From an uncultured SAR86 cluster bacterium (GTDB taxonomy: Bacteria > Pseudomonadota > Gammaproteobacteria > Magnimaribacterales > D2472), in assembly GCA_902538705.1 (NCBI GenBank), contig CACBGD010000005.1, positions 1-56,414 of the forward strand: a stretch of 56,414 nucleotides of DNA, written 5' to 3'. Below are positions 1 through 56,414 of the stretch, piece after piece. The notes beneath the pieces are model-generated. The model had not been told where the DNA came from. It ran no database searches and saw nothing but the letters and a program-made list of their open reading frames with translations. How positions within the stretch are numbered: the stretch's first letter is position 1; each line of letters starts with the position of its first letter. The position numbers and the translations under genes are program-made.

Positions 1-2
1 AA

Positions 3-365
3 GAAGACGATAAGAAATATTTAGATTTGATAGTAAAAAAAATAATCAGTTTTGGTTATGAAATTATTGCAACTAAAGGAACTGCAAAATATATTAAAAA
101 ACTGGGTTTTGATGTTGAGGAAATTAATAAGGTTGTTGAAGGAAGACCACATATAGTTGATGAACTTGTTAATGACCGAGTTTGTCTTGTAATAAACACA
201 ACTCAAGGAAGACAGTCTATAAAAGATTCTGCATCTATAAGGAAGACAGCTTTAAGAAAGAAGATTTTATGTACAACAACCATGTTCGGAGCAGATGCCC
301 TAGTTAAGGCATTAGAAAATAAAGAAGAGGACTGGGAGTTCAACTCTTTACAAGAAATTAACTAA
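3..365 (+). CDS. carB: Carbamoyl-phosphate synthase large subunit, C-terminal part (5' truncated by window edge)
   Basis: Only the last ~120 codons are present; the frame is open to the first base, so the gene starts outside the window. The visible part is the MGS-like allosteric domain: a GYEIIATKGTAKYI segment, then GRPHIVDEL, a VINTT strand and a KTALRKKI helix, as at the end of CarB. CarB makes carbamoyl phosphate from ammonia, bicarbonate and ATP for pyrimidine and arginine synthesis; this domain binds effectors such as UMP and ornithine in the family. It is followed 26 nt later by greA, the usual gammaproteobacterial order. Family assignment is firm; the catalytic halves cannot be judged. 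Confidence 0.93.
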   Translation, partial: EDDKKYLDLIVKKIISFGYEIIATKGTAKYIKKLGFDVEEINKVVEGRPHIVDELVNDRVCLVINTTQGRQSIKDSASIRKTALRKKILCTTTMFGADALVKALENKEEDWEFNSLQEIN

Positions 366-391
366 TCACCACAAGTTGATATAATTAAGTA

Positions 392-868
392 ATGACTAGA
401 GTACCAATTACAAAAGAGGGAGAAATAGTCCTCAAAGAAAGATTAGCAAAGCTAAAATTTGTTGATAGGCCACAGATTTCAGAGGCTATTGCAGAGGCTA
501 GAGCACATGGAGATTTAAAAGAAAACGCTGAATATCATGCTGCAAAAGAGCAACAGGGATTGACTGAGGCTAAAATTAATGAGCTTGAGCATGCATTGAC
601 AAATGCACAAGTAATTGATGTTAGGGACCTTCCCAAAACTGGAAAAGTTCTTTTTGGAGCAACAATTAAGCTCTACAACTTAGATACTGATGAGTCAATT
701 TCTTATCGAATTGTTGGAAACCTTGAATCTGATCCTGCAAATGGAATGATCTCAATTGATACACCAATTGGAAAGGGCTTAATAGGTAAGTCTATTGGAG
801 ACGAAGTAAGTATTGAAACACCATCTGGAAAGCTCAATTTTGAAATAGAGAAAGTAGAGCATATTTAA
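392..868 (+). CDS. greA: Transcript cleavage factor GreA
   Basis: This 158-residue protein has the same length as E. coli GreA. Residues ~1-75 form the N-terminal coiled coil that enters the RNA polymerase secondary channel; its tip carries the acidic pair in GDLKENAEY (Asp and Glu near 41 and 44) that positions the catalytic metal. The C-terminal FKBP-like globular domain follows, with the typical TPIGKGLIGK segment. GreA rescues backtracked polymerase by stimulating cleavage of the nascent RNA. It lies between carB and rlmE, only 3 nt before the next gene, and is probably cotranscribed. yhbY, often found between greA and rlmE, is absent here. Confidence 0.96.
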   Translation: MTRVPITKEGEIVLKERLAKLKFVDRPQISEAIAEARAHGDLKENAEYHAAKEQQGLTEAKINELEHALTNAQVIDVRDLPKTGKVLFGATIKLYNLDTDESISYRIVGNLESDPANGMISIDTPIGKGLIGKSIGDEVSIETPSGKLNFEIEKVEHI

Positions 869-871
869 TTC

Positions 872-1435
872 ATGCATGCTGATAATTGGGCTCAAAAAGC
901 AAAATCCTCAGGATATAGATCAAGAGCTGTATTCAAGTTAATTCAAATAATTGAAAAAATAAGACATATCAAAAATCCAAATTTAATTTTAGATATTGGA
1001 GCTGCTCCAGGTGGATGGTCTCATTTTTTAGCAAGTAAATATCCAAGTGCAGAAATATTCGCCATCGATATTTTAGAAATGGAAAAAATTAGAGGAGTGA
1101 AGTTCATACAGGAAGATTTAAGGAAGATTGATCAAATTCAACAACTAAGCGGCTTAAAAAATAAATTTAATCTTGTGATTTCTGATTTAGCCCCAAATTT
1201 AACTGGTATAAGCAGTATTGATGAAGAGAATATATTTGAGCTTAATTTGCTTACTTTAAAGGGGGCAAAAACATTTTTAGATAGTAAAGGTGTATTTATT
1301 GTTAAGACCTTTCAAAACTCGAATTTAAAGAAATTTAGAAAAGAAATGGAAAAAAATCTTAAAATAGTTCAAACTGCAAAACCCGCTGCTTCCAAGAAGC
1401 AGTCAAAAGAGATATATTTATACGGTATTAATTAA
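872..1435 (+). CDS. rlmE: 23S rRNA (uridine-2'-O-)-methyltransferase RlmE
   Basis: A 187-residue FtsJ/RrmJ-type methyltransferase that methylates U2552 in the 23S rRNA A-loop on the 50S subunit. The SAM-binding motif is [14 protein letters not shown] (~residues 40-54). The K-D-K-E catalytic tetrad can be placed at the Lys in RAVFKL, the Asp in SDLAPN, the Lys in VKTF and the Glu in KEIYLYG. It is about 20 residues shorter than the E. coli enzyme, and the loss is at the N terminus, so the protein starts almost directly with the substrate-binding [15 protein letters not shown] segment. It is followed 2 nt later by ftsH, the standard pairing. Confidence 0.95.
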
Positions 1436-1437
1436 TT

Positions 1438-3348
1438 ATGAATGACTTTTTAAAAAACATTTTTGTATGGCTAGTCTTAGGTTCCATTATATTTTTAGTA
1501 TTTAATAATGTTGAACCCACAAGTCCTAGAGAATCTATTTCCTACAGTCAATTTAAACAGGAAGTACTATCTGATAGAGTTGCAGAAGTAACCTATAAGG
1601 GCGATCAAATGACTATCTTTGGTCAAAGATTAGATGGATCTAAGTTTAAAACTAACCACCCTATATATAAGTCAGATCCTGTTTTAGATACAGCACTTCA
1701 AGAAAATGGAGTAATTACCTCATACGAAGAAGTTCAGCAGCCATCTATATGGTCTCAATTATTGGTTGGTGCATTTCCGATAATACTTTTACTTGCAATA
1801 TTCTTCTTCTTTATGAGGCAAATGCAAGGAAGTATGTCCGGAAGAGGCGGGCCAATGTCTTTTGGAAAAAGTAAAGCTAAACTAATGGAAGGCGGGAAAG
1901 TCAAAACTACTTTTAAAGATGTTGCTGGATGTGAAGAGGCAAAGCAAGATGTTCAAGAGCTTGTAGATTTTCTAAAAGATCCAACAAGATTCCAAAAAGT
2001 TGGAGGTAAGATACCCAGAGGCGTTTTGATGGTAGGACCTCCTGGAACTGGTAAAACCTTGCTTGCAAGAGCTACAGCCGGAGAAGCAAGAGTCCCATTC
2101 TTTAGTATTTCAGGTTCTGATTTCGTCGAGATGTTTGTCGGTGTTGGCGCTTCAAGAGTTAGAGATATGTTTGATCAAGCCAAAAAGAATTCTCCTTGTA
2201 TTGTTTTTATTGACGAGATTGATGCAGTTGGAAGACATAGAGGGGCAGGTCTTGGTGGTGGACATGATGAGAGAGAGCAAACCCTTAACCAGCTCCTTGT
2301 TGAAATGGATGGTTTTGAAGCAAATGATGGAATTATTATTGTCGCTGCAACAAATAGACCTGATGTTCTTGATCCAGCACTTTTAAGACCTGGCAGGTTC
2401 GATAGACAAGTTGTTGTAGATATGCCAGATATAAGGGGAAGAGAACAAATCTTAAAAGTTCATGTTCGAAAAGTTCCGCTCGACAAGAATGTTGACTTAA
2501 GAGCTATTGCTAGAGGAACTCCTGGATTTTCAGGCGCCGATTTAGCCAACCTCATCAATGAGGCAGCCTTATTTGCGGCAAGATATGGCGATAAAATGGT
2601 TGAGCAGTCACACTTAGATCTTGCCAAGGATAAGATAATGATGGGTCCTGAGAGAAAATCAATGATTTTAACTGAGGAGCAAAAAAGACTTACTGCATAT
2701 CATGAAGCAGGTCATGCCATTGTAGGAAGAATAGTTCCAGAACATGACCCAGTTTATAAGGTAACTATAATACCTCGTGGTAGAGCTTTAGGAGTTACTA
2801 TGTTCCTTCCTGAAGATGATAAGTATATGCAAAGTAAAGAATATCTGCTGAGTAGAATATGTACTTTATATGGAGGAAGAATAGCAGAGCAACTTATAAA
2901 TGGAGAAAGAAATATTACTACAGGAGCATCAAATGATATCGAAGTTGCCACCGGTATAGCTACAAACATGGTTACTAAATGGGGACTTTCTGACAAAGTT
3001 GGACCTCTTAAGTTCGGAGAAGATGATTCAAGCCCATTTTTAGGTAGAACTGCTTCTCAATCATCAAAGAGCTACAGTGATGAAACTTCAAAACTTATTG
3101 ACAGTGAAATAAAAGATATTATCAATTCTTCTTATAAAAGAGCTGAGACTATCTTAAAAGATAATATGGATAAACTTCATACTATGGCTGAGGCACTTCT
3201 AAAATATGAAACAATCGATCAATATCAAATAGATGATATTATGAGCGGTGCTGAGCCAAGGGAGCCAAGTGATTGGAGTAGTGATGATGAGCCCCCAAAA
3301 AAGACTACAAAGAAATCTTCAATTAAAGGACCAGCAGAAGAGTTATAA
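1438..3348 (+). CDS. ftsH: ATP-dependent zinc metalloprotease FtsH
   Basis: A 636-residue membrane AAA+ protease that degrades misfolded membrane proteins and regulators such as LpxC in the family. Visible in order: a TM helix at ~8-24, a periplasmic domain, a second TM helix at ~105-125, Walker A GPPGTGKT (~200-207), Walker B FIDEID, the second region of homology [20 protein letters not shown], and the zinc site HEAGH (~421-425). The C terminus is charged and low-complexity. Its end lies 7 nt before the likely glmM start. folP, which commonly sits between ftsH and glmM, is missing. Confidence 0.98.
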
Positions 3349-3355
3349 TAGATTT

Positions 3356-4681
3356 ATGAATCTTAAATTTGGTACCGATGGAATCAGAGGACCTGTCGAA
3401 ACTAAAGTGACTCCCGAAGCTTGTCTTCGCATTGGTCATGCTGCTGGTATAGTATTTAAGGAACTTGGTTGGGATACTGTTTTAATAGGTAAAGATACTA
3501 GAGTTTCTGGATACATGCTTGAAGCTGCTCTCCAAGCAGGCTTCTTGTCTGTTGGAATGAATGTAAGGCTTTTAGGCCCACTACCAACCCCAGGCGTAGC
3601 TTATCTAACAAAATCATTTAGAAATCAATGCGGTGTTGTTATCAGCGCATCTCACAATGATTATCATGATAATGGCATCAAGATCTTCGATAACAGCGGT
3701 GTAAAGATTGATAGGAAAATTGAAATGATGATAGAAAATATATTAAGTGAGGATATAGCATCATTGCCATCTGTAGAAATTGGGAAAGCAAAAAGATTTG
3801 ATGAATCTGGACCAAGATATGTAGAATTTTGTAAATCCACTGTTCCTGATGATATTAGTTTTAGCAACCTTAGAATTGTTCTTGATTGTGCAAACGGCGC
3901 ATCTTATAAAGTTGCACCTGATGTGTTTAGTGAGCTTGGAGCTGAAACAATAGTAGTTAGCGATAAGCCTGATGGGTTTAATATCAATAAAAATTGTGGC
4001 TCAACTAATCCTGAGTTGGTTCAAAAACTTGTTAAGCAGCATAGAGCTGACTTTGGAGTATCTCTTGATGGTGATGGAGATAGGGTAACCATAGTAGATA
4101 GAGATTTAAATATATTAGATGGAGATGATATTCTTTACATACTTGGGTTTGCTAACCCAAACAGACTTGGTCCATGGTCAGGCATTGTTGGAACTCAAAT
4201 GTCGAATGTTGGTTTAGAGGATGGTCTTAAAAAGCTTGGGTATTCGTTTAAAAGGGCAGATGTTGGTGATAAATATGTTTCAAATTTATTATCAAAAGAA
4301 GGTTGGCTCCTTGGTGGTGAACCTTCAGGGCACATTATCTGCAGAGATCTTGTAAGTACTGGTGATGGAACTATTGCAGCTCTCAAAACAATTAGCTCAC
4401 TAGTTATGCTTGATAAAAACCCCAGAGATATTCTCTCTAATTACAACAAAATTCCTCAAATAAATGAATCTATTAGTGTATTAAATAAAGACATAGTTAG
4501 TGATGCTGAAGTGAAAACGGCAATTAATGATATAAAATCAGATTTAACAATAAATAGGATTCTTGTTAGGGCATCAGGTACTCAAAATAAAATAAGAATA
4601 ATGATTGAATCTGAAAACAAAAAAACAGCAAAAAAATATACAAATGATCTTATCAAGTTATTTGAGTCTAAAACTTCTTAA
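3356..4681 (+). CDS. glmM: Phosphoglucosamine mutase GlmM
   Basis: A 441-residue alpha-D-phosphohexomutase converting glucosamine-6-P to glucosamine-1-P, the route to UDP-GlcNAc for peptidoglycan and LPS. I chose the ATG at 3356 because MNLKFGTDGIRG matches the family N terminus; an in-frame extension upstream would overlap ftsH by 100 nt. The catalytic serine is in ISASHN (~97-102), the metal site DGDGDR is at ~238, and the sugar loop GGEPSGH is present. Two normally conserved spots differ: SASHN is followed by D, not P, and the phosphate loop near residue 404 reads RASGTQN instead of RxSGTEP. The frame is otherwise intact. Confidence 0.95.
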   Translation: MNLKFGTDGIRGPVETKVTPEACLRIGHAAGIVFKELGWDTVLIGKDTRVSGYMLEAALQAGFLSVGMNVRLLGPLPTPGVAYLTKSFRNQCGVVISASHNDYHDNGIKIFDNSGVKIDRKIEMMIENILSEDIASLPSVEIGKAKRFDESGPRYVEFCKSTVPDDISFSNLRIVLDCANGASYKVAPDVFSELGAETIVVSDKPDGFNINKNCGSTNPELVQKLVKQHRADFGVSLDGDGDRVTIVDRDLNILDGDDILYILGFANPNRLGPWSGIVGTQMSNVGLEDGLKKLGYSFKRADVGDKYVSNLLSKEGWLLGGEPSGHIICRDLVSTGDGTIAALKTISSLVMLDKNPRDILSNYNKIPQINESISVLNKDIVSDAEVKTAINDIKSDLTINRILVRASGTQNKIRIMIESENKKTAKKYTNDLIKLFESKTS

Positions 4682-4696
4682 AACAACTTTTATCTG

Positions 4697-5464
4697 ATGT
4701 CACAACCTCTAGTCATTGCAAATTGGAAAATGAATCTTCCTTTAGGAGGTATACAGGATTGGATTCAAGATGAGATGATGCCAAATGTTGACATAGTAGA
4801 TTTTGACAAAAAATCTTCATACTTTAAGTTTATGGGAATTGCTCCCCCAATTTCGCATTTATCTGAGCTCAAAAATTTATTTAGTTTTGGATTTCTTGGT
4901 GCTCAAGATATCTCAAAATATAATGATGGTGCTAAAACAGGTGATATAAGTGCAGCCATGATGATTGAAAAAGGATGCTCATTCTCAATTTTAGGCCATT
5001 CTGAAAGAAGAGAGTTTTATGGTGAAACAAATAGTATAGTTAGAGAAAAGCTCAAAATTTGTCTAGCAAAAGAAATTATACCTGTTGTGTGTATAGGTGA
5101 ATCTATTGAAGATTACAATACTGGCAAAACGCTTGATACTCTTGAGATCCAATTAAAAGAAATATTTTCCTCAATAATAACTCAAACAGTTATTGTAATA
5201 GCTTACGAGCCAGTATGGGCAATTGGCACGGGTAATACACCATCTTCTTCAGAGGTTAATAATATTCACCAACACATTAAAGATATAGTACAATCCATCG
5301 CAAACGTTGAAGCAATAAATGTAATTTATGGCGGAAGTGTTAATTGTGAAAATGCTAAAAGTTTTTTTCAACAATCGAACATTGATGGAGCTCTTATAGG
5401 CGGAGCTTCTTTGGACGGAAAAAATTTTTTAAATATTTATAATGATTTTTTGGAGACTTTATAA
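4697..5464 (+). CDS. tpiA: Triosephosphate isomerase
   Basis: A 255-residue TIM barrel interconverting dihydroxyacetone phosphate and glyceraldehyde-3-phosphate. Catalytic residues are visible: Asn and Lys in ANWKMN (~8-13), His in LGHSERR (~100), and Glu in AYEPVWAIGTG (~170) at the start of the flexible lid. The phosphate loop GGSV and the late GALIGGASL segment are present. It lies between glmM and secG, as in pseudomonads and unlike E. coli. Spacing is 15 nt after glmM and 3 nt before secG, so one transcript is likely. Confidence 0.97.
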   Translation: MSQPLVIANWKMNLPLGGIQDWIQDEMMPNVDIVDFDKKSSYFKFMGIAPPISHLSELKNLFSFGFLGAQDISKYNDGAKTGDISAAMMIEKGCSFSILGHSERREFYGETNSIVREKLKICLAKEIIPVVCIGESIEDYNTGKTLDTLEIQLKEIFSSIITQTVIVIAYEPVWAIGTGNTPSSSEVNNIHQHIKDIVQSIANVEAINVIYGGSVNCENAKSFFQQSNIDGALIGGASLDGKNFLNIYNDFLETL

Positions 5465-5467
5465 ATC

Positions 5468-5782
5468 ATGATCTTATTTGTACAAATCTTATGTATTATT
5501 TTGGCAGTTTTGCTTGTAATTTTAGTAATACTTCAACAAGGTAAGGGTTCTGACCTTGGATCAGCATTTGGTGGAGGTTCCTCTAACTCAATGTTTGGTG
5601 CCCTTGGTCCCTCAAATCTTCTTGGAAGGCTGACGTGGATTGTTGGCTCACTTTTTTTAATTTTGGCAATGACCCAAGCTGTTTTATTAAAAAATTTAAA
5701 CATGCAAGATAATTTAAGTTTTCCTGAGCAGGAAATAATAATAGAAGAAATTGACGAATTAGATTCATTGCCAACTGAATAG
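5468..5782 (+). CDS. secG: Preprotein translocase subunit SecG
   Basis: A 104-residue inner-membrane protein with two predicted TM helices (~2-22 and ~52-72). They are separated by the Gly/Ser-rich loop GKGSDLGSAFGGGSSNSMFG typical of SecG. It is the auxiliary subunit of the SecYEG channel. The C-terminal tail is acidic. It closes the carB-to-secG gene string. Its stop codon is only 3 nt from the CCA end of a tRNA-Leu gene on the opposite strand. Confidence 0.95.
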   Translation: MILFVQILCIILAVLLVILVILQQGKGSDLGSAFGGGSSNSMFGALGPSNLLGRLTWIVGSLFLILAMTQAVLLKNLNMQDNLSFPEQEIIIEEIDELDSLPTE

Positions 5783-5785
5783 ACT

Positions 5786-5872
5786 TGGTGCCGAAGGCGG
5801 GACTTGAACCCGCACGAGCATTAGCTCACTACCCCCTCAAGATAGCGTGTCTACCAATTCCACCACTTCGGC
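5786..5872 (-). tRNA. tRNA-Leu (anticodon GAG)
   Basis: The reverse complement folds as an 87-nt class II tRNA with encoded CCA. The acceptor stem is GCCGAAG/CTTCGGC, the anticodon stem CTATC/GGTAG carries loop TTGAGGG (anticodon GAG, reading CUC/CUU), there is a long variable arm, and the T-loop is TTCAAGT. In E. coli and pseudomonads tRNA-Leu(GAG) follows secG on the same strand. Here it faces secG, suggesting a local inversion. Confidence 0.97.
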
Positions 5873-5930
5873 TTTTTAGAAAAAACATATAATAACTCAA
5901 AATATTTAAATAAAAAAAATTTGATATGCC

Positions 5931-5958
5931 TTGACCAACTGGCTATCATTTCTATAAA
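5931..5958 (+). promoter_or_regulatory. Predicted sigma-70 promoter of the tRNA-fMet/rimP-nusA operon
   Basis: TTGACC at 5931-5936 and TATAAA at 5953-5958 are separated by 16 nt and lie just upstream of the tRNA-fMet gene. Transcription would start near 5965, giving a short 5' leader before the tRNA. This is the best promoter match seen in the window. Confidence 0.7.
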
Positions 5959-5975
5959 CTTCACTTTCGCTGCGT

Positions 5976-6052
<77 letters not shown>

Positions 6053-6053
6053 G

Positions 6054-6073
6054 TCAAAAATTAGAATTTTTGA
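6054..6073 (+). other. AT-only inverted repeat just after tRNA-fMet
   Basis: TCAAAAATT and AATTTTTGA are perfect complements with AG between them, directly downstream of the tRNA CCA end. It may act as a tRNA 3'-processing or trailer hairpin. No function is shown by the sequence alone. Confidence 0.5.
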
Positions 6074-6094
6074 TGGGGCATATGCCCTATTTTT
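6073..6094 (+). terminator. Terminator-like hairpin in the rimP leader
   Basis: Positions 6073-6090 form a 7-bp stem (including one G-U pair) around the palindrome GGGCATATGCCC with an ATAT loop, followed by TTTT to 6094. It lies between the tRNA gene and the rimP start at 6106. It could partly terminate transcripts after the tRNA so that rimP-nusA receives read-through only. Confidence 0.55.
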
Positions 6095-6105
6095 GTATAA
6101 GAAAT

Positions 6106-6585
6106 ATGGAAAAAGATAATTTAAAAGAAATAATAGAGCCCATTGTAAGAGATCATGGGTGTGATTTCTGGGGTCTAGAGATTTCTCAAGGTAAAAATAT
6201 TCCGACTTTAAGGGTGTTTATAGATGCTATAAATGGAGCTACCATAGAGGATTGTGAAAATATTTCTAGAGACTTAAACCTCGAACTTTCACTTGATTTA
6301 GATTTTATCGATGATTATGTTCTCGAAGTATCAACGCCTGGTTTAGATAGAAAATTCTTCTATAGCTATCAATTGAATGATTTTGTGGGAAAAACTTTAA
6401 AGATTAAGTTAAAAGATAAGATCAATGACAAAAAAACATTTAAAGCTATTTTAAAATCGGTAGATAATGATTCCCTTGAACTTAATATTGGAAAAGAAGA
6501 ACTAATTGTTGACTTTGGAATAATAGATATTTGCAAATTGATACCAAATTATAAAGAAATTTTGAGGGTAAAAAATGGAAGGTAA
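6106..6585 (+). CDS. rimP: Ribosome maturation factor RimP
   Basis: A 159-residue protein needed for 30S subunit maturation. The N-terminal alpha/beta domain includes the conserved CENISRDLNLEL-like helix and the LEVSTPGLDR motif (~75-85). The C-terminal SH3-like domain ends before the nusA overlap. I chose ATG 6106 (MEKDNLKEIIEP) because it matches the family start; upstream TTG/ATG codons at 6070-6073 fall inside the hairpin. The stop overlaps nusA by 11 nt, suggesting translational coupling. The rimP-nusA-infB order is universal in gammaproteobacteria. Confidence 0.93.
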   Translation: MEKDNLKEIIEPIVRDHGCDFWGLEISQGKNIPTLRVFIDAINGATIEDCENISRDLNLELSLDLDFIDDYVLEVSTPGLDRKFFYSYQLNDFVGKTLKIKLKDKINDKKTFKAILKSVDNDSLELNIGKEELIVDFGIIDICKLIPNYKEILRVKNGR

Positions 6586-8035
6586 AGAAATCTTAGCTGT
6601 TGTAGATTCAGTCTCATCTGAAAAGGGCCTTGAAAAAAAAGTTATTTTTGAAGCTATGGAGTTAGCAATTGCATCAGCTTCTCAAAGACATTTTCATGAA
6701 GACGCGCATCTAGTCGTTAATGTTGATAGAGAATCTGGGGAATTTATTACAAAAAGACAATGGGAAGTGCTTGATGAAAATGATGAAGAATTTCATAAAG
6801 AATCTCATGTATCACCCTCTGAATCATCTATGGACATTGGAGAATTATATTTCAAGCAAGTTGACAATGTAGAGTTTGGGAGAATTGAAACTCAGGCTGC
6901 TAGACAAGTCATGCTTCAAAAGGTTAGAGAGGCTGAAAAGGAGCTTATTGTTTCAAAATTTAGTTCAAGCAATAACAATTTAGTTTCTGGATTCGTCAAA
7001 AGAGTCACTAGAGATAATATCATTATAGACTTAGGCCAAGATGCAGAAGCTATTCTTCCAAGAGATCAGATTTTACCAGGAGAAATCTTTAAAATTAATG
7101 ACAGAGTAAGAGCTGTTTTACAAATAAAAGAAATTGAAGGAAGAGGCCTTCAATTAATGTTAAGCAGGATTTGTCCGGAGATGGTCACAGAGCTATTTAG
7201 AATAGAGGTTCCTGAAGTTAATGAAGATGTTATAGAAATCAGGGGAGTAGCAAGAGATCCAGGATCTAGATCAAAAATAGCTGTAAAAACAAATGATGGA
7301 AGGATTGATCCTGTTGGAGCCTGTGTTGGAATGAGAGGATCAAGAGTTCAAGCAGTTTCAGGTGAATTAGGAAATGAAAGAATAGATATTGTTATTTATG
7401 ATGATAACCCTGCTCAACTTGTAATTAATTCTTTAGCGCCAGCTAAAATAGAATCGATAGTTTTAGATGAAACATCAAAATCTATGGAGATTGCTGTTAA
7501 TCAGGAAAATCTTGCTTTAGCTATAGGGGCAAGAGGTCAAAATATTAGATTAGCATCAAAGTTATCAGGATGGGATCTTAATATTATTAGCAGTGAAGAA
7601 GCAGAAGCCAAAGAAAAAGTAGATGAAACAGAATTTCTTGGAAAACTTGTGTCCAGTCTTGAAATAAGTGAAGAATCAGCAGAGTCTATTATTGAATTAG
7701 GATTAAGAAACTTTGATGATATTGCATATGCTTCTAAGAAAAAACTCAAAAATATATTCGAAGATGAAGAACAAATACAAAAAGTAAAAAGTGCCGCTGA
7801 AGACGCTGCACTATTAGAAGCAATGAGTGAGGTTGAGCAAGATGAGCAAGACCAAGAATCGCTAAGTGACCTTGACTTAAGTGAGGAACAAATCAATACA
7901 CTTGGTTCATCCGGAATTAAAAATAAAGATGATTTAGCTGAACTTGCTACAGACGAACTTACTGAAATCATTGACATTTCTGAAGAAAATGCTTCGGAAA
8001 TGATTATGAAAGCAAGAGAGCATTGGTTTAAATAA
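6575..8035 (+). CDS. nusA: Transcription termination/antitermination protein NusA
   Basis: A 486-residue RNA polymerase-binding factor controlling pausing, termination and antitermination. The N-terminal domain (1-125) binds polymerase; an S1 domain follows (~135-200, with VSGFVKRVTRDNIIIDLG). Next come two KH domains, with GACVGMRGSRVQ and the second GARGQNIRLASKL loop (~310-320). The C terminus has two acidic helix-hairpin-helix repeats (EESAESIIELGL and EEQINTLGSSGI), the gammaproteobacterial AR1/AR2 type. It begins inside the 3' end of rimP and ends 3 nt before infB. Confidence 0.97.
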   Translation: MEGKEILAVVDSVSSEKGLEKKVIFEAMELAIASASQRHFHEDAHLVVNVDRESGEFITKRQWEVLDENDEEFHKESHVSPSESSMDIGELYFKQVDNVEFGRIETQAARQVMLQKVREAEKELIVSKFSSSNNNLVSGFVKRVTRDNIIIDLGQDAEAILPRDQILPGEIFKINDRVRAVLQIKEIEGRGLQLMLSRICPEMVTELFRIEVPEVNEDVIEIRGVARDPGSRSKIAVKTNDGRIDPVGACVGMRGSRVQAVSGELGNERIDIVIYDDNPAQLVINSLAPAKIESIVLDETSKSMEIAVNQENLALAIGARGQNIRLASKLSGWDLNIISSEEAEAKEKVDETEFLGKLVSSLEISEESAESIIELGLRNFDDIAYASKKKLKNIFEDEEQIQKVKSAAEDAALLEAMSEVEQDEQDQESLSDLDLSEEQINTLGSSGIKNKDDLAELATDELTEIIDISEENASEMIMKAREHWFK

Positions 8036-8038
8036 AAT

Positions 8039-10321
8039 ATGGCACAAACGACTGTTAAAGATTTTGCAAAGACCCTAAAAATCTCTGAAGAAGCTTTACT
8101 CAAAAGAATGTCTTCAGCTGGATTGTCTCACAGCAGTAACAGTGATGAAGTTACAACTGCCCATAAACAAATTCTTCTAAGATCTTTAAAGCAGAAACAA
8201 AAACAAACTTCTTCTTCCATATCTTCATCATCTGGTGTTGGAATTAAGGTTAAATCAAAGGGTGGAAAAGCAGTTACTGATTCAAATGAAACTAAAAGCT
8301 ATTCGGATAATATTGAAGCAAGAAGACAAGCTGCCTCGGAAGCCCTAAAAGCTGAACAAGTGAAAAGACAGGAGCAACTCAAAGAAGCTGCTTCTAAAAG
8401 AGAAGCAAGATTCAAAGCAGATAAAAAAAAGAAAGAAAATATCATAGCTGCTGAGAAACCAAAGAATATCAAAGAGGAACTTTCCAAAGCTGCAGAGAAG
8501 TATGCAGTAAGGGATGAAATGGATATTGACGAGTCTAAACACAAGTTTGAAAAGCCACAAGAATTTATTAAAAAAGATATTGAGATACCAGAATCTATTC
8601 ACGTTGGAGAATTAGCTAAATTAATGGCAATCAAAGGTGGTGAACTGGTTAAAGCTTTAATGAGTTTGGGAGTTTCTGCAACAATTAATGATATTTTAGA
8701 TCAAGAGACAGCTATCTTGGCTGTAGAAGAAATTGGTCATAACAGCATTGCAAAAGCATCAGATGACGTCGAAGAAGAGTTACTAAATCAAATTACATAT
8801 GACGGTAATGAAAAAACAAGATCTCCTGTTGTAACTGTAATGGGTCATGTAGACCATGGTAAAACAACACTTCTAGACTTCATTCGAAAGGCAAAAGTAG
8901 TTGACTCAGAAGCTGGCGGTATAACACAACATATTGGTGCTTATGAAGTAAAGTTAAAAGATAGCAGTATAACTTTTATAGATACACCAGGACATGCTGC
9001 TTTCTCCTCAATGAGAGCTAGAGGGGCAAATACCACCGATATTGTGGTTTTAGTGGTTGCTGCAAATGACAGTATCATGCCCCAAACTGAAGAAGCTATA
9101 AATCATGCTAAAGCTGCTGAGGTTTCTATGATAGTTGCAATCAATAAAATCGATCTTCAGGGCGCTGATGTTGAGAAGGTAAAAGGAGATTTAGGAGCAA
9201 AAGATTTAGTTCCAGATGATTGGGGAGGAAATGTACAGATGATTCCAGTTTCAGCACTAAATGGTGATGGGGTTGATAAGCTTCTTGAAGCAATTTCCCT
9301 TGAGGCAGAAATTCTTGAGCTTAAAGCCTTTCATGAAGGAGATGCTCAAGGAGTAGTAATTGAGTCTGAACTAGATAAATTTAGAGGAGCTACCTCAACA
9401 TTCTTAGTTCAGAATGGTTGTTTAAAGGTTGGTGACGTAGTGATTAGTGATATGTCTATGGGGAAAGTAAAGGCAATAACTAATTCTTCTGGAGAAAAGA
9501 TTAAGCAAGCAGGACCGTCATCAGCTGTAGAGGTGCTAGGTCTAGATACTGCTCCAAATGCAGGAAGCTCCTTTCAAGTTGTTAAAAATGAAAAAGCTGC
9601 TAGAGAAGTTATAGATTACCGTGAGAGCAAGCTCAAAGAAAAAAAACAAATTAAACAAAAAGATGACAGCATTGGGGATATATTTGAATCAATGGGCCAG
9701 GCCTCAATGAAGTTTCTAAACCTAATAATCAAAACTGACGTTGCAGGAACTGCTGAAGCTATTAATGCTTCTCTTTCTAAAATAGGAAATGATGAGGTTT
9801 CAATTAAGATCGTTGCCTCTGGAGTTGGTGGTATTTCAGAATCTGATGCAAATTTAGCAATTACTACTGGCTCGAGCGTTATTGGTTTTAATGTTCGTGC
9901 TGATAATGCAGCTAAAAAGATAATTGAAAAAGAAGGAATCGACTTGACTTATTACAGTATTATTTATGAACTTATAGATGATGCTAAAGCAAAATTAAGC
10001 GGATTACTTGATCCAATTATCAGAGAAGAGATAGTTGGAACAGCTGATGTTCTTGAAGTATTCAATTCACCAAAATTTGGGCAAGTTGCAGGTTGTATTG
10101 TTTTAGAGGGAACTGTTCTTAGAAATAAGCCGGTAAGAGTTCTTAGAGATGATATTGTAATTTTTCAAGGTGAGCTTGATTCTTTAAGAAGATTTAAAGA
10201 TGATGTTAATGAAGTAAAGAATGGAACTGAGTGTGGAATGGGGATCAAAAATTATAAAGATATTCGTGAGGGAGATAAGATTGAGGTATTTGATAGGAAA
10301 GAAGAGTCTCAATCAATTTAA
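8039..10321 (+). CDS. infB: Translation initiation factor IF-2
   Basis: A 760-residue GTPase that brings fMet-tRNA to the 30S P site and promotes subunit joining. The start has the IF2 N-terminal domain (TVKDFAKTLKISEEALLKRM), then a Lys/Glu/Ala-rich linker (~90-170). A second N-terminal-type domain follows, then the G domain: G1 GHVDHGKT (~269-276), G3 DTPGH, G4 NKID. Domains II-IV end with the C2 domain (GTVLRNKPVRVLRD). It is shorter than E. coli IF-2 (890), mostly in the linker. It sits 3 nt after nusA and 6 nt before rbfA. Confidence 0.97.
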   Translation: MAQTTVKDFAKTLKISEEALLKRMSSAGLSHSSNSDEVTTAHKQILLRSLKQKQKQTSSSISSSSGVGIKVKSKGGKAVTDSNETKSYSDNIEARRQAASEALKAEQVKRQEQLKEAASKREARFKADKKKKENIIAAEKPKNIKEELSKAAEKYAVRDEMDIDESKHKFEKPQEFIKKDIEIPESIHVGELAKLMAIKGGELVKALMSLGVSATINDILDQETAILAVEEIGHNSIAKASDDVEEELLNQITYDGNEKTRSPVVTVMGHVDHGKTTLLDFIRKAKVVDSEAGGITQHIGAYEVKLKDSSITFIDTPGHAAFSSMRARGANTTDIVVLVVAANDSIMPQTEEAINHAKAAEVSMIVAINKIDLQGADVEKVKGDLGAKDLVPDDWGGNVQMIPVSALNGDGVDKLLEAISLEAEILELKAFHEGDAQGVVIESELDKFRGATSTFLVQNGCLKVGDVVISDMSMGKVKAITNSSGEKIKQAGPSSAVEVLGLDTAPNAGSSFQVVKNEKAAREVIDYRESKLKEKKQIKQKDDSIGDIFESMGQASMKFLNLIIKTDVAGTAEAINASLSKIGNDEVSIKIVASGVGGISESDANLAITTGSSVIGFNVRADNAAKKIIEKEGIDLTYYSIIYELIDDAKAKLSGLLDPIIREEIVGTADVLEVFNSPKFGQVAGCIVLEGTVLRNKPVRVLRDDIVIFQGELDSLRRFKDDVNEVKNGTECGMGIKNYKDIREGDKIEVFDRKEESQSI

Positions 10322-10327
10322 GATAGC

Positions 10328-10657
10328 ATGTCCTTAAGGCCTGAGAGAATTGCGGATTATCTTAAAAAAGAAATTTCAAATATTATTCTTCAAAAAGTTA
10401 GAGATCCAAGACTTAAATCTATAGTCATAAATCATATTTCTGTAACACAAGATATTTCACTTGCTAAAGTCTTTTATTCTGTCTATCAAAACGAAACTCA
10501 ATTAAACGAAAAAATTCTTTCAAAATTTTCGGGCATGATTAGAAGCGAAATCTCAAAATCTATGAAAATTAGAAGAGTGCCTAAGATTGTATTTATTTTT
10601 GATAAAACTCCTGAGGAAGCAGATAACATAGAAAACCTTTTAAAAAATATTCAATGA
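10328..10657 (+). CDS. rbfA: Ribosome-binding factor A
   Basis: A 109-residue KH-type protein that binds the free 30S subunit and helps 16S rRNA 5'-end maturation and cold adaptation. Family features are the start RPERIADYLKKEIS, the motif VRDPRLKSIVINHISVTQD, and the late RRVPKIVFIFDKTPEEADNIENLL segment. It is a little shorter than E. coli RbfA (133) because it lacks a charged tail. The stop overlaps truB as ATGA, indicating coupled translation. Confidence 0.95.
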   Translation: MSLRPERIADYLKKEISNIILQKVRDPRLKSIVINHISVTQDISLAKVFYSVYQNETQLNEKILSKFSGMIRSEISKSMKIRRVPKIVFIFDKTPEEADNIENLLKNIQ

Positions 10658-11325
10658 ATTCAGGTATTTTTTTAATTAACAAAGATAAAGGTCTTTCATC
10701 TAACAAGGCTATACAAAAAATAAGAAGAAGGCTGAATATAAAAAAGATTGGACATTTCGGTACGCTTGATCCACTAGCAGAGGGCTTATTAATTTGTGGA
10801 ATAAATAGGGGTACGAAGCTTTCAGAAAGATTTCTTAATTTAGACAAGTCATACTTTTCAAGAATAATGTTAGGAATCAAAACAACAACCGATGACTCTG
10901 AGGGAGATATTATTGAGGAGAAAAACATTCAAGCAAGTGAAAAAGAAATTATTGAAACGATTAAAACTTTTGTAGGGAAATCAAAACAAAAGCCTCCATT
11001 CTTTTCTGCTTTGAAACATAAAGGTAAACCACTCTACAAATATGCAAGGGAGGGAAAACTTGTAGAAAAGGAGCCAAGGGACATAAAAATTTATAAAATT
11101 TTAGATATTGTTATAAAAAATGCTTTTGTTTCTTTCAAAATATCCTGTTCCAAGGGCACTTATATTAGGTCTATCGCAAGAGATCTGGGTGATAAGCTAG
11201 GATGCGGTGGTCACTTGGTGGAGCTTGTAAGGCTTTCTCAAGGTAAATTTGAGCTTAAGGATGCAAAAAAAGTTGATGACATCCAAATGAGTGATTTAAT
11301 AAAAATAGAGAATTTATCGTTTTAA
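10654..11325 (+). CDS. truB: tRNA pseudouridine-55 synthase TruB (short form)
   Basis: A 223-residue pseudouridine synthase for U55 in the tRNA T-loop. The catalytic Asp is in GHFGTLDPLAEGLL (~35-48). Other family signatures are KPPFFSALKHKGKPLYKYAREG (~110-130) and CSKGTYIRSIARDLG (~167-181). E. coli TruB has about 314 residues; this protein ends near the close of the catalytic core, so the C-terminal PUA-like domain is missing or minimal. The core is intact, so it is probably active. It overlaps rbfA by 4 nt. Confidence 0.95.
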   Translation: MNSGIFLINKDKGLSSNKAIQKIRRRLNIKKIGHFGTLDPLAEGLLICGINRGTKLSERFLNLDKSYFSRIMLGIKTTTDDSEGDIIEEKNIQASEKEIIETIKTFVGKSKQKPPFFSALKHKGKPLYKYAREGKLVEKEPRDIKIYKILDIVIKNAFVSFKISCSKGTYIRSIARDLGDKLGCGGHLVELVRLSQGKFELKDAKKVDDIQMSDLIKIENLSF

Positions 11326-11445
11326 ATATAAAAAGAAATTAGTTGTTAATATCTTTAAATACCTTTAAGCTACGATCTCAAACTTTAGACTTGCGAGGTT
11401 TGACGGGTGTTAATAAATAAAAATGCATGTCCTAGGAGAATAACT

Positions 11446-11715
11446 ATGGCGCTTTTAAAAGACGAAAAAGCTAATTTGGTCAAAAAATTCCAAAAGGATG
11501 AAAATGATACTGGGTCTTCAGAGGTTCAGGTAGCTTTACTTACAGAAAATATTAATAAACTTCAAAGTCATTTCAAGACACATAAAAAAGATCATCACTC
11601 AAGAACAGGTTTGATTAGGATGGTTAATCTTAGAAGAAAACTTTTAGCATATTTAAAAAGAACTAATCCTGAAAGTTATAAAAAAATTATTACTGATCTT
11701 AATTTAAGAGGATAA
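11446..11715 (+). CDS. rpsO: 30S ribosomal protein S15 (uS15)
   Basis: An 89-residue protein, exactly the E. coli length. I chose ATG 11446 ([12 protein letters not shown]) with the GGAG element 10 nt upstream; a longer in-frame start at 11407 would add 13 residues not found in the family. It binds the central domain of 16S rRNA; the SLL-type helices [18 protein letters not shown] and [18 protein letters not shown] are present. The 120-nt gap before it is the longest in this operon and holds an imperfect hairpin (TCAAAC near 11378 with GTTTGA near 11398). That hairpin could be an S15 autoregulatory structure, by analogy with E. coli. Confidence 0.97.
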
Positions 11716-11718
11716 AAC

Positions 11719-13803
11719 GTGGAAAAACATTTAGAACCAAAATCACTATCATTTGAGTATGGAGGAAAAGAAATAACTCTTGAAACAGGAAGAATTGCCA
11801 GACAGGCAACCGCTGCTGTTCTCGTTACCGTAGATCAAACTCAAGTACTTACAACAGTCGTAGCAAAAAAAGAAGCTGATCCTGGAAAGGATTTCTTTCC
11901 ACTTGCAGTTTTTTACCAAGAGAAATTTTATGCAGCGGGAAAAATTCCTGGTGGGTATTTTAAGAGGGAAGCGAGGCCAACCGAGAAAGAAACATTGACC
12001 TCAAGGCTGATCGATAGACCAATTAGACCATTATTTCCTGATGAGTTTAAAAATGATGTCCAGATTATGTCTACGGTGATATCTTCTGATGAAGAATTTT
12101 CCTCTGACATTGCAGCTATGATTGGAGCGTCAGCAGCATTATCTTTATCTGGTGTTCCTTTTCAAGGACCCATTGGTGCTGCAAGAGTTGGTTTTATTGA
12201 CGGAAGCTACACTTTAAATCCATCAAAAAAAATAATGGATCAGTCTTTTCTAGATATGGTAGTTGCTGGGACATCTGAAGCGGTTCTTATGGTTGAATCA
12301 GAGGCAAGCGAACTTAATGAAGATCTTATGCTTGGTGCTGTATTATTCGGTCACAAATCTATGCAAATAGTTATTGATAAAATAAAAGAGTTTAAAGAAT
12401 TAGTTGGCGTTGAAAGCTGGGTAGTTGAGAAGGATGAAGAAACACCGAAATATTTTGCTGAACTTCAATCAGATTTTTCATCTAAGATCGAAGAAGCGTT
12501 CACAATTGCAAAGAAATCTAAAAGATCAGAAGCTATCAATGCAATTAGACTTGAAATTCTTGAAAAATACAAAGATCTTGATGAGCTAGCAGTTGGAAAA
12601 GTAATGAGCGCTTTTAAAAAACTCGAAAGCCAAATAGTAAGAAAAAATATTCTTTCAGGAAAACCACGAATCGATGGAAGAGATTTAAATACTGTGAGGC
12701 AACTTACAGTTGAAACTGATGTTCTCAACAGAGCCCATGGCTCAGCTTTGTTCACAAGAGGTGAAACTCAGGCATTAGTCGCTGCAACGCTTGCATCTCC
12801 TCGAGATGCTCAAAGGCTTGAGTCGCTTGATGGTGAGATGCATGATCATTTTATGCTTCATTATAATTTTCCAGCGTATTGTGTAGGTGAGATTGGAATG
12901 CCAATGGGTCCTAAAAGAAGGGAAATTGGACATGGGAATCTAGCAAAAAGAGCAATAAAAGGAGTTCTTCCTGACTTTGATGCTTTTGGTTACACGGTGA
13001 GAGTAGTTTCTGAGATTACAGAATCTAATGGCTCTAGCTCAATGGCAACTGTGTGTGGAACTTCTCTTTCCTTGATGGATGCTGGAGTGCCTCTAACAGC
13101 TCCTGTTGCTGGAATTGCGATGGGCTTAATCAAAGATGGCGATGAGTTTGCAGTTCTGACAGATATCTTAGGAGACGAAGATCATTTGGGAGATATGGAT
13201 TTTAAAGTTGCTGGATCTGAAAAAGGAATAACAGCATTACAGATGGATATAAAAATTGATGGCATTAATGAAAAAATAATGGATGAAGCTCTTACCAGCG
13301 CAAAAGAAGCAAGAATGCATATTCTTGAAAAGATGAATGAAGTTCTTTCTAAGCCAAAAGATCTAGCCTCAGATGCTCCATCCATGCAAAAATTTATGGT
13401 CAATAAAGATAAGATCAAAGAAATAATTGGAAAGGGTGGTTCAGTCATTAAGTCTATCCAAGAAGAGTCTGGAGCTGTAGTGGATATCAATGATACTGGT
13501 GAAATATCAGTATTTGGTGATAACCAGGCAAAGATGCAAGCAGCACTTGATATTATTGACAAGATTATTGAAGAGCCTGAAGTAGATAAAGTATACGAAG
13601 GAACAGTTGTGAAGATAGTCGACTTTGGAGCATTCGTAAACATTTTACCTGGTAAAGATGGATTACTTCATATTTCAGAGATCTCAAAAGAAAGAACTGA
13701 GGATGTTTCAGCTGTTTTAGAAGAAGGACAGAAAGTTACAGTTAAGCTTATCGGTTTTGATAGGGGAAAAATGAAACTTTCAATTAAAGCTCTTAGTAAA
13801 TAA
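11719..13803 (+). CDS. pnp: Polyribonucleotide nucleotidyltransferase (PNPase)
   Basis: A 694-residue 3'-5' phosphorolytic exoribonuclease, core of the RNA degradosome in gammaproteobacteria. Two RNase PH-like domains are visible: the first from ~10-220 (RPTEKETLTSRLIDRPIRPLFP) and the second from ~310-545 (SNGSSSMATVCG, DILGDEDHLGDMDFKVAG with the catalytic Asp residues). The KH domain (KIKEIIGKGGSVIKSI) and the S1 domain (GTVVKIVDFGAFVNILPGKDGLLHIS) close the protein. It starts with GTG, 3 nt after rpsO. Confidence 0.98.
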   Translation: MEKHLEPKSLSFEYGGKEITLETGRIARQATAAVLVTVDQTQVLTTVVAKKEADPGKDFFPLAVFYQEKFYAAGKIPGGYFKREARPTEKETLTSRLIDRPIRPLFPDEFKNDVQIMSTVISSDEEFSSDIAAMIGASAALSLSGVPFQGPIGAARVGFIDGSYTLNPSKKIMDQSFLDMVVAGTSEAVLMVESEASELNEDLMLGAVLFGHKSMQIVIDKIKEFKELVGVESWVVEKDEETPKYFAELQSDFSSKIEEAFTIAKKSKRSEAINAIRLEILEKYKDLDELAVGKVMSAFKKLESQIVRKNILSGKPRIDGRDLNTVRQLTVETDVLNRAHGSALFTRGETQALVAATLASPRDAQRLESLDGEMHDHFMLHYNFPAYCVGEIGMPMGPKRREIGHGNLAKRAIKGVLPDFDAFGYTVRVVSEITESNGSSSMATVCGTSLSLMDAGVPLTAPVAGIAMGLIKDGDEFAVLTDILGDEDHLGDMDFKVAGSEKGITALQMDIKIDGINEKIMDEALTSAKEARMHILEKMNEVLSKPKDLASDAPSMQKFMVNKDKIKEIIGKGGSVIKSIQEESGAVVDINDTGEISVFGDNQAKMQAALDIIDKIIEEPEVDKVYEGTVVKIVDFGAFVNILPGKDGLLHISEISKERTEDVSAVLEEGQKVTVKLIGFDRGKMKLSIKALSK

Positions 13804-13840
13804 AATTCTAAAAGTCAAATTGCGTTAAATATAGTATTGA

Positions 13841-13894
13841 GGTAATTTGAAAACCATCATCAATTTTGGTTTCATATGCGTGTTAACCATTACC
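13841..13894 (+). promoter_or_regulatory. Structured leader upstream of the first small membrane protein gene
   Basis: GGTAAT (13841-13846) and ATTACC (13889-13894) are complementary. They enclose an inner imperfect hairpin (TGAAAACC near 13848 with GGTTTCA near 13867). A TTGCGT box near 13821 with a 17-nt spacer to TAATTT could be a weak promoter. A run of seven G then gives an unusually strong ribosome-binding site before ATG 13912. The repeats are read directly; regulatory meaning is inferred. Confidence 0.4.
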
Positions 13895-13911
13895 TTTATA
13901 GGGGGGGAATT

Positions 13912-14130
13912 ATGGATAATGCAATGAAAATGATTGGCGATATAGTATCAAGTCTTACAAAGATCCTTGTTGCTGTTATCGGATTAGGTGTTGTAGCTGG
14001 TATCGTTTTTGGTGATACTTGGTTCTTCGGCGATGTTCTTTCAAATCTTCTAGGTGTTGTTTCATCACTTGGCGATGCTGGACTCGTTGGATTACTTGTT
14101 GCTGCTATCCTAATAGGATTGCTTAAGTAA
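13912..14130 (+). CDS. Unrecognised small membrane protein 1 of a tandem pair
   Basis: A 72-residue protein I do not recognise. It has an amphipathic start, then a hydrophobic helix (~17-33, ILVAVIGLGVVAGIVFG), a short loop with TWFFGDVLSNL, the motif LGDAGLVG, and a C-terminal hydrophobic helix (~54-71). The ATG at 13912 is chosen because GGGGGGG lies 5 nt upstream; an in-frame start at 13876 has no such site. The next gene encodes a relative with the same layout. The strong Shine-Dalgarno suggests high expression. A pore- or holin-like role is possible but unproven. Confidence 0.8.
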   Translation: MDNAMKMIGDIVSSLTKILVAVIGLGVVAGIVFGDTWFFGDVLSNLLGVVSSLGDAGLVGLLVAAILIGLLK

Positions 14131-14142
14131 TCATTTATTGTT

Positions 14143-14170
14143 TCAAAGGGAGATTAATTTCTCCCTTTGA
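14143..14170 (+). other. Perfect 10-bp stem-loop between the two small membrane protein genes
   Basis: TCAAAGGGAG (14143-14152) and CTCCCTTTGA (14161-14170) pair perfectly around an 8-nt AT loop, 13 nt after the first gene and 16 nt before the second. No T-run follows on either strand, so it is not a classic intrinsic terminator. It could protect the 3' end of the first gene's mRNA or set unequal expression of the pair. Confidence 0.7.
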
Positions 14171-14185
14171 CTTAAAATCTTAAGA

Positions 14186-14422
14186 ATGAAGATAGATTTT
14201 TACTACTCATTAAATAAAATCAAAAGCTACCTTAAACAGGTTACTGACGTTCTTCTGATTGTAGTCGCAGTTGCTCTGTTGCTTGGAATTCTCTTTGGTT
14301 CTGATGCACCATTTGTTGGAGCAGTTTATTCAAACCTTGTTACTATATTAGATACCCTAGGAGACAGCGGTGTAGTTGCTCTTGTATCCTTGATAATAAT
14401 TTTTTTAGTAAACAAGAAGTAG
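14186..14422 (+). CDS. Unrecognised small membrane protein 2 of a tandem pair
   Basis: A 78-residue protein related to the one encoded at 13912-14130. Both have a first TM helix ending in GI(V/L)FG, then a shared F-G-V-SNL pattern, then LGD(A/S)G(L/V)V and a second TM helix. The pair therefore looks like an old tandem duplication. This copy has a longer N terminus with basic residues (LNKIKSYLKQ) and a KK end, so cytoplasmic termini are likely. No clear ribosome-binding site is seen before ATG 14186, unlike the first copy. It converges on the tRNA-Met gene with a gap of 4 nt. Function unknown. Confidence 0.75.
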   Translation: MKIDFYYSLNKIKSYLKQVTDVLLIVVAVALLLGILFGSDAPFVGAVYSNLVTILDTLGDSGVVALVSLIIIFLVNKK

Positions 14423-14426
14423 AAAT

Positions 14427-14503
14427 TGGTGGCTATGGGTGGAATTGAACCACCGACCCCAGCGTTATGAGTGCTGTGCTCTAACCATCTGAGCTACATA
14501 GCC
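14427..14503 (-). tRNA. Elongator tRNA-Met (anticodon CAT)
   Basis: The reverse complement is a 77-nt tRNA with encoded CCA, acceptor stem GGCTATG/CATAGCC, D-arm AGCTCAGATGGTTAGAGC and T-loop TTCAATT. The anticodon loop is CTCATAA. The acceptor end is fully paired and the anticodon stem lacks the three G-C pairs of initiators, so it is the elongator form. A tRNA-Ile(CAU) cannot be wholly excluded, but the body closely resembles E. coli elongator tRNA-Met. Confidence 0.92.
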
Positions 14504-14538
14504 ATTGACCCGAAATAATAATTTACTCTCAATAAAAG

Positions 14539-15630
14539 TCAAACATTAAATTTAAAGTGGGCTATGTCTCCATCTTTAAATATATAATCTTTTCCTTCTA
14601 ATCTTAATTTACCATTTTCCTTTGAGCCTGCCTCACCACCAAAAGATATATAGTCTTCAAAGCTAATAATTTCTGCCTTAATGAAGCCTCTCTCAAAGTC
14701 TGTATGAATTCTTCCAGCCGCTTGAGGTGCAAGAGAACCACTTTTTAATGTCCAAGCTCTTAGCTCGTTTGGACCAGCAGTAAAAAAAGTTTCCAAACCA
14801 AGGATTTCATAACCTTTTTTGATAATCTTATTAAGCGCTGGTTCCTCTATACCTTCTAATTCTAGAAAATCTTTTTTATCCTGCTCATCAAGACTGGCTA
14901 TTTCTTCTTCTAATTTTATTTGAACAGCAATAACTTCTTGATTCATTTTTTTTGCATATTCTTTGAGATTGTCAAGATTATTTGAAGATGATGCAGTATC
15001 AGAAATATTTGCAATGAAAAAGATTGGCTTAGTTGTTAATAACTGAAACGATTGAATTATTAATAGATCCTCTTTATTTGGATAGTCAGACATATTAATA
15101 AAATTTCCAGATTCTAGAGTTTTTATACAAATATCGATTAAGTTAAATTCACTTGCTAAATCCTTATCACCTGATCTTAGTTTTTTTTCAATTTTTTCTT
15201 TTCTATTATTTAATGTTTCTAAATCAGCAAAAATAAGCTCAAGATTTATTACTTCCGCATCTCTAGTTGAATTGATTTCACCATCTACATGAGTGATATT
15301 GTTATCATCAAAGCATCTTACAACGTGAGCTAAGGCATTCATTTCTCTTATATTTGATAAGAAGCTATTTCCAAGACCTTCACCCTTAGAAGCACCTTTA
15401 ACTAATCCAGCTATATCAACTAAGTTTAAAGTTGTAGGTATAACTTTCTTAGCTTTCACTATGTCTTGCAAGGTGTTAAGTCTTGAATCAGGAACCTCAA
15501 CAACTCCGACATTTGGTTCAATTGTGCAAAAAGGAAAATTTTCAGCAGGTATAGAGGATTGAGTTATTGCATTAAACAATGTTGATTTACCGACATTTGG
15601 TAAACCTATAATCCCACATTTGAAGCCCAT
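14539..15630 (-). CDS. ychF: Redox-regulated ribosome-associated ATPase YchF (OLA1 family)
   Basis: A 363-residue Obg-family P-loop NTPase, the same length as E. coli YchF. G1 is GLPNVGKSTLFNAIT (~8-22), G3 is DIAGLVKGASKGEGLGN (~68-84), and the G4 position reads NISD rather than NKxD; loss of the Lys is typical of YchF and explains its ATP preference. A helical coiled-coil domain (~125-200) and the C-terminal TGS domain (from ~280, FTAGPNELRAWTL) follow. It sits 1 nt after pth, the common pth-ychF pair. Confidence 0.96.
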   Translation of the reverse strand: MGFKCGIIGLPNVGKSTLFNAITQSSIPAENFPFCTIEPNVGVVEVPDSRLNTLQDIVKAKKVIPTTLNLVDIAGLVKGASKGEGLGNSFLSNIREMNALAHVVRCFDDNNITHVDGEINSTRDAEVINLELIFADLETLNNRKEKIEKKLRSGDKDLASEFNLIDICIKTLESGNFINMSDYPNKEDLLIIQSFQLLTTKPIFFIANISDTASSSNNLDNLKEYAKKMNQEVIAVQIKLEEEIASLDEQDKKDFLELEGIEEPALNKIIKKGYEILGLETFFTAGPNELRAWTLKSGSLAPQAAGRIHTDFERGFIKAEIISFEDYISFGGEAGSKENGKLRLEGKDYIFKDGDIAHFKFNV

Positions 15631-15631
15631 C

Positions 15632-16186
15632 TTAATTAACTAAGTTTTGAAGATTTTCAATTTCAAGGCTAAATATTTTATCTTTATGAGCTATTATCTT
15701 ATCGTATAAATCTTCAAGAATCTGAGCCTCTTCAGGCTTAAACTTACCTAAAACCCAATTTGTAACTTCATTCTTTCTTCCGGGATGGCTAACGCCAATT
15801 TTTAATCTTTTAAAATCTTTCCCAATTACATTTGATAAATCTTTTAACCCATTGTGACCGCCATCTCCACCTCCAGATCTAAATTTTGCTTCACCAATTT
15901 GTGTATCAATATCATCATGTAATACTAATATTTGCTCAGGTTTAGCATTAAGGTATCTTTTGAGTAATGTAGCAACTTTGCCAGTTTCATTTACATATAC
16001 ATCAGGTAGAATCAAGTAAACATGTGATTTTATCTCGCAGATACTGCACTTTAGTTTTGATTTTTTTACGAAAGCTAGATCTTGATCTTTGGCAATTTTC
16101 TCAACCCAATCTTTGCCAATATTATGTCTGGTGTTTTTATATTTTTCTTCTGGATTTCCGATACCAAGAATAAATACCTTTTGCAC
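15632..16186 (-). CDS. pth: Peptidyl-tRNA hydrolase
   Basis: A 184-residue enzyme that releases peptides from prematurely dropped peptidyl-tRNA. Catalytic and binding residues are present: Asn in GIGNPEEKY, His in NTRHNIG, Asn in YVNETGK, Asp in HDDID, and Asn in GGHNGLK. I chose GTG 16186, 8 nt past the rplY stop, because the protein then begins just before VFILGIGNP as in the family; the upstream in-frame ATG at 16270 would overlap rplY by 77 nt. Gene order prs-rplY-pth-ychF is classic. Confidence 0.93.
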   Translation of the reverse strand: MQKVFILGIGNPEEKYKNTRHNIGKDWVEKIAKDQDLAFVKKSKLKCSICEIKSHVYLILPDVYVNETGKVATLLKRYLNAKPEQILVLHDDIDTQIGEAKFRSGGGDGGHNGLKDLSNVIGKDFKRLKIGVSHPGRKNEVTNWVLGKFKPEEAQILEDLYDKIIAHKDKIFSLEIENLQNLVN

Positions 16187-16193
16187 AGAGTAA

Positions 16194-16895
16194 TTATTCT
16201 GAGGCTTCTTTTTTATCTTCTGTTTCTTCAGAGCCTTCGTCAGAAGCTCCATCAGTGACATCATCACCATCTTCGTCTCCTCCTATAGCATCATCCTCAA
16301 GAGGCTCTTCTTCAACCACAGCTTTTGGAGCGTTGACAGAAACAATCATTTGATCAGTTTCTTCTGTAAGTCCTGGAATTTCTGAACCCTCTGGAAGCGA
16401 TAAGTCAGTAAGTCTAATAGAATCCCCTAAATTTAGTTCAGCAATATCAACTTCAATAATTTCAGGAATGTTTTCTGCAGAACATAAAATTTCGATATCT
16501 CTCATTGTTTTTGTAACAACTCCACCCTCTGTTTTTACTCCTGTACAATCTTCTTCGTTTAAGAAGCTAAATGGAATTGTGACTTTAAGCATAGTTTTCC
16601 TTGAAACTCTCATAAAATCAGCATGGAGCAATTTACCCTTCATAGGTTCTCTTTGGAGCTCCTTAAGCACAACCTTTTCATCATTATCATCAACTTTAAT
16701 GATCAAAACTTGAGTAAAGAATAAATCATTTTGAGAAGCTTTTGTAAGCTCATTAAGAGGAATATTAACGTTTAAGAATTCTTTATCATTCCCATAAATT
16801 ACAGCTGGCACCATGTTGCCATTTCTAATATTCCTAGCACTATTAGAGCCAAGTTCAGATCTTGAAACTGCATTTATCATTATTTGTTCTGACAT
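16194..16895 (-). CDS. rplY: 50S ribosomal protein L25, long CTC-type (bL25)
   Basis: A 233-residue protein binding 5S rRNA. The N-terminal domain (~1-97) matches the E. coli L25 core, with GSNSARNIRNGNMVPAVIYG and LLHADFMRVS. The C-terminal beta domain (~98-190) is the CTC extension (EGGVVTKTMRDIEILCSAENIPEIIEVD). The last ~40 residues are almost all acidic plus Gly/Ser/Thr (DDAIGGDEDGDDVTDGASDE). It lies between prs and pth with gaps of 9 and 7 nt. Confidence 0.95.
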   Translation of the reverse strand: MSEQIMINAVSRSELGSNSARNIRNGNMVPAVIYGNDKEFLNVNIPLNELTKASQNDLFFTQVLIIKVDDNDEKVVLKELQREPMKGKLLHADFMRVSRKTMLKVTIPFSFLNEEDCTGVKTEGGVVTKTMRDIEILCSAENIPEIIEVDIAELNLGDSIRLTDLSLPEGSEIPGLTEETDQMIVSVNAPKAVVEEEPLEDDAIGGDEDGDDVTDGASDEGSEETEDKKEASE

Positions 16896-16904
16896 AAAAA
16901 CCTC

Positions 16905-17858
16905 TTATAAAAACACCGCACTCAAAGATTCCTCATTTGAAAGCCTTTTAATACACTCTGATAATAGTGGTGCAATCGATATCACGCGTATTTTACTGCA
17001 TTTTTGGCCATCTTGGGTAAGAGGTATTGAATTAGTTACAACGAGTTCATCAATCTCAGAATTACTTATTCTTTCAATAGCTGGACCTGATAAAACAGGA
17101 TGAGTTATATATGCACTTACTTTACTTGCACCGGCATCTTTTAAGGCTTTAGCTGCATTACATAATGTTCCTGCTGTATCAATAATATCATCAGGAAGAA
17201 TACATTCTTTACCTTCAACATTACCAATTATGTTCATTACTTCTGACTCATTGGCTACATCTCTTCGCTTATCGATAATTGCAAGATCAAGACCACCCAG
17301 ATATTTTGCTAAAGCTCTCGATCTAACAACACCTCCAACATCTGGTGAGACTATTACTAAATTTTCTTGAGAATAGTTTTTAGATACATCCTCAACTATG
17401 AGTTTTGTTGCATAAATATTGTCAGCAGGCATATCAAAAAAACCTTGGATTGTTTCAGAGTGAAGGTCTAGAGTTAAGACCCTGTTAATACCAACAGAAC
17501 TAAACATATCAGATACAACTTTTGCACTAATTGGAACCCTTGAAGATCTAACTCTTCGGTCTTGTCTAGCATAGCCAAAGTAAGGCACAACTGCAGTTAT
17601 TTTAGAAGCAGAAGACCTCTTTAGGGCATCAGCAAGCAGCATTAGCTCCATTAGATGTTTATCAGCTGGAAAGCAGGTAGATTGAATTATAAAGGTATCA
17701 TGGCCTCTGACATTTTCATTAATTTCTACTTGTATTTCGCCATCTGAAAAAGTTCCCAATTCTCTTGAAGAAAGTCCATTATGTAAAAGTTTTGCAACTT
17801 CATTCGAAAGATCAATGCATGATGACCCTGAGAAGATATCTATCATTCCGTTACTCAT
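16905..17858 (-). CDS. prs: Ribose-phosphate pyrophosphokinase
   Basis: A 317-residue enzyme making PRPP from ribose-5-P and ATP, for purine, pyrimidine, His, Trp and NAD synthesis. Family motifs: [16 protein letters not shown] (~37-52), [10 protein letters not shown] (~95-104), the catalytic [15 protein letters not shown] region (~128), [11 protein letters not shown] and the PRPP loop [10 protein letters not shown] (~220). I chose ATG 17858 ([11 protein letters not shown]), which fits the family length; longer in-frame starts run into the tRNA-Gln gene 8 nt upstream. The gene is probably cotranscribed with ispE and the tRNA. Confidence 0.97.
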
Positions 17859-17865
17859 ATTTATT

Positions 17866-17940
17866 TGGCTGGGGTGGTAGGATTCGAACCTACGCATGAC
17901 GGGATCAAAACCCGTTGCCTTACCGCTTGGCCACACCCCA
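17866..17940 (-). tRNA. tRNA-Gln (anticodon TTG)
   Basis: The reverse complement is a 75-nt tRNA with encoded CCA, acceptor stem TGGGGTG/CACCCCA, anticodon loop TTTTGAT (anticodon TTG) and T-loop TTCGAAT. The weak U1-A72 first pair is a known Gln identity feature. It sits between ispE and prs on the same strand, as in pseudomonads. Confidence 0.98.
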
Positions 17941-17945
17941 TCTCT

Positions 17946-18734
17946 TTAAACTCCTATCAATGGTGAGTATTGTAATCCTTCACAGAAAAAGAATCTCCAA
18001 TTTTTTGGAATTTTTTGTAATATTTTTTCTAATTCATCTAAATCATCGTAATCTATAAAGAGTGTTGAACCAGTTCCAGAAAGCTTCAAATTATAATCAT
18101 TTATAAATTTAATATAGAATTTTTCAATGCTTTTGTTTTCTCTAAGTAAAGTATCTAAGAATGAATTTTGAACTTTAGGATTTAAATCATCGATCTTAAG
18201 TTTCATAAACATCTTACTAGTGGAAACCTCAATATTTGGACAAATAAGTAGGAATTTTTTCTTTCTTAATTCAACATCTGATAGAACATCACCAATTCCT
18301 GTTGCAATAGCATTTTTACCATAGATAAATATTGGAATATCTGCCCCTAAAGTCTTTCCGATCTTAGCTAACTCTTCCTTAGATAAATTAAGACCCCAAG
18401 TTTTATTTAATGCAATTAGAGTTGTTGCTGCATTAGAGCTTCCACCTCCAAGTCCAGCTCCAATTGGGATAATCTTTTTTAAGTGAATTTGAATACCTTT
18501 ATCTATATCGCAATAGTTTTTGATTGCATTAAATGATTTAAAAATTAGATTATTTTCAGGCTTTATATCTAAACCATTACAGCTAATACTAAAAGATTTA
18601 TCACTTTCCTCAAAAGTAATTTCATCGAATAAGTCTATAAACTGAAAGGTAGTTTCTAAATTATGATAACCATCATTTCTTTTTGAAATAACTTTCAAGT
18701 TAAGATTTAACTTAGCAGGAGATAACAACTTCAT
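17946..18734 (-). CDS. ispE: 4-diphosphocytidyl-2-C-methyl-D-erythritol kinase
   Basis: A 262-residue GHMP kinase in the MEP isoprenoid pathway, phosphorylating CDP-ME at the 2-hydroxyl. The N-terminal LLSPAKLNLNLKV carries the catalytic Lys, the ATP loop is PIGAGLGGGSSNAATTL (~90-106) and motif 3 is LKLSGTGSTLF (~232-242). It is slightly shorter than E. coli IspE (283). It starts the minus-strand ispE-tRNA-prs-rplY-pth-ychF string and is divergent from hemA; lolB, its usual upstream neighbour, is absent. Confidence 0.95.
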   Translation of the reverse strand: MKLLSPAKLNLNLKVISKRNDGYHNLETTFQFIDLFDEITFEESDKSFSISCNGLDIKPENNLIFKSFNAIKNYCDIDKGIQIHLKKIIPIGAGLGGGSSNAATTLIALNKTWGLNLSKEELAKIGKTLGADIPIFIYGKNAIATGIGDVLSDVELRKKKFLLICPNIEVSTSKMFMKLKIDDLNPKVQNSFLDTLLRENKSIEKFYIKFINDYNLKLSGTGSTLFIDYDDLDELEKILQKIPKNWRFFFCEGLQYSPLIGV

Positions 18735-18769
18735 TTTGCCTCAATTATTTTTCTTTACTAGATAAGTTG

Positions 18770-18775
18770 TATAAT
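18770..18775 (+). promoter_or_regulatory. Possible -10 box for hemA
   Basis: A consensus TATAAT preceded directly by TG lies 87 nt upstream of the hemA ATG. No convincing -35 box is seen 16-18 nt upstream, so this is a weak call. Confidence 0.35.
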
Positions 18776-18798
18776 AACATTCATAGTTTTGATCAAAA

Positions 18799-18843
18799 AT
18801 GAAAAAAATTCTTTCAAATCAATCAATTTTTAGCTATAGCTAA
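18799..18843 (+). other. Possible 14-codon leader ORF ending in a palindrome, upstream of hemA
   Basis: An ATG at 18799 opens a reading frame MKKILSNQSIFSYS that stops at 18841-18843. Its last codons lie in the perfect 16-bp palindrome TTTAGCTATAGCTAAA (18829-18844), 17 nt before the hemA start. It could be a leader peptide with a hairpin, or the palindrome could be an operator. No Shine-Dalgarno is evident, so the ORF may be chance. Confidence 0.3.
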
Positions 18844-18861
18844 ATACTTAACACAAATATA

Positions 18862-20091
18862 ATGCAAGAAATTCACCTAGTTGGAATAAACCATAAGACC
18901 TCAAGGGTTTCAGATAGAGAAAGATTTATCGTTGATGACTCAAATCTCATCTATCTTAATGATTTTCTAATATCAAAATTAGACAAAAAAATTTCTGGTT
19001 TTTTTGGTCTCTCAACATGTAATAGAACTGAATTATATTTTTATGGTGACAAGGGCATAGAAGATGACGTCCTTAAGCTAACTAAAGAGGCTCTCAATAT
19101 TTCTGATATACCTAATAAAAATTTTTATATCTATAATGGTTTAAAAGCATTAGAGCATATGTGCAGAGTTTGCTGTGGTATAGATTCTCAAGTGGTTGGG
19201 GAACAAGAAATATTCGGACAATTCAAAAATGCATATAACTCAGCCAAGGCTTTTAAAATTATTGGCAAAGAGCTTACGATTTATGTTGAAAAAGTCTTTG
19301 AAATTACAAAAAAAGTAAGAACCGAAACAAAAATAGGCATAAATCCATTATCTGTGAGTGGCTTATCATTTAACCTCGTAAAGGAAATATTTGAGAATCC
19401 TAAAAACAAGCAAGTTCTCGTAATAGGAGGTGGAGATTTAGCAAAATCTATAATTAAAAACCTCTTTGACAAAGGATTAAGGTCTATTTCTGCTATAAAT
19501 AGGACTATAAAGGAAATAAAGGTATCTAAAGATTTTTCCATCGTTCCAATGCCTCTAAATCTAGTCCATAGAGAAATTATTAATGCTGATATTATTATTT
19601 GCTCTGCTTCAAGTCTTACGCCAATTATTGGTAAAGGAGCAGTTGAAAACGCATTCAAAAATAGAGGTAACAAACCAATGATGATAATTGATTTGGCTGT
19701 TCCCAGGAATGTTGAGCCAGAGATAGAAGATTTAGAACTGGTTTACTTGTTCTCAATTGATGATATAGAAAAGATTTCTCAGGATAATCTTGAAGAAAGA
19801 CTGGTTGAAGCTGGAAGAGGGAAAGAGATTATCAAATATCAAGCTTTAAAATCACATAAAAATATTTATTCAAAAATAGAAGATGACAAATTTGCTTTTG
19901 AAGTATTAAAACTTCTTAAATCTATTGATGACAAAAAAATATTTGAGCTTTCCAATGACAATGACATAAATTTAGAGTTTTTAAGTTTCCTTGAAAATAG
20001 ACACAATATTCAATTATCAGAAAAGCTTAGGAAGAAAATTGAGCTTATAGATGGCCAAAAACTTATTTCAATAATTTCCAATTCTAAATAA
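18862..20091 (+). CDS. hemA: Glutamyl-tRNA reductase
   Basis: A 409-residue enzyme of the C5 heme pathway, reducing glutamyl-tRNA(Glu) to glutamate-1-semialdehyde with NADPH. The catalytic Cys is in STCNRTELYF (~50); the signature GIDSQVVGEQEIFGQFK follows (~107-123). The NADPH-binding domain has VLVIGGGDLAKSI (~181-193), and the C-terminal helical dimerisation domain is present. Length is close to E. coli HemA (418). The stop overlaps the prfA start (TAATG), the normal hemA-prfA-prmC coupling. Confidence 0.97.
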   Translation: MQEIHLVGINHKTSRVSDRERFIVDDSNLIYLNDFLISKLDKKISGFFGLSTCNRTELYFYGDKGIEDDVLKLTKEALNISDIPNKNFYIYNGLKALEHMCRVCCGIDSQVVGEQEIFGQFKNAYNSAKAFKIIGKELTIYVEKVFEITKKVRTETKIGINPLSVSGLSFNLVKEIFENPKNKQVLVIGGGDLAKSIIKNLFDKGLRSISAINRTIKEIKVSKDFSIVPMPLNLVHREIINADIIICSASSLTPIIGKGAVENAFKNRGNKPMMIIDLAVPRNVEPEIEDLELVYLFSIDDIEKISQDNLEERLVEAGRGKEIIKYQALKSHKNIYSKIEDDKFAFEVLKLLKSIDDKKIFELSNDNDINLEFLSFLENRHNIQLSEKLRKKIELIDGQKLISIISNSK

Positions 20092-21182
20092 TGCAAGATT
20101 CTATTGAAGCAAAGCTAATTAAACTTTCAGAACGCCTTTCGGAAATTGAAAAAAAATTAATTGAGGAATCCTCAACTTTAAAACAAGATGATTTAATTTC
20201 ATTAAATAAAGAGTTTTCGCATATTCAACCTATTGTTGGTCTTTATTCTAACTATCTAAAGGTTCTCGACGAAAACATCCAAGCAGTAAGTCTTTCAAAA
20301 TCTGATGAGAATGAAATTAAAGAATTAGCCCAAATAGAGGTTGAAGAAACAGAAAATTCAATGAGTGAGATCCTTGGAGAACTAAAGTTAATGCTTTTAC
20401 CAGTTGATGAGGATGACGAAAGATCCGCTTTTTTAGAAATCAGAGCTGGAGCAGGAGGAGATGAGGCTGGAATTTTTTCAGGTGATTTGTTTAGGATGTA
20501 CTCTAGATTAGCAGAAAGAGAAAAATGGACTATTGAAATTATTTCTCAGAAAGATGCAGAACATGGAGGCTTTAAAGAAATTATTGCAAAAATATCAGGA
20601 AAGTTGGTCTACAAAACACTTAAATTTGAATCTGGAGTCCACCGGGTTCAAAGAGTTCCTGAAACAGAATCTCAAGGCAGGGTCCATACATCAACATGTA
20701 CAGTTGCCGTTCTTCCTGAGGCAGAAGAAATAGATGATATAGAGGTAGATAAATCAGAAATAAGAGTAGACACTTTCAGAGCATCTGGAGCAGGGGGCCA
20801 ACATGTTAACAAAACTGACTCAGCTGTAAGGATTACTCATCTCCCAAGTGGTTTGGTTGTTGAATGTCAAGATGATAGGTCTCAGCACAAAAATAAGACA
20901 AAAGCATTATCCCTCTTGAGCGCTAAGTTAAAAAAACAGGAGGAAGAGAGTCAGCAAGCTGAAATAGCTTCTGAGAGGAAGATCCTTGTAGGCTCTGGCG
21001 ATAGAAGTGAAAAAATAAGAACTTATAATTTTCCTCAAGGAAGAGTTACTGACCATAGAATTAAACTTACCCAGCATAATCTTGATCAAGTAATGGATGG
21101 AGATATAAGATCTATAAGCGATGCCTTAATAGCAGAAAATCAGCTAGAAATGCTTGCTCAGCTTGAATTAGATAATACATGA
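20091..21182 (+). CDS. prfA: Peptide chain release factor 1
   Basis: A 363-residue class I release factor for UAA/UAG. The GGQ loop that triggers peptidyl-tRNA hydrolysis is in ASGAGGQHVNKTDSAVR (~228-244). The codon-recognition tripeptide is PET in VPETESQGRVHTST, a variant of the RF1 PxT pattern (PAT in E. coli). The N-terminal coiled-coil region and ASERKILVGSGDRSEKIRTYNFPQ are typical. It overlaps hemA by 1 nt and prmC by 4 nt. GGQ modification is expected from the next gene product. Confidence 0.97.
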   Translation: MQDSIEAKLIKLSERLSEIEKKLIEESSTLKQDDLISLNKEFSHIQPIVGLYSNYLKVLDENIQAVSLSKSDENEIKELAQIEVEETENSMSEILGELKLMLLPVDEDDERSAFLEIRAGAGGDEAGIFSGDLFRMYSRLAEREKWTIEIISQKDAEHGGFKEIIAKISGKLVYKTLKFESGVHRVQRVPETESQGRVHTSTCTVAVLPEAEEIDDIEVDKSEIRVDTFRASGAGGQHVNKTDSAVRITHLPSGLVVECQDDRSQHKNKTKALSLLSAKLKKQEEESQQAEIASERKILVGSGDRSEKIRTYNFPQGRVTDHRIKLTQHNLDQVMDGDIRSISDALIAENQLEMLAQLELDNT

Positions 21183-21961
21183 AGTTTAAAAAAGCTATTG
21201 ATCTTTCTAAATTAAGCTTTGAGACCAAAAGGGACATAAATTTCTTTATAAAAGAAAAATTTCAAGATTCAACTGAATTTACACAAAGTCAAATTAGTAA
21301 AATAGAAGATATTGCTAAATCTTTAGAAGAAGGATATCCGAGGGATTACTTAATTGGAAACTCCGAATTTTATGGAAGAAAATATTTTGTAGATCAAAGA
21401 GTTCTTATTCCAAGACCTGAAACAGAAGTTCTTATTGATATCCTGAAAAGTTTAAATTTAGCCGATGGCTCAATTCTTTGTGATCTTGGAACAGGATCAG
21501 GATGTATTGGTATTTCATTAGCAATGCTAAATGAGAATTTCATAGTTTTTGGTACAGATATTTCTGAAGACGCCATTCGTGTTGCAAGAAAGAATAATCT
21601 AACTTATAAGAAAAAAAATTTCTTTTTGATTCAATCAAACTGGGCTTCATGTTTTCAAAAAGATTCTATCGATTGCATAATTTCAAATCCTCCATACCTT
21701 GATAAAGATGATTATCACCTAGCAGATCTAAAGTATGAGCCAATATCTGCACTTGTTTCAAACTTATATGGGCTAGAAGCTTTCGAAATTATTTCTCAAC
21801 AAGCCAAACAATTGTTAAAAAAAGGTGGATACCTCATATTCGAGCATGGCTTTGATCAAAGCGAAGATGTAGAGAAAATTATTTATAAAAATGATTTAAA
21901 ATTAATAAGAAAGATTAAAGATCTATCAGGAAACGATAGAGCGATATTGGTACAAAAATGA
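21179..21961 (+). CDS. prmC: Release factor glutamine methyltransferase PrmC
   Basis: A 260-residue class I methyltransferase that N5-methylates the GGQ glutamine of release factors. The helical N-terminal domain (~1-80) binds the factor. The SAM motif is CDLGTGSGCIGISLAM (~99-114), and the catalytic NPPY is in CIISNPPYLDKDDY (~165). The preceding RVLIPRPETEVLI segment is also diagnostic. It starts inside the prfA stop (ATGA) and ends with an ATGA overlap into the next gene. Confidence 0.96.
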   Translation: MKFKKAIDLSKLSFETKRDINFFIKEKFQDSTEFTQSQISKIEDIAKSLEEGYPRDYLIGNSEFYGRKYFVDQRVLIPRPETEVLIDILKSLNLADGSILCDLGTGSGCIGISLAMLNENFIVFGTDISEDAIRVARKNNLTYKKKNFFLIQSNWASCFQKDSIDCIISNPPYLDKDDYHLADLKYEPISALVSNLYGLEAFEIISQQAKQLLKKGGYLIFEHGFDQSEDVEKIIYKNDLKLIRKIKDLSGNDRAILVQK

Positions 21962-22695
21962 ACTTAGATTTTTTTGAAAAACAGTTACTTATAGATAATT
22001 TCTCTGAAAAATTACAAAAAAAAATCTTTGATACAAATTGTCTTGTAATTGGAGGTGGTGGTATTGCTCATCCACTGCTCACCTATTTAGTTTCGACAGG
22101 TTTTGGAAATATTTCAATTGCCGATGGCGATAAGGTAGAGCTTTCCAATCTTCACAGACAATTCCATTTTACTGCAAGTGATCTTAATAAAAGAAAAGCA
22201 GAAGTTTTAAAAGAAAAATTTAAGAATGGATATGAATTTATTGACATTAAACCAATAAATAAATTTCTTGAGGAAAAAGATCTATTTGAACTAATTGAGC
22301 ATCATGATTTAATTTTTGATGCATCAGATAACTTTCAAACAAGATATATCTGTAACGATGTATGCCATGAGCATAAAAAACCTTTAATTTCTGGAGCTGC
22401 AGAAGGCATGCTGGGGATTGTTGCTGCTTTTAGTTTTAAAGAAAATTCACCGTGTTATGAGTGCCTTTTCCCTAGAAACTTTAACTTAAATGAAAGCTCC
22501 TGTGAAAACTCAGGTATTACACCATCAGTGCTCGGCATAATTGGATCTTTTATGGCTTCAATTGCTTTAAAAATAATAGCTGACGAAACGTTCAATAGTT
22601 CAGTTATGAGAATAAACTTATCTGATCTCAGTATATCTCAGCCAAAACTTAAAAAAGATGTATTGTGTAAGATTTGTGGAGAAAACCAAGGATGA
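21958..22695 (+). CDS. ThiF/MoeB/HesA-family adenylyltransferase (E1-like)
   Basis: A 245-residue protein of the family that adenylates the C-terminal Gly of a ubiquitin-like sulfur carrier (MoaD or ThiS). Visible: Rossmann loop VIGGGGIAHP (~30-39), nucleotide Arg in NLHRQFHF (~71), DASDNFQTRY (~120-129), zinc pairs CYEC and CKIC, and a Cys before the NSGITPSVLGIIGS helix. The loop reads GGGGIAHP where GxGGLG is usual. MoeB and ThiF cannot be separated from sequence alone. The gene is locked between prmC and a GH84 gene by ATGA overlaps. Confidence 0.88.
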   Translation: MNLDFFEKQLLIDNFSEKLQKKIFDTNCLVIGGGGIAHPLLTYLVSTGFGNISIADGDKVELSNLHRQFHFTASDLNKRKAEVLKEKFKNGYEFIDIKPINKFLEEKDLFELIEHHDLIFDASDNFQTRYICNDVCHEHKKPLISGAAEGMLGIVAAFSFKENSPCYECLFPRNFNLNESSCENSGITPSVLGIIGSFMASIALKIIADETFNSSVMRINLSDLSISQPKLKKDVLCKICGENQG

Positions 22696-23732
22696 TAACT
22701 GGCTATATTGAGGGCTATTATGGTGTTGAACTATCTTGGAAAGAGAGAGATTCTATAATATCAAAGCTTCATCAGGTCGGATGCAACAGTTATTTTTATT
22801 GCCCGAAAGAGGATCCTTATCATCGAGTTAAATGGAAAGATGATTATCCAATTGATTGGATAGAAGATTTTAAAAAATTCAAGTCTAATGCAGACAGCGC
22901 TGGTATTGATATTATCTTTGGCATTTCTCCCGGCGCATCTTTAGAGTTAAAAGATTTTGAATATTTAGAGAGAAAAATAGGTATTTTCAAGGAGCTTTCT
23001 ATTGAAAATTTCTGTATTCTTTTTGATGATATTCCTAAGGAAAAGGAGCAATTCTCTCTTCATAAAGAAGTGCTTGAACTTTGTTTAGAAAAGTTTCCAA
23101 ATATTAATTTTTCTTGTGTGCCTTCACAGTATTGTAAACATATGGTTGAAAATTCTAATAATTCTTATTTGGCAGAATTAGATAAAGTTGACACAAGTAT
23201 TCCTTTCTTTTGGACAGGAAATCAGGTTATAACATCCAATTATTCTGATAAGAATATTGATAGCTGGAAAGAGTTGTTTCGTGAGGATAGAGACTTAATA
23301 ATTTGGGATAATACTTTTGCAAATGATTATTGCGTGCCTAAGATTGTTATGCAAAATTTTGATAGCTTTTTTTCTAAAGAAGATCAAAAAGTATCTGGGT
23401 TTCTGTTGAATGCGTCTGGTATAGAGTTAATAGATCTTATTGCTATTGAAATATTAGACAATGCGCTAGAGAAAAATAATATAATGCTCGATGATATTTT
23501 AAAAAATAGAGGCTTTCCAAAAGAACTCATTAATTTAAGTCATTTTTTTAAAACAAACATTTCGTCGAGCTTTTCAGATGATGAAAAAAAAGATCTAGAT
23601 TTCCTCCTTTGGAACTGGAATGGAAAAATAAAAAAGTTTTTTTATCCATATCTCCATCAACTCAACCAGATTTTTAATGAAACAGATAAGCGAGAAATAA
23701 ATGGTTTAAAAAAGCGCTTTCGTATTAAATAA
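22692..23732 (+). CDS. GH84-family (O-GlcNAcase/hyaluronidase-like) beta-N-acetylglucosaminidase
   Basis: A 346-residue protein beginning almost directly with the GH84 catalytic barrel: GYIEGYYGVELSWKERD (~3-19), then CPKEDPYHRVKW (~39-50) and IIFGISPG (~79-86). The adjacent acidic pair used by GH84 for substrate-assisted catalysis is present as ILFDDIP (Asp112-Asp113). ATG 22692 overlaps the previous stop, and there is no signal peptide, so it should be cytoplasmic. It lacks the extra domains of secreted clostridial or eukaryotic members. Substrate is unknown; recycling of GlcNAc-containing material or removal of protein O-GlcNAc are options. It is tightly coupled to the prmC operon. Confidence 0.85.
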   Translation: MITGYIEGYYGVELSWKERDSIISKLHQVGCNSYFYCPKEDPYHRVKWKDDYPIDWIEDFKKFKSNADSAGIDIIFGISPGASLELKDFEYLERKIGIFKELSIENFCILFDDIPKEKEQFSLHKEVLELCLEKFPNINFSCVPSQYCKHMVENSNNSYLAELDKVDTSIPFFWTGNQVITSNYSDKNIDSWKELFREDRDLIIWDNTFANDYCVPKIVMQNFDSFFSKEDQKVSGFLLNASGIELIDLIAIEILDNALEKNNIMLDDILKNRGFPKELINLSHFFKTNISSSFSDDEKKDLDFLLWNWNGKIKKFFYPYLHQLNQIFNETDKREINGLKKRFRIK

Positions 23733-23790
23733 TAAAGATATTTTTATTAGAAGAATATTAGGTTAATATTTAATTTAAATTTTAAGAAAT

Positions 23791-24105
23791 ATGATTGAAG
23801 TTCCAGTATATGTTATAGCAAATATCGTAATTCAAGATCCTGATACTTATAAAAAATATGAAAAAGGATTCTTTCCGATATTAAAGAAATATGAAGGCCA
23901 GTTCATTACTTTTGACGATAATATTGGTCAACTTGAAGGAAGTTCAGAAGTTTCTGGCAGAGTTATAATTTTTTCTTTTCCAAATGAAGACTTAGCCGAT
24001 CAATGGTATAGCAGTGTCGAATACCAAGAATTAAGCGCTTTTAGAAGAGAGGGTACTGATACTATTTCAATTTTTAAAGTTAAAGGACAACCACCAAGAA
24101 ATTAA
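23791..24105 (+). CDS. DUF1330 domain protein
   Basis: A 104-residue small ferredoxin-fold protein. It begins with a strand carrying VIANIVIQDPDTYKKYEKG and ends with the family pattern of GRVIIFSFPNEDLADQWYSSVEYQ followed by a second strand. DUF1330 proteins have no settled function; they often neighbour lipid or aromatic catabolism genes. Here it lies 13 nt upstream of an acyl-CoA ligase gene, so it may belong to the same pathway. There is no signal peptide. Confidence 0.85.
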   Translation: MIEVPVYVIANIVIQDPDTYKKYEKGFFPILKKYEGQFITFDDNIGQLEGSSEVSGRVIIFSFPNEDLADQWYSSVEYQELSAFRREGTDTISIFKVKGQPPRN

Positions 24106-24118
24106 GGGAGGAATAATT

Positions 24119-25738
24119 ATGTTATTAGGAGATATGCAAGACTGGAAACCAAATGTTGCAAGCATTATAGAGTATGCTGCAGATATTTATCCTGAGTCTG
24201 AAGTAGTAAGTAAATTAGTAAGTGGTGAAGTCCATAGGACTAACTACAAAGAGGTATGTGTTAGATCAAGGAAGTTAGCTTCAAAGCTTTCTCAAGATGG
24301 TTATAAACAAGGAGATGTCATCGCTACTCTTGCTCTAAATACATTTAGGCATCTTGAGGCATATTATGGTGTTTCAGGAATGGGTGCAGTTGTTCATACT
24401 TTGAATTTTAGATTACATCCCGAGCAGGCAGTTTACATAATTAATCATGCTGAGGATAAAGTAATCTTTGTTGAGGCACCTTTTGTTCCTATCCTAGAGG
24501 CGCTCCAAGAAAATCTCACTACTGTTGAGAAATATATTGTCTTTTGTAATAAAGATGAGATGCCTGAAACTTCTCTCAAAAACTGTTTGTCATATGAAGA
24601 ATATATTGAAGATGGTGATGAAAATTTTGTTTGGCCAGACCTTCCTGATAATGCAGCTTGTGGACTTTGCTATACATCGGGCACAACAGGAAATCCAAAA
24701 GGAGTTTTATATTCACATAAATCAACTATTCTTCACGCAATTTCAGCAGCTGGACCAAAGGCTTTAAAAATTGAAGGAGATGACTCTGTTCTAATGGTTG
24801 TTCCCATGTTCCATGTTATGGCATGGGGAGTCCCATACTATGGAGCAATTTATGGACTTAAAATTGTAATGCCTGGAATGGCAATGGATGGTGAATCTCT
24901 TTATGAAATGTGTAAGGAGGAGAAGGTAACACTTGCCTTTGGTGTGCCAACAGTCTGGATGCAGCTGTTAGGGTATTGCAGAGAAAATAATGTTGTCCTT
25001 GAATCAATGAATAGTACTGTTATAGGAGGATCAGCAGTGACAGTAGCTATGATAAAAGAGTTTGATCAAGTTCATGGAGTAACCGTTCTTCAAGGATGGG
25101 GTATGACTGAGATGAGCCCTCTTGGGACAACAAATTTCCCAACCCCAGAAATGGAGCAAATGTCTGATGATGAAAAATATGCAATTCAAGTTAAAGCAGG
25201 TAAACCTGTTTTTGGTGTAGAAATGAAGATAGTAGATTCTGATGGAAATACTCTTCCAAATGATGGCAAGGCTTCAGGAAGCTTATTAGTAAGAGGCCCT
25301 TGGATAATTAAAAAATATTTTAAAGCTGAGGAGGATGCCGTAGACAAAGATGGATGGTTTGATACGGGCGATATATCTTCAATAGATCCAGATGGATATA
25401 TGTCTATTGTTGATAGAGAAAAAGACGTCATTAAATCAGGCGGTGAATGGATTAGTTCAATCGATGTTGAAAATGCAGTAGCTAGTCATCCAGATGTTAT
25501 GCAAACAGCAGTTGTTGGCATTCCTCATCCAAAATGGGATGAAAGACCACTTTTATTTGTTGTTTCTAACTCTGGTAATGAAATTGATAGAGAAGAATTA
25601 GATGGATTGATGCTCAAGAAGTTTGAAAAATGGCAACTTCCTGATCAGGTAGTCTTCTTAAAAGAATTGCCAATAGGGGCTACAGGAAAGGTGAAAAAGA
25701 TTGATTTAAGGGAAGAATATAAAGAGCACTACATGTAG
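24119..25738 (+). CDS. AMP-forming acyl-CoA synthetase (DmdB/long-chain type)
   Basis: A 539-residue ANL-superfamily enzyme activating a carboxylic acid to its CoA thioester through an acyl-AMP. The P-loop is [11 protein letters not shown] (~183-193), the A5 motif is GWGMTEMSP (~322-330), the A7 Asp is in GWFDTGD (~411-417), and the A10 catalytic Lys is in GATGKVKK (~520-527). The family includes methylmercaptopropionate-CoA ligase (DmdB) and medium- or long-chain fatty acyl-CoA ligases; I cannot choose between them. A strong GGGAGG precedes the ATG. A MaoC hydratase follows, fitting an acyl-CoA degradation module. Confidence 0.92.
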
Positions 25739-25747
25739 GAGAACATT

Positions 25748-26206
25748 ATGCCAATGATATTTGTAAAACCTGAAGAATTAGGCAGTTACGTTGGTAAGAC
25801 GCTTGAACCTAGTGAGTGGTTGACTATTGACCAAGAAAGAATAAATAATTTTGCTGACGCAACCAATGATCACCAGTTTATTCATGTTGATCCTGAACAA
25901 GCTAAACCAATATTTGGATCAACAATTGCGCATGGATTTTTATCATTATCTCTAACATCGGGAATGGGAGAGGAAAATGCTCTAGTTGTTGAGGGATCAA
26001 AAATGAGTTTAAACTATGGATTAGATAAAATTAGATTTCTTGCACCTGTTCCTGTAAATTCCAGAATAAGAATGCTCTCAAAGATTATAGAAGTTAAGGA
26101 AAAGAACCCAGGCCAATTTCTTATTAAAAGTGAGGTTACTATGGAGCTAGAGGGTTCCGAAAAACCTGCTTTTATTGCTGAACAACTCGGTCTTTGGGTC
26201 ACTTAA
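25748..26206 (+). CDS. MaoC-family (R)-enoyl-CoA hydratase
   Basis: A 152-residue hot-dog-fold protein with the hydratase-2 motif: Asp/His catalytic pair in FADATNDHQFIHVDPEQA (~36-53) followed by IAHGFLSLSL (~62-71). It would hydrate trans-2-enoyl-CoA to (R)-3-hydroxyacyl-CoA, in line with the acyl-CoA ligase encoded just upstream. GGAG lies before its ATG. Its TAA stop overlaps the TAA of gatB on the other strand (shared TTAA). Confidence 0.9.
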   Translation: MPMIFVKPEELGSYVGKTLEPSEWLTIDQERINNFADATNDHQFIHVDPEQAKPIFGSTIAHGFLSLSLTSGMGEENALVVEGSKMSLNYGLDKIRFLAPVPVNSRIRMLSKIIEVKEKNPGQFLIKSEVTMELEGSEKPAFIAEQLGLWVT

Positions 26207-27633
26207 GAATTTAGCGCTTTTTTCAATAAATCGTTAACTGCTTGAGGATTAGCTTTTCCTTGAGTTTCTTTCATGACTTGGCCGACAAAGAAACCGAATA
26301 GTTTATCTTTACCATTTTTGTAATCTTCAACTTGTTTTGAGTTTGATTCGATTACTTTTATTATTACTTCTTCAAGAAGGGTTTCATCTTGAATCTGAAC
26401 TAATCCTTGATCATTAATTATTTCATCTGCATTTCTTCCTGTTTCCCAAATTTCAGCAAGTATAGTTTTAGCTATTTTTTTAGATATTGTTCCATCAGAT
26501 ATCCTTTGAAGCAGAATATTAAAATTATTTGATGAAAGTTTAGATTCATCTATCTTTATATTATCCTTATTAAGTAAGGAGCCAATTTCACCCACTAGAA
26601 GATTAGCTGCAAGTTTTGGATCGTTTGTAGATTCTACAGCAACCTCAAAAAAATTAGATAGCTCTCTTGATGAGGAAATAATTTCAGCTTCACTTTTATC
26701 AATTTGGAATTCTGAAATATATCTTTTTGATTTATCTGCTGGAAGTTCAGGAAAAGTACTTCTTATTTCTTCCATCTCATCATTAGAAATAACTACTGGT
26801 AGCAGATCAGGATCGGGAAAGTATCTGTAGTCATTTGCAAACTCTTTTGATCGCATCGGCCTTGTTTCATCCTTTCCACTGTCATAAAGCCTTGTTTCTT
26901 GGGTAACTTTTTCACCACTCTCTAGTACTTTAATTTGTCTTTTGATCTCGAAGTTAATAGCTTTTTCAATAAACTTAAATGAATTAATATTTTTTATCTC
27001 AGTTCTGGTACCTAACTCAGAATCACCAACCTTTCTGATAGAAACATTCGCATCGCAGCGCAAAGATCCTTGAGACATGTCACCGTCACATACATCTAGA
27101 AATATAACAAGTTGATGCAAAGCCTTCATGTAAGCCACAGCTTCTTTGGCACTAGATATTTCTGGCTCAGATACAATCTCAAGAAGGGGGGTTCCTGCTC
27201 TGTTTAAATCAATAACAGATTTATCTGGATAGGCATCATGTATTGACTTTCCAGCGTCTTCCTCAAGATGCGCTCTTGTAATGTTTATTGTTTTTTTATC
27301 TCCATCCACATCAATGTCTATTAATCCTCCCTCTACAATGGGCTTTGTCATTTGAGTTATTTGATAGCCTTTTGGCAGATCGGGGTAGAAATAATTTTTT
27401 CTATCAAAAGTAGATTCTTGGTTAATATCTGCTTTAATAGCTAATCCAAATCTTATAGCTTTTTTAAATGCATCTTTATTTACAACAGGCAGAACTCCGG
27501 GCAAACCCAAATCGACTAAATCAACCTGTGTATTTGGCTCTGAACCAAACTGTGTTGAGGCACTTGAAAAAAGCTTTGTATTTGTTGACAACTGAGCATG
27601 AACTTCTAAACCAATTACTGTTTCCCAACTCAT
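26203..27633 (-). CDS. gatB: Aspartyl/glutamyl-tRNA amidotransferase subunit B
   Basis: A 476-residue kinase-like subunit of GatCAB, which converts Asp-tRNA(Asn) and/or Glu-tRNA(Gln) to the amides. The start [13 protein letters not shown] fits the family; I chose ATG 27633, which overlaps the gatA stop (ATGA), instead of the longer frame from 27669. The cradle domain ([49 protein letters not shown]) is followed by the helical and YqeY-like tail (~330-476, ending VNDLLKKAL). It binds the misacylated tRNA and phosphorylates the acyl group. Confidence 0.97.
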
Positions 27634-29081
27634 GAAATTTCCTCTAGATTTGGACTTTTGATATGCCAATCACTATTTTTTTGATATTGATGAGCAAAAT
27701 TTAATATCTTAGATTCTTCAAGATAGTTTCCCATAAGTTGCAACCCAATAGGGAGTCCGTATGCAAAACCATGAGGTATAGACATTGCTGGAACTCCTGC
27801 AAGATTTGCAGAAATTGTAAATAAGTCTTCTAGATACATCTCAATTGGATCCTCAGTTTTAGAACCAATTTTGAAAGCAGAGCTTGGTGAGGAAGGAGAC
27901 ATTATAATATCTACATCTTTAAAAGCCTCCATAAAATCGTTTTTTATCATTCTTCGAGATTGTTGAGCTTTCTTATAGTAAGCATCATAGAAGCCAGCTG
28001 AAAGAACATATGTCCCTATGAGAATTCTTCTTTTAACCTCATCTCCGAAACCTTCTGATCTTGATTTTATGTACAGCTCTTCTAAATTATTTATATTCTT
28101 AGCTCTGTAACCATATTTCACACCATCGAATCTAGAGAGATTTGATGAGCACTCGGCAGGAGCAACAACATAATAAGTTGGAACAGAGAGTTTAATATTT
28201 GGCAATGAAACTTCTACAAAGTTTACCCCCAATGCTTCAAATATTTTCTTTGATTCCTCAAATGAATCTTGGACTTCTTTATTGAGGTTAGAAATATCAA
28301 ATTCTTTAACTATTCCAATCTTTTTACCCTTAAGATCGTCATCTATATTTTCTAAGTAGTTTTCCTGTTCGTCACTGATTGAAGTTGAATCTTTTGTATC
28401 ATGACTACAAATATGATTAAGCAAAAGAGCACAATCCTCAGCATTTCTTGCAAAGGTCCCAGCCTGATCAAGACTGGATGCAAAAGCAATCATTCCCCAT
28501 CTTGAAGCTCTTCCATACGTTGGCTTTATACCTGTAATTCCACACAAAGCTGCTGGCTGTCTTATAGAACCCCCTGTATCGGTTCCAGTTGCCGCACAAA
28601 TAAGACCTTCTGAAACTGCAGCTGCTGAACCGCCAGAGCTTCCTCCAGGAACCCTTTCAAAGTCCCAAGGATTTTTTACAGTCCCATAATAGCTCGTTTC
28701 ATTTGAAGACCCCATTGCAAACTCATCCATATTTGTTTTTCCTACACAAATACTGCCAGCTGCATTGAGATTTTCTACGACAGTAGCATCATAAGGAGGG
28801 ATAAAGTTTTCTAAAATTCTTGAGCCACATGTTGTTCTTAAATTTTTTGTACAAAATAAGTCTTTTTGAGCAATTGGTATACCTGCTAGATCACCTTTAA
28901 TTTTTCCTTCATCGAAAGCCCTAGCTTTAATTAATGACCTTTCTTCGTCCAATGTAATAAAGGAATTCGTTTTACTTGAAGCAATATTTTTAAAGGTTTC
29001 GCTTACAAGCTCACAAGAAGAGATTTCTTTTGTTTCTAAAAGTTTTTTTAATTCAGATAATGTTTTAAATCTAATGTTCAT
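27630..29081 (-). CDS. gatA: Aspartyl/glutamyl-tRNA amidotransferase subunit A
   Basis: A 483-residue amidase-signature subunit that releases ammonia from glutamine for GatB. The Ser-cisSer-Lys triad is visible: Lys in IPIAQKDLF (~75), the [10 protein letters not shown] loop (~148-157), and the Ser nucleophile in [11 protein letters not shown] (~168-178). It overlaps gatC (ATGA) upstream and gatB (ATGA) downstream, so the three subunits should be made in equal amounts. Length matches the family. Confidence 0.97.
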
Positions 29082-29359
29082 TCAACGACTTTTGGGACTA
29101 TAAAATAGTTTTGATCTGACTCTGGAGAGTTAAGGAGAAATGCTTCTTTTCTGCTTTTTGAAGTTACCGAGTCCTCTCTTTTTGGAGCTATTTTTTCAAG
29201 CGGATTAGCAAGTGGAGCTATATCATCAGTATCAATATTTTGAAGCTCATCAACAAAATTTATTATATTTTCTAGATCTTTGGTGATTTTTTCTTTTTTA
29301 TCATCCCCAAGCTGCAGTCTTGCTAAATAAGAGATAGTTTCAATTGTTTTATTGTCCAT
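29078..29359 (-). CDS. gatC: Aspartyl/glutamyl-tRNA amidotransferase subunit C
   Basis: A 93-residue subunit that wraps around the GatA/GatB interface. Typical features are the N-terminal helix with ISYLARLQL and the centre [23 protein letters not shown]. It is the first gene of the minus-strand gatCAB operon and is divergent from mreB (74-nt gap), as in pseudomonads. Confidence 0.93.
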
Positions 29360-29433
29360 ATATAGGATATTATATTAAAGTTGCGAAGTATTAACCAAAC
29401 GCTTAGTAATTTTATATATTTTTGAGGAAAATT

Positions 29434-30483
29434 GTGGAATTTAACTTATTCAAAGCAGCAAGAGGGCTATTTTCAAATGATCTATCTATAGACCTTGGAA
29501 CTGCTAATACTCTAATTTATACAAAAGATGTAGGTATAGTTCTAAATGAGCCCTCAGTTGTTGCAATAAGAGAATCAAGAGGTCAAAAGACTGTTGTAGC
29601 TGTGGGAGCAGAGGCAAAAAAGATGCTAGGGAGAACGCCTGGGAATATTACTGCTATAAGACCCCTATCTGATGGTGTTATTGCTGATTTTCAGGTTACT
29701 GAGAAAATGCTTCAACATTTTATTGCTACTGTTCATGAGCAAAGATTCATTAAACCTAGTCCAAGGATTCTAGTTTGTGTTCCTTGCAGATCAACACAGG
29801 TTGAGAGAAGAGCTATAAGAGAGTCAGTTCTTGGGGCAGGAGCAAGAGATGTAAAACTAATTGAGGAACCAATGGCTGCTGCAATTGGTGCAGGCCTTCC
29901 TGTAGAAGAGGCAAGCGGTAGCATGGTCATTGATATAGGTGGTGGTACATCAGAGATTGCCATACTCGCATTAAATGGTGTTGTTTATGCTGAATCAGTA
30001 AAAATTGGTGGAGATAAGATGGATGAGGCAATTGTTTCTTATATTCGAAGAAATTATGGGTGTGTAATTGGAGAATCAACTGCCGAAAAAATTAAACAAA
30101 CAATTGGATGTGCATCTGAGGATTCTGAAAAACAGGAAATGATGGTCACTGGAAGAAATTTGGCAGAGGGTATACCTGAGACATTTAGCCTTTCTAGTGA
30201 TCATGTTTACGATGCTATGAAGGATCCACTTAATGGGATTATTAGAGGAATTAGAGATGCCCTTGAGCTTTCACCGCCTGAACTTGCTGCTGATATAGCA
30301 GAGAGAGGAATTGTTTTAACAGGGGGTGGTGCCTTATTAAGAGATTTAGATAGATTAATTTCATCTCAAACTGGTATTCCAGTTATCATTGCTGAAGATC
30401 CATTGACTTGCGTGGCACGAGGCGGTGGTCAAGCTCTGGAAATAATAGATAAATATAATATAGACCTGCTATCAACTGAATAA
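29434..30483 (+). CDS. mreB: Rod shape-determining protein MreB
   Basis: A 349-residue bacterial actin that organises lateral wall synthesis. The phosphate-1 loop is in [13 protein letters not shown], and the second ATP loop is [26 protein letters not shown] lies between them. I chose GTG 29434, preceded by GAGG with a 6-nt gap, giving a length next to the E. coli 347; a TTG at 29422 is the alternative. It starts the mreBCD operon (2-nt gap to mreC). Its presence suggests a rod-shaped, or formerly rod-shaped, cell with elongasome wall growth. Confidence 0.97.
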
Positions 30484-30484
30484 T

Positions 30485-31306
30485 ATGGCAAGGTTGCCTG
30501 ATAAATCATCAAGGCTTTTATTGATTTCAACTTTTATTATTTGCTCATTATTTTTATTTGCTGATTTTAGATTTGGTATTTTTAAACCTGTTCAAAATTT
30601 CTACAACTCATCGTCATTATTTATACAAGTATTTTCTCGAGAATATGTTGTAAATCCAATATTTAATTCCTTTTCAAGTATTTTGATTAATAAAAGATCT
30701 AATGATGAAAATCAAAGATTGAAAGAGGAGCTTAATAATCTACTCATTGAAAATTATGTAATTTCCAATAGGGAAATTTTGAATAGCAATGTTTTTTTTG
30801 ATGAATTTGATATAAAAAATACATTATCGAAATTACTGCCTGCAAAGGTTGTAGATTTTGATGTCAATCAATATCTTTGCTGCGATAAACATAGAATGTT
30901 TTTATTAACTGAATCAACTAGAGAGCTTGATTCTTTCAAAGTCGTCATAAATAACGAGGGCATAGTAGGCCAAACAATTAAAATTAACAAAAGTTTAGTC
31001 GAAGTTATTTTATTAAGTGATAAAAGCCACAGGTTACCAATACAAAACCAAAGTGGATTTTTTTGTGAAGCAAATGGGGCAGGAGTACCAAAAAAAATAT
31101 TCTGTGATGTAGATTTAACTCTTGACGAAAAAGAGTTTTTTTTGAAGCAGAAATTTTTCTCATCTGGACTGGGGGGAATATTCCCAAAAGGTGTTGAGAT
31201 TGGCAGTATTTATGAAATTTTAGAACTTTCTCAAAAAGAGATTAGATTAACAATTGAACTAAAAGCAGACCCTCTTTCATCAAATTTCTTTGGAATTATT
31301 AAATAA
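30485..31306 (+). CDS. mreC: Rod shape-determining protein MreC
   Basis: A 273-residue bitopic inner-membrane protein. TM helix ~11-29 is followed by a short coiled coil (~72-95, NDENQRLKEELNNLLIEN). The periplasmic beta domain contains the family pattern AKVVDFD, a NEGIVGQTIKINKSLVEVILLSDKSHRLP stretch, and LEIGSIYEI-like late strands. MreC links MreB to PBP2 and RodA. It overlaps mreD by 1 nt. Confidence 0.93.
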   Translation: MARLPDKSSRLLLISTFIICSLFLFADFRFGIFKPVQNFYNSSSLFIQVFSREYVVNPIFNSFSSILINKRSNDENQRLKEELNNLLIENYVISNREILNSNVFFDEFDIKNTLSKLLPAKVVDFDVNQYLCCDKHRMFLLTESTRELDSFKVVINNEGIVGQTIKINKSLVEVILLSDKSHRLPIQNQSGFFCEANGAGVPKKIFCDVDLTLDEKEFFLKQKFFSSGLGGIFPKGVEIGSIYEILELSQKEIRLTIELKADPLSSNFFGIIK

Positions 31307-31779
31307 TGAAACTATCAGAATTAATTCTTTTGACTGTGATCTTTTTAATTTTTAGTTTTATTGACAACAAAGTTAATTTATTTCTTATTAATTTTTCTAT
31401 CGTTTCAAACATCACTTATTTATTTCTTTGTTACTTGTGTTTTAGAAATCCTCAAAAAATAAATTCTTTATTTGGAGCATACATAGGTTTCTTAATAGAT
31501 CTTAATCAGAATGTTTTTTTTGGCCTTCATGCAGCCCTATTTACATTAACAATTCTTATTATTAACTATAATTACTTCAGATTGAGGATGTTTTCAGATT
31601 TTCAAATAACATTAGCTTTTAGTTTTTTTACAGCTTTTTTTATTGGTTTCAAGAGTGTTATTCTCATAACCATGAATTTTCAGTATTTAGTTGTTTTTTT
31701 AAGCTTTTTTTCTGCATTTGTTTCTTATCTTTTTATACCACTCTTAGGCAAGTTCCTATTGCGTAAAACTGAGCTCTAA
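31306..31779 (+). CDS. mreD: Rod shape-determining protein MreD
   Basis: A 157-residue polytopic membrane protein with about five hydrophobic helices and few charges, fitting MreD (162 in E. coli). The pattern GAYIGFLIDLNQNVFFGLHAALFTL (central loop and helix) is characteristic of the family. It is part of the elongasome with MreC. Assignment rests on topology, this motif and position after mreC. It ends 3 nt before the YhdP-like gene. Confidence 0.88.
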   Translation: MKLSELILLTVIFLIFSFIDNKVNLFLINFSIVSNITYLFLCYLCFRNPQKINSLFGAYIGFLIDLNQNVFFGLHAALFTLTILIINYNYFRLRMFSDFQITLAFSFFTAFFIGFKSVILITMNFQYLVVFLSFFSAFVSYLFIPLLGKFLLRKTEL

Positions 31780-31782
31780 GAA

Positions 31783-33741
31783 ATGAGAAATTCCTTGATA
31801 CTTCGATTGCTATTAATAATTTTTACACCATTAATGTTGATTTCATTATCCTATTTTCTGTTTTTAAGTAAGACTGATTTATTTTCCAAAAGCTTTGAAA
31901 GATACAAGTATCAGGGTTACTCCTTTAGTTTTGATGAGGTTGTAACAAATAAAAATCCACTCTATCCAGAATTCATATTTAAAGATATTTCTCTGCAAAA
32001 TGAGAATGAGGAAATTAAAATCATTCAGCTCAATCTGGGCATGAATCTTTTGGGTTTTTTTTTCGGTGATCTTCAAAGAATTAAATATGTAAAAATATAT
32101 GCTACTGAAATCAATACAAAAGATTATATTTCTCTACTTCCTGAGAACTCAATTGCACTCAAGAAAAATTTATTGAACATAGTTGATGACGGTAATATCG
32201 AAGAGCTTTATTTTGAGTTTATCAATGGAGAAGACATTAGTGTTAATAATGAATTTATAATTTCAGAACTTATCATTAAAATAGGGTCTGTCAGGAAACT
32301 CAAAGCTACTAAAGCATATGTAACTGCTGACTCAAATCAAGTCAAAATAAAGCTTGATAAGGGCTCATATGAAAATCTTCCATTTGAAGAAATTATCGGT
32401 TTATTAGATGTAGACTCTATGCAGCTTAATTATAACTCCTATCACAAATCCATTAATGACTATGCTGAAAAGATTCTCCCTTTGGGAGTTCTTAATTTTA
32501 AAAAAGATATTCCACTTTTTACCTCAGGATTTGTTGACTTTAATAATAGTAGAAACAAGAATTTTGGTTTTATTAGTTTTCAAGATCTCTCAAAAATTAA
32601 ATATCTTCAAGACGGATTTAATATCAAGACAAATATTTTCATAGAGGACTTTAATCATATATTTTCTCAAAATTTTATCTCTTTTAAAGATCTAATGATG
32701 AATCTCTATCTTTCGGGAAATGAAATACAAAATTCATCCACTTTTAGATTTTTTTCAGGCCAACAATCTGATATTAGTCTAAATGGGAAATTTAATGATG
32801 GAAATCTCAATTTAATTTTTAATAGTGAAAATCTCAAGGGATCCTTAGTGAGAGATGATTCAAGTTTCTTTAGAATTAATCTCTATGATTCAAATATTAA
32901 TTTCAATTTTGGAGCTCCTGAGGAAGACTTTGTTCTGCCTAACCTAAAATTTAGAGTAAGTGGAGAAAATATAATTTTTAATGATGCAGCATTTAATAAA
33001 ATAGATTTTTACTATTTAAAAAATGGAGATGTACTAACATTAAATGACATAAATATTGATAGTGACTTTTTAAAAATATCTAATTATCAAGACGAGCCAG
33101 CATATTTTTCAATAAATGCTAATAGTGATTTTTATAAAGTAAAAGGCTCATATGAATTTAAAGATATTAAAGATTCTCTTAAACTTAAGGATTTCCCACC
33201 AATTAATTATCTTAAATCTAATCTAAACATTCAGTGGAATAAACTTCTTGAGTTAAGAAATATTGAGGGAACTATTGATTTTCTAGCTAAAGATTTCCAA
33301 ATAAATCAAAATAATCCAAACTCCGGATTACTAAATTTAGTTGGCTTATTAAATATTCAATCATTTTTTGATGGATATGATGGATCATCAACAGACGAAT
33401 TCATTAAATTCAAGAGAGGAACCGGCAGCATTATCTTCTCTCAAAAATATGGAAGGATAGTTGATGAACTTGCTTTTGAAGCTGACTTTGGAGAGATGAA
33501 TTGGAGCGGATTTATTATAAAAGATGATTTTGGTTACTTTCGAGAATTAGATCTGGAACTCTCTTTAAAACTAAACCTTCAAGAAAACATCCCTTGGTAT
33601 GCAGCTATTTTTGGAGGACTAGGTGTTGCTGCAGGAACAGCAATAATTGGGAATGTTTTTGAAGAACAAATTGAAGAGATTTCAACAATTGAATACTCAG
33701 TGAAAGGATCACTTAATTCTCCAAATCTAGATAGACTATAA
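31783..33741 (+). CDS. YhdP-like AsmA-family envelope protein (short form)
   Basis: A 652-residue protein with one N-terminal TM helix (~8-26) and a long beta-rich periplasmic part. The C-terminal portion has the YhdP pattern: a SGLLNLVGLLNIQSFF helix, then IDELAFEADFGEM-like strands and a hydrophobic IPWYAAIFGGLGVAAGTAIIG segment (~600). E. coli YhdP (1266 residues) moves phospholipid to the outer membrane together with TamB and YdbH. Here it is about half that length, so the predicted bridge would be shorter. The position after mreD matches yhdP in other gammaproteobacteria, although maf and rng are absent. Its end overlaps mgtE by 6 nt. Confidence 0.75.
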   Translation: MRNSLILRLLLIIFTPLMLISLSYFLFLSKTDLFSKSFERYKYQGYSFSFDEVVTNKNPLYPEFIFKDISLQNENEEIKIIQLNLGMNLLGFFFGDLQRIKYVKIYATEINTKDYISLLPENSIALKKNLLNIVDDGNIEELYFEFINGEDISVNNEFIISELIIKIGSVRKLKATKAYVTADSNQVKIKLDKGSYENLPFEEIIGLLDVDSMQLNYNSYHKSINDYAEKILPLGVLNFKKDIPLFTSGFVDFNNSRNKNFGFISFQDLSKIKYLQDGFNIKTNIFIEDFNHIFSQNFISFKDLMMNLYLSGNEIQNSSTFRFFSGQQSDISLNGKFNDGNLNLIFNSENLKGSLVRDDSSFFRINLYDSNINFNFGAPEEDFVLPNLKFRVSGENIIFNDAAFNKIDFYYLKNGDVLTLNDINIDSDFLKISNYQDEPAYFSINANSDFYKVKGSYEFKDIKDSLKLKDFPPINYLKSNLNIQWNKLLELRNIEGTIDFLAKDFQINQNNPNSGLLNLVGLLNIQSFFDGYDGSSTDEFIKFKRGTGSIIFSQKYGRIVDELAFEADFGEMNWSGFIIKDDFGYFRELDLELSLKLNLQENIPWYAAIFGGLGVAAGTAIIGNVFEEQIEEISTIEYSVKGSLNSPNLDRL

Positions 33742-35073
33742 TAAAAATATAGTTGCAAGACCCAGGAAAGAAACAAAGCCAACAACATCAGTTACTGTTG
33801 TAACAATAACACTACCTGCAATAGCAGGATCTTGGTTTAGTTTTCTTAAAATAATAGGTACGAACACTCCTGCGATCACTGAGCTTAAAAGATTAATGAT
33901 CATTGCAGCAGCAATTAGTAATGCAAGAATAAACTGATTAAACCAAAGATAAGTTATAAAACTAACTATTAAGCTTAAAACTATACCATTAAGAATTGAA
34001 ACAGCTAGCTCTCTTTTAAAGAGCCACCCAAGATTAGAGTTTGAAATTTGCTCCAAGGTTAGGCCTCTAAGAACGATTGTTAAAGTTTGCGTTGCTGCCA
34101 CTCCCCCCATGCTAGCAACTATTGGCATCAAAACTGCTAAATAAACAACTTTGTCAATTGCGTCTTGAAAAATATTTATTACTAAAGCTGCCACAAAAGC
34201 TGTAATTAAATTTAGACCAAGCCAAATAATTCTTCTCCGAGCAGCTCTTGCTGGTGGTGAAAACGTATCCTCAGCAATTCCAGCCATACTTAGAAGATTT
34301 TGATCGGCATCTTCAATAATTACATCAACCACATCGTCAATTGTTATTCTTCCAATGAGCTCATTTTTTTCATTAATGACTGCTGCAGAAATTAAATCAT
34401 TTTGTTCAAAATACTTAGATACTTCCTTGTCAGATTCATTCACCATAAAAGAATGTGGTCTATCATTCATAACATCTGATACTTTAAGTTTAGGATCTGA
34501 GCATATGATCTTTGAAATTCTGAGATCCCCAATAAAACTATTATTTTGCGAAACTACAAATAATTTATCAGTATTTTTAGGAATTTTTCCAATTGATCTA
34601 AGATATTCAAGGACTAAATTGAGCGTTGAGTCTTTTTGCACACTTATTATGTCATTGTTAAGCAAACCACCCGCAGAATCTTCAGGATATTCCAAAACCA
34701 TTTCAACTCTTTCCCTATCAATTCTAGACATCTTTGAGAGAAGGAGGTTTGTTCTCTGCTCAGGAAGATTTTGCAGAATATCAACCATTTCATCTAGCTC
34801 AAGATTTTGAACTAAATCGAGGAGCTCTTCATTTGATATTTCATCAAATAAGTCTTGTTGTATTTCTTCGCCCAATTCACTTAGAACATCAGCCTCATTT
34901 GATTTATCAATTATTGACCAAATTACTTTTCGTTGCGCTGAAGGAGCTGATTCAAGACAATGAGTTATCTCATGCGAATCCATTTTCGAAAGAATTTTTT
35001 GTATTTTACTAAACTTATCTTCTGATTTTTTATTTAATATTTCAAAAATTTTTTCTTGATTGTATGTTTCCAT
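33736..35073 (-). CDS. mgtE: Magnesium transporter MgtE
   Basis: A 445-residue Mg2+ channel. Order: N-terminal superhelical domain (~1-125), a CBS pair (~130-255, with LISAAVINEKNELIGRITIDDVVDVI), a linker helix (EDTFSPPARAARRRIIWLGLNL), then five TM helices (~275-445). The pore region is PIVASMGGVAATQT and the end motif is GSVIVTTVTDVVGFVSFLGLA. I chose ATG 35073, which overlaps the lptB TGA; a TTG 3 nt earlier is possible. No Mg riboswitch is visible because the gene is coupled to lptB. Confidence 0.95.
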   Translation of the reverse strand: METYNQEKIFEILNKKSEDKFSKIQKILSKMDSHEITHCLESAPSAQRKVIWSIIDKSNEADVLSELGEEIQQDLFDEISNEELLDLVQNLELDEMVDILQNLPEQRTNLLLSKMSRIDRERVEMVLEYPEDSAGGLLNNDIISVQKDSTLNLVLEYLRSIGKIPKNTDKLFVVSQNNSFIGDLRISKIICSDPKLKVSDVMNDRPHSFMVNESDKEVSKYFEQNDLISAAVINEKNELIGRITIDDVVDVIIEDADQNLLSMAGIAEDTFSPPARAARRRIIWLGLNLITAFVAALVINIFQDAIDKVVYLAVLMPIVASMGGVAATQTLTIVLRGLTLEQISNSNLGWLFKRELAVSILNGIVLSLIVSFITYLWFNQFILALLIAAAMIINLLSSVIAGVFVPIILRKLNQDPAIAGSVIVTTVTDVVGFVSFLGLATIFLL

Positions 35074-35792
35074 CAATCAAAAACTTTTCCAAAGTATTCC
35101 TCTTTGATAAGTGAGCTATTTATAAGATAATTTTTTTCACCCTTATCAAGAATACTCCCATCTTTTATAACAATTGAGTAATTACAAATATCAATTGTTT
35201 CTCTTAAGTTATGGTCAGTAATTAGGATGCTAATACCTCTATCAGAGAGATTCTTCAGGACATTTTTTATATCTTCAATAGCAAGAGGATCAATTCCAGC
35301 AAATGGTTCATCCAATAGGATGAGCTTTGGTCTTGAAGCTAAGCATCGAGCTATTTCAACCTTACGTCTTTGACCACCTGACAAGACATAACCCTTTGAA
35401 TTTTCAACAGACTCAAGATTAAATTCTTTAATTGTATTTTTATAAAAATCTAAAAGATCTCCATTTTTCAAAAAATTTCTTTCTGCAACACCTAAAATAT
35501 TTGATCTTACAGTGAGGCTCCTAAATATTGAGGGTTCCTGAGGTAAATAGTTCATACCAATCTCAGCTCTTTTGTGAACAGGAATAGTTGTAATATTCTT
35601 TTCCTCAAGAAAAACATCACCACTATCAATTTTTATTAATCCCAATATTGAGTAAAAGATTGTTGTTTTGCCAGCACCATTTGGACCTAAAAGTCCAACA
35701 ATCTGTCCCTTTGAAATATCAAATGAAACTTCATTAATAATTTGTTTATTATCAATAGATTTTGATATATTTTTGACGCTTAAGACTTCCAT
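35073..35792 (-). CDS. lptB: LPS export ABC transporter ATPase LptB
   Basis: A 239-residue ABC ATPase driving LPS extraction with LptFG. Walker A is LLGPNGAGKTT (~34-44), the signature is VLSGGQRRKVEIARCLA (~136-152), Walker B is LILLDEPFAGIDP (~158-170), and the switch His is in ITDHNLR. The GMNYLPQEPSIFRSLTV stretch is highly typical of LptB. It follows lptA after 1 nt and is coupled to mgtE. lptC is not in the window. Confidence 0.96.
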   Translation of the reverse strand: MEVLSVKNISKSIDNKQIINEVSFDISKGQIVGLLGPNGAGKTTIFYSILGLIKIDSGDVFLEEKNITTIPVHKRAEIGMNYLPQEPSIFRSLTVRSNILGVAERNFLKNGDLLDFYKNTIKEFNLESVENSKGYVLSGGQRRKVEIARCLASRPKLILLDEPFAGIDPLAIEDIKNVLKNLSDRGISILITDHNLRETIDICNYSIVIKDGSILDKGEKNYLINSSLIKEEYFGKVFD

Positions 35793-35793
35793 A

Positions 35794-36207
35794 CTAATTT
35801 ATTAAGAGTTCTCCAGATTTTAAATTGAATTTAATTATTTCACCTTTCATCTTTGATGAATCATTTTCTATTAAAACACTTCCCAAAATCTCAATCTCGT
35901 TTTTTCTTATGAAGATCATTTCTGACGAACCTTTGAAAAAGTTATCCTCGCTAGTTATATTAAATTTTACAGGCGCTCCTAAGATACTAATAACCTCTGA
36001 AGCTCTTTCATATTTAGCGACTTCTCCATATATTTCGTATGATTTTGATTGAAAATAAACATTATTATTAAATTCAATTTTTCCTTCTTTAATCTCTATA
36101 TTATCCGATGAAATATTTATTTTTTCTGAGATTTCTATGCTTATTTCAGCTGCATTCAACGATACAAATACTGAAAAAATAAACCCTGTAAGAAAAATCT
36201 TTTGCAT
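35794..36207 (-). CDS. lptA: LPS transport periplasmic protein LptA
   Basis: A 137-residue OstA-fold protein with a cleavable signal peptide (~1-19, ending SLNA). The beta-jellyroll repeats show the usual strand pattern: ISSDNIEIKEGKIEFNNNVYF, then GEVAKYERASEVISILG, then FFKGSSEMIFIRKNEIEILGSVLIEN. It bridges LptC and LptD across the periplasm. E. coli LptA has 185 residues, so this is a short form. It is upstream of lptB and divergent from mlaC. Confidence 0.88.
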   Translation of the reverse strand: MQKIFLTGFIFSVFVSLNAAEISIEISEKINISSDNIEIKEGKIEFNNNVYFQSKSYEIYGEVAKYERASEVISILGAPVKFNITSEDNFFKGSSEMIFIRKNEIEILGSVLIENDSSKMKGEIIKFNLKSGELLIN

Positions 36208-36230
36208 AAAAATTTAAAAACTAACAAGTG

Positions 36231-36236
36231 TATAAT
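36231..36236 (+). promoter_or_regulatory. Possible -10 box for mlaC giving a near-leaderless transcript
   Basis: A consensus TATAAT ends 6 nt before the mlaC ATG at 36243. Transcription would start at or next to the start codon. No good -35 box is visible at the right distance. Confidence 0.4.
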
Positions 36237-36242
36237 AATGCA

Positions 36243-36860
36243 ATGTTACACATAAAAAGAAATTTATTATTCTTATTTACATTATTATCATTCCAAATTT
36301 CTTCAGATATTAATAGAAATCCATTTGAACTTATTGATGCTAAATCACAAGAAATGGTTATTATTTTAACTACTGAAAACAAGTTATTTATATCGAATCC
36401 TGAACTATTTAAGAATAAAATAAAAAATATTTTTGAGCCGTTGATAGATTTCAACAGAGTTAGTGCCAGCGTTATGGGAAAAAAATATTACTTGAGCGCA
36501 ACTAAAGAAGAGAGATTGGAATTTATAGAAGTTTTTAAGATTTCTCTTCTTGATACTTACGCTGAAACTCTCTCTCAGTGGGGTGATGCAGAAATTATTA
36601 CTGATTTCTCCTATGATGAGAGAAAAAATAATATTGTAAGTGTTAAACAAGATTTAATTACAACAAACAATATATATCCAATAATTTATAAACTCAGGGA
36701 ATATAAGAACGGCACTTATAAAATAGTAAATATCATTATCAATGGTATCAATTTAGGACAAACCTTTCATAATCAGTTTCAAGCACTTGCAATAGAGAGA
36801 AATGAAAATATTTCCTTAATTATAAGTGAATGGAAGTCGGATGCATTCTTAGATGGATAA
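36243..36860 (+). CDS. mlaC: Phospholipid-trafficking periplasmic protein MlaC (Ttg2D family)
   Basis: A 205-residue secreted lipid-binding protein. A signal peptide spans ~1-21 (basic start, then LLFLFTLLSFQISS). The family pattern VSASVMGKKYYLSATKEERLEFIEVFKISLLDTYAETLSQW and the late YKIVNIIINGINLGQTFHNQFQALA are visible. MlaC shuttles phospholipids between MlaA and the MlaFEDB complex. I chose ATG 36243; a GTG at 36228 would sit on the -10 box. It overlaps ibaG by 8 nt; mlaB, usual between them, is missing. Confidence 0.9.
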   Translation: MLHIKRNLLFLFTLLSFQISSDINRNPFELIDAKSQEMVIILTTENKLFISNPELFKNKIKNIFEPLIDFNRVSASVMGKKYYLSATKEERLEFIEVFKISLLDTYAETLSQWGDAEIITDFSYDERKNNIVSVKQDLITTNNIYPIIYKLREYKNGTYKIVNIIINGINLGQTFHNQFQALAIERNENISLIISEWKSDAFLDG

Positions 36861-37083
36861 TAATCAAATTCAAGAAATTATTGGATCTTATCTGGATGAT
36901 GTCTCCGATATTTCTATCAACGGTAAGGATTGTAATTTTTCAGTCAGAATTGTTTCAAAAGATTTTATAAACATGAGCACTTTGGAAAGGCATAAAAATA
37001 TTATGAAATTGTTTGCAAATCTTCTTCAATCTGGAGAATTGCATGCTATCAGCTTAGATTTAAAGGCACCAGGTGAGGTTTAA
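36853..37083 (+). CDS. ibaG: BolA-family protein IbaG
   Basis: A 76-residue BolA-like protein. Typical elements are ISINGKDCNFSVRIVSKDFINMSTLERHK with a helix-turn-helix-like end, and LHAISLDLKAP near the C terminus. BolA proteins work with monothiol glutaredoxins in Fe-S handling; the murA-linked member is IbaG (YrbA) in E. coli. It overlaps mlaC and directly abuts murA, matching the mla-ibaG-murA order. Confidence 0.9.
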   Translation: MDNNQIQEIIGSYLDDVSDISINGKDCNFSVRIVSKDFINMSTLERHKNIMKLFANLLQSGELHAISLDLKAPGEV

Positions 37084-38343
37084 TTGGAAAAATTGTTAAT
37101 AAAGGGTGGAAAAAGTCTTTCTGGTGAAATTGATTGTTCCGGAGCAAAAAATGCTGCTTTGCCTGTAATTGCTGCATCAATTCTTTCATCCGATGATATA
37201 ACTCTCAAAAATCTTCCATATCTTCAAGATATTACAACTATGTTTGAACTTATAGGCTCGATGGGAGCTGATATTTCTCTTGATGAAAGAATGAATTTTA
37301 AACTCAATACCTCAAACCTATCTAATCTTGAAGCTAGATATGAGTTAGTTAAAACAATGCGAGCTTCTATCTTAGTTCTTGGATCAATGATAGCAAAATA
37401 TGGATATGCAAAAATTGCATTGCCTGGTGGTTGTGCAATTGGAAGCCGCCCAGTAGATTATCATCTCAAAGCTCTTGAAAAACTTGGTGCAAATATTTCA
37501 CTCAAAAATGGATACATAGAGGCTAAAACAGACAAGCTTGTAGGAGCAAACATAGAATTTGAAGGTGTAACTGTAACTGGAACTGAGAATCTAATTATGG
37601 CGGCATCATTGGCAAAAGGAGTTTCTATTCTTACAAATGTTGCTAAAGAGCCTGAAATTTTAGATTTAGCAAATTTTTTGAATTCTATGGGGGCTAAGAT
37701 TTCAGGTGCAGGAACAGATAAAATTATAGTAGAGGGTGTAGAAGAATTGAGTGGCACAACTTATGAAATTCCTGCAGATAGAATTGAAGCAGGTACATAT
37801 CTTATAGCAGGTGCTGTTACCAATGGGAATATTACTATCAATAAGATAGATCCAGAAAGAATGGGTGCAATCATAGAAAATCTTAAAAAAGCTGGAGCTG
37901 AAGTTATATCAAATGGAAAATCCATATCTTTAAATATGACAAATCATATTTTAAAACCTGTAAACATCATTACAGCTCCATTTCCAGGATTCCCAACAGA
38001 TATGCAAGCTCAATTTACAGTCCTTAATTGTATGGGGCAAGGTGAATCGCGAGTGAAAGAGACAATATTTGAAAATAGGTTTATGCATATCCAAGAACTG
38101 AATAGAATGGGTACAAATATCAGAATAGATGGAACCACAGCTATTATAAATGGTGTTGATTCAATTTCTGGAGCTCAAGTTATGGCAACAGATTTACGGG
38201 CCTCTGCAAGCTTAATACTTGCAGGATTAGTAGCAAAGGGAGAAACTATAGTCGATCGAATTTATCACATTGATAGGGGTTATGAGAGAATAGAAGAGAA
38301 GCTATCGAATCTTGGCGCCGAAATATTAAGATTACCTAATTAG
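37084..38343 (+). CDS. murA: UDP-N-acetylglucosamine 1-carboxyvinyltransferase MurA
   Basis: A 419-residue enzyme, the E. coli length, adding enolpyruvate to UDP-GlcNAc as the first committed peptidoglycan step. The catalytic, fosfomycin-target Cys is in LPGGCAIGSRPVDYH (~113-127). The substrate residues GAKNAALP (~22-29), TDMQAQF (~303) and the late DRIYHIDRGYERIE (~394-407) are intact. The start codon is TTG at 37084, directly after the ibaG stop. Translation is probably coupled and kept low. The end overlaps degS by 8 nt. Confidence 0.97.
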   Translation: MEKLLIKGGKSLSGEIDCSGAKNAALPVIAASILSSDDITLKNLPYLQDITTMFELIGSMGADISLDERMNFKLNTSNLSNLEARYELVKTMRASILVLGSMIAKYGYAKIALPGGCAIGSRPVDYHLKALEKLGANISLKNGYIEAKTDKLVGANIEFEGVTVTGTENLIMAASLAKGVSILTNVAKEPEILDLANFLNSMGAKISGAGTDKIIVEGVEELSGTTYEIPADRIEAGTYLIAGAVTNGNITINKIDPERMGAIIENLKKAGAEVISNGKSISLNMTNHILKPVNIITAPFPGFPTDMQAQFTVLNCMGQGESRVKETIFENRFMHIQELNRMGTNIRIDGTTAIINGVDSISGAQVMATDLRASASLILAGLVAKGETIVDRIYHIDRGYERIEEKLSNLGAEILRLPN

Positions 38344-39328
38344 ACGCTACAGTTTTAACTAAAACTTCTCTATTATTATTTTCCCCATAAATTTCAAACT
38401 TAATTACATCACCGGGTAAGGTTAACTTCAGGGCTGTTGTTAGATTCACCCAAGTTGCTGGTAAATTATTTATTTTTAAAATTATATCTCCCTCTGATAC
38501 TCCATTAAGCTCGAGTGGATTATTAATACCTGATGTTTTTTCAATTTTAATAATACTTAATGCCGATATTAAATTATTATTTAAATTTAATCTTGTTTGC
38601 CGCACTTGAAAATGACCAATCCAAGAATTCCTAACTTTGCCAAACTTAATAAGCTCAGTTGCAACCTGAATAACTTTTTCGGATGGTATTGCAAAACCAA
38701 TGCCAGAGTAAGTTCCGGTTTTTGAATATATACTCGAATTAATTCCAATTAGATTACCCTCCTTGTTGAGCAAAGCTCCTCCAGAATTTCCTGGATTGAT
38801 TGCTGCATCAGTCTGAAGTAATTCTAAGTAAGGATTCCCATAATCTCTTCCAGTTGCGCTAATGATGCCGCTCGTAACAGTTTTTCCAACTCCGAATGGA
38901 TTACCAATAGCAAGAACTTCATCTCCAACTTTAATGTTGCTTGATTCAGCTGTTTCAATTGGATTTAAATCTTCAAGTCCATTAATTTTTAAGACGGCAA
39001 TATCTGAATATTTATCGGCACCAATCAAGACTGCCTCTGTAATTTCTCCGTTATTAAATTCTACAAAGATTGATGTTGCATTAATTAAAATATGAGTATT
39101 AGTAACTATGTGACCTTCATTTGAGAAAATTACTCCAGAACCTACTGCATTTCTGGCCCTATTAATTCCTCTATTGCTAATGAAGATATTGACCACAGAT
39201 GATGAGGCTTTTTCAGCAGCATAGGAAAGGTCTTTTTGCGAACCTTGCTTGAAGCCAGCTTCGAATAATACTACAGCAACAAATAAGGCAAAAATGATGC
39301 CGCTAATGATAAACTTGTAATTTCCCAT
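38336..39328 (-). CDS. degS: DegS-like membrane-anchored serine protease
   Basis: A 330-residue HtrA-family protease: a single N-terminal TM anchor (~5-22), then a trypsin-like domain. The triad is His in TNTHILIN, Asp in YSDIAVLKI and Ser in NPGNSGGALLN. One C-terminal PDZ domain follows (from ~230, LNGVSEGDIILKINN). One PDZ plus an uncleaved anchor points to DegS, which starts the sigma-E response by cutting RseA. I chose ATG 39328; the longer start at 39379 would overlap zapE. The gap to the divergent zapE is only 10 nt. Confidence 0.88.
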   Translation of the reverse strand: MGNYKFIISGIIFALFVAVVLFEAGFKQGSQKDLSYAAEKASSSVVNIFISNRGINRARNAVGSGVIFSNEGHIVTNTHILINATSIFVEFNNGEITEAVLIGADKYSDIAVLKINGLEDLNPIETAESSNIKVGDEVLAIGNPFGVGKTVTSGIISATGRDYGNPYLELLQTDAAINPGNSGGALLNKEGNLIGINSSIYSKTGTYSGIGFAIPSEKVIQVATELIKFGKVRNSWIGHFQVRQTRLNLNNNLISALSIIKIEKTSGINNPLELNGVSEGDIILKINNLPATWVNLTTALKLTLPGDVIKFEIYGENNNREVLVKTVASN

Positions 39329-39338
39329 TTCTAAAAGT

Positions 39339-40364
39339 ATGTACAAAACTATTTTAAAGAAGTTTTCAGAAGTTGGCATTCATTTGAATAGCGAACAAGA
39401 CAATTTTCTTAAGATATTTGAAAAAAATCTACCGAGAAGTAACTCTATATTTAATTTTCTAAGAAAGAAAGTAAAAAAAGGTTGCTATCTCTATGGTGAT
39501 GTTGGAAGGGGTAAAACCATGCTTTTAAAATCGATTTTCAATGAAATTAAGCAAAAAAAGATTTCATACCACTATATTGAATTCATGAGATTTATTCACG
39601 AAGAACTTGAGCTTGTAAAAAAAAATAAAGATCCTTTAGTAAAAGTTGCTCAAAGAATAGCTTCAAAATATGAAGTAATACTTATTGATGAATTTCAGAT
39701 TGAAGATATTTCAGATGCCATGATTGTTGGAAAACTTTTAAACTTACTATCTGAATTGGATGTTTTTTTTATGCTTACATCAAATGCAAAAATAGATGAC
39801 TTATATAAAAATGGACTTCAAAGAGATAAATTTATTAAACAAATTAAACAATTAGAGAAGAATCTTGTTGTATTTCAATTTATCGGGAATAAAGACTATA
39901 GACTAAAAAACATAGATTTAAGTACTCCCCAAAATTCAGCAGACTTAAATGAAAAACAAATTTTTGATCTTATTAAAAAAAACTTTAATTTTATCGGTAA
40001 TCTTCGAAAAGAAATTACCATAAGTGGAAGAACTTTTTTTTGCAAAGGAAGTTCTAAAGATTTTATTTGGCTTTCATATAAAGATTTCTTTAAACAAAAT
40101 TTAGCCATCTCTGACTTTTTAGTTATTTGTAAAAACTATGAATGGTTTTTCATTGATGACTTTGAGGAATATGATGATCATGGAAAAGATATTATTAGAA
40201 GATTTATTGGTTTTATTGATATTGCATATATTGAAAGGGTTAAAATCAAATTCTTTATAAATAATGAAGATCTCAAAAGTCTCTATAGTGGTGAGGAGCT
40301 AATAGTCTTGTGGAATAGAACCATCAGCAGGCTTGAAGAAATGCGTTTTATGCAAGATAAATAA
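39339..40364 (+). CDS. zapE: Cell division ATPase ZapE (AFG1 family)
   Basis: A 341-residue AAA+-like ATPase. Walker A is GCYLYGDVGRGKTMLL (~48-63), then YHYIEFMRFIHEEL, Walker B VILIDEFQIEDISDAM (~112) and sensor FMLTSNAKIDDLYKNGLQR. Family members associate with the division ring (ZapE in E. coli, formerly YhcM). The position upstream of rplM-rpsI is standard. Its promoter region must lie inside or next to the degS start. Confidence 0.93.
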   Translation: MYKTILKKFSEVGIHLNSEQDNFLKIFEKNLPRSNSIFNFLRKKVKKGCYLYGDVGRGKTMLLKSIFNEIKQKKISYHYIEFMRFIHEELELVKKNKDPLVKVAQRIASKYEVILIDEFQIEDISDAMIVGKLLNLLSELDVFFMLTSNAKIDDLYKNGLQRDKFIKQIKQLEKNLVVFQFIGNKDYRLKNIDLSTPQNSADLNEKQIFDLIKKNFNFIGNLRKEITISGRTFFCKGSSKDFIWLSYKDFFKQNLAISDFLVICKNYEWFFIDDFEEYDDHGKDIIRRFIGFIDIAYIERVKIKFFINNEDLKSLYSGEELIVLWNRTISRLEEMRFMQDK

Positions 40365-40377
40365 ATGGTAAAAATTA

Positions 40378-40406
40378 TTGATTAAATAGTACTTAACCTT
40401 TAATAT
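40378..40406 (+). promoter_or_regulatory. Predicted promoter of rplM-rpsI
   Basis: TTGATT (40378-40383) and TAATAT (40401-40406) are 17 nt apart and end 20 nt before the rplM ATG at 40427. This is a plausible sigma-70 promoter in the 62-nt gap after zapE. Confidence 0.45.
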
Positions 40407-40426
40407 TCACCCACACAAAATTTGAT

Positions 40427-40861
40427 ATGAAAACATTTAGTTTAAAAAATACAGAGGTTACTAGAAATTGGGTTGTATTTGATGCCTCCGATAGAGTTTT
40501 AGGACGTTTTGCAACTAAAATTGCAGACAAATTAAGAGGTAAGGACAAACCAACATTTACGCCGCATGTAGATGGTGGTGATTTCGTGGTTGTAATTAAT
40601 GCAGAAAAAGTGAAAGTTACCGGAAAAAAGTCTGATCAAAAGAAATACTATAAGCATTCTTTATATCCAGGTGGGCTTAAAGAGAAGTCCTATCAAGAGG
40701 TTCTTCATAATAATCCAGAAAGGATCATAGAAAATGCCGTAAAAGGTATGCTCCCAAAAAATAAGCTTGGAAAATCTATGTTTAAAAAATTAAAAGTGTA
40801 TAGAGGGTCAGAGCATCCTCATGAATCACAAAATCCAACTGTATGGAATCCAAAAATATGA
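40427..40861 (+). CDS. rplM: 50S ribosomal protein L13 (uL13)
   Basis: A 144-residue early-assembly large-subunit protein (E. coli 142). Signatures are [43 protein letters not shown] near the start and [11 protein letters not shown] at the end. No clear Shine-Dalgarno is seen. Its stop overlaps the rpsI start (ATGA), so S9 translation depends on it. Confidence 0.98.
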
Positions 40862-41250
40862 GCAGTGAAAGACATTATGCCACTGGAAGAAGAAAAACCT
40901 CCTCCGCAAGAATTTATTTGTCTCAAGGCGAAGGAGATATCAAAGTTAATAACAAAGAATTATCAGTTTACTTTGGAAGGGAAGTAGCACAAATGCTTGT
41001 TAGACAGCCTCTTGAGCTTTGCAATCTATCTGACAAAGTTGATGTTGTTGCAAAAGTTAGTGGTGGAGGAAGTTTTGGCCAAGCAGGGGCAATTAGACAT
41101 GGTATTTCACGGGCTCTCTTACTTTATAATGAAGAGTTAAGACCTCAACTTAAAAAAGCTGGTTTTCTTACCAGAGATTCAAGAAAAGTTGAGCGAAAAA
41201 AGCCTGGCTTAAAAAAGGCAAGAAAGAGCTCTCAATTTTCAAAAAGATAG
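40858..41250 (+). CDS. rpsI: 30S ribosomal protein S9 (uS9)
   Basis: A 130-residue protein, the E. coli length. [15 protein letters not shown] opens the fold, [12 protein letters not shown] is in the middle, and the basic C-terminal tail [17 protein letters not shown] reaches the P-site tRNA. I chose ATG 40858, which overlaps the rplM stop; the frame from 40843 adds five residues not found in the family. A 243-nt region with unusual content follows before petA. Confidence 0.98.
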
Positions 41251-41268
41251 TTTTAATTTATTCTCTAA

Positions 41269-41337
41269 ATATACTTCCATTATAGTAACTTATGTATTAT
41301 ATTGTGCGTACTTAAAAACATATATAAGGAAGTATAT
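41269..41337 (+). repeat. Perfect 10-bp inverted repeat flanking the petA-operon leader
   Basis: ATATACTTCC (41269-41278) and GGAAGTATAT (41328-41337) are exact reverse complements, 49 nt apart. The right arm contains the core of the ribosome-binding site (GGA) and the A and T of the ATG of the 53-codon ORF at 41336. If the arms pair in mRNA, that start is masked. In DNA they could instead be an operator or old element ends. Confidence 0.75.
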
Positions 41338-41497
41338 GGGTACAAATAATAGAAAATATCCTGATATTAAAGGTTTTTCAGAAGATTTTACCTTTTTTGA
41401 TAGCATAACTTCATTTGCCTATTTTAATATCATGGGTACTCTATTATTAGAATATGAGTACAATACTGATTTATATTATTTATCTTTATTTAAATGA
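41336..41497 (+). CDS. Unlisted 53-residue ORF coupled to petA
   Basis: An ATG with AGGA 5 nt upstream opens a 53-codon frame whose TGA overlaps the petA ATG (ATGA). The product is acidic and aromatic (SEDFTFFDSITSFAYF in the middle, YEYNTDLYYLSLFK at the end). It has no clear TM helix and resembles nothing I know. It could be a real small protein, a translational-coupling leader for petA, or a remnant of inserted DNA. The Shine-Dalgarno and exact overlap favour translation; sequence similarity offers no support. Confidence 0.5.
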   Translation: MGTNNRKYPDIKGFSEDFTFFDSITSFAYFNIMGTLLLEYEYNTDLYYLSLFK

Positions 41498-42363
41498 CAG
41501 ATACTACTGAAAAATATCTCACTCTTAGAGGAGCTAACAATGATATTTATTTCTTCCAAAAAAGAGTTAGTGAAAAGGTTGCAAATATTATTGGCACTAG
41601 CTTTGTAAAGACATCGCTAAGAACTAAAGATATCAATGAAGCTATTTCTAGCAGAGATGAGCTTGTGGATGCGTTAAATGAACTTGAAAATACTAACATA
41701 TTGGATATCAGTGATCATTTTCGTAAAACATTGGATAGCTTTGGGATCTCTATCTCAAATGAAAAAGGGCATAAAGAATCTGTTATAAGTAACAAACCTG
41801 ATCAAGGAAGAAGAAAGGTTCTAATTGGACTTACTGCTGGCTTTGCTGCTGCTGGTGTTGCTTTCGCAGCTACTCCATTTGTAACAACTTGGAATCCAAG
41901 TGCAAGGGCTAAAGCTATAGGATCTGCTGTCAAGGTTGATGTTTCTAAAATGATGATTGGTCAGCAGATTCAAGTTTCATGGAGAAAGCAGCCAATATTG
42001 ATTATTAGGCATTCACCATCAGCATTATCTAGTTTGACTTCAGTGATATCAAAACTTGCAGATCCAAATTCAGATAGCATTGATGAACCTTATAAAAATC
42101 TTAATGTCACAAGGTCTTTAAGTTCTGAATATTCTGTACTATCTGGGGTTTGTACCCATTTGGGGTGCTCGCCTAAATATTACCCAGAAGTTGAGCCTAA
42201 GCCATGGGACTCCTCTTGGGAAGGTGGTTTTTTCTGTCCTTGTCATGGCTCAATGTTTGATTTAGTAGGCAGAGTTTATAAAGGTGTTCCTGCACCCACT
42301 AATCTAACTGTACCCCCTCATTTCTTTGAAGGGAGTATTTTAACAATAGGAGAAGAAGCATAA
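41494..42363 (+). CDS. petA: Ubiquinol-cytochrome c reductase Rieske Fe-S subunit with an integrase-arm-like N-terminal extension
   Basis: A 289-residue protein whose residues ~106-289 form a normal bacterial Rieske subunit: twin-Arg GRRKVLIG, TM anchor (~110-130), WNPSARAKAIG, and the 2Fe-2S ligands in CTHLGC (~220) and CPCHG (~248). Residues 1-105 are extra. Typical subunits start just before the RR motif. The extension (KYLTLRG, IYFFQKRV, IIGTSFVKTSLRTKD, INEAISSRDELVDAL) follows the pattern of the arm-type DNA-binding domain at the start of tyrosine integrases (DUF6538-like). In-frame TTG codons near 41701 and 41743 could give a shorter protein, without visible ribosome sites. It overlaps petB by 1 nt. 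Confidence 0.93.
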   Translation: MTDTTEKYLTLRGANNDIYFFQKRVSEKVANIIGTSFVKTSLRTKDINEAISSRDELVDALNELENTNILDISDHFRKTLDSFGISISNEKGHKESVISNKPDQGRRKVLIGLTAGFAAAGVAFAATPFVTTWNPSARAKAIGSAVKVDVSKMMIGQQIQVSWRKQPILIIRHSPSALSSLTSVISKLADPNSDSIDEPYKNLNVTRSLSSEYSVLSGVCTHLGCSPKYYPEVEPKPWDSSWEGGFFCPCHGSMFDLVGRVYKGVPAPTNLTVPPHFFEGSILTIGEEA

Positions 42364-43571
42364 TGGTAACGAAGGTTCTAAACTGGATTAACTACAGACT
42401 ACCCATAATTAATACATTTGAAAGGCATCTTTCAAAACATCCTGTCCCAAAAAAAGTAAACTTTTGGTACCTCTTCGGTGCTCTTGCTTCAATTGTACTT
42501 ATTCTACAAATAGTCACTGGAATCTGGTTAATGATGCCATATTCAAATACTGAAGAGGGAGCATTTGCATCCATTGAATACATTATGAGGGATGTTGATT
42601 ACGGATGGATCATCAGGTACATGCATACTACAGGAGCATCGATGTTCTTTGCTATAGTCTATCTTCATATGTTCAGAGGTCTTTTGTATGGCTCTTATAA
42701 AAAACCTAAAGAATTAGTATGGATTTTTGGATGCACAATTTATTTAGTAATGATGGCTGAAGGATTTTTGGGTTATGTTCTTCCATATGGCCAAATGTCA
42801 TATTGGGGTGCACAAGTTATTATCTCTCTCTTTGGAGCAATACCTTACATTGGTGAATCATTAGAGGTCTGGATAAGAGGTGATTATTATATTTCTGGCA
42901 TAACAATCTCAAGATTTTTTGCACTTCATGTAGTTGCGTTGCCTCTGATATTAATTGCCCTAGTCTTTCTTCATCTTGTAGCATTGCATGAAGTTGGTGC
43001 TGGAAATCCAGAGGGTGTTGATATTGAGGAATATATCGATGATGACGGAGTGCCGTTAGACAGTGTTCCTTTTTTCCCTTATAAAGTTTTGAGTGCAATG
43101 CCTGCGATTGGAGTTTTTGGACTGGTTTTTTGTGTAATAATGTTTTTCTTCCCTGAGGGTGGTGGATATTTTCTTGAATTAGCAAACTTTGAGGAAGCAA
43201 ACCCACTAGTAACTCCTGAACATATAGCACCTGTTTGGTATTATTCACCTTTTTATACAATGTTAAGAGCAGTTCCAGATCCACTTGGTGGCCTTATAGT
43301 TATGGCTGCAGCAGTGGCAATATTATTTGTTGTACCTTGGTTGGATAGAAGTAATGTTGCTTCGATAAGATACAAAGGAATTTTGAGTAAGATAGCAATA
43401 GTTTTGTTTATAGTCAGCTTTGTCACCTTAGGATACCTGGGAACTGTGACTGTTACAGAAACAGGGAAAATTATGTCCGTAATTTGTACTCTAATGTATT
43501 TTGCTTTTTTCCTATTAATGCCTATTTACTCAAGCATTGAAAAAACCTATGAGGTGCCAGATAGATTGTGA
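42363..43571 (+). CDS. petB: Cytochrome b of the bc1 complex
   Basis: A 402-residue multi-helix membrane protein carrying hemes bL and bH and both quinone sites. Heme-ligand His pairs are in HTTGASMFFAIVYLHMFRG (~80-98) and FALHVVALPLILIALVFLHLVALHEVG (~180-206). The Qo-site motif is PVWYYSPFYTMLRAVPD (~290), the PEWY-equivalent with PVWY. Length and single-chain b plus subunit-IV architecture are as in proteobacteria. It overlaps petC by 4 nt (GTGA). Confidence 0.97.
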   Translation: MVTKVLNWINYRLPIINTFERHLSKHPVPKKVNFWYLFGALASIVLILQIVTGIWLMMPYSNTEEGAFASIEYIMRDVDYGWIIRYMHTTGASMFFAIVYLHMFRGLLYGSYKKPKELVWIFGCTIYLVMMAEGFLGYVLPYGQMSYWGAQVIISLFGAIPYIGESLEVWIRGDYYISGITISRFFALHVVALPLILIALVFLHLVALHEVGAGNPEGVDIEEYIDDDGVPLDSVPFFPYKVLSAMPAIGVFGLVFCVIMFFFPEGGGYFLELANFEEANPLVTPEHIAPVWYYSPFYTMLRAVPDPLGGLIVMAAAVAILFVVPWLDRSNVASIRYKGILSKIAIVLFIVSFVTLGYLGTVTVTETGKIMSVICTLMYFAFFLLMPIYSSIEKTYEVPDRL

Positions 43572-44359
43572 TTAAATCAATATTAATTATAAGTATTTTA
43601 TCTTTCTCTCTTGTACCTTCACTAAATTCAGCCGAAGGTGGTCCATGCAAAGACTATGGAGATTGTGATCAGTTTAAACCAGATTTAAATAACATGGCTT
43701 CACTGCAAAGAGGCGTAGGCACATTTATGAAATATTGCTACAGCTGCCATTCGCTAAAATATTCTCGATGGGGAAGGGTTGCTAATGATCTTCAAATACC
43801 TGAAGACATTTTCTTTGAATACCTTGTCCCTGATAAGGATGCTGGACCATATGATTTGATGGTTGCTCCTATTCATGAATTAGAAATAGATAATGCTCCT
43901 CCCGATTTAACCTTGGTTGCAAGAAAAAGAACTTCAAGCTGGGTTTATACTTATTTAAGAGCTTTTTATGATGATTCTTCAACAACCTATGGATCAAATA
44001 ATCTAGTTTATCCAGGCGTAAACATGCCTAATATTTTGGCGCCAATACAAGGAAATCAAAAACTGGGCTGTAAAGAAGTTCCTGTTTTAGCTAAAAATGG
44101 CGGCGAAAAAAGAGATGAATATGGAAACACTATTACTAAAGAAAAATGTGGCTACCTCAAGTATCAAGACGGATCAGGGTTATTGAACGTTGAAGAGTTT
44201 GATGAATTTATATATGATCTCACAAATTTTTTAACATATGTAGGCGAGCCCAGTAGGGCAGAAAGGGAAAGAATGGGAGTATATGCGATAATATTTTTTA
44301 TTATATTTACATTTCTTTCTGCTCTTCTCTACAGAGAATACCAAAAAGACTATCACTAG
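43568..44359 (+). CDS. petC: Cytochrome c1
   Basis: A 263-residue periplasmic heme protein. A signal peptide (~1-21, ending LNSA) is followed by the heme site CYSCH (~57-61). The axial Met is expected near PGVNMPNILAP (~153-163), and a C-terminal TM anchor (~237-255) ends in a short basic tail. The start codon is GTG inside the petB stop. It passes electrons from the Rieske cluster to soluble cytochrome c or cytochrome oxidase. Confidence 0.96.
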   Translation: MIKSILIISILSFSLVPSLNSAEGGPCKDYGDCDQFKPDLNNMASLQRGVGTFMKYCYSCHSLKYSRWGRVANDLQIPEDIFFEYLVPDKDAGPYDLMVAPIHELEIDNAPPDLTLVARKRTSSWVYTYLRAFYDDSSTTYGSNNLVYPGVNMPNILAPIQGNQKLGCKEVPVLAKNGGEKRDEYGNTITKEKCGYLKYQDGSGLLNVEEFDEFIYDLTNFLTYVGEPSRAERERMGVYAIIFFIIFTFLSALLYREYQKDYH

Positions 44360-44371
44360 GAGAAGCTAAAC

Positions 44372-44983
44372 ATGATTTTATATTCAGAGAGGGACAATCA
44401 TTATAGCCATAGGGTAAGAATAGTTCTTGCCGAAAAAGATATAGCATGTGAAATTAGGGAATTTGACATTGAAGAGGCGCCAGATGACGTACTTTCTTTG
44501 AGTCCTTATCATAAACTACCAATTCTTGTTGACAGAGACTTAGGTTTATATGATACCGCTGTAATAATGGAATATCTTGATGAAAGATTCCCTCATCCAC
44601 CTTTACTTCCAGTTTACCCAGTTGCTAGAGCCAACTGTAGAGAGCTAATGTTAAGAATTGATAGGGAATGGTGCCCACTCGTTGACTCAATTATTTTTGA
44701 TAAACTTACAAAGGCAAAAGAAAAAAAGATTAAGGAAGAACTTGCTCAAGAGCTTGCAACGATTTCACCAATCTTCAAGGAATTTCCTTTTTTTATGAAC
44801 GAAGACTTTACTCTCGTTGACTGTTATTTGGCTCCGATAATGTGGAGATTAGTATCTATGGGAATTAACCTTCCTTATAACAAACAACTCAAACCCCTTT
44901 TGGATTACCAAAATAAAATCTTTGAAAGACCTGGCTTTATCGATAGCTTAACAACAATCGAAAAAGATCTTAGAGCCGATTAA
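44372..44983 (+). CDS. sspA: Stringent starvation protein A (GST-like)
   Basis: A 203-residue glutathione-S-transferase-fold protein. The thioredoxin-like half has LYSERDNHYSHRVRIVLAEKDI and LPILVDRDLGLYDTAVIMEYLDERFPHPPLLP (~50-80). The all-helical half contains FTLVDCYLAPIMWRL (~148-162). SspA binds RNA polymerase in E. coli and affects stress and phage genes. The rpsI-petABC-sspA order fits pseudomonads; sspB does not follow. Its end overlaps the convergent lpoA-like gene by 14 nt. Confidence 0.92.
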   Translation: MILYSERDNHYSHRVRIVLAEKDIACEIREFDIEEAPDDVLSLSPYHKLPILVDRDLGLYDTAVIMEYLDERFPHPPLLPVYPVARANCRELMLRIDREWCPLVDSIIFDKLTKAKEKKIKEELAQELATISPIFKEFPFFMNEDFTLVDCYLAPIMWRLVSMGINLPYNKQLKPLLDYQNKIFERPGFIDSLTTIEKDLRAD

Positions 44984-45935
44984 ATTTGCCCTGACTATCG
45001 ATTTTCACTACAGCCATATCCATATCGGAGCAACTATTTTGTGAGTATCTAATATTAGCAAATTTACCTATGATCATTTGTGAATTTTCATTATCTTTTT
45101 TAATTGCTGATATGAGCAATAGATCCTGCAAAAATGACAGCTTTGCTAATTCGTTGAGATCTGATAAATCGTCCTCTATAAATGAGTTTGGCACTGCAAG
45201 AATTACCTCAGAAAAGTCTAATAATTTTTTTCTATCCACTATTCTAGTGACTGATTTAGAGGATACATAAATTGGTTTTTTTAAAATGAAGTTAAATTTC
45301 AATGAAGGTACTAAGTTTTTTGATTGATCATAGCCAGCAAGAATGTAGATCTTCTCAAAATCTTCTCTAGGTCTTGGCACAAAATTAATTTCTTCCTCCT
45401 GAATCAATCTGTTTATTAAATCTGCTCTGTCATAGCTTCCTGATAACTGGAATACTCTTTTAACAAGTTCATCATAGTCACCATCAAGTTTAATGATTCT
45501 TACCCCTGGATAGTTTTTCTTCATAAGGTCAGCACTAGACTTGAATTTCTCACCATAAAAAACAAAAACTTCGTCATTTTTTTGGAAGTCAAATAAATAT
45601 TGTTTTGTTATTTCCTCAAGATAATCATTTGCACTCTTGCAGAAATAAGCGAACTCTTGATTGAGGAAATTATTTTTTATTACAAGAGTTTCATTATCAA
45701 CCTGCTCGACGAAATTTATTCTTATATCTGCATCTAAAGAAATTACTGATTTGATTACAAGCTCCTTAACTTCCTCCTTAGCATTAATTTTCATCTCAAC
45801 ACTTCCTATATCATTCAGTAGCTCATCTAGCTGATCACTCTTTGAGACATCAATTAATTGAGTTGATGAGCAACCAAGAAAAAAAAAGCAAATACAGCTT
45901 ATAATTGCTAGATTATTAAGATTTATTGTTCCCAC
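44970..45935 (-). CDS. LpoA-like (LppC/YraM family) outer-membrane lipoprotein, short form
   Basis: A 321-residue putative lipoprotein. A hydrophobic start ends in the lipobox FFLGCSS (Cys near 22). The C-terminal half shows the periplasmic-binding-protein-like LpoA pattern: VPRPREDFEKIYILAGYDQSKNLVPSLKFNF then KPIYVSSKSV. In E. coli LpoA (678 residues) activates PBP1A. Here the N-terminal TPR half is missing or reduced, so activation by the same mechanism is uncertain. The start codon appears to be GTG 45935, only 2 nt from the divergent rsmI start. That neighbourhood matches yraM/yraL and supports the call. Confidence 0.75.
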   Translation of the reverse strand: MGTINLNNLAIISCICFFFLGCSSTQLIDVSKSDQLDELLNDIGSVEMKINAKEEVKELVIKSVISLDADIRINFVEQVDNETLVIKNNFLNQEFAYFCKSANDYLEEITKQYLFDFQKNDEVFVFYGEKFKSSADLMKKNYPGVRIIKLDGDYDELVKRVFQLSGSYDRADLINRLIQEEEINFVPRPREDFEKIYILAGYDQSKNLVPSLKFNFILKKPIYVSSKSVTRIVDRKKLLDFSEVILAVPNSFIEDDLSDLNELAKLSFLQDLLLISAIKKDNENSQMIIGKFANIRYSQNSCSDMDMAVVKIDSQGKFNRL

Positions 45936-45937
45936 TT

Positions 45938-46753
45938 ATGATTTATTTAATCTGCACTCCAATAGGTAATTTAAATGATATTTCTGCAAGGTCAATAGAA
46001 ATACTTAACAGCAGTGATCTAATCTATGCAGAAGATACCAGAAAAGCAAAAAAAATTTTTGATAAGTTTAAGATTAATAAAAAGAGTTTTTCTTTTAATG
46101 ATCACAATGAGAGAATTAAATCAAAATACATAATTGAAGAGGCAAAAGCAGGTAAAAAAATATCAGTAATTTCAGATGCTGGGGCTCCGCTAATATCTGA
46201 TCCAGGATACTTGCTAGTAAAAGAATGCATTAAAGAAAATATTAAGTACTCAGTAATTCCTGGACCTTCTGCAGTAATAAACTCATTATTATTATCTGGT
46301 TTTGCAGCAAATAAATTTACTTTTTTAGGGTTTTTACCTAGAAAAGACTCAGAAAGAAAAAGAATTTTTCAGAATAACGTTAAAAATGATATTACATTAG
46401 TTTTTTTTGAGTCACCTAAAAGATTACTCAAAACATTGTCAGTAATGAAAGAGGTTTATCCTTCAACTAAGCGAATTGTTATATGCAGAGAAATGACAAA
46501 AAAATATGAAGAAGTATTTAGAGGATCTATCTCTGAGATTTTTGAGAAATTATCATCAAGAGATATTAAAGGTGAAGTATGTCTTCTTATTGAGGGGGAT
46601 AAAAATTTAACAAGTACTTCAGTAAACTTAAATAACGAAATTAAAGATATGGTGTTGAAGAAAATGTCACGAAGTGATGCCGCAAAGCTTTTAAGTTTAA
46701 TTACTCAACAAAACAAAAGAGACCTTTATACTTGGCTTACTAAAAAAAGTTGA
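45938..46753 (+). CDS. rsmI: 16S rRNA (cytidine-1402-2'-O-)-methyltransferase RsmI
   Basis: A 271-residue tetrapyrrole-methylase-fold enzyme methylating C1402 in the decoding centre. Motifs: LICTPIGNLNDIS (~4-16), IYAEDTRKAKKI (~30-41), ISDAGAPLISDPGYLLVKE (~80-98), VIPGPSAVINSLLLSGF (~105-121) and FLPRK. I chose ATG 45938 (MIYLICTPIGNL) over the upstream frame start at 45926. It is followed by rnpB and then the dcw cluster, as in pseudomonads. Confidence 0.96.
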   Translation: MIYLICTPIGNLNDISARSIEILNSSDLIYAEDTRKAKKIFDKFKINKKSFSFNDHNERIKSKYIIEEAKAGKKISVISDAGAPLISDPGYLLVKECIKENIKYSVIPGPSAVINSLLLSGFAANKFTFLGFLPRKDSERKRIFQNNVKNDITLVFFESPKRLLKTLSVMKEVYPSTKRIVICREMTKKYEEVFRGSISEIFEKLSSRDIKGEVCLLIEGDKNLTSTSVNLNNEIKDMVLKKMSRSDAAKLLSLITQQNKRDLYTWLTKKS

Positions 46754-46782
46754 AGAAAAAATTTATTTAAATAAAATGTAAC

Positions 46783-47110
46783 CGAGTTGGTCGGATGATC
46801 GCTGGGAAATCCAGAGGAAAGTCCGGACTTCATGAGCAAAGTGCCAGGTAACTCCTGGGAGACGTGAGTCTACGGAAAGTGCAGCAGAAAATATACCGCC
46901 TTAGGGTAAGGGTGAAAAGGTGAGGTAAGAGCTCACCGCATGAATGGAGACATTGCATGGCAGTGCAAACCCCGCTTGAAGCAAGACCAAATAGGAGCTC
47001 AACAGAAATGCTCATTCTGAGCTCGGGTAGGTCGCTAGAGTATTATGGCAACATAATATCGAGATAGATGATCATCTTGAACAGAATCCGGCTTATAGAC
47101 CAACTCACAT
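46783..47110 (+). ncRNA. rnpB: RNase P RNA (class A)
   Basis: The conserved blocks of bacterial RNase P RNA are in order. P1 is GAGTTGGTC (46784-46792) pairing with GACCAACTC (47098-47106). Then come GAGGAAAGTCCGGAC (~46813), GTGCCAGGTAACTCCTGGGAG, AGGTAAGGGTGAAAAGGTGAGG, GCAAGACCAAATAGG, GGGTAGG, and CAGAATCCGGCTTATAG (~47081). About 325 nt. The outer ends are set from P1, with a few nt of uncertainty. Confidence 0.96.
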
Positions 47111-47118
47111 TTCTAGCA

Positions 47119-47155
47119 AAAGTGTTATAAAGTGCGTTAAAAGTATTGTAAAGTG
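47119..47155 (+). promoter_or_regulatory. Four direct AAAGTG/A repeats: candidate MraZ operator
   Basis: AAAGTG at 47119, 47129 and 47150 and AAAGTA at 47140 are spaced 10, 11 and 10 nt, one helical turn apart, just upstream of mraZ. MraZ is known to bind short direct repeats with about 10-nt periodicity before its own gene (TGGGN boxes in E. coli). The sequence differs here, but the layout matches autoregulation. Confidence 0.7.
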
Positions 47156-47166
47156 CGTAAATACTT

Positions 47167-47172
47167 TATAAT
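47167..47172 (+). promoter_or_regulatory. -10 box of the mraZ promoter
   Basis: A consensus TATAAT ends 8 nt before the mraZ ATG at 47181, so the transcript would be leaderless or nearly so. A -35 would fall among the AAAGTG repeats (TTGTAA at 47146 gives a short 15-nt spacer), so MraZ binding should block the polymerase. Confidence 0.55.
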
Positions 47173-47180
47173 ATGTACTG

Positions 47181-47648
47181 ATGTTTGGCTTTAATAACAT
47201 TTCTTTAGACAGCAAGAGTAGGTTTTCATTCCCTGCTAAATACAGAGATGCTTTTATTAATTCAAATGAAAATCAAATAGTTATTACAAAAGATCCTCAA
47301 TATCCTGCACTTAAGGTCTACTTTGGCAGTGAATGGGATCAAATTTCTAAAAAGCTTTCTTCCTTACAAGGCTTAGATCCAATAGTAAGGAATTTACAAT
47401 GGACAATTCTGGGTAATGCAAGTGTATGTGATTTTAAACCTAGTGGGAGAATGCAGGTTTTAATTTCCTCTGATCTTAAAAAATATGCTCACATTGAGAA
47501 TGCAAACAGAATATGCTTAATAGGAATGGGCAATAAGTTTGAAATTTGGAATCAAGAAAATTGGGAGCAAAGACAGACTGGAGGAAGTCTTGCAACAGAG
47601 ATCCTAGATATTGTTCTTCCAGAATCTATAAAGGATATGAGTTTTTAG
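47181..47648 (+). CDS. mraZ: Transcriptional regulator MraZ
   Basis: A 155-residue protein with two SpoVT/AbrB-like half-domains. The first is FGFNNISLDSKSRFSFPAKYRDAF, with the DxKxR pattern that contacts DNA; the second is ASVCDFKPSGRMQVLISSDLKKYAHI. It represses the dcw operon in E. coli. It opens the cluster, as usual, but is followed by ftsZ instead of rsmH. No Shine-Dalgarno is seen; the promoter lies directly before the ATG. Confidence 0.95.
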   Translation: MFGFNNISLDSKSRFSFPAKYRDAFINSNENQIVITKDPQYPALKVYFGSEWDQISKKLSSLQGLDPIVRNLQWTILGNASVCDFKPSGRMQVLISSDLKKYAHIENANRICLIGMGNKFEIWNQENWEQRQTGGSLATEILDIVLPESIKDMSF

Positions 47649-47660
47649 GGGGGAGAAGAG

Positions 47661-48782
47661 ATGAATTGGGAAGTTGTAAATGACATCGATCAAGCAAAAA
47701 TAAAAGTTATTGGGGTGGGTGGTGCCGGAGGCAATGCTGTGATCCACATGATGAATCACAAAATCCAAGGCGTTGAATTTATATGCGCTAATACAGATTC
47801 GCAGGCCTTAGAGAATGCTAAGGGCGCCACTATTTTAAAGCTTGGAGGTGGAATGACTAAAGGTCTTGGTGCCGGAGCAAATCCTGAAGTTGGCAGACAA
47901 GCTGCTGAGAGAGATAGAGAAGCAATTGAACAGCTTCTTCATGGCTCAGATATGATTTTTATAACCGCTGGCATGGGTGGTGGAACAGGAACTGGAGCTG
48001 CGCCAGTAATAGCATCAATTGCAAAAGAATTAGGTGCTTTAACAGTTGCTGTAGTTACAAAACCATTTAAGTTTGAAGGTAAACCAAGAATGAGCTCAGC
48101 TGAAAAAGGTCTTGCTGCCCTTGTTGAAGAAGTTGACAGTTTGATAACAATTCCGAATCAAAAACTAATAGATGTTCTTGGAGCAAATACACCAATTCCA
48201 GAAGCTTTTGCGCAAGCAGATGATGTACTAAAAGGTGCTGTTCAAGGGATCTCAGACATAATTATGAAACCAGGACTCATTAATGTTGACTATGCTGATG
48301 TTAAAACGGTCATGTCAGAAAAAGGAATTGCGATGATGGGAACCGGAAGATCAAATACAAAAGACCGCGGAAGGGATGCAGCAGAGTTAGCTGTTGGAAG
48401 TGAGCTTCTCGAGGATATAAATTTAAAAGATGCAAGAGGTGTGCTAGTAAATATTTCTGCAAAAGATCCAACAATGGGAGATTTTACCGAGGTAAGTGAA
48501 GTTGTTGAAGAATTTACTGCTGATGATGCTACATGCATTTATGGACTCGTAATTGATCCATCTCTTAAAGACGAATTGATGGTTACGATTGTTGCAACAG
48601 GCGTAAATCAGAAATCTCCTAAGCTTGCCATAGATAGCAAACCAAGAGCATCTATTAAGCTCTCACCAGTTGGGTTAGATAAAGATCACACAAACAAAGA
48701 AGTTCAACAAGTTGGTACATCGTCTGCAGAGGCAATTGATTTCCTCGATGTACCAACTTTTATGAGAAAGCAAGTAGATTAA
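47661..48782 (+). CDS. ftsZ: Cell division protein FtsZ
   Basis: A 373-residue tubulin homologue forming the Z ring. Nucleotide loops: IKVIGVGGAGGNAVIHM (~15-31), ANTDSQAL, the tubulin signature GMGGGTGTGAAPVIA (~104-118), and the T7-loop region INVDYADVKTVMSEKG (~207-222). The C-terminal tether ends in DVPTFMRKQVD, the conserved peptide that binds FtsA, ZipA and MinC. A very strong GGGGGGAGAAGAG precedes the ATG. The gene normally closes the dcw cluster after ftsA; here it is second, before rsmH. No key residue is missing. Confidence 0.98.
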   Translation: MNWEVVNDIDQAKIKVIGVGGAGGNAVIHMMNHKIQGVEFICANTDSQALENAKGATILKLGGGMTKGLGAGANPEVGRQAAERDREAIEQLLHGSDMIFITAGMGGGTGTGAAPVIASIAKELGALTVAVVTKPFKFEGKPRMSSAEKGLAALVEEVDSLITIPNQKLIDVLGANTPIPEAFAQADDVLKGAVQGISDIIMKPGLINVDYADVKTVMSEKGIAMMGTGRSNTKDRGRDAAELAVGSELLEDINLKDARGVLVNISAKDPTMGDFTEVSEVVEEFTADDATCIYGLVIDPSLKDELMVTIVATGVNQKSPKLAIDSKPRASIKLSPVGLDKDHTNKEVQQVGTSSAEAIDFLDVPTFMRKQVD

Positions 48783-48785
48783 AAA

Positions 48786-49682
48786 ATGCTTCATACTCCA
48801 GTATTGCTGGAAGAGTCTATTGATTTTTTAATTACAAATACTTCTGGCAAATATATCGATGCAACTTTTGGAAGAGGAGGTCATTCTAGAAAAATACTTG
48901 AATCAATTTCAAAAGATGGAAATCTTTTGGCATTAGATAAAGATTTGGAGGCAATCAAATATGCAAAGGAAAATTTTAAAAACTCAAATTTCTCTATTAA
49001 ACACTCAGGATTTGAAGATTTAGATTTAATAAATATACCTAAAAAGGTTGATGGTATTCTATTTGATTTTGGTTTGTGCTCAACTCATTATGATAATCCA
49101 TCAAGAGGATTTAGCTTTAAAGAAGCTGGACCACTGGATATGCGTATCGACCTTAGACAACCAAATAAACTGGTTGACTTATTTGAAACTATTGATGCTA
49201 GAAGTTTAGCAAATATTATTTTTCAATATGGTGAGGAGAAAGAATCAAGAAAGATTTCAAAAGAAATTCTCAATTCTTTTAAGAATGGAGAAATTAATAA
49301 TACTGTAGACTTAGCTGAAATAATAAAAAAAACTAAAACTCAGCGACCAAAAAGGATTCATCCTGCGACAAAAACATTTCAAGCTCTCAGAATTTTTTTG
49401 AATGATGAGATAAATAATCTAAAAATTGGATTAGAAAAATCAAAGGATTTAATTAAAACTGGGGGAAGAATAGTTTGTATCAGTTTTCACTCTCTTGAGG
49501 ACAGAGCAGTTAAAAAACTTTTTGCTCCAAAAAAGATAAGTTATCCGAAAGAAGTACCTTTAAATAATGAGGTGATAAGAGAATTCAGAGTTGTTGCCAA
49601 AAAAATTAAACCAAAAAGTTCTGAGCTTGAAATCAACAAGAGATCGAGAAGTGCAATTATGAGAGTTTTTGAGAAGATTTAA
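48786..49682 (+). CDS. rsmH: 16S rRNA (cytosine-1402-N4-)-methyltransferase RsmH
   Basis: A 298-residue methyltransferase (MraW) for N4 of C1402, the same base modified by RsmI. The start HTPVLLEESIDFL, the SAM loop YIDATFGRGGHS (~23-34), and the FDFGLCSTHYDNPSRGFSF, GPLDMRID and RIVCISFHSLEDRAVK motifs are present. The DLGxSS motif is changed to DFGLCS. It ends 1 nt into ftsL. Confidence 0.95.
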   Translation: MLHTPVLLEESIDFLITNTSGKYIDATFGRGGHSRKILESISKDGNLLALDKDLEAIKYAKENFKNSNFSIKHSGFEDLDLINIPKKVDGILFDFGLCSTHYDNPSRGFSFKEAGPLDMRIDLRQPNKLVDLFETIDARSLANIIFQYGEEKESRKISKEILNSFKNGEINNTVDLAEIIKKTKTQRPKRIHPATKTFQALRIFLNDEINNLKIGLEKSKDLIKTGGRIVCISFHSLEDRAVKKLFAPKKISYPKEVPLNNEVIREFRVVAKKIKPKSSELEINKRSRSAIMRVFEKI

Positions 49683-49942
49683 TGAAAAGTTATTTTTTAC
49701 CTATGATCTTTTTACAACTGGTAATAATTACCTACTTATCCTTTATTCTCGTTGATGTCAGATGGCAGATTAGATCTGGTTTTAAAATACAAGAAAATCT
49801 TAATAGTCAAAATCAAGAACTACAAAACCTTTACTACAAACTTTTAACAGAAGAATTTTTTCTTAACTCTCCGGCAAGGATTGAAAAGAAAGCTAAGGAG
49901 GATCTTGGCATGATCAAAGTAAGGCCAGAGACAATCAAATGA
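49682..49942 (+). CDS. ftsL: Cell division protein FtsL
   Basis: An 86-residue bitopic protein: one TM helix (~5-24) followed by a short coiled coil (QENLNSQNQELQNLYYKLLTEE) and the family ending of SPARIEKKAKEDLGM. It forms the FtsQLB complex that activates FtsWI. The assignment rests on this layout and the position between rsmH and ftsI, with ATG overlaps on both sides. Confidence 0.93.
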   Translation: MKSYFLPMIFLQLVIITYLSFILVDVRWQIRSGFKIQENLNSQNQELQNLYYKLLTEEFFLNSPARIEKKAKEDLGMIKVRPETIK

Positions 49943-51552
49943 ATGCCTATTATAAAAATTGGAGATTATTTTTAATATTATTTTTTCTATTCTTATCTAT
50001 TTCAGTAATCTTTATTCGAATGATTTATATTCAAATTGAGGAGGGCAGTTTTCTTCTTCAAAAAGGAAATAGTCAAAATACTTCAGAGAGAGTAATAGAA
50101 TTCAAGCGAGGATCAATTTTTGATAAAAATGGAATTCCTCTTGCAATAAGCGTTACAGGTTTTGATTTATTTGCATTGAGTGGTCTTAGTGAAGAAGAGT
50201 TTATAAAAATTCAAAATACTCTAGACCTAAACAATTTGGAGTATAAATCCTTCAATAAAAAATCATTAATAAAGAGATCATTATCTTTTGAACAAATGAG
50301 AAAAATCAAATCTCTTAAAATAGATAGATTAGAACTTGAGAAGACTTATAAACGCCACTACCCATTGGGAGAGCAGGTTTCTCCCTTAGTAGGATTTTCA
50401 GGAAGAGATGGATATGGTCTAGAAGGTTTGGAAAAGAGCTATAACTCGACTTTAACTGGTAAGCCTATAAAAGAGAGAGTTCTAAAAGATGGAGCAAGAA
50501 GTACAATACAAAGGCTTGAAATCTTAGAATTTGGAGAAAAATCTAGAGATATCTATTTAACTATAGATAGTAATATTCAATATATTGCATATAAATATCT
50601 CGTAGAGGCTATTAAAAACAATGATGGAACTGCAGGCACAGTTATTATCCTTGATAATTTTGCTAGAGAAGTCTTAGCTCTCGCTAGTTACCCTTCATAT
50701 AATCCAAATAATCCAATGAGAAGGATAAAAAAAAATAGGGTTTTTTTAGAAAGTTATGAACCAGGATCAATTGTAAAACCATTAGCTCTTGCAGGAGCTA
50801 TTGAGAGCGGTCTCATTGAAATTGATACTGAGATGACATTACCAATCAAGATTGAAATTGATGGAAGTATTATCAATGACAGAAAGAAATATGGACAACT
50901 TAAAGCATTTGAAGTGATAAAAGAATCTAGTCAAGTAGGAGCAACTCAGATTTCATTTCTTTTAGGAGCAGAAAGGCTAATTGATAATTATAAAAAGTTT
51001 GGATTTTCTAAACCTGTCAGTATTAATTTTCCCTCTACTTCGTTTGGTGAGATTAACTCTAGAGAAAAGATTTCTGATATTGAAATAGCAACACTTGGTT
51101 ATGGCTATGGACTAACAGCGACACCATTCCAAATCTCCCAAGCATATGCAATATTTGCAAATAATGGAATCTACCATGACTTTAGAATAATCAAAGATAG
51201 TGAATTTCCAATTTTCTCAGAGCAAATTATTAGTGAATCAACTGCTAAAGATATTTTATATTCTATGAAAGAAGTCGTTGATAATGGAACAGGAATCCTG
51301 GCGAAGTCAGAAAATTATAATGTCAGCGGCAAAACAGGAACAACAGAAAAATTAAGAGATGGCAATTATAAAAGCTCAACCTACACTGCATCATTTATTG
51401 GAATTGGACCAAATCCTTCAAATGAGCTGACTATTTTTGTGAACATTGATGGCCTAGGATCCCAAAAATATTCTGGTGGATCTGTTGCGGCCCCGCTTTT
51501 TAAAAAGATTTCTAATGACGTTTTTAGTTATATGGGATATTTCAATAAGTGA
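49939..51552 (+). CDS. ftsI: Peptidoglycan D,D-transpeptidase FtsI (PBP3) with altered SxN motif
   Basis: A 537-residue class B penicillin-binding protein. N-terminal TM (~9-28), a non-catalytic pedestal with RGSIFDKNGIPLA (~57-69), then the transpeptidase domain. The nucleophile motif SxxK is Ser277-Lys280 (PGSIVK), and KTG is at 465-467. The second motif, expected as SxN, reads Ser330-Ser331-Gln332. The Asn of SxN contacts the substrate in this family, so Gln is a notable change. It overlaps ftsL by 4 nt and ends 4 nt before the murE remnant. Confidence 0.95.
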   Translation: MNAYYKNWRLFLILFFLFLSISVIFIRMIYIQIEEGSFLLQKGNSQNTSERVIEFKRGSIFDKNGIPLAISVTGFDLFALSGLSEEEFIKIQNTLDLNNLEYKSFNKKSLIKRSLSFEQMRKIKSLKIDRLELEKTYKRHYPLGEQVSPLVGFSGRDGYGLEGLEKSYNSTLTGKPIKERVLKDGARSTIQRLEILEFGEKSRDIYLTIDSNIQYIAYKYLVEAIKNNDGTAGTVIILDNFAREVLALASYPSYNPNNPMRRIKKNRVFLESYEPGSIVKPLALAGAIESGLIEIDTEMTLPIKIEIDGSIINDRKKYGQLKAFEVIKESSQVGATQISFLLGAERLIDNYKKFGFSKPVSINFPSTSFGEINSREKISDIEIATLGYGYGLTATPFQISQAYAIFANNGIYHDFRIIKDSEFPIFSEQIISESTAKDILYSMKEVVDNGTGILAKSENYNVSGKTGTTEKLRDGNYKSSTYTASFIGIGPNPSNELTIFVNIDGLGSQKYSGGSVAAPLFKKISNDVFSYMGYFNK

Positions 51553-51556
51553 AAAT

Positions 51557-51691
51557 ATGCAAAAAAATAAAGAAGTTATAAATAAAAGTGGAATCTTAAA
51601 GATTATCGGAAGAAAGCCTGAGGTATTCCCAGAAATAAATGGAACTAAGAGACTGTTTAGTGATCAAATAGTTGTGGAGGATATGTTATGA
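51557..51691 (+). pseudogene. murE: murE remnant: only the last 44 codons remain
   Basis: murE (UDP-MurNAc-tripeptide synthetase, ~490 residues) should lie between ftsI and murF. Only a 44-codon frame is found there. Its end, EINGTKRLFSDQIVVEDML, matches the usual MurE C terminus (E-I-x-G-x-K-x-x-F-S-D-x-x-V), and NKSGILKIIGRKPEVF aligns with the segment holding GKGHE. That motif is now GRKPE. All ATP- and substrate-binding domains are gone. GGAGG and an ATGA overlap with murF at its end may still serve murF translation. The homology is my reading by eye. Confidence 0.65.
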
Positions 51692-53019
51692 AATTTATTT
51701 CTAACACAAATGACATTAGGAAATATCTTGGCTTAAAGTCAAAAAATAATATTAAATTCAACAATATTTCAATTGATACTAGAACTATAAAAAAAGATTC
51801 ACTATTTATTGCTCTAAAAGGAGAAAATTTCAATGGAAATAAATTCATTGAAAAAGCTTTTGCTTCTGGAGCAAGTGCTGTCTTATGTTCCAATAAAGCA
51901 TATAAAAATAAAAATAATGCTATCTACGTTCCAAGTGTAAGAGATGCTCTTTCAAAGATTTCATCGAATATTGCATCTGATTTTCAAGGAAAGAAAATAT
52001 TGATTACTGGTAGTAATGGAAAAACGTCAACAACTAGTATCCTCTCTAAGTCACTCCCTAAATGTTCATCAACCATAAGAAATTTTAATAATGAAATTGG
52101 CCTTCCAATTAGCATAATGTCTGCAAAAAAAGATAGTAGGTATATTGTTTTGGAGGCTGGAGCAGCAAAAAAAGGGGATATTGAATATTTATCAAAGCTT
52201 GTGAAGCCTGATATTGGAATAATTACAAATATTGGGTATTCTCATTTAGAAAAACTTTTAAATTTGGAAGGAGTTTTTAAAGTTAAGTCTGAGCTTATAA
52301 AGAACATTCGTAAAGGTGGCACTCTAATAGTTCCAAATGATTTGAGATATCTTGAGAGATGGAAAAAAATGGCAAAAGGGATAAAGGTTCTCCCTGTTCC
52401 TAATAAATATATTGCAACTAAAGAAAAATTCAGTGGCGATGGTAGGATAATGACTTTTGATATCATCGAAAAACCTGCAGGAAATAAAAAATCAGTAGTT
52501 ATTCCTATTTCTTCATCATTAATAGGTAAGCATAATGTGCAAAATATTCTTGTATGCCATTCATGTTTGAATGAGCTTGGTGAGAGTAATTCAATGATGC
52601 TTAAATCTTTAAGAAAAATATCAAGCTCTATTTCAAGACAGAGAATTATTTCATGGAGAAACAATTCAACATTGATCGATGATACATACAATGCAAATCC
52701 AGAATCGGTTAAGAGAAGTATAGATGTTTTGTCAGAATTTTCCGGTAGAAAGATTTTCATATTTGGAGATATGTTTGAGTTAGGTAGGTACAGAAAAAAA
52801 TTACATGTTGATATAGGTTCTTATGCAAATAAGTCCAAGATTGACATTCTCATAACTTTTGGAGATCTCTCCAAGAATGCATCTAGTAGATTTCGAAAGA
52901 AATCATATAATTTTCTCAATGAAGATCAACTTAGAGATTTTATTATTAATTTTGTTAAAAAAAATGATATTGTTTTGATAAAGGGATCAAGGGGAATGAA
53001 AATGGAGAGGTTTATATAA
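51688..53019 (+). CDS. murF: UDP-MurNAc-tripeptide:D-alanyl-D-alanine ligase MurF
   Basis: A 443-residue Mur ligase. N-terminal UMAG domain with FNNISIDTRTIKKDSLFIALKG (~24-45); ATP loop ITGSNGKTSTT (~107-117); NFNNEIGLPIS, specific to MurF; the Lys-x-Lys pair in GVFKVKSELI; KHNVQN; and DDTYNANPES (~332-341), also diagnostic. It adds D-Ala-D-Ala to the tripeptide made by MurC, D and E. GGAGG stands 7 nt before the ATG. A GAAKKG replaces the usual GANHxG. It is intact although its upstream partner murE is not. Confidence 0.94.
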   Translation: MKFISNTNDIRKYLGLKSKNNIKFNNISIDTRTIKKDSLFIALKGENFNGNKFIEKAFASGASAVLCSNKAYKNKNNAIYVPSVRDALSKISSNIASDFQGKKILITGSNGKTSTTSILSKSLPKCSSTIRNFNNEIGLPISIMSAKKDSRYIVLEAGAAKKGDIEYLSKLVKPDIGIITNIGYSHLEKLLNLEGVFKVKSELIKNIRKGGTLIVPNDLRYLERWKKMAKGIKVLPVPNKYIATKEKFSGDGRIMTFDIIEKPAGNKKSVVIPISSSLIGKHNVQNILVCHSCLNELGESNSMMLKSLRKISSSISRQRIISWRNNSTLIDDTYNANPESVKRSIDVLSEFSGRKIFIFGDMFELGRYRKKLHVDIGSYANKSKIDILITFGDLSKNASSRFRKKSYNFLNEDQLRDFIINFVKKNDIVLIKGSRGMKMERFI

Positions 53020-54104
53020 TGTTTGAATATCTTGGTACCGTATTAGTAGATATTGATCCTGGTTTTGATGTTCTTAGATATCTTACTGTTCGAACAATTG
53101 GAGGCACGGTAACGGCATTATTATTGTCAATATTCTTAGGTCCTAAATTGATTAATTGGCTGCAGATGATGCAATTTAGACAATTTGGAGTTGAGAGAGG
53201 TCCTGATTCCCATAAAGAAAAGTCTGGTACTCCAACAATGGGCGGATTACTTATTATCTCTTCATTGCTTATATCCACTTTATTGTGGACAGATTTGGGA
53301 AATAGATATATTTGGGTTTGTCTTTTTATTACATTAGGCTTTACGCTTATAGGATTTTTTGATGATTTCTCAAAAATAAAACATAAAGACTCAAAAGGTA
53401 TTTCAGGAAGATCGAAACTTTTGCTTCAAACTTTAGTTTCATTGATCGCTGTAAGCTTCTTATTCTTCACTGCCGAAGATCAAGCTGAAATATCATTAAT
53501 ACTCCTTTTTAATAAAGATTGGATTTTTGAAATGAGTATGTTTGCTTTTATTTTGTTTGGCTCCTTTGTAATTGTTGCCTCTTCAAATGCAGTAAATTTA
53601 ACTGATGGTCTTGACGGCTTAGCAATTTTACCAACTATTTTAATAAGCGGAGGCCTTGGCTTGATAGCTTATGCAATGGGAAACCAATTAATCGCAGAAT
53701 ATTTGTTTATACCTCATTTACAAATTGCTGGAGAGCTTATCGTATTCTGTGGAGCACTAATAGGTTCGGGTATAGGTTTCTTATGGTATAACTCATATCC
53801 TGCAGAAGTTTTTATGGGAGATGTTGGCTCACTAACTCTTGGAGCAATCCTAGGAGTTCTTGCTGTAATTCTGAGACACGAAATAGTTTATGCAATTATG
53901 GCAGGAGTTTTTATAGTCGAAACCTTAAGTGTGATGATCCAAGTGATTTCCTACAGATATAGACAAAAAAGAGTTTTTTTAATGGCACCAATTCATCATC
54001 ATTTTGAGTTGAAAGGATGGGCTGAACCTAAAATCATTGTAAGATTCTGGATTATTACACTAGTGTTAATTTTAGTTGCGCTTGCAACACTTAAATTGAG
54101 GTAA
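53019..54104 (+). CDS. mraY: Phospho-MurNAc-pentapeptide-transferase MraY
   Basis: A 361-residue enzyme with ten predicted TM helices, making lipid I from UDP-MurNAc-pentapeptide and undecaprenyl phosphate. Active-site motifs: HKEKSGTPTMGG (~67-78), FFDDFSK (~117), NAVNLTDGLDGLAI (~190-203), FMGDVGSL (~266) and HHHFE (~325). Length and sequence are close to E. coli MraY (360). All catalytic Asp and His residues are present. It overlaps the murF stop by 1 nt (TAATG). Confidence 0.97.
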   Translation: MFEYLGTVLVDIDPGFDVLRYLTVRTIGGTVTALLLSIFLGPKLINWLQMMQFRQFGVERGPDSHKEKSGTPTMGGLLIISSLLISTLLWTDLGNRYIWVCLFITLGFTLIGFFDDFSKIKHKDSKGISGRSKLLLQTLVSLIAVSFLFFTAEDQAEISLILLFNKDWIFEMSMFAFILFGSFVIVASSNAVNLTDGLDGLAILPTILISGGLGLIAYAMGNQLIAEYLFIPHLQIAGELIVFCGALIGSGIGFLWYNSYPAEVFMGDVGSLTLGAILGVLAVILRHEIVYAIMAGVFIVETLSVMIQVISYRYRQKRVFLMAPIHHHFELKGWAEPKIIVRFWIITLVLILVALATLKLR

Positions 54105-54184
54105 GAGTTCATGTCATTTCATGTCTATAGCTAGGGTAACAAGTAATTCATTTGAAATTTTACTTTTTAGTAGAGGCAATAATT

Positions 54185-55291
54185 TTGGAATTTAAAAGCA
54201 ATAATTTTCAAATCCTTTTTGCTTTTGTTCTTTTGCTCACTTTTGGAGAAATTATGGTCCTTTCATCTAGCATGATCAGGGCTGAATCAATTTATGATAA
54301 TCCTTTCTTCTTTGCCTCTAGACAAGCTATCTTTATATCAATTGGATTTTTAATTTTTTGTTTCTTTCTTCTTGTTCCATCAGATTTATTAAGAAGATTT
54401 GATTGGCTATTTCTCATGATGTCTCTAATACTGCTTGTTGCATTATTTTTTCCTGGAGTTGGGACTGAAGTGAATGGCAGTATGAGATGGATAAGATTCG
54501 GACCAATAAATATCCAACCATCTGAGGTTGCAAAGTTTTGTATGCTTATATATATATCAGGATATTGTGTGAGAAGACTTGAAGAAATATCATCAGCGTT
54601 TGGTTTTATTAAGCCCCTTCTAATTTTAACCCTATTTGCATCACTTATATTAATTCAGCCAGATTATGGATCAACAGCCATTCTCTGTTTAATTGTAATG
54701 GCTCTACTTTTTTTTGCTGGCATATCTTTTTATCAATTTTTAATTTTGATAATACTTTTTATAATTCTTAGTGCAATTGCTATATTTTTGGAACCGTACA
54801 GGTTGATAAGACTGCTTAGTTTTATTGATCCCTTTGAGGATATACAAGATAGTGGTTGGCAGCTTGCTCAATCTCTAATTAGTTTAGGCCAAGGAGGTTG
54901 GATTGGCTTAGGGCTTGGGAATAGCATTCAAAAGAATCTTTTTTTACCCGAGGCACATACAGATTTTATCTTTGCAATATTGGTTGAGGAGCTTGGAATA
55001 TTAGGAGGCCTACTTCTTATTGTTTTATATTTGTCTTTAATAATAGGAGTTTTTAAAGTCTCGTTTGAATCATTTAATAAAATAAGACCTTTTCAAGGAT
55101 ATCTATGTTTTGGAATAGGATTTTTAATTTCACTTCAAGTTATTTTAAATATTGGTGTAAATATTGGCCTACTTCCAACCAAAGGACTCACTCTTCCATT
55201 TATTAGTTATGGAGGTACAAGTCTGCTTGTAATGATGAGCCTAATAGCTATAGTTGTTAGGATAAATAACGAAAATAAATTTTATAAATGA
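54185..55291 (+). CDS. ftsW: Peptidoglycan glycosyltransferase FtsW
   Basis: A 368-residue SEDS-family polymerase of the divisome with about ten TM helices. Motifs: GTEVNGSMRWIRFGPINIQPSEVAKF (~95-120 region), IQPDYGSTAIL, LPEAHTDFIFAILVEELG with the catalytic-type Asp, and the late LPFISYGGTSLL. I prefer TTG 54185 because GAGG lies 8 nt upstream; a TTG at 54152 is the other option and no ATG is available before the first helix. murD should separate it from mraY, but only 80 nt are present. It ends 4 nt into murG. Confidence 0.95.
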   Translation: MEFKSNNFQILFAFVLLLTFGEIMVLSSSMIRAESIYDNPFFFASRQAIFISIGFLIFCFFLLVPSDLLRRFDWLFLMMSLILLVALFFPGVGTEVNGSMRWIRFGPINIQPSEVAKFCMLIYISGYCVRRLEEISSAFGFIKPLLILTLFASLILIQPDYGSTAILCLIVMALLFFAGISFYQFLILIILFIILSAIAIFLEPYRLIRLLSFIDPFEDIQDSGWQLAQSLISLGQGGWIGLGLGNSIQKNLFLPEAHTDFIFAILVEELGILGGLLLIVLYLSLIIGVFKVSFESFNKIRPFQGYLCFGIGFLISLQVILNIGVNIGLLPTKGLTLPFISYGGTSLLVMMSLIAIVVRINNENKFYK

Positions 55292-56331
55292 AAAATATTA
55301 TTATTTGTGCTGCAAAAACAGGTGGACATATTTTTCCAGCACTAAGTTTTTCAAAAGAGGCATTAAAAAATAATAATAGAATTACATTCATAGGAACCAA
55401 CACTGAGCTTGAGAAGAAGATTTTTTTACAAAATGAGAATATAAAATTTATTAAATTTGATTTAGATGGATTTAGAGGGAAAGGCATAAGTCAAAAGCTA
55501 GCCTTTTTAACAAGACTGCCGCTGATATTTGTTCAAGTTATCTCAATAATTGTTTCAAAGAACATATCTTCGGTCTTTTGTTTTGGTGGATTTATTACAA
55601 TACCCGTAGGTTTTGCTAGTATTGTCACATTCAGAAATCTATATCTTCATGAACAAAACTCAATAGTCGGCTCTTCAAATAAACTGTTATCAGTATTTGC
55701 AAAAAAGATTTTCACTGCATTTCCTATTAGCGATAATAAAAAATATTTCTTTACTGGAAACCCTATAAATTTTCAAAAGAAAAGAGGTATCAAAATATGC
55801 AAAAATGATGACTTAAATATTCTTGTCACTGGCGGCAGCCAAGGGGCAGATTTTATTAATAAGCATATTCCCACTGTACTCAATAGAATTGAATCTAAAT
55901 TTAATGTTATTCATCAGTGCGGGCTAAATAAGCTTGAGAATGTTACAAACTATAACCAAAAAATAAATGCATCTATCTTTGAATTTATAGATAATTTGGA
56001 TGAATACATTGAGTGGTGTGACTTTGTTATATGTAGATGCGGAGCAGGCACATTAAGTGAGATTTCACAAAAAATGAAGGGCATGGTAATGATTCCTCTT
56101 CCTCAATCAATTGATAATCATCAATACTTTAATGCACTCTTTTATGAAAAAAATTGTCAAGGTAAGATTTTTGAAGAGAAAGATTCTCTTGAAAATCTAT
56201 CTGACCTGCTTGATAGCATAATTCATGAAAATTCTTATGAAGATTGGAAAAAAGTAAAGCCACCAATTGATCACATGCGGGCAACTGCTTTAATGTTGAG
56301 TGAAATGCGGAAAGATAATGCAGCATCTTAA
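55288..56331 (+). CDS. murG: UDP-GlcNAc--lipid I GlcNAc transferase MurG
   Basis: A 347-residue GT-B enzyme that forms lipid II. Recognised by TGGHIFPALS (11-20), DGFRGKGIS, LHEQNSIVGSSNK, VTGGSQGADFIN (~178), CRCGAGTLSE (~246) and DNHQYFNA (~272). Several usual residues differ: the first loop is AAKTGGH where A-G-G-T-G-G-H is expected (Ala9, Lys10), and GNPVR has become GNPIN. The fold and the UDP-binding C-terminal loops look intact, but activity is less certain than for MraY. It overlaps the ftsW stop (ATGA) and the next ORF. Confidence 0.92.
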   Translation: MKNIIICAAKTGGHIFPALSFSKEALKNNNRITFIGTNTELEKKIFLQNENIKFIKFDLDGFRGKGISQKLAFLTRLPLIFVQVISIIVSKNISSVFCFGGFITIPVGFASIVTFRNLYLHEQNSIVGSSNKLLSVFAKKIFTAFPISDNKKYFFTGNPINFQKKRGIKICKNDDLNILVTGGSQGADFINKHIPTVLNRIESKFNVIHQCGLNKLENVTNYNQKINASIFEFIDNLDEYIEWCDFVICRCGAGTLSEISQKMKGMVMIPLPQSIDNHQYFNALFYEKNCQGKIFEEKDSLENLSDLLDSIIHENSYEDWKKVKPPIDHMRATALMLSEMRKDNAAS

Positions 56332-56414
56332 AAAAATAAAAGATATCTACTTTATAGTTATTGAAAGATTTTGGACGATGATAATTGCTGCAATTCTTTA
56401 TGATAGAGGATTTA
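56318..56414 (+). CDS. murC: Presumed start of murC with a destroyed glycine-rich loop (3' truncated by window edge)
   Basis: An ATG overlapping the murG end opens a 32-codon frame running off the window. Position after murG, the start HLKKIKDIYFI and the IAAILYDRG helix fit the MurC N terminus. The stretch between them, expected as a GIGGxGMxG nucleotide loop of the same length, reads V-I-E-R-F-W-T-M-I: every glycine is lost while the flanks are kept. It may be a decayed murC, sequencing error at a contig end, or an unrelated membrane protein. Too little is visible to decide. Confidence 0.4.
   Translation, partial: MQHLKKIKDIYFIVIERFWTMIIAAILYDRGF

Follow-up and report, generated by a model that had tools for sequence, protein, structure and literature searches.

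In the streamlined genome of an uncultured SAR86 cluster bacterium, murE, murD and murC have eroded and each has left a scar, one of them being the slot between ftsI and murF. Of murE only the 3′ end is left and of murD about 50 nt, murC is broken at its start, and the assembly contains no other copy of these genes. Few essential enzymes of walled bacteria are conserved as widely as MurC, MurD and MurE, which also serve as antibiotic targets. The best reading of these losses, which we consider probable, is that the ligase Mpl bypasses the eroded murC-murD-murE steps and that salvaged muropeptides are needed. We also lean towards the proposal of a stem-tripeptide auxotrophy, in which Mpl would be essential and murC, murD and murE would have been lost at least twice in the genus, with one case still eroding.

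Genomic context

The window, meaning the whole stretch of 56,414 nucleotides that was analysed, is the entire contig 5 of a metagenome-assembled genome (MAG), here called G000 (0.998 Mb, 35 contigs, 80% complete). From position 47181 it carries the dcw cluster in the order mraZ, ftsZ, rsmH, ftsL, ftsI, a 135-bp slot, murF, mraY, ftsW and murG; the contig stops 83 bases past murG (Table 1). In 12/12 family genomes compared, ftsZ (window 47661–48782; loci L063–L073) is flanked by mraZ and rsmH at the beginning of the cluster, instead of following ftsA at the cluster end. An RNase P RNA (RF00010, 309 bits) is located at 46783–47111, between rsmI and mraZ. The complementary strand at 44970–45935 encodes a lipoprotein-like protein of 321 amino acids that had no match in a Pfam search and stands beside rsmI throughout the family, a position reminiscent of LpoA in other gammaproteobacteria.

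Table 1. Coordinates of wall-synthesis genes, relics and the ribosome-binding site in the window
Feature	Position	Strand	Remarks
murA (UDP-GlcNAc enolpyruvyl transferase), intact	37084..38343	+	first committed step; 50% identity to E. coli MurA
ftsI (PBP3), intact	49939..51552	+	upstream flank; dN/dS 0.06-0.07
murE 3′ relic	51555..51691	+	44-codon open frame 51557-51691; DNA alignment to sister murE, dN/dS
GGAGG Shine-Dalgarno	51676..51680	+	now before murF; before 195-aa gene in sisters
murF, intact	51688..53019	+	TIGR01143 354.8 bits (cut-off 288.6); dN/dS 0.11-0.15
mraY, intact	53019..54104	+	dN/dS 0.05
murD 5′ relic	54108..54157	+	about 50 nt; 74% identity to G004 murD start, z 8.3
ftsW, intact	54185..55291	+	start set by alignment to sisters
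murG, intact	55288..56331	+	dN/dS 0.10-0.17
murC relic	56318..56414	+	first ca. 32 codons, then contig end; 71-74% DNA identity over 103 nt

Relics of murE, murD and murC

The slot holds an open reading frame of 44 codons that begins 4 nt past the ftsI stop. Alignment with the intact murE 3′ ends of the sister genomes G002, G004 and G005 gave 79–81% DNA identity over 119–137 nt, with scores of 130–134 as compared to 30–32 ± 5 for shuffled sequences, and the murE 3′ end of G008 aligned with 75% identity over 117 nt (score 107). The z values of the relic alignments to sister murE are 15–21. In frame, the relic LKIIGRKPEVFPEINGTKRLFSDQIVVEDML aligns with LLILGKGHEEFQEIKGTKIPFNDQRVVEEIL of intact murE. 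The GKGHE motif of the C-terminal domain, which is conserved in 7/7 sister MurE proteins, reads GRKPE in the relic and is thereby lost. The sister-type murE start codon and the body of the gene are gone, and the 44-codon frame uses a different start codon. A Pfam profile search of the 44-aa product produced no match, and so none to the three Mur ligase domains (N, the ATP-binding central one and the C-terminal one), which is expected because the piece is too short; its identity was settled by the DNA alignments to sister murE, which were positive. No protein above the cut-off of TIGR01085 (MurE) is encoded anywhere in the G000 assembly. On the evidence of these alignments and the shared synteny, the slot is confirmed as what remains of the 3′ end of a murE orthologous to that of the sisters, and its product is not a working MurE. 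The original prediction, which had read the frame as the C-terminal end of MurE with GKGHE changed to GRKPE and the catalytic domains gone, agrees with all of these results. It had noticed the loss of murE and missed that murD, murC and a 195-aa gene (see below) are gone or broken as well, so that the loss is wider than was proposed.

Sisters and outgroups have an intact murD between mraY and ftsW, and what is left of it in G000 belongs to the 5′ end; the matches to G005 and G008 are weaker (z about 4) than the one to G004. The MurD proteins of the family are themselves short (341–350 aa, for example sister locus L063:13011-14045), and of the Mur ligase central domain, which has 200 positions, they match only the first ca. 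115–133. The murC relic aligns to sister murC with z values of 15–17, and its motif, GIGGSGM in six sisters and GIGGAGM in two outgroups, has become VIERFWTM.

The genome is a MAG, and contig ends, such as the one with the murC relic, are more prone to error. An artefact of assembly or binning was considered, such as a collapsed repeat, a chimeric join or the inclusion of a minor strain. We regard this as very improbable. Substitutions and indels are scattered over all three relics, which are 69–81% identical to the sister genes and show no clean cut, and this speaks against a simple assembly deletion; the flanking genes are intact and syntenic, and the independent genome G006 is without the same three genes inside one contig.

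Mur ligases in related genomes

Nine congeners (G001–G009) were compared, and a set of 61 genomes was used for the order. Seven of the nine (G001–G005, G008 and G009) have an intact murE encoding 474 aa at the place between ftsI and murF, in the gene orders ftsI-murE-195aa-murF and mraY-murD-ftsW, which differ in G000 and G006. Sisters with a complete operon possess five proteins with the Mur ligase central domain PF08245 (MurC, MurD, MurE, MurF and Mpl), whereas G000 and G006 have two each, MurF and Mpl; the scan of G000 thus yielded no murE elsewhere in the assembly. In G006 a single contig carries ftsI, a gene for a 204-aa homologue of the 195-aa protein, murF, mraY, ftsW, murG, ddl and ftsQ, in this order, and the uninterrupted operon contains no murC, murD or murE and no visible scars of them. 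This genome (82% complete) retains MurA, MurB, Mpl, MurF, MraY, MurG, Ddl, AmpG and AmpD. Its MurF (L090:1177-2703) is a protein of 517 amino acids with only 42% identity to the congeneric proteins and a TIGR01143 score of 282.1 bits, below the cut-off of 288.6, while its MraY is 84% identical.

A tree of nine operon proteins has the topology (G006,(G008,(G000,(G004,...)))), in which G006 is the deepest branch among the genus members having this locus. The branch joining the other eight members without G006 has support of 100/100, and the placement of G000 relative to G008 is weaker (83/75); the exact depth of G006 is less sure because its branch is long. G000 and G006 do not form a clade, and two changes are needed in all sampled bootstrap trees. 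Accordingly, murC, murD and murE appear to have been lost twice, separately on the tree, within one genus. Throughout the order, murE is kept in 40/40 genomes of at least 90% completeness. Among murE-negative genomes, G026 and G031 were not counted as losses because their operons are cut by contig ends, and G030, G035 and G060 were left out for want of a near full-length murF match.

The three genes, absent from G006 and either absent or broken in G000, could also have been relocated or replaced, with the operon copies decaying afterwards. At about 80% completeness, either genome may hold copies in its unassembled part, and ddl and murB are likewise missing from the G000 assembly. Such a relocation would have to occur twice, with all three replacements falling into gaps each time, and the sisters with a full set have a single copy of each Mur ligase and no spares; we therefore rate it as unlikely.

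G007 was considered as a third case of loss and rejected, since its contig begins within ddl and the genome also lacks murF and mraY, which was treated as an assembly gap. The ddl of this genome is 92% identical to that of G005, and its Mpl is only 65% identical (loci G007:C26:2-883, L202, and L091), an inconsistency that points to recombination or to an error in binning.

The 195-aa gene and translation of murF

In G001–G005, G008 and G009, murE is followed by a gene for a protein of 194–195 amino acids (for example L004:914-1501 and L010:917-1501) and then by murF. Across the genus the gene before murF encodes 194–204 amino acids; the homologue in G006 (L090) is 69% identical, and dN/dS values are 0.04–0.07. 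The protein matches no Pfam or NCBIfam family, and the gene does not occur at the ftsI-murF place in three outgroup genera. From the G000 slot the whole gene has been deleted, and it was not found elsewhere in the G000 assembly.

The relic overlaps murF in TTATGA (ATGA), and the GGAGG sequence stands 7 nt upstream of the murF ATG, both as first described for this locus. In the sisters GGAG(G) at the end of murE is the ribosome-binding site of the 195-aa gene, and sister murF is preceded only by an AAAGAAA-type sequence with no clear Shine-Dalgarno. The 195-aa gene may have been lost between the similar starts ATGAAATATAT and ATGAAATTTAT, which would have placed murF behind GGAGG. With murF now behind this sequence, a role in murF initiation is plausible for the last ca. 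15 nt of the relic. We propose two main reasons for the persistence of the murE tail, namely the recency of the loss and the Shine-Dalgarno at the relic end, which murF uses.

The original prediction went further and saw the 44-codon frame as retained in translational coupling, perhaps surviving only to start murF translation. As an explanation this would make the frame a selected, translated leader coupling ftsI to murF, which fits its start close behind the ftsI stop, the ATGA overlap and the position of GGAGG, and which is compatible with the Mpl reading. Comparison of the relic with intact murE tails, however, gave dN/dS values of 0.34–0.90, as compared to 0.03–0.29 among the intact tails, and the frame would stay open by chance under random substitution in 12–25% of cases. 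Selection on the frame as a peptide is thus unsupported, the start codon is not that of murE, and the terminal ca. 15 nt suffice to explain initiation of murF. A coupling leader appears quite unlikely for these reasons; of the earlier proposal, the role of the GGAGG/ATGA end in starting murF translation is plausible and that of the whole frame is not supported.

Retained enzymes and the proposed Mpl route

The genes that remain in G000 are constrained. For ftsZ, rsmH, ftsI, murF, mraY, ftsW and murG, dN/dS values of 0.01–0.17 were obtained, near those between sisters, which indicates purifying selection and a downstream wall pathway that appears to be in use. A lineage giving up peptidoglycan entirely, with the remaining pathway also decaying, could account for the loss of several essential wall genes and for the absence of MurB and Ddl from the G000 assembly. 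It would not predict the dN/dS of 0.05–0.17, like that of the sisters, for murF, mraY, murG, ftsW, ftsI and mpl, nor that G006, on a long branch without murCDE, still keeps the rest of the pathway, and we consider it hardly credible.

The steps lost in both lineages are exactly those that Mpl can bypass. The Mpl proteins of G000 and G006 score 426.0 and 422.8 bits with TIGR01081 (equivalog cut-off 388.7), and both reach 258 with the MurC model, below its cut-off of 335.1. In G000 mpl is located on contig 6 and has dN/dS values of 0.10–0.12. An alternative source of UDP-MurNAc-tripeptide, which the original prediction held to be needed, thus has a candidate. Because Mpl is found in most of the order it predates the losses, and as Mpl and the transporters also occur in relatives keeping murCDE, they enable the loss and do not mark it.

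Of the recycling genes, G000 keeps those for AmpG, AmpD and Mpl, with ampG and ampD adjacent on contig 17. Contig 4 encodes an Opp-type binding protein and two permeases. This binding protein shares 36% identity with E. coli OppA and 34% with MppA; being slightly nearer OppA, it is at most a candidate for an MppA-type specific tripeptide importer, and the tripeptide specificity of the transporter is only putative. Against the Mpl reading stand the missing MurB and Ddl in G000 and the missing LdcA in the order. MurB and Ddl, not found in the 80%-complete G000 assembly, are both present in G006; murB is likewise missing from G008 (78% complete), and the G000 contig ends before ddl. LdcA (PF02016) was found above the cut-off in 0/61 genomes of the order, even though the genus has AmpG, AmpD and Mpl. 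Tetrapeptides must then be trimmed by some other enzyme, unless the tripeptide arrives ready-made; being absent order-wide, LdcA is uninformative as a discriminating marker. The same holds for the glutamate racemase MurI (TIGR00067), which none of the 61 genomes has, even where MurD is present. As the sisters have murD and no MurI, D-Glu must come from another enzyme, for example a DapF with racemase activity such as that of Chlamydia (PMC5885031).

In the proposed route, MurA and MurB would form UDP-MurNAc, to which Mpl would attach ready-made L-Ala-γ-D-Glu-mDAP, bypassing MurC, MurD and MurE. MurF would then add D-Ala-D-Ala, and MraY, MurG, FtsW and FtsI would finish the wall. The ligation of the tripeptide by Mpl in recycling is known (PMC3060825), and in E. 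coli exogenous L-Ala-D-Glu-A2pm enters the wall via Mpl, which is inhibited in mpl mutants (PMC10862554). The tripeptide would stem from AmpG/AmpD recycling and from exogenous muropeptides or peptides, with AmpG and AmpD or the Opp-type transporter as candidate entry routes. Turnover gives back no more than the cell possessed before, so for net growth other cells should have to supply tripeptide or muropeptides, and G000 probably depends on salvaged cell-wall fragments.

If the Mpl reading is correct, the Mpl shortcut can carry wall synthesis, and a recycling enzyme known as dispensable would be essential in streamlined bacteria. Wall peptides would be shared goods in the habitat, and small-genome bacteria could outsource part of their wall. 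The cells should take up and need L-Ala-γ-D-Glu-mDAP or muropeptides, which may offer a cultivation aid.

Comparison with known systems

A literature search, covering mainly titles and abstracts and few subscription papers, revealed no report in which precisely murC, murD and murE are lost and Mpl is kept. The sister operons of G001–G005, G008 and G009 share the neighbourhood and gene order of G000, but unlike G000 they keep murC, murD, murE and the 195-aa gene between murE and murF.

Fidelibacter multiformis IA91, a cultured, muropeptide-dependent bacterium of the class AB16 (Fidelibacterota, formerly Marinimicrobia/SAR406), is reported to be missing peptidoglycan synthesis genes and to keep recycling genes, as does its class (PMC11652737). 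The SAR86 case is similar in that synthesis genes appear to be lost, recycling genes are kept, and fragments of other bacteria would be required, the dependence being shown for Fidelibacter (PMC11652737) and proposed here. According to the same source, IA91, from an unrelated phylum, is unable to make MurNAc, D-Ala, D-Glu, DAP and lysine (PMC11652737). Unlike in IA91, in the SAR86 genomes only the MurC-D-E steps appear to be lost, MurA is kept (as are MurB and Ddl in G006), the relics are still readable, and the loss seems to have happened twice within one genus.

Similar to the SAR86 case, Tannerella forsythia is reported to be a walled organism with a partial cytoplasmic precursor pathway that needs its neighbours' fragments, with involvement of AmpG (PMC7670621, PMC5388701). 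It is without MurA and MurB and scavenges MurNAc (PMC7670621, PMC5388701), whereas the SAR86 genomes retain the steps that make the sugar and appear to have lost those that build the peptide. The Mpl recycling of E. coli and Psychrobacter involves the same ligase family and the reaction that we propose here (PMC3060825, PMC10862554). In those organisms Mpl is dispensable and acts beside MurC, MurD and MurE (PMC3060825, PMC10862554), whereas here it would be the only route.
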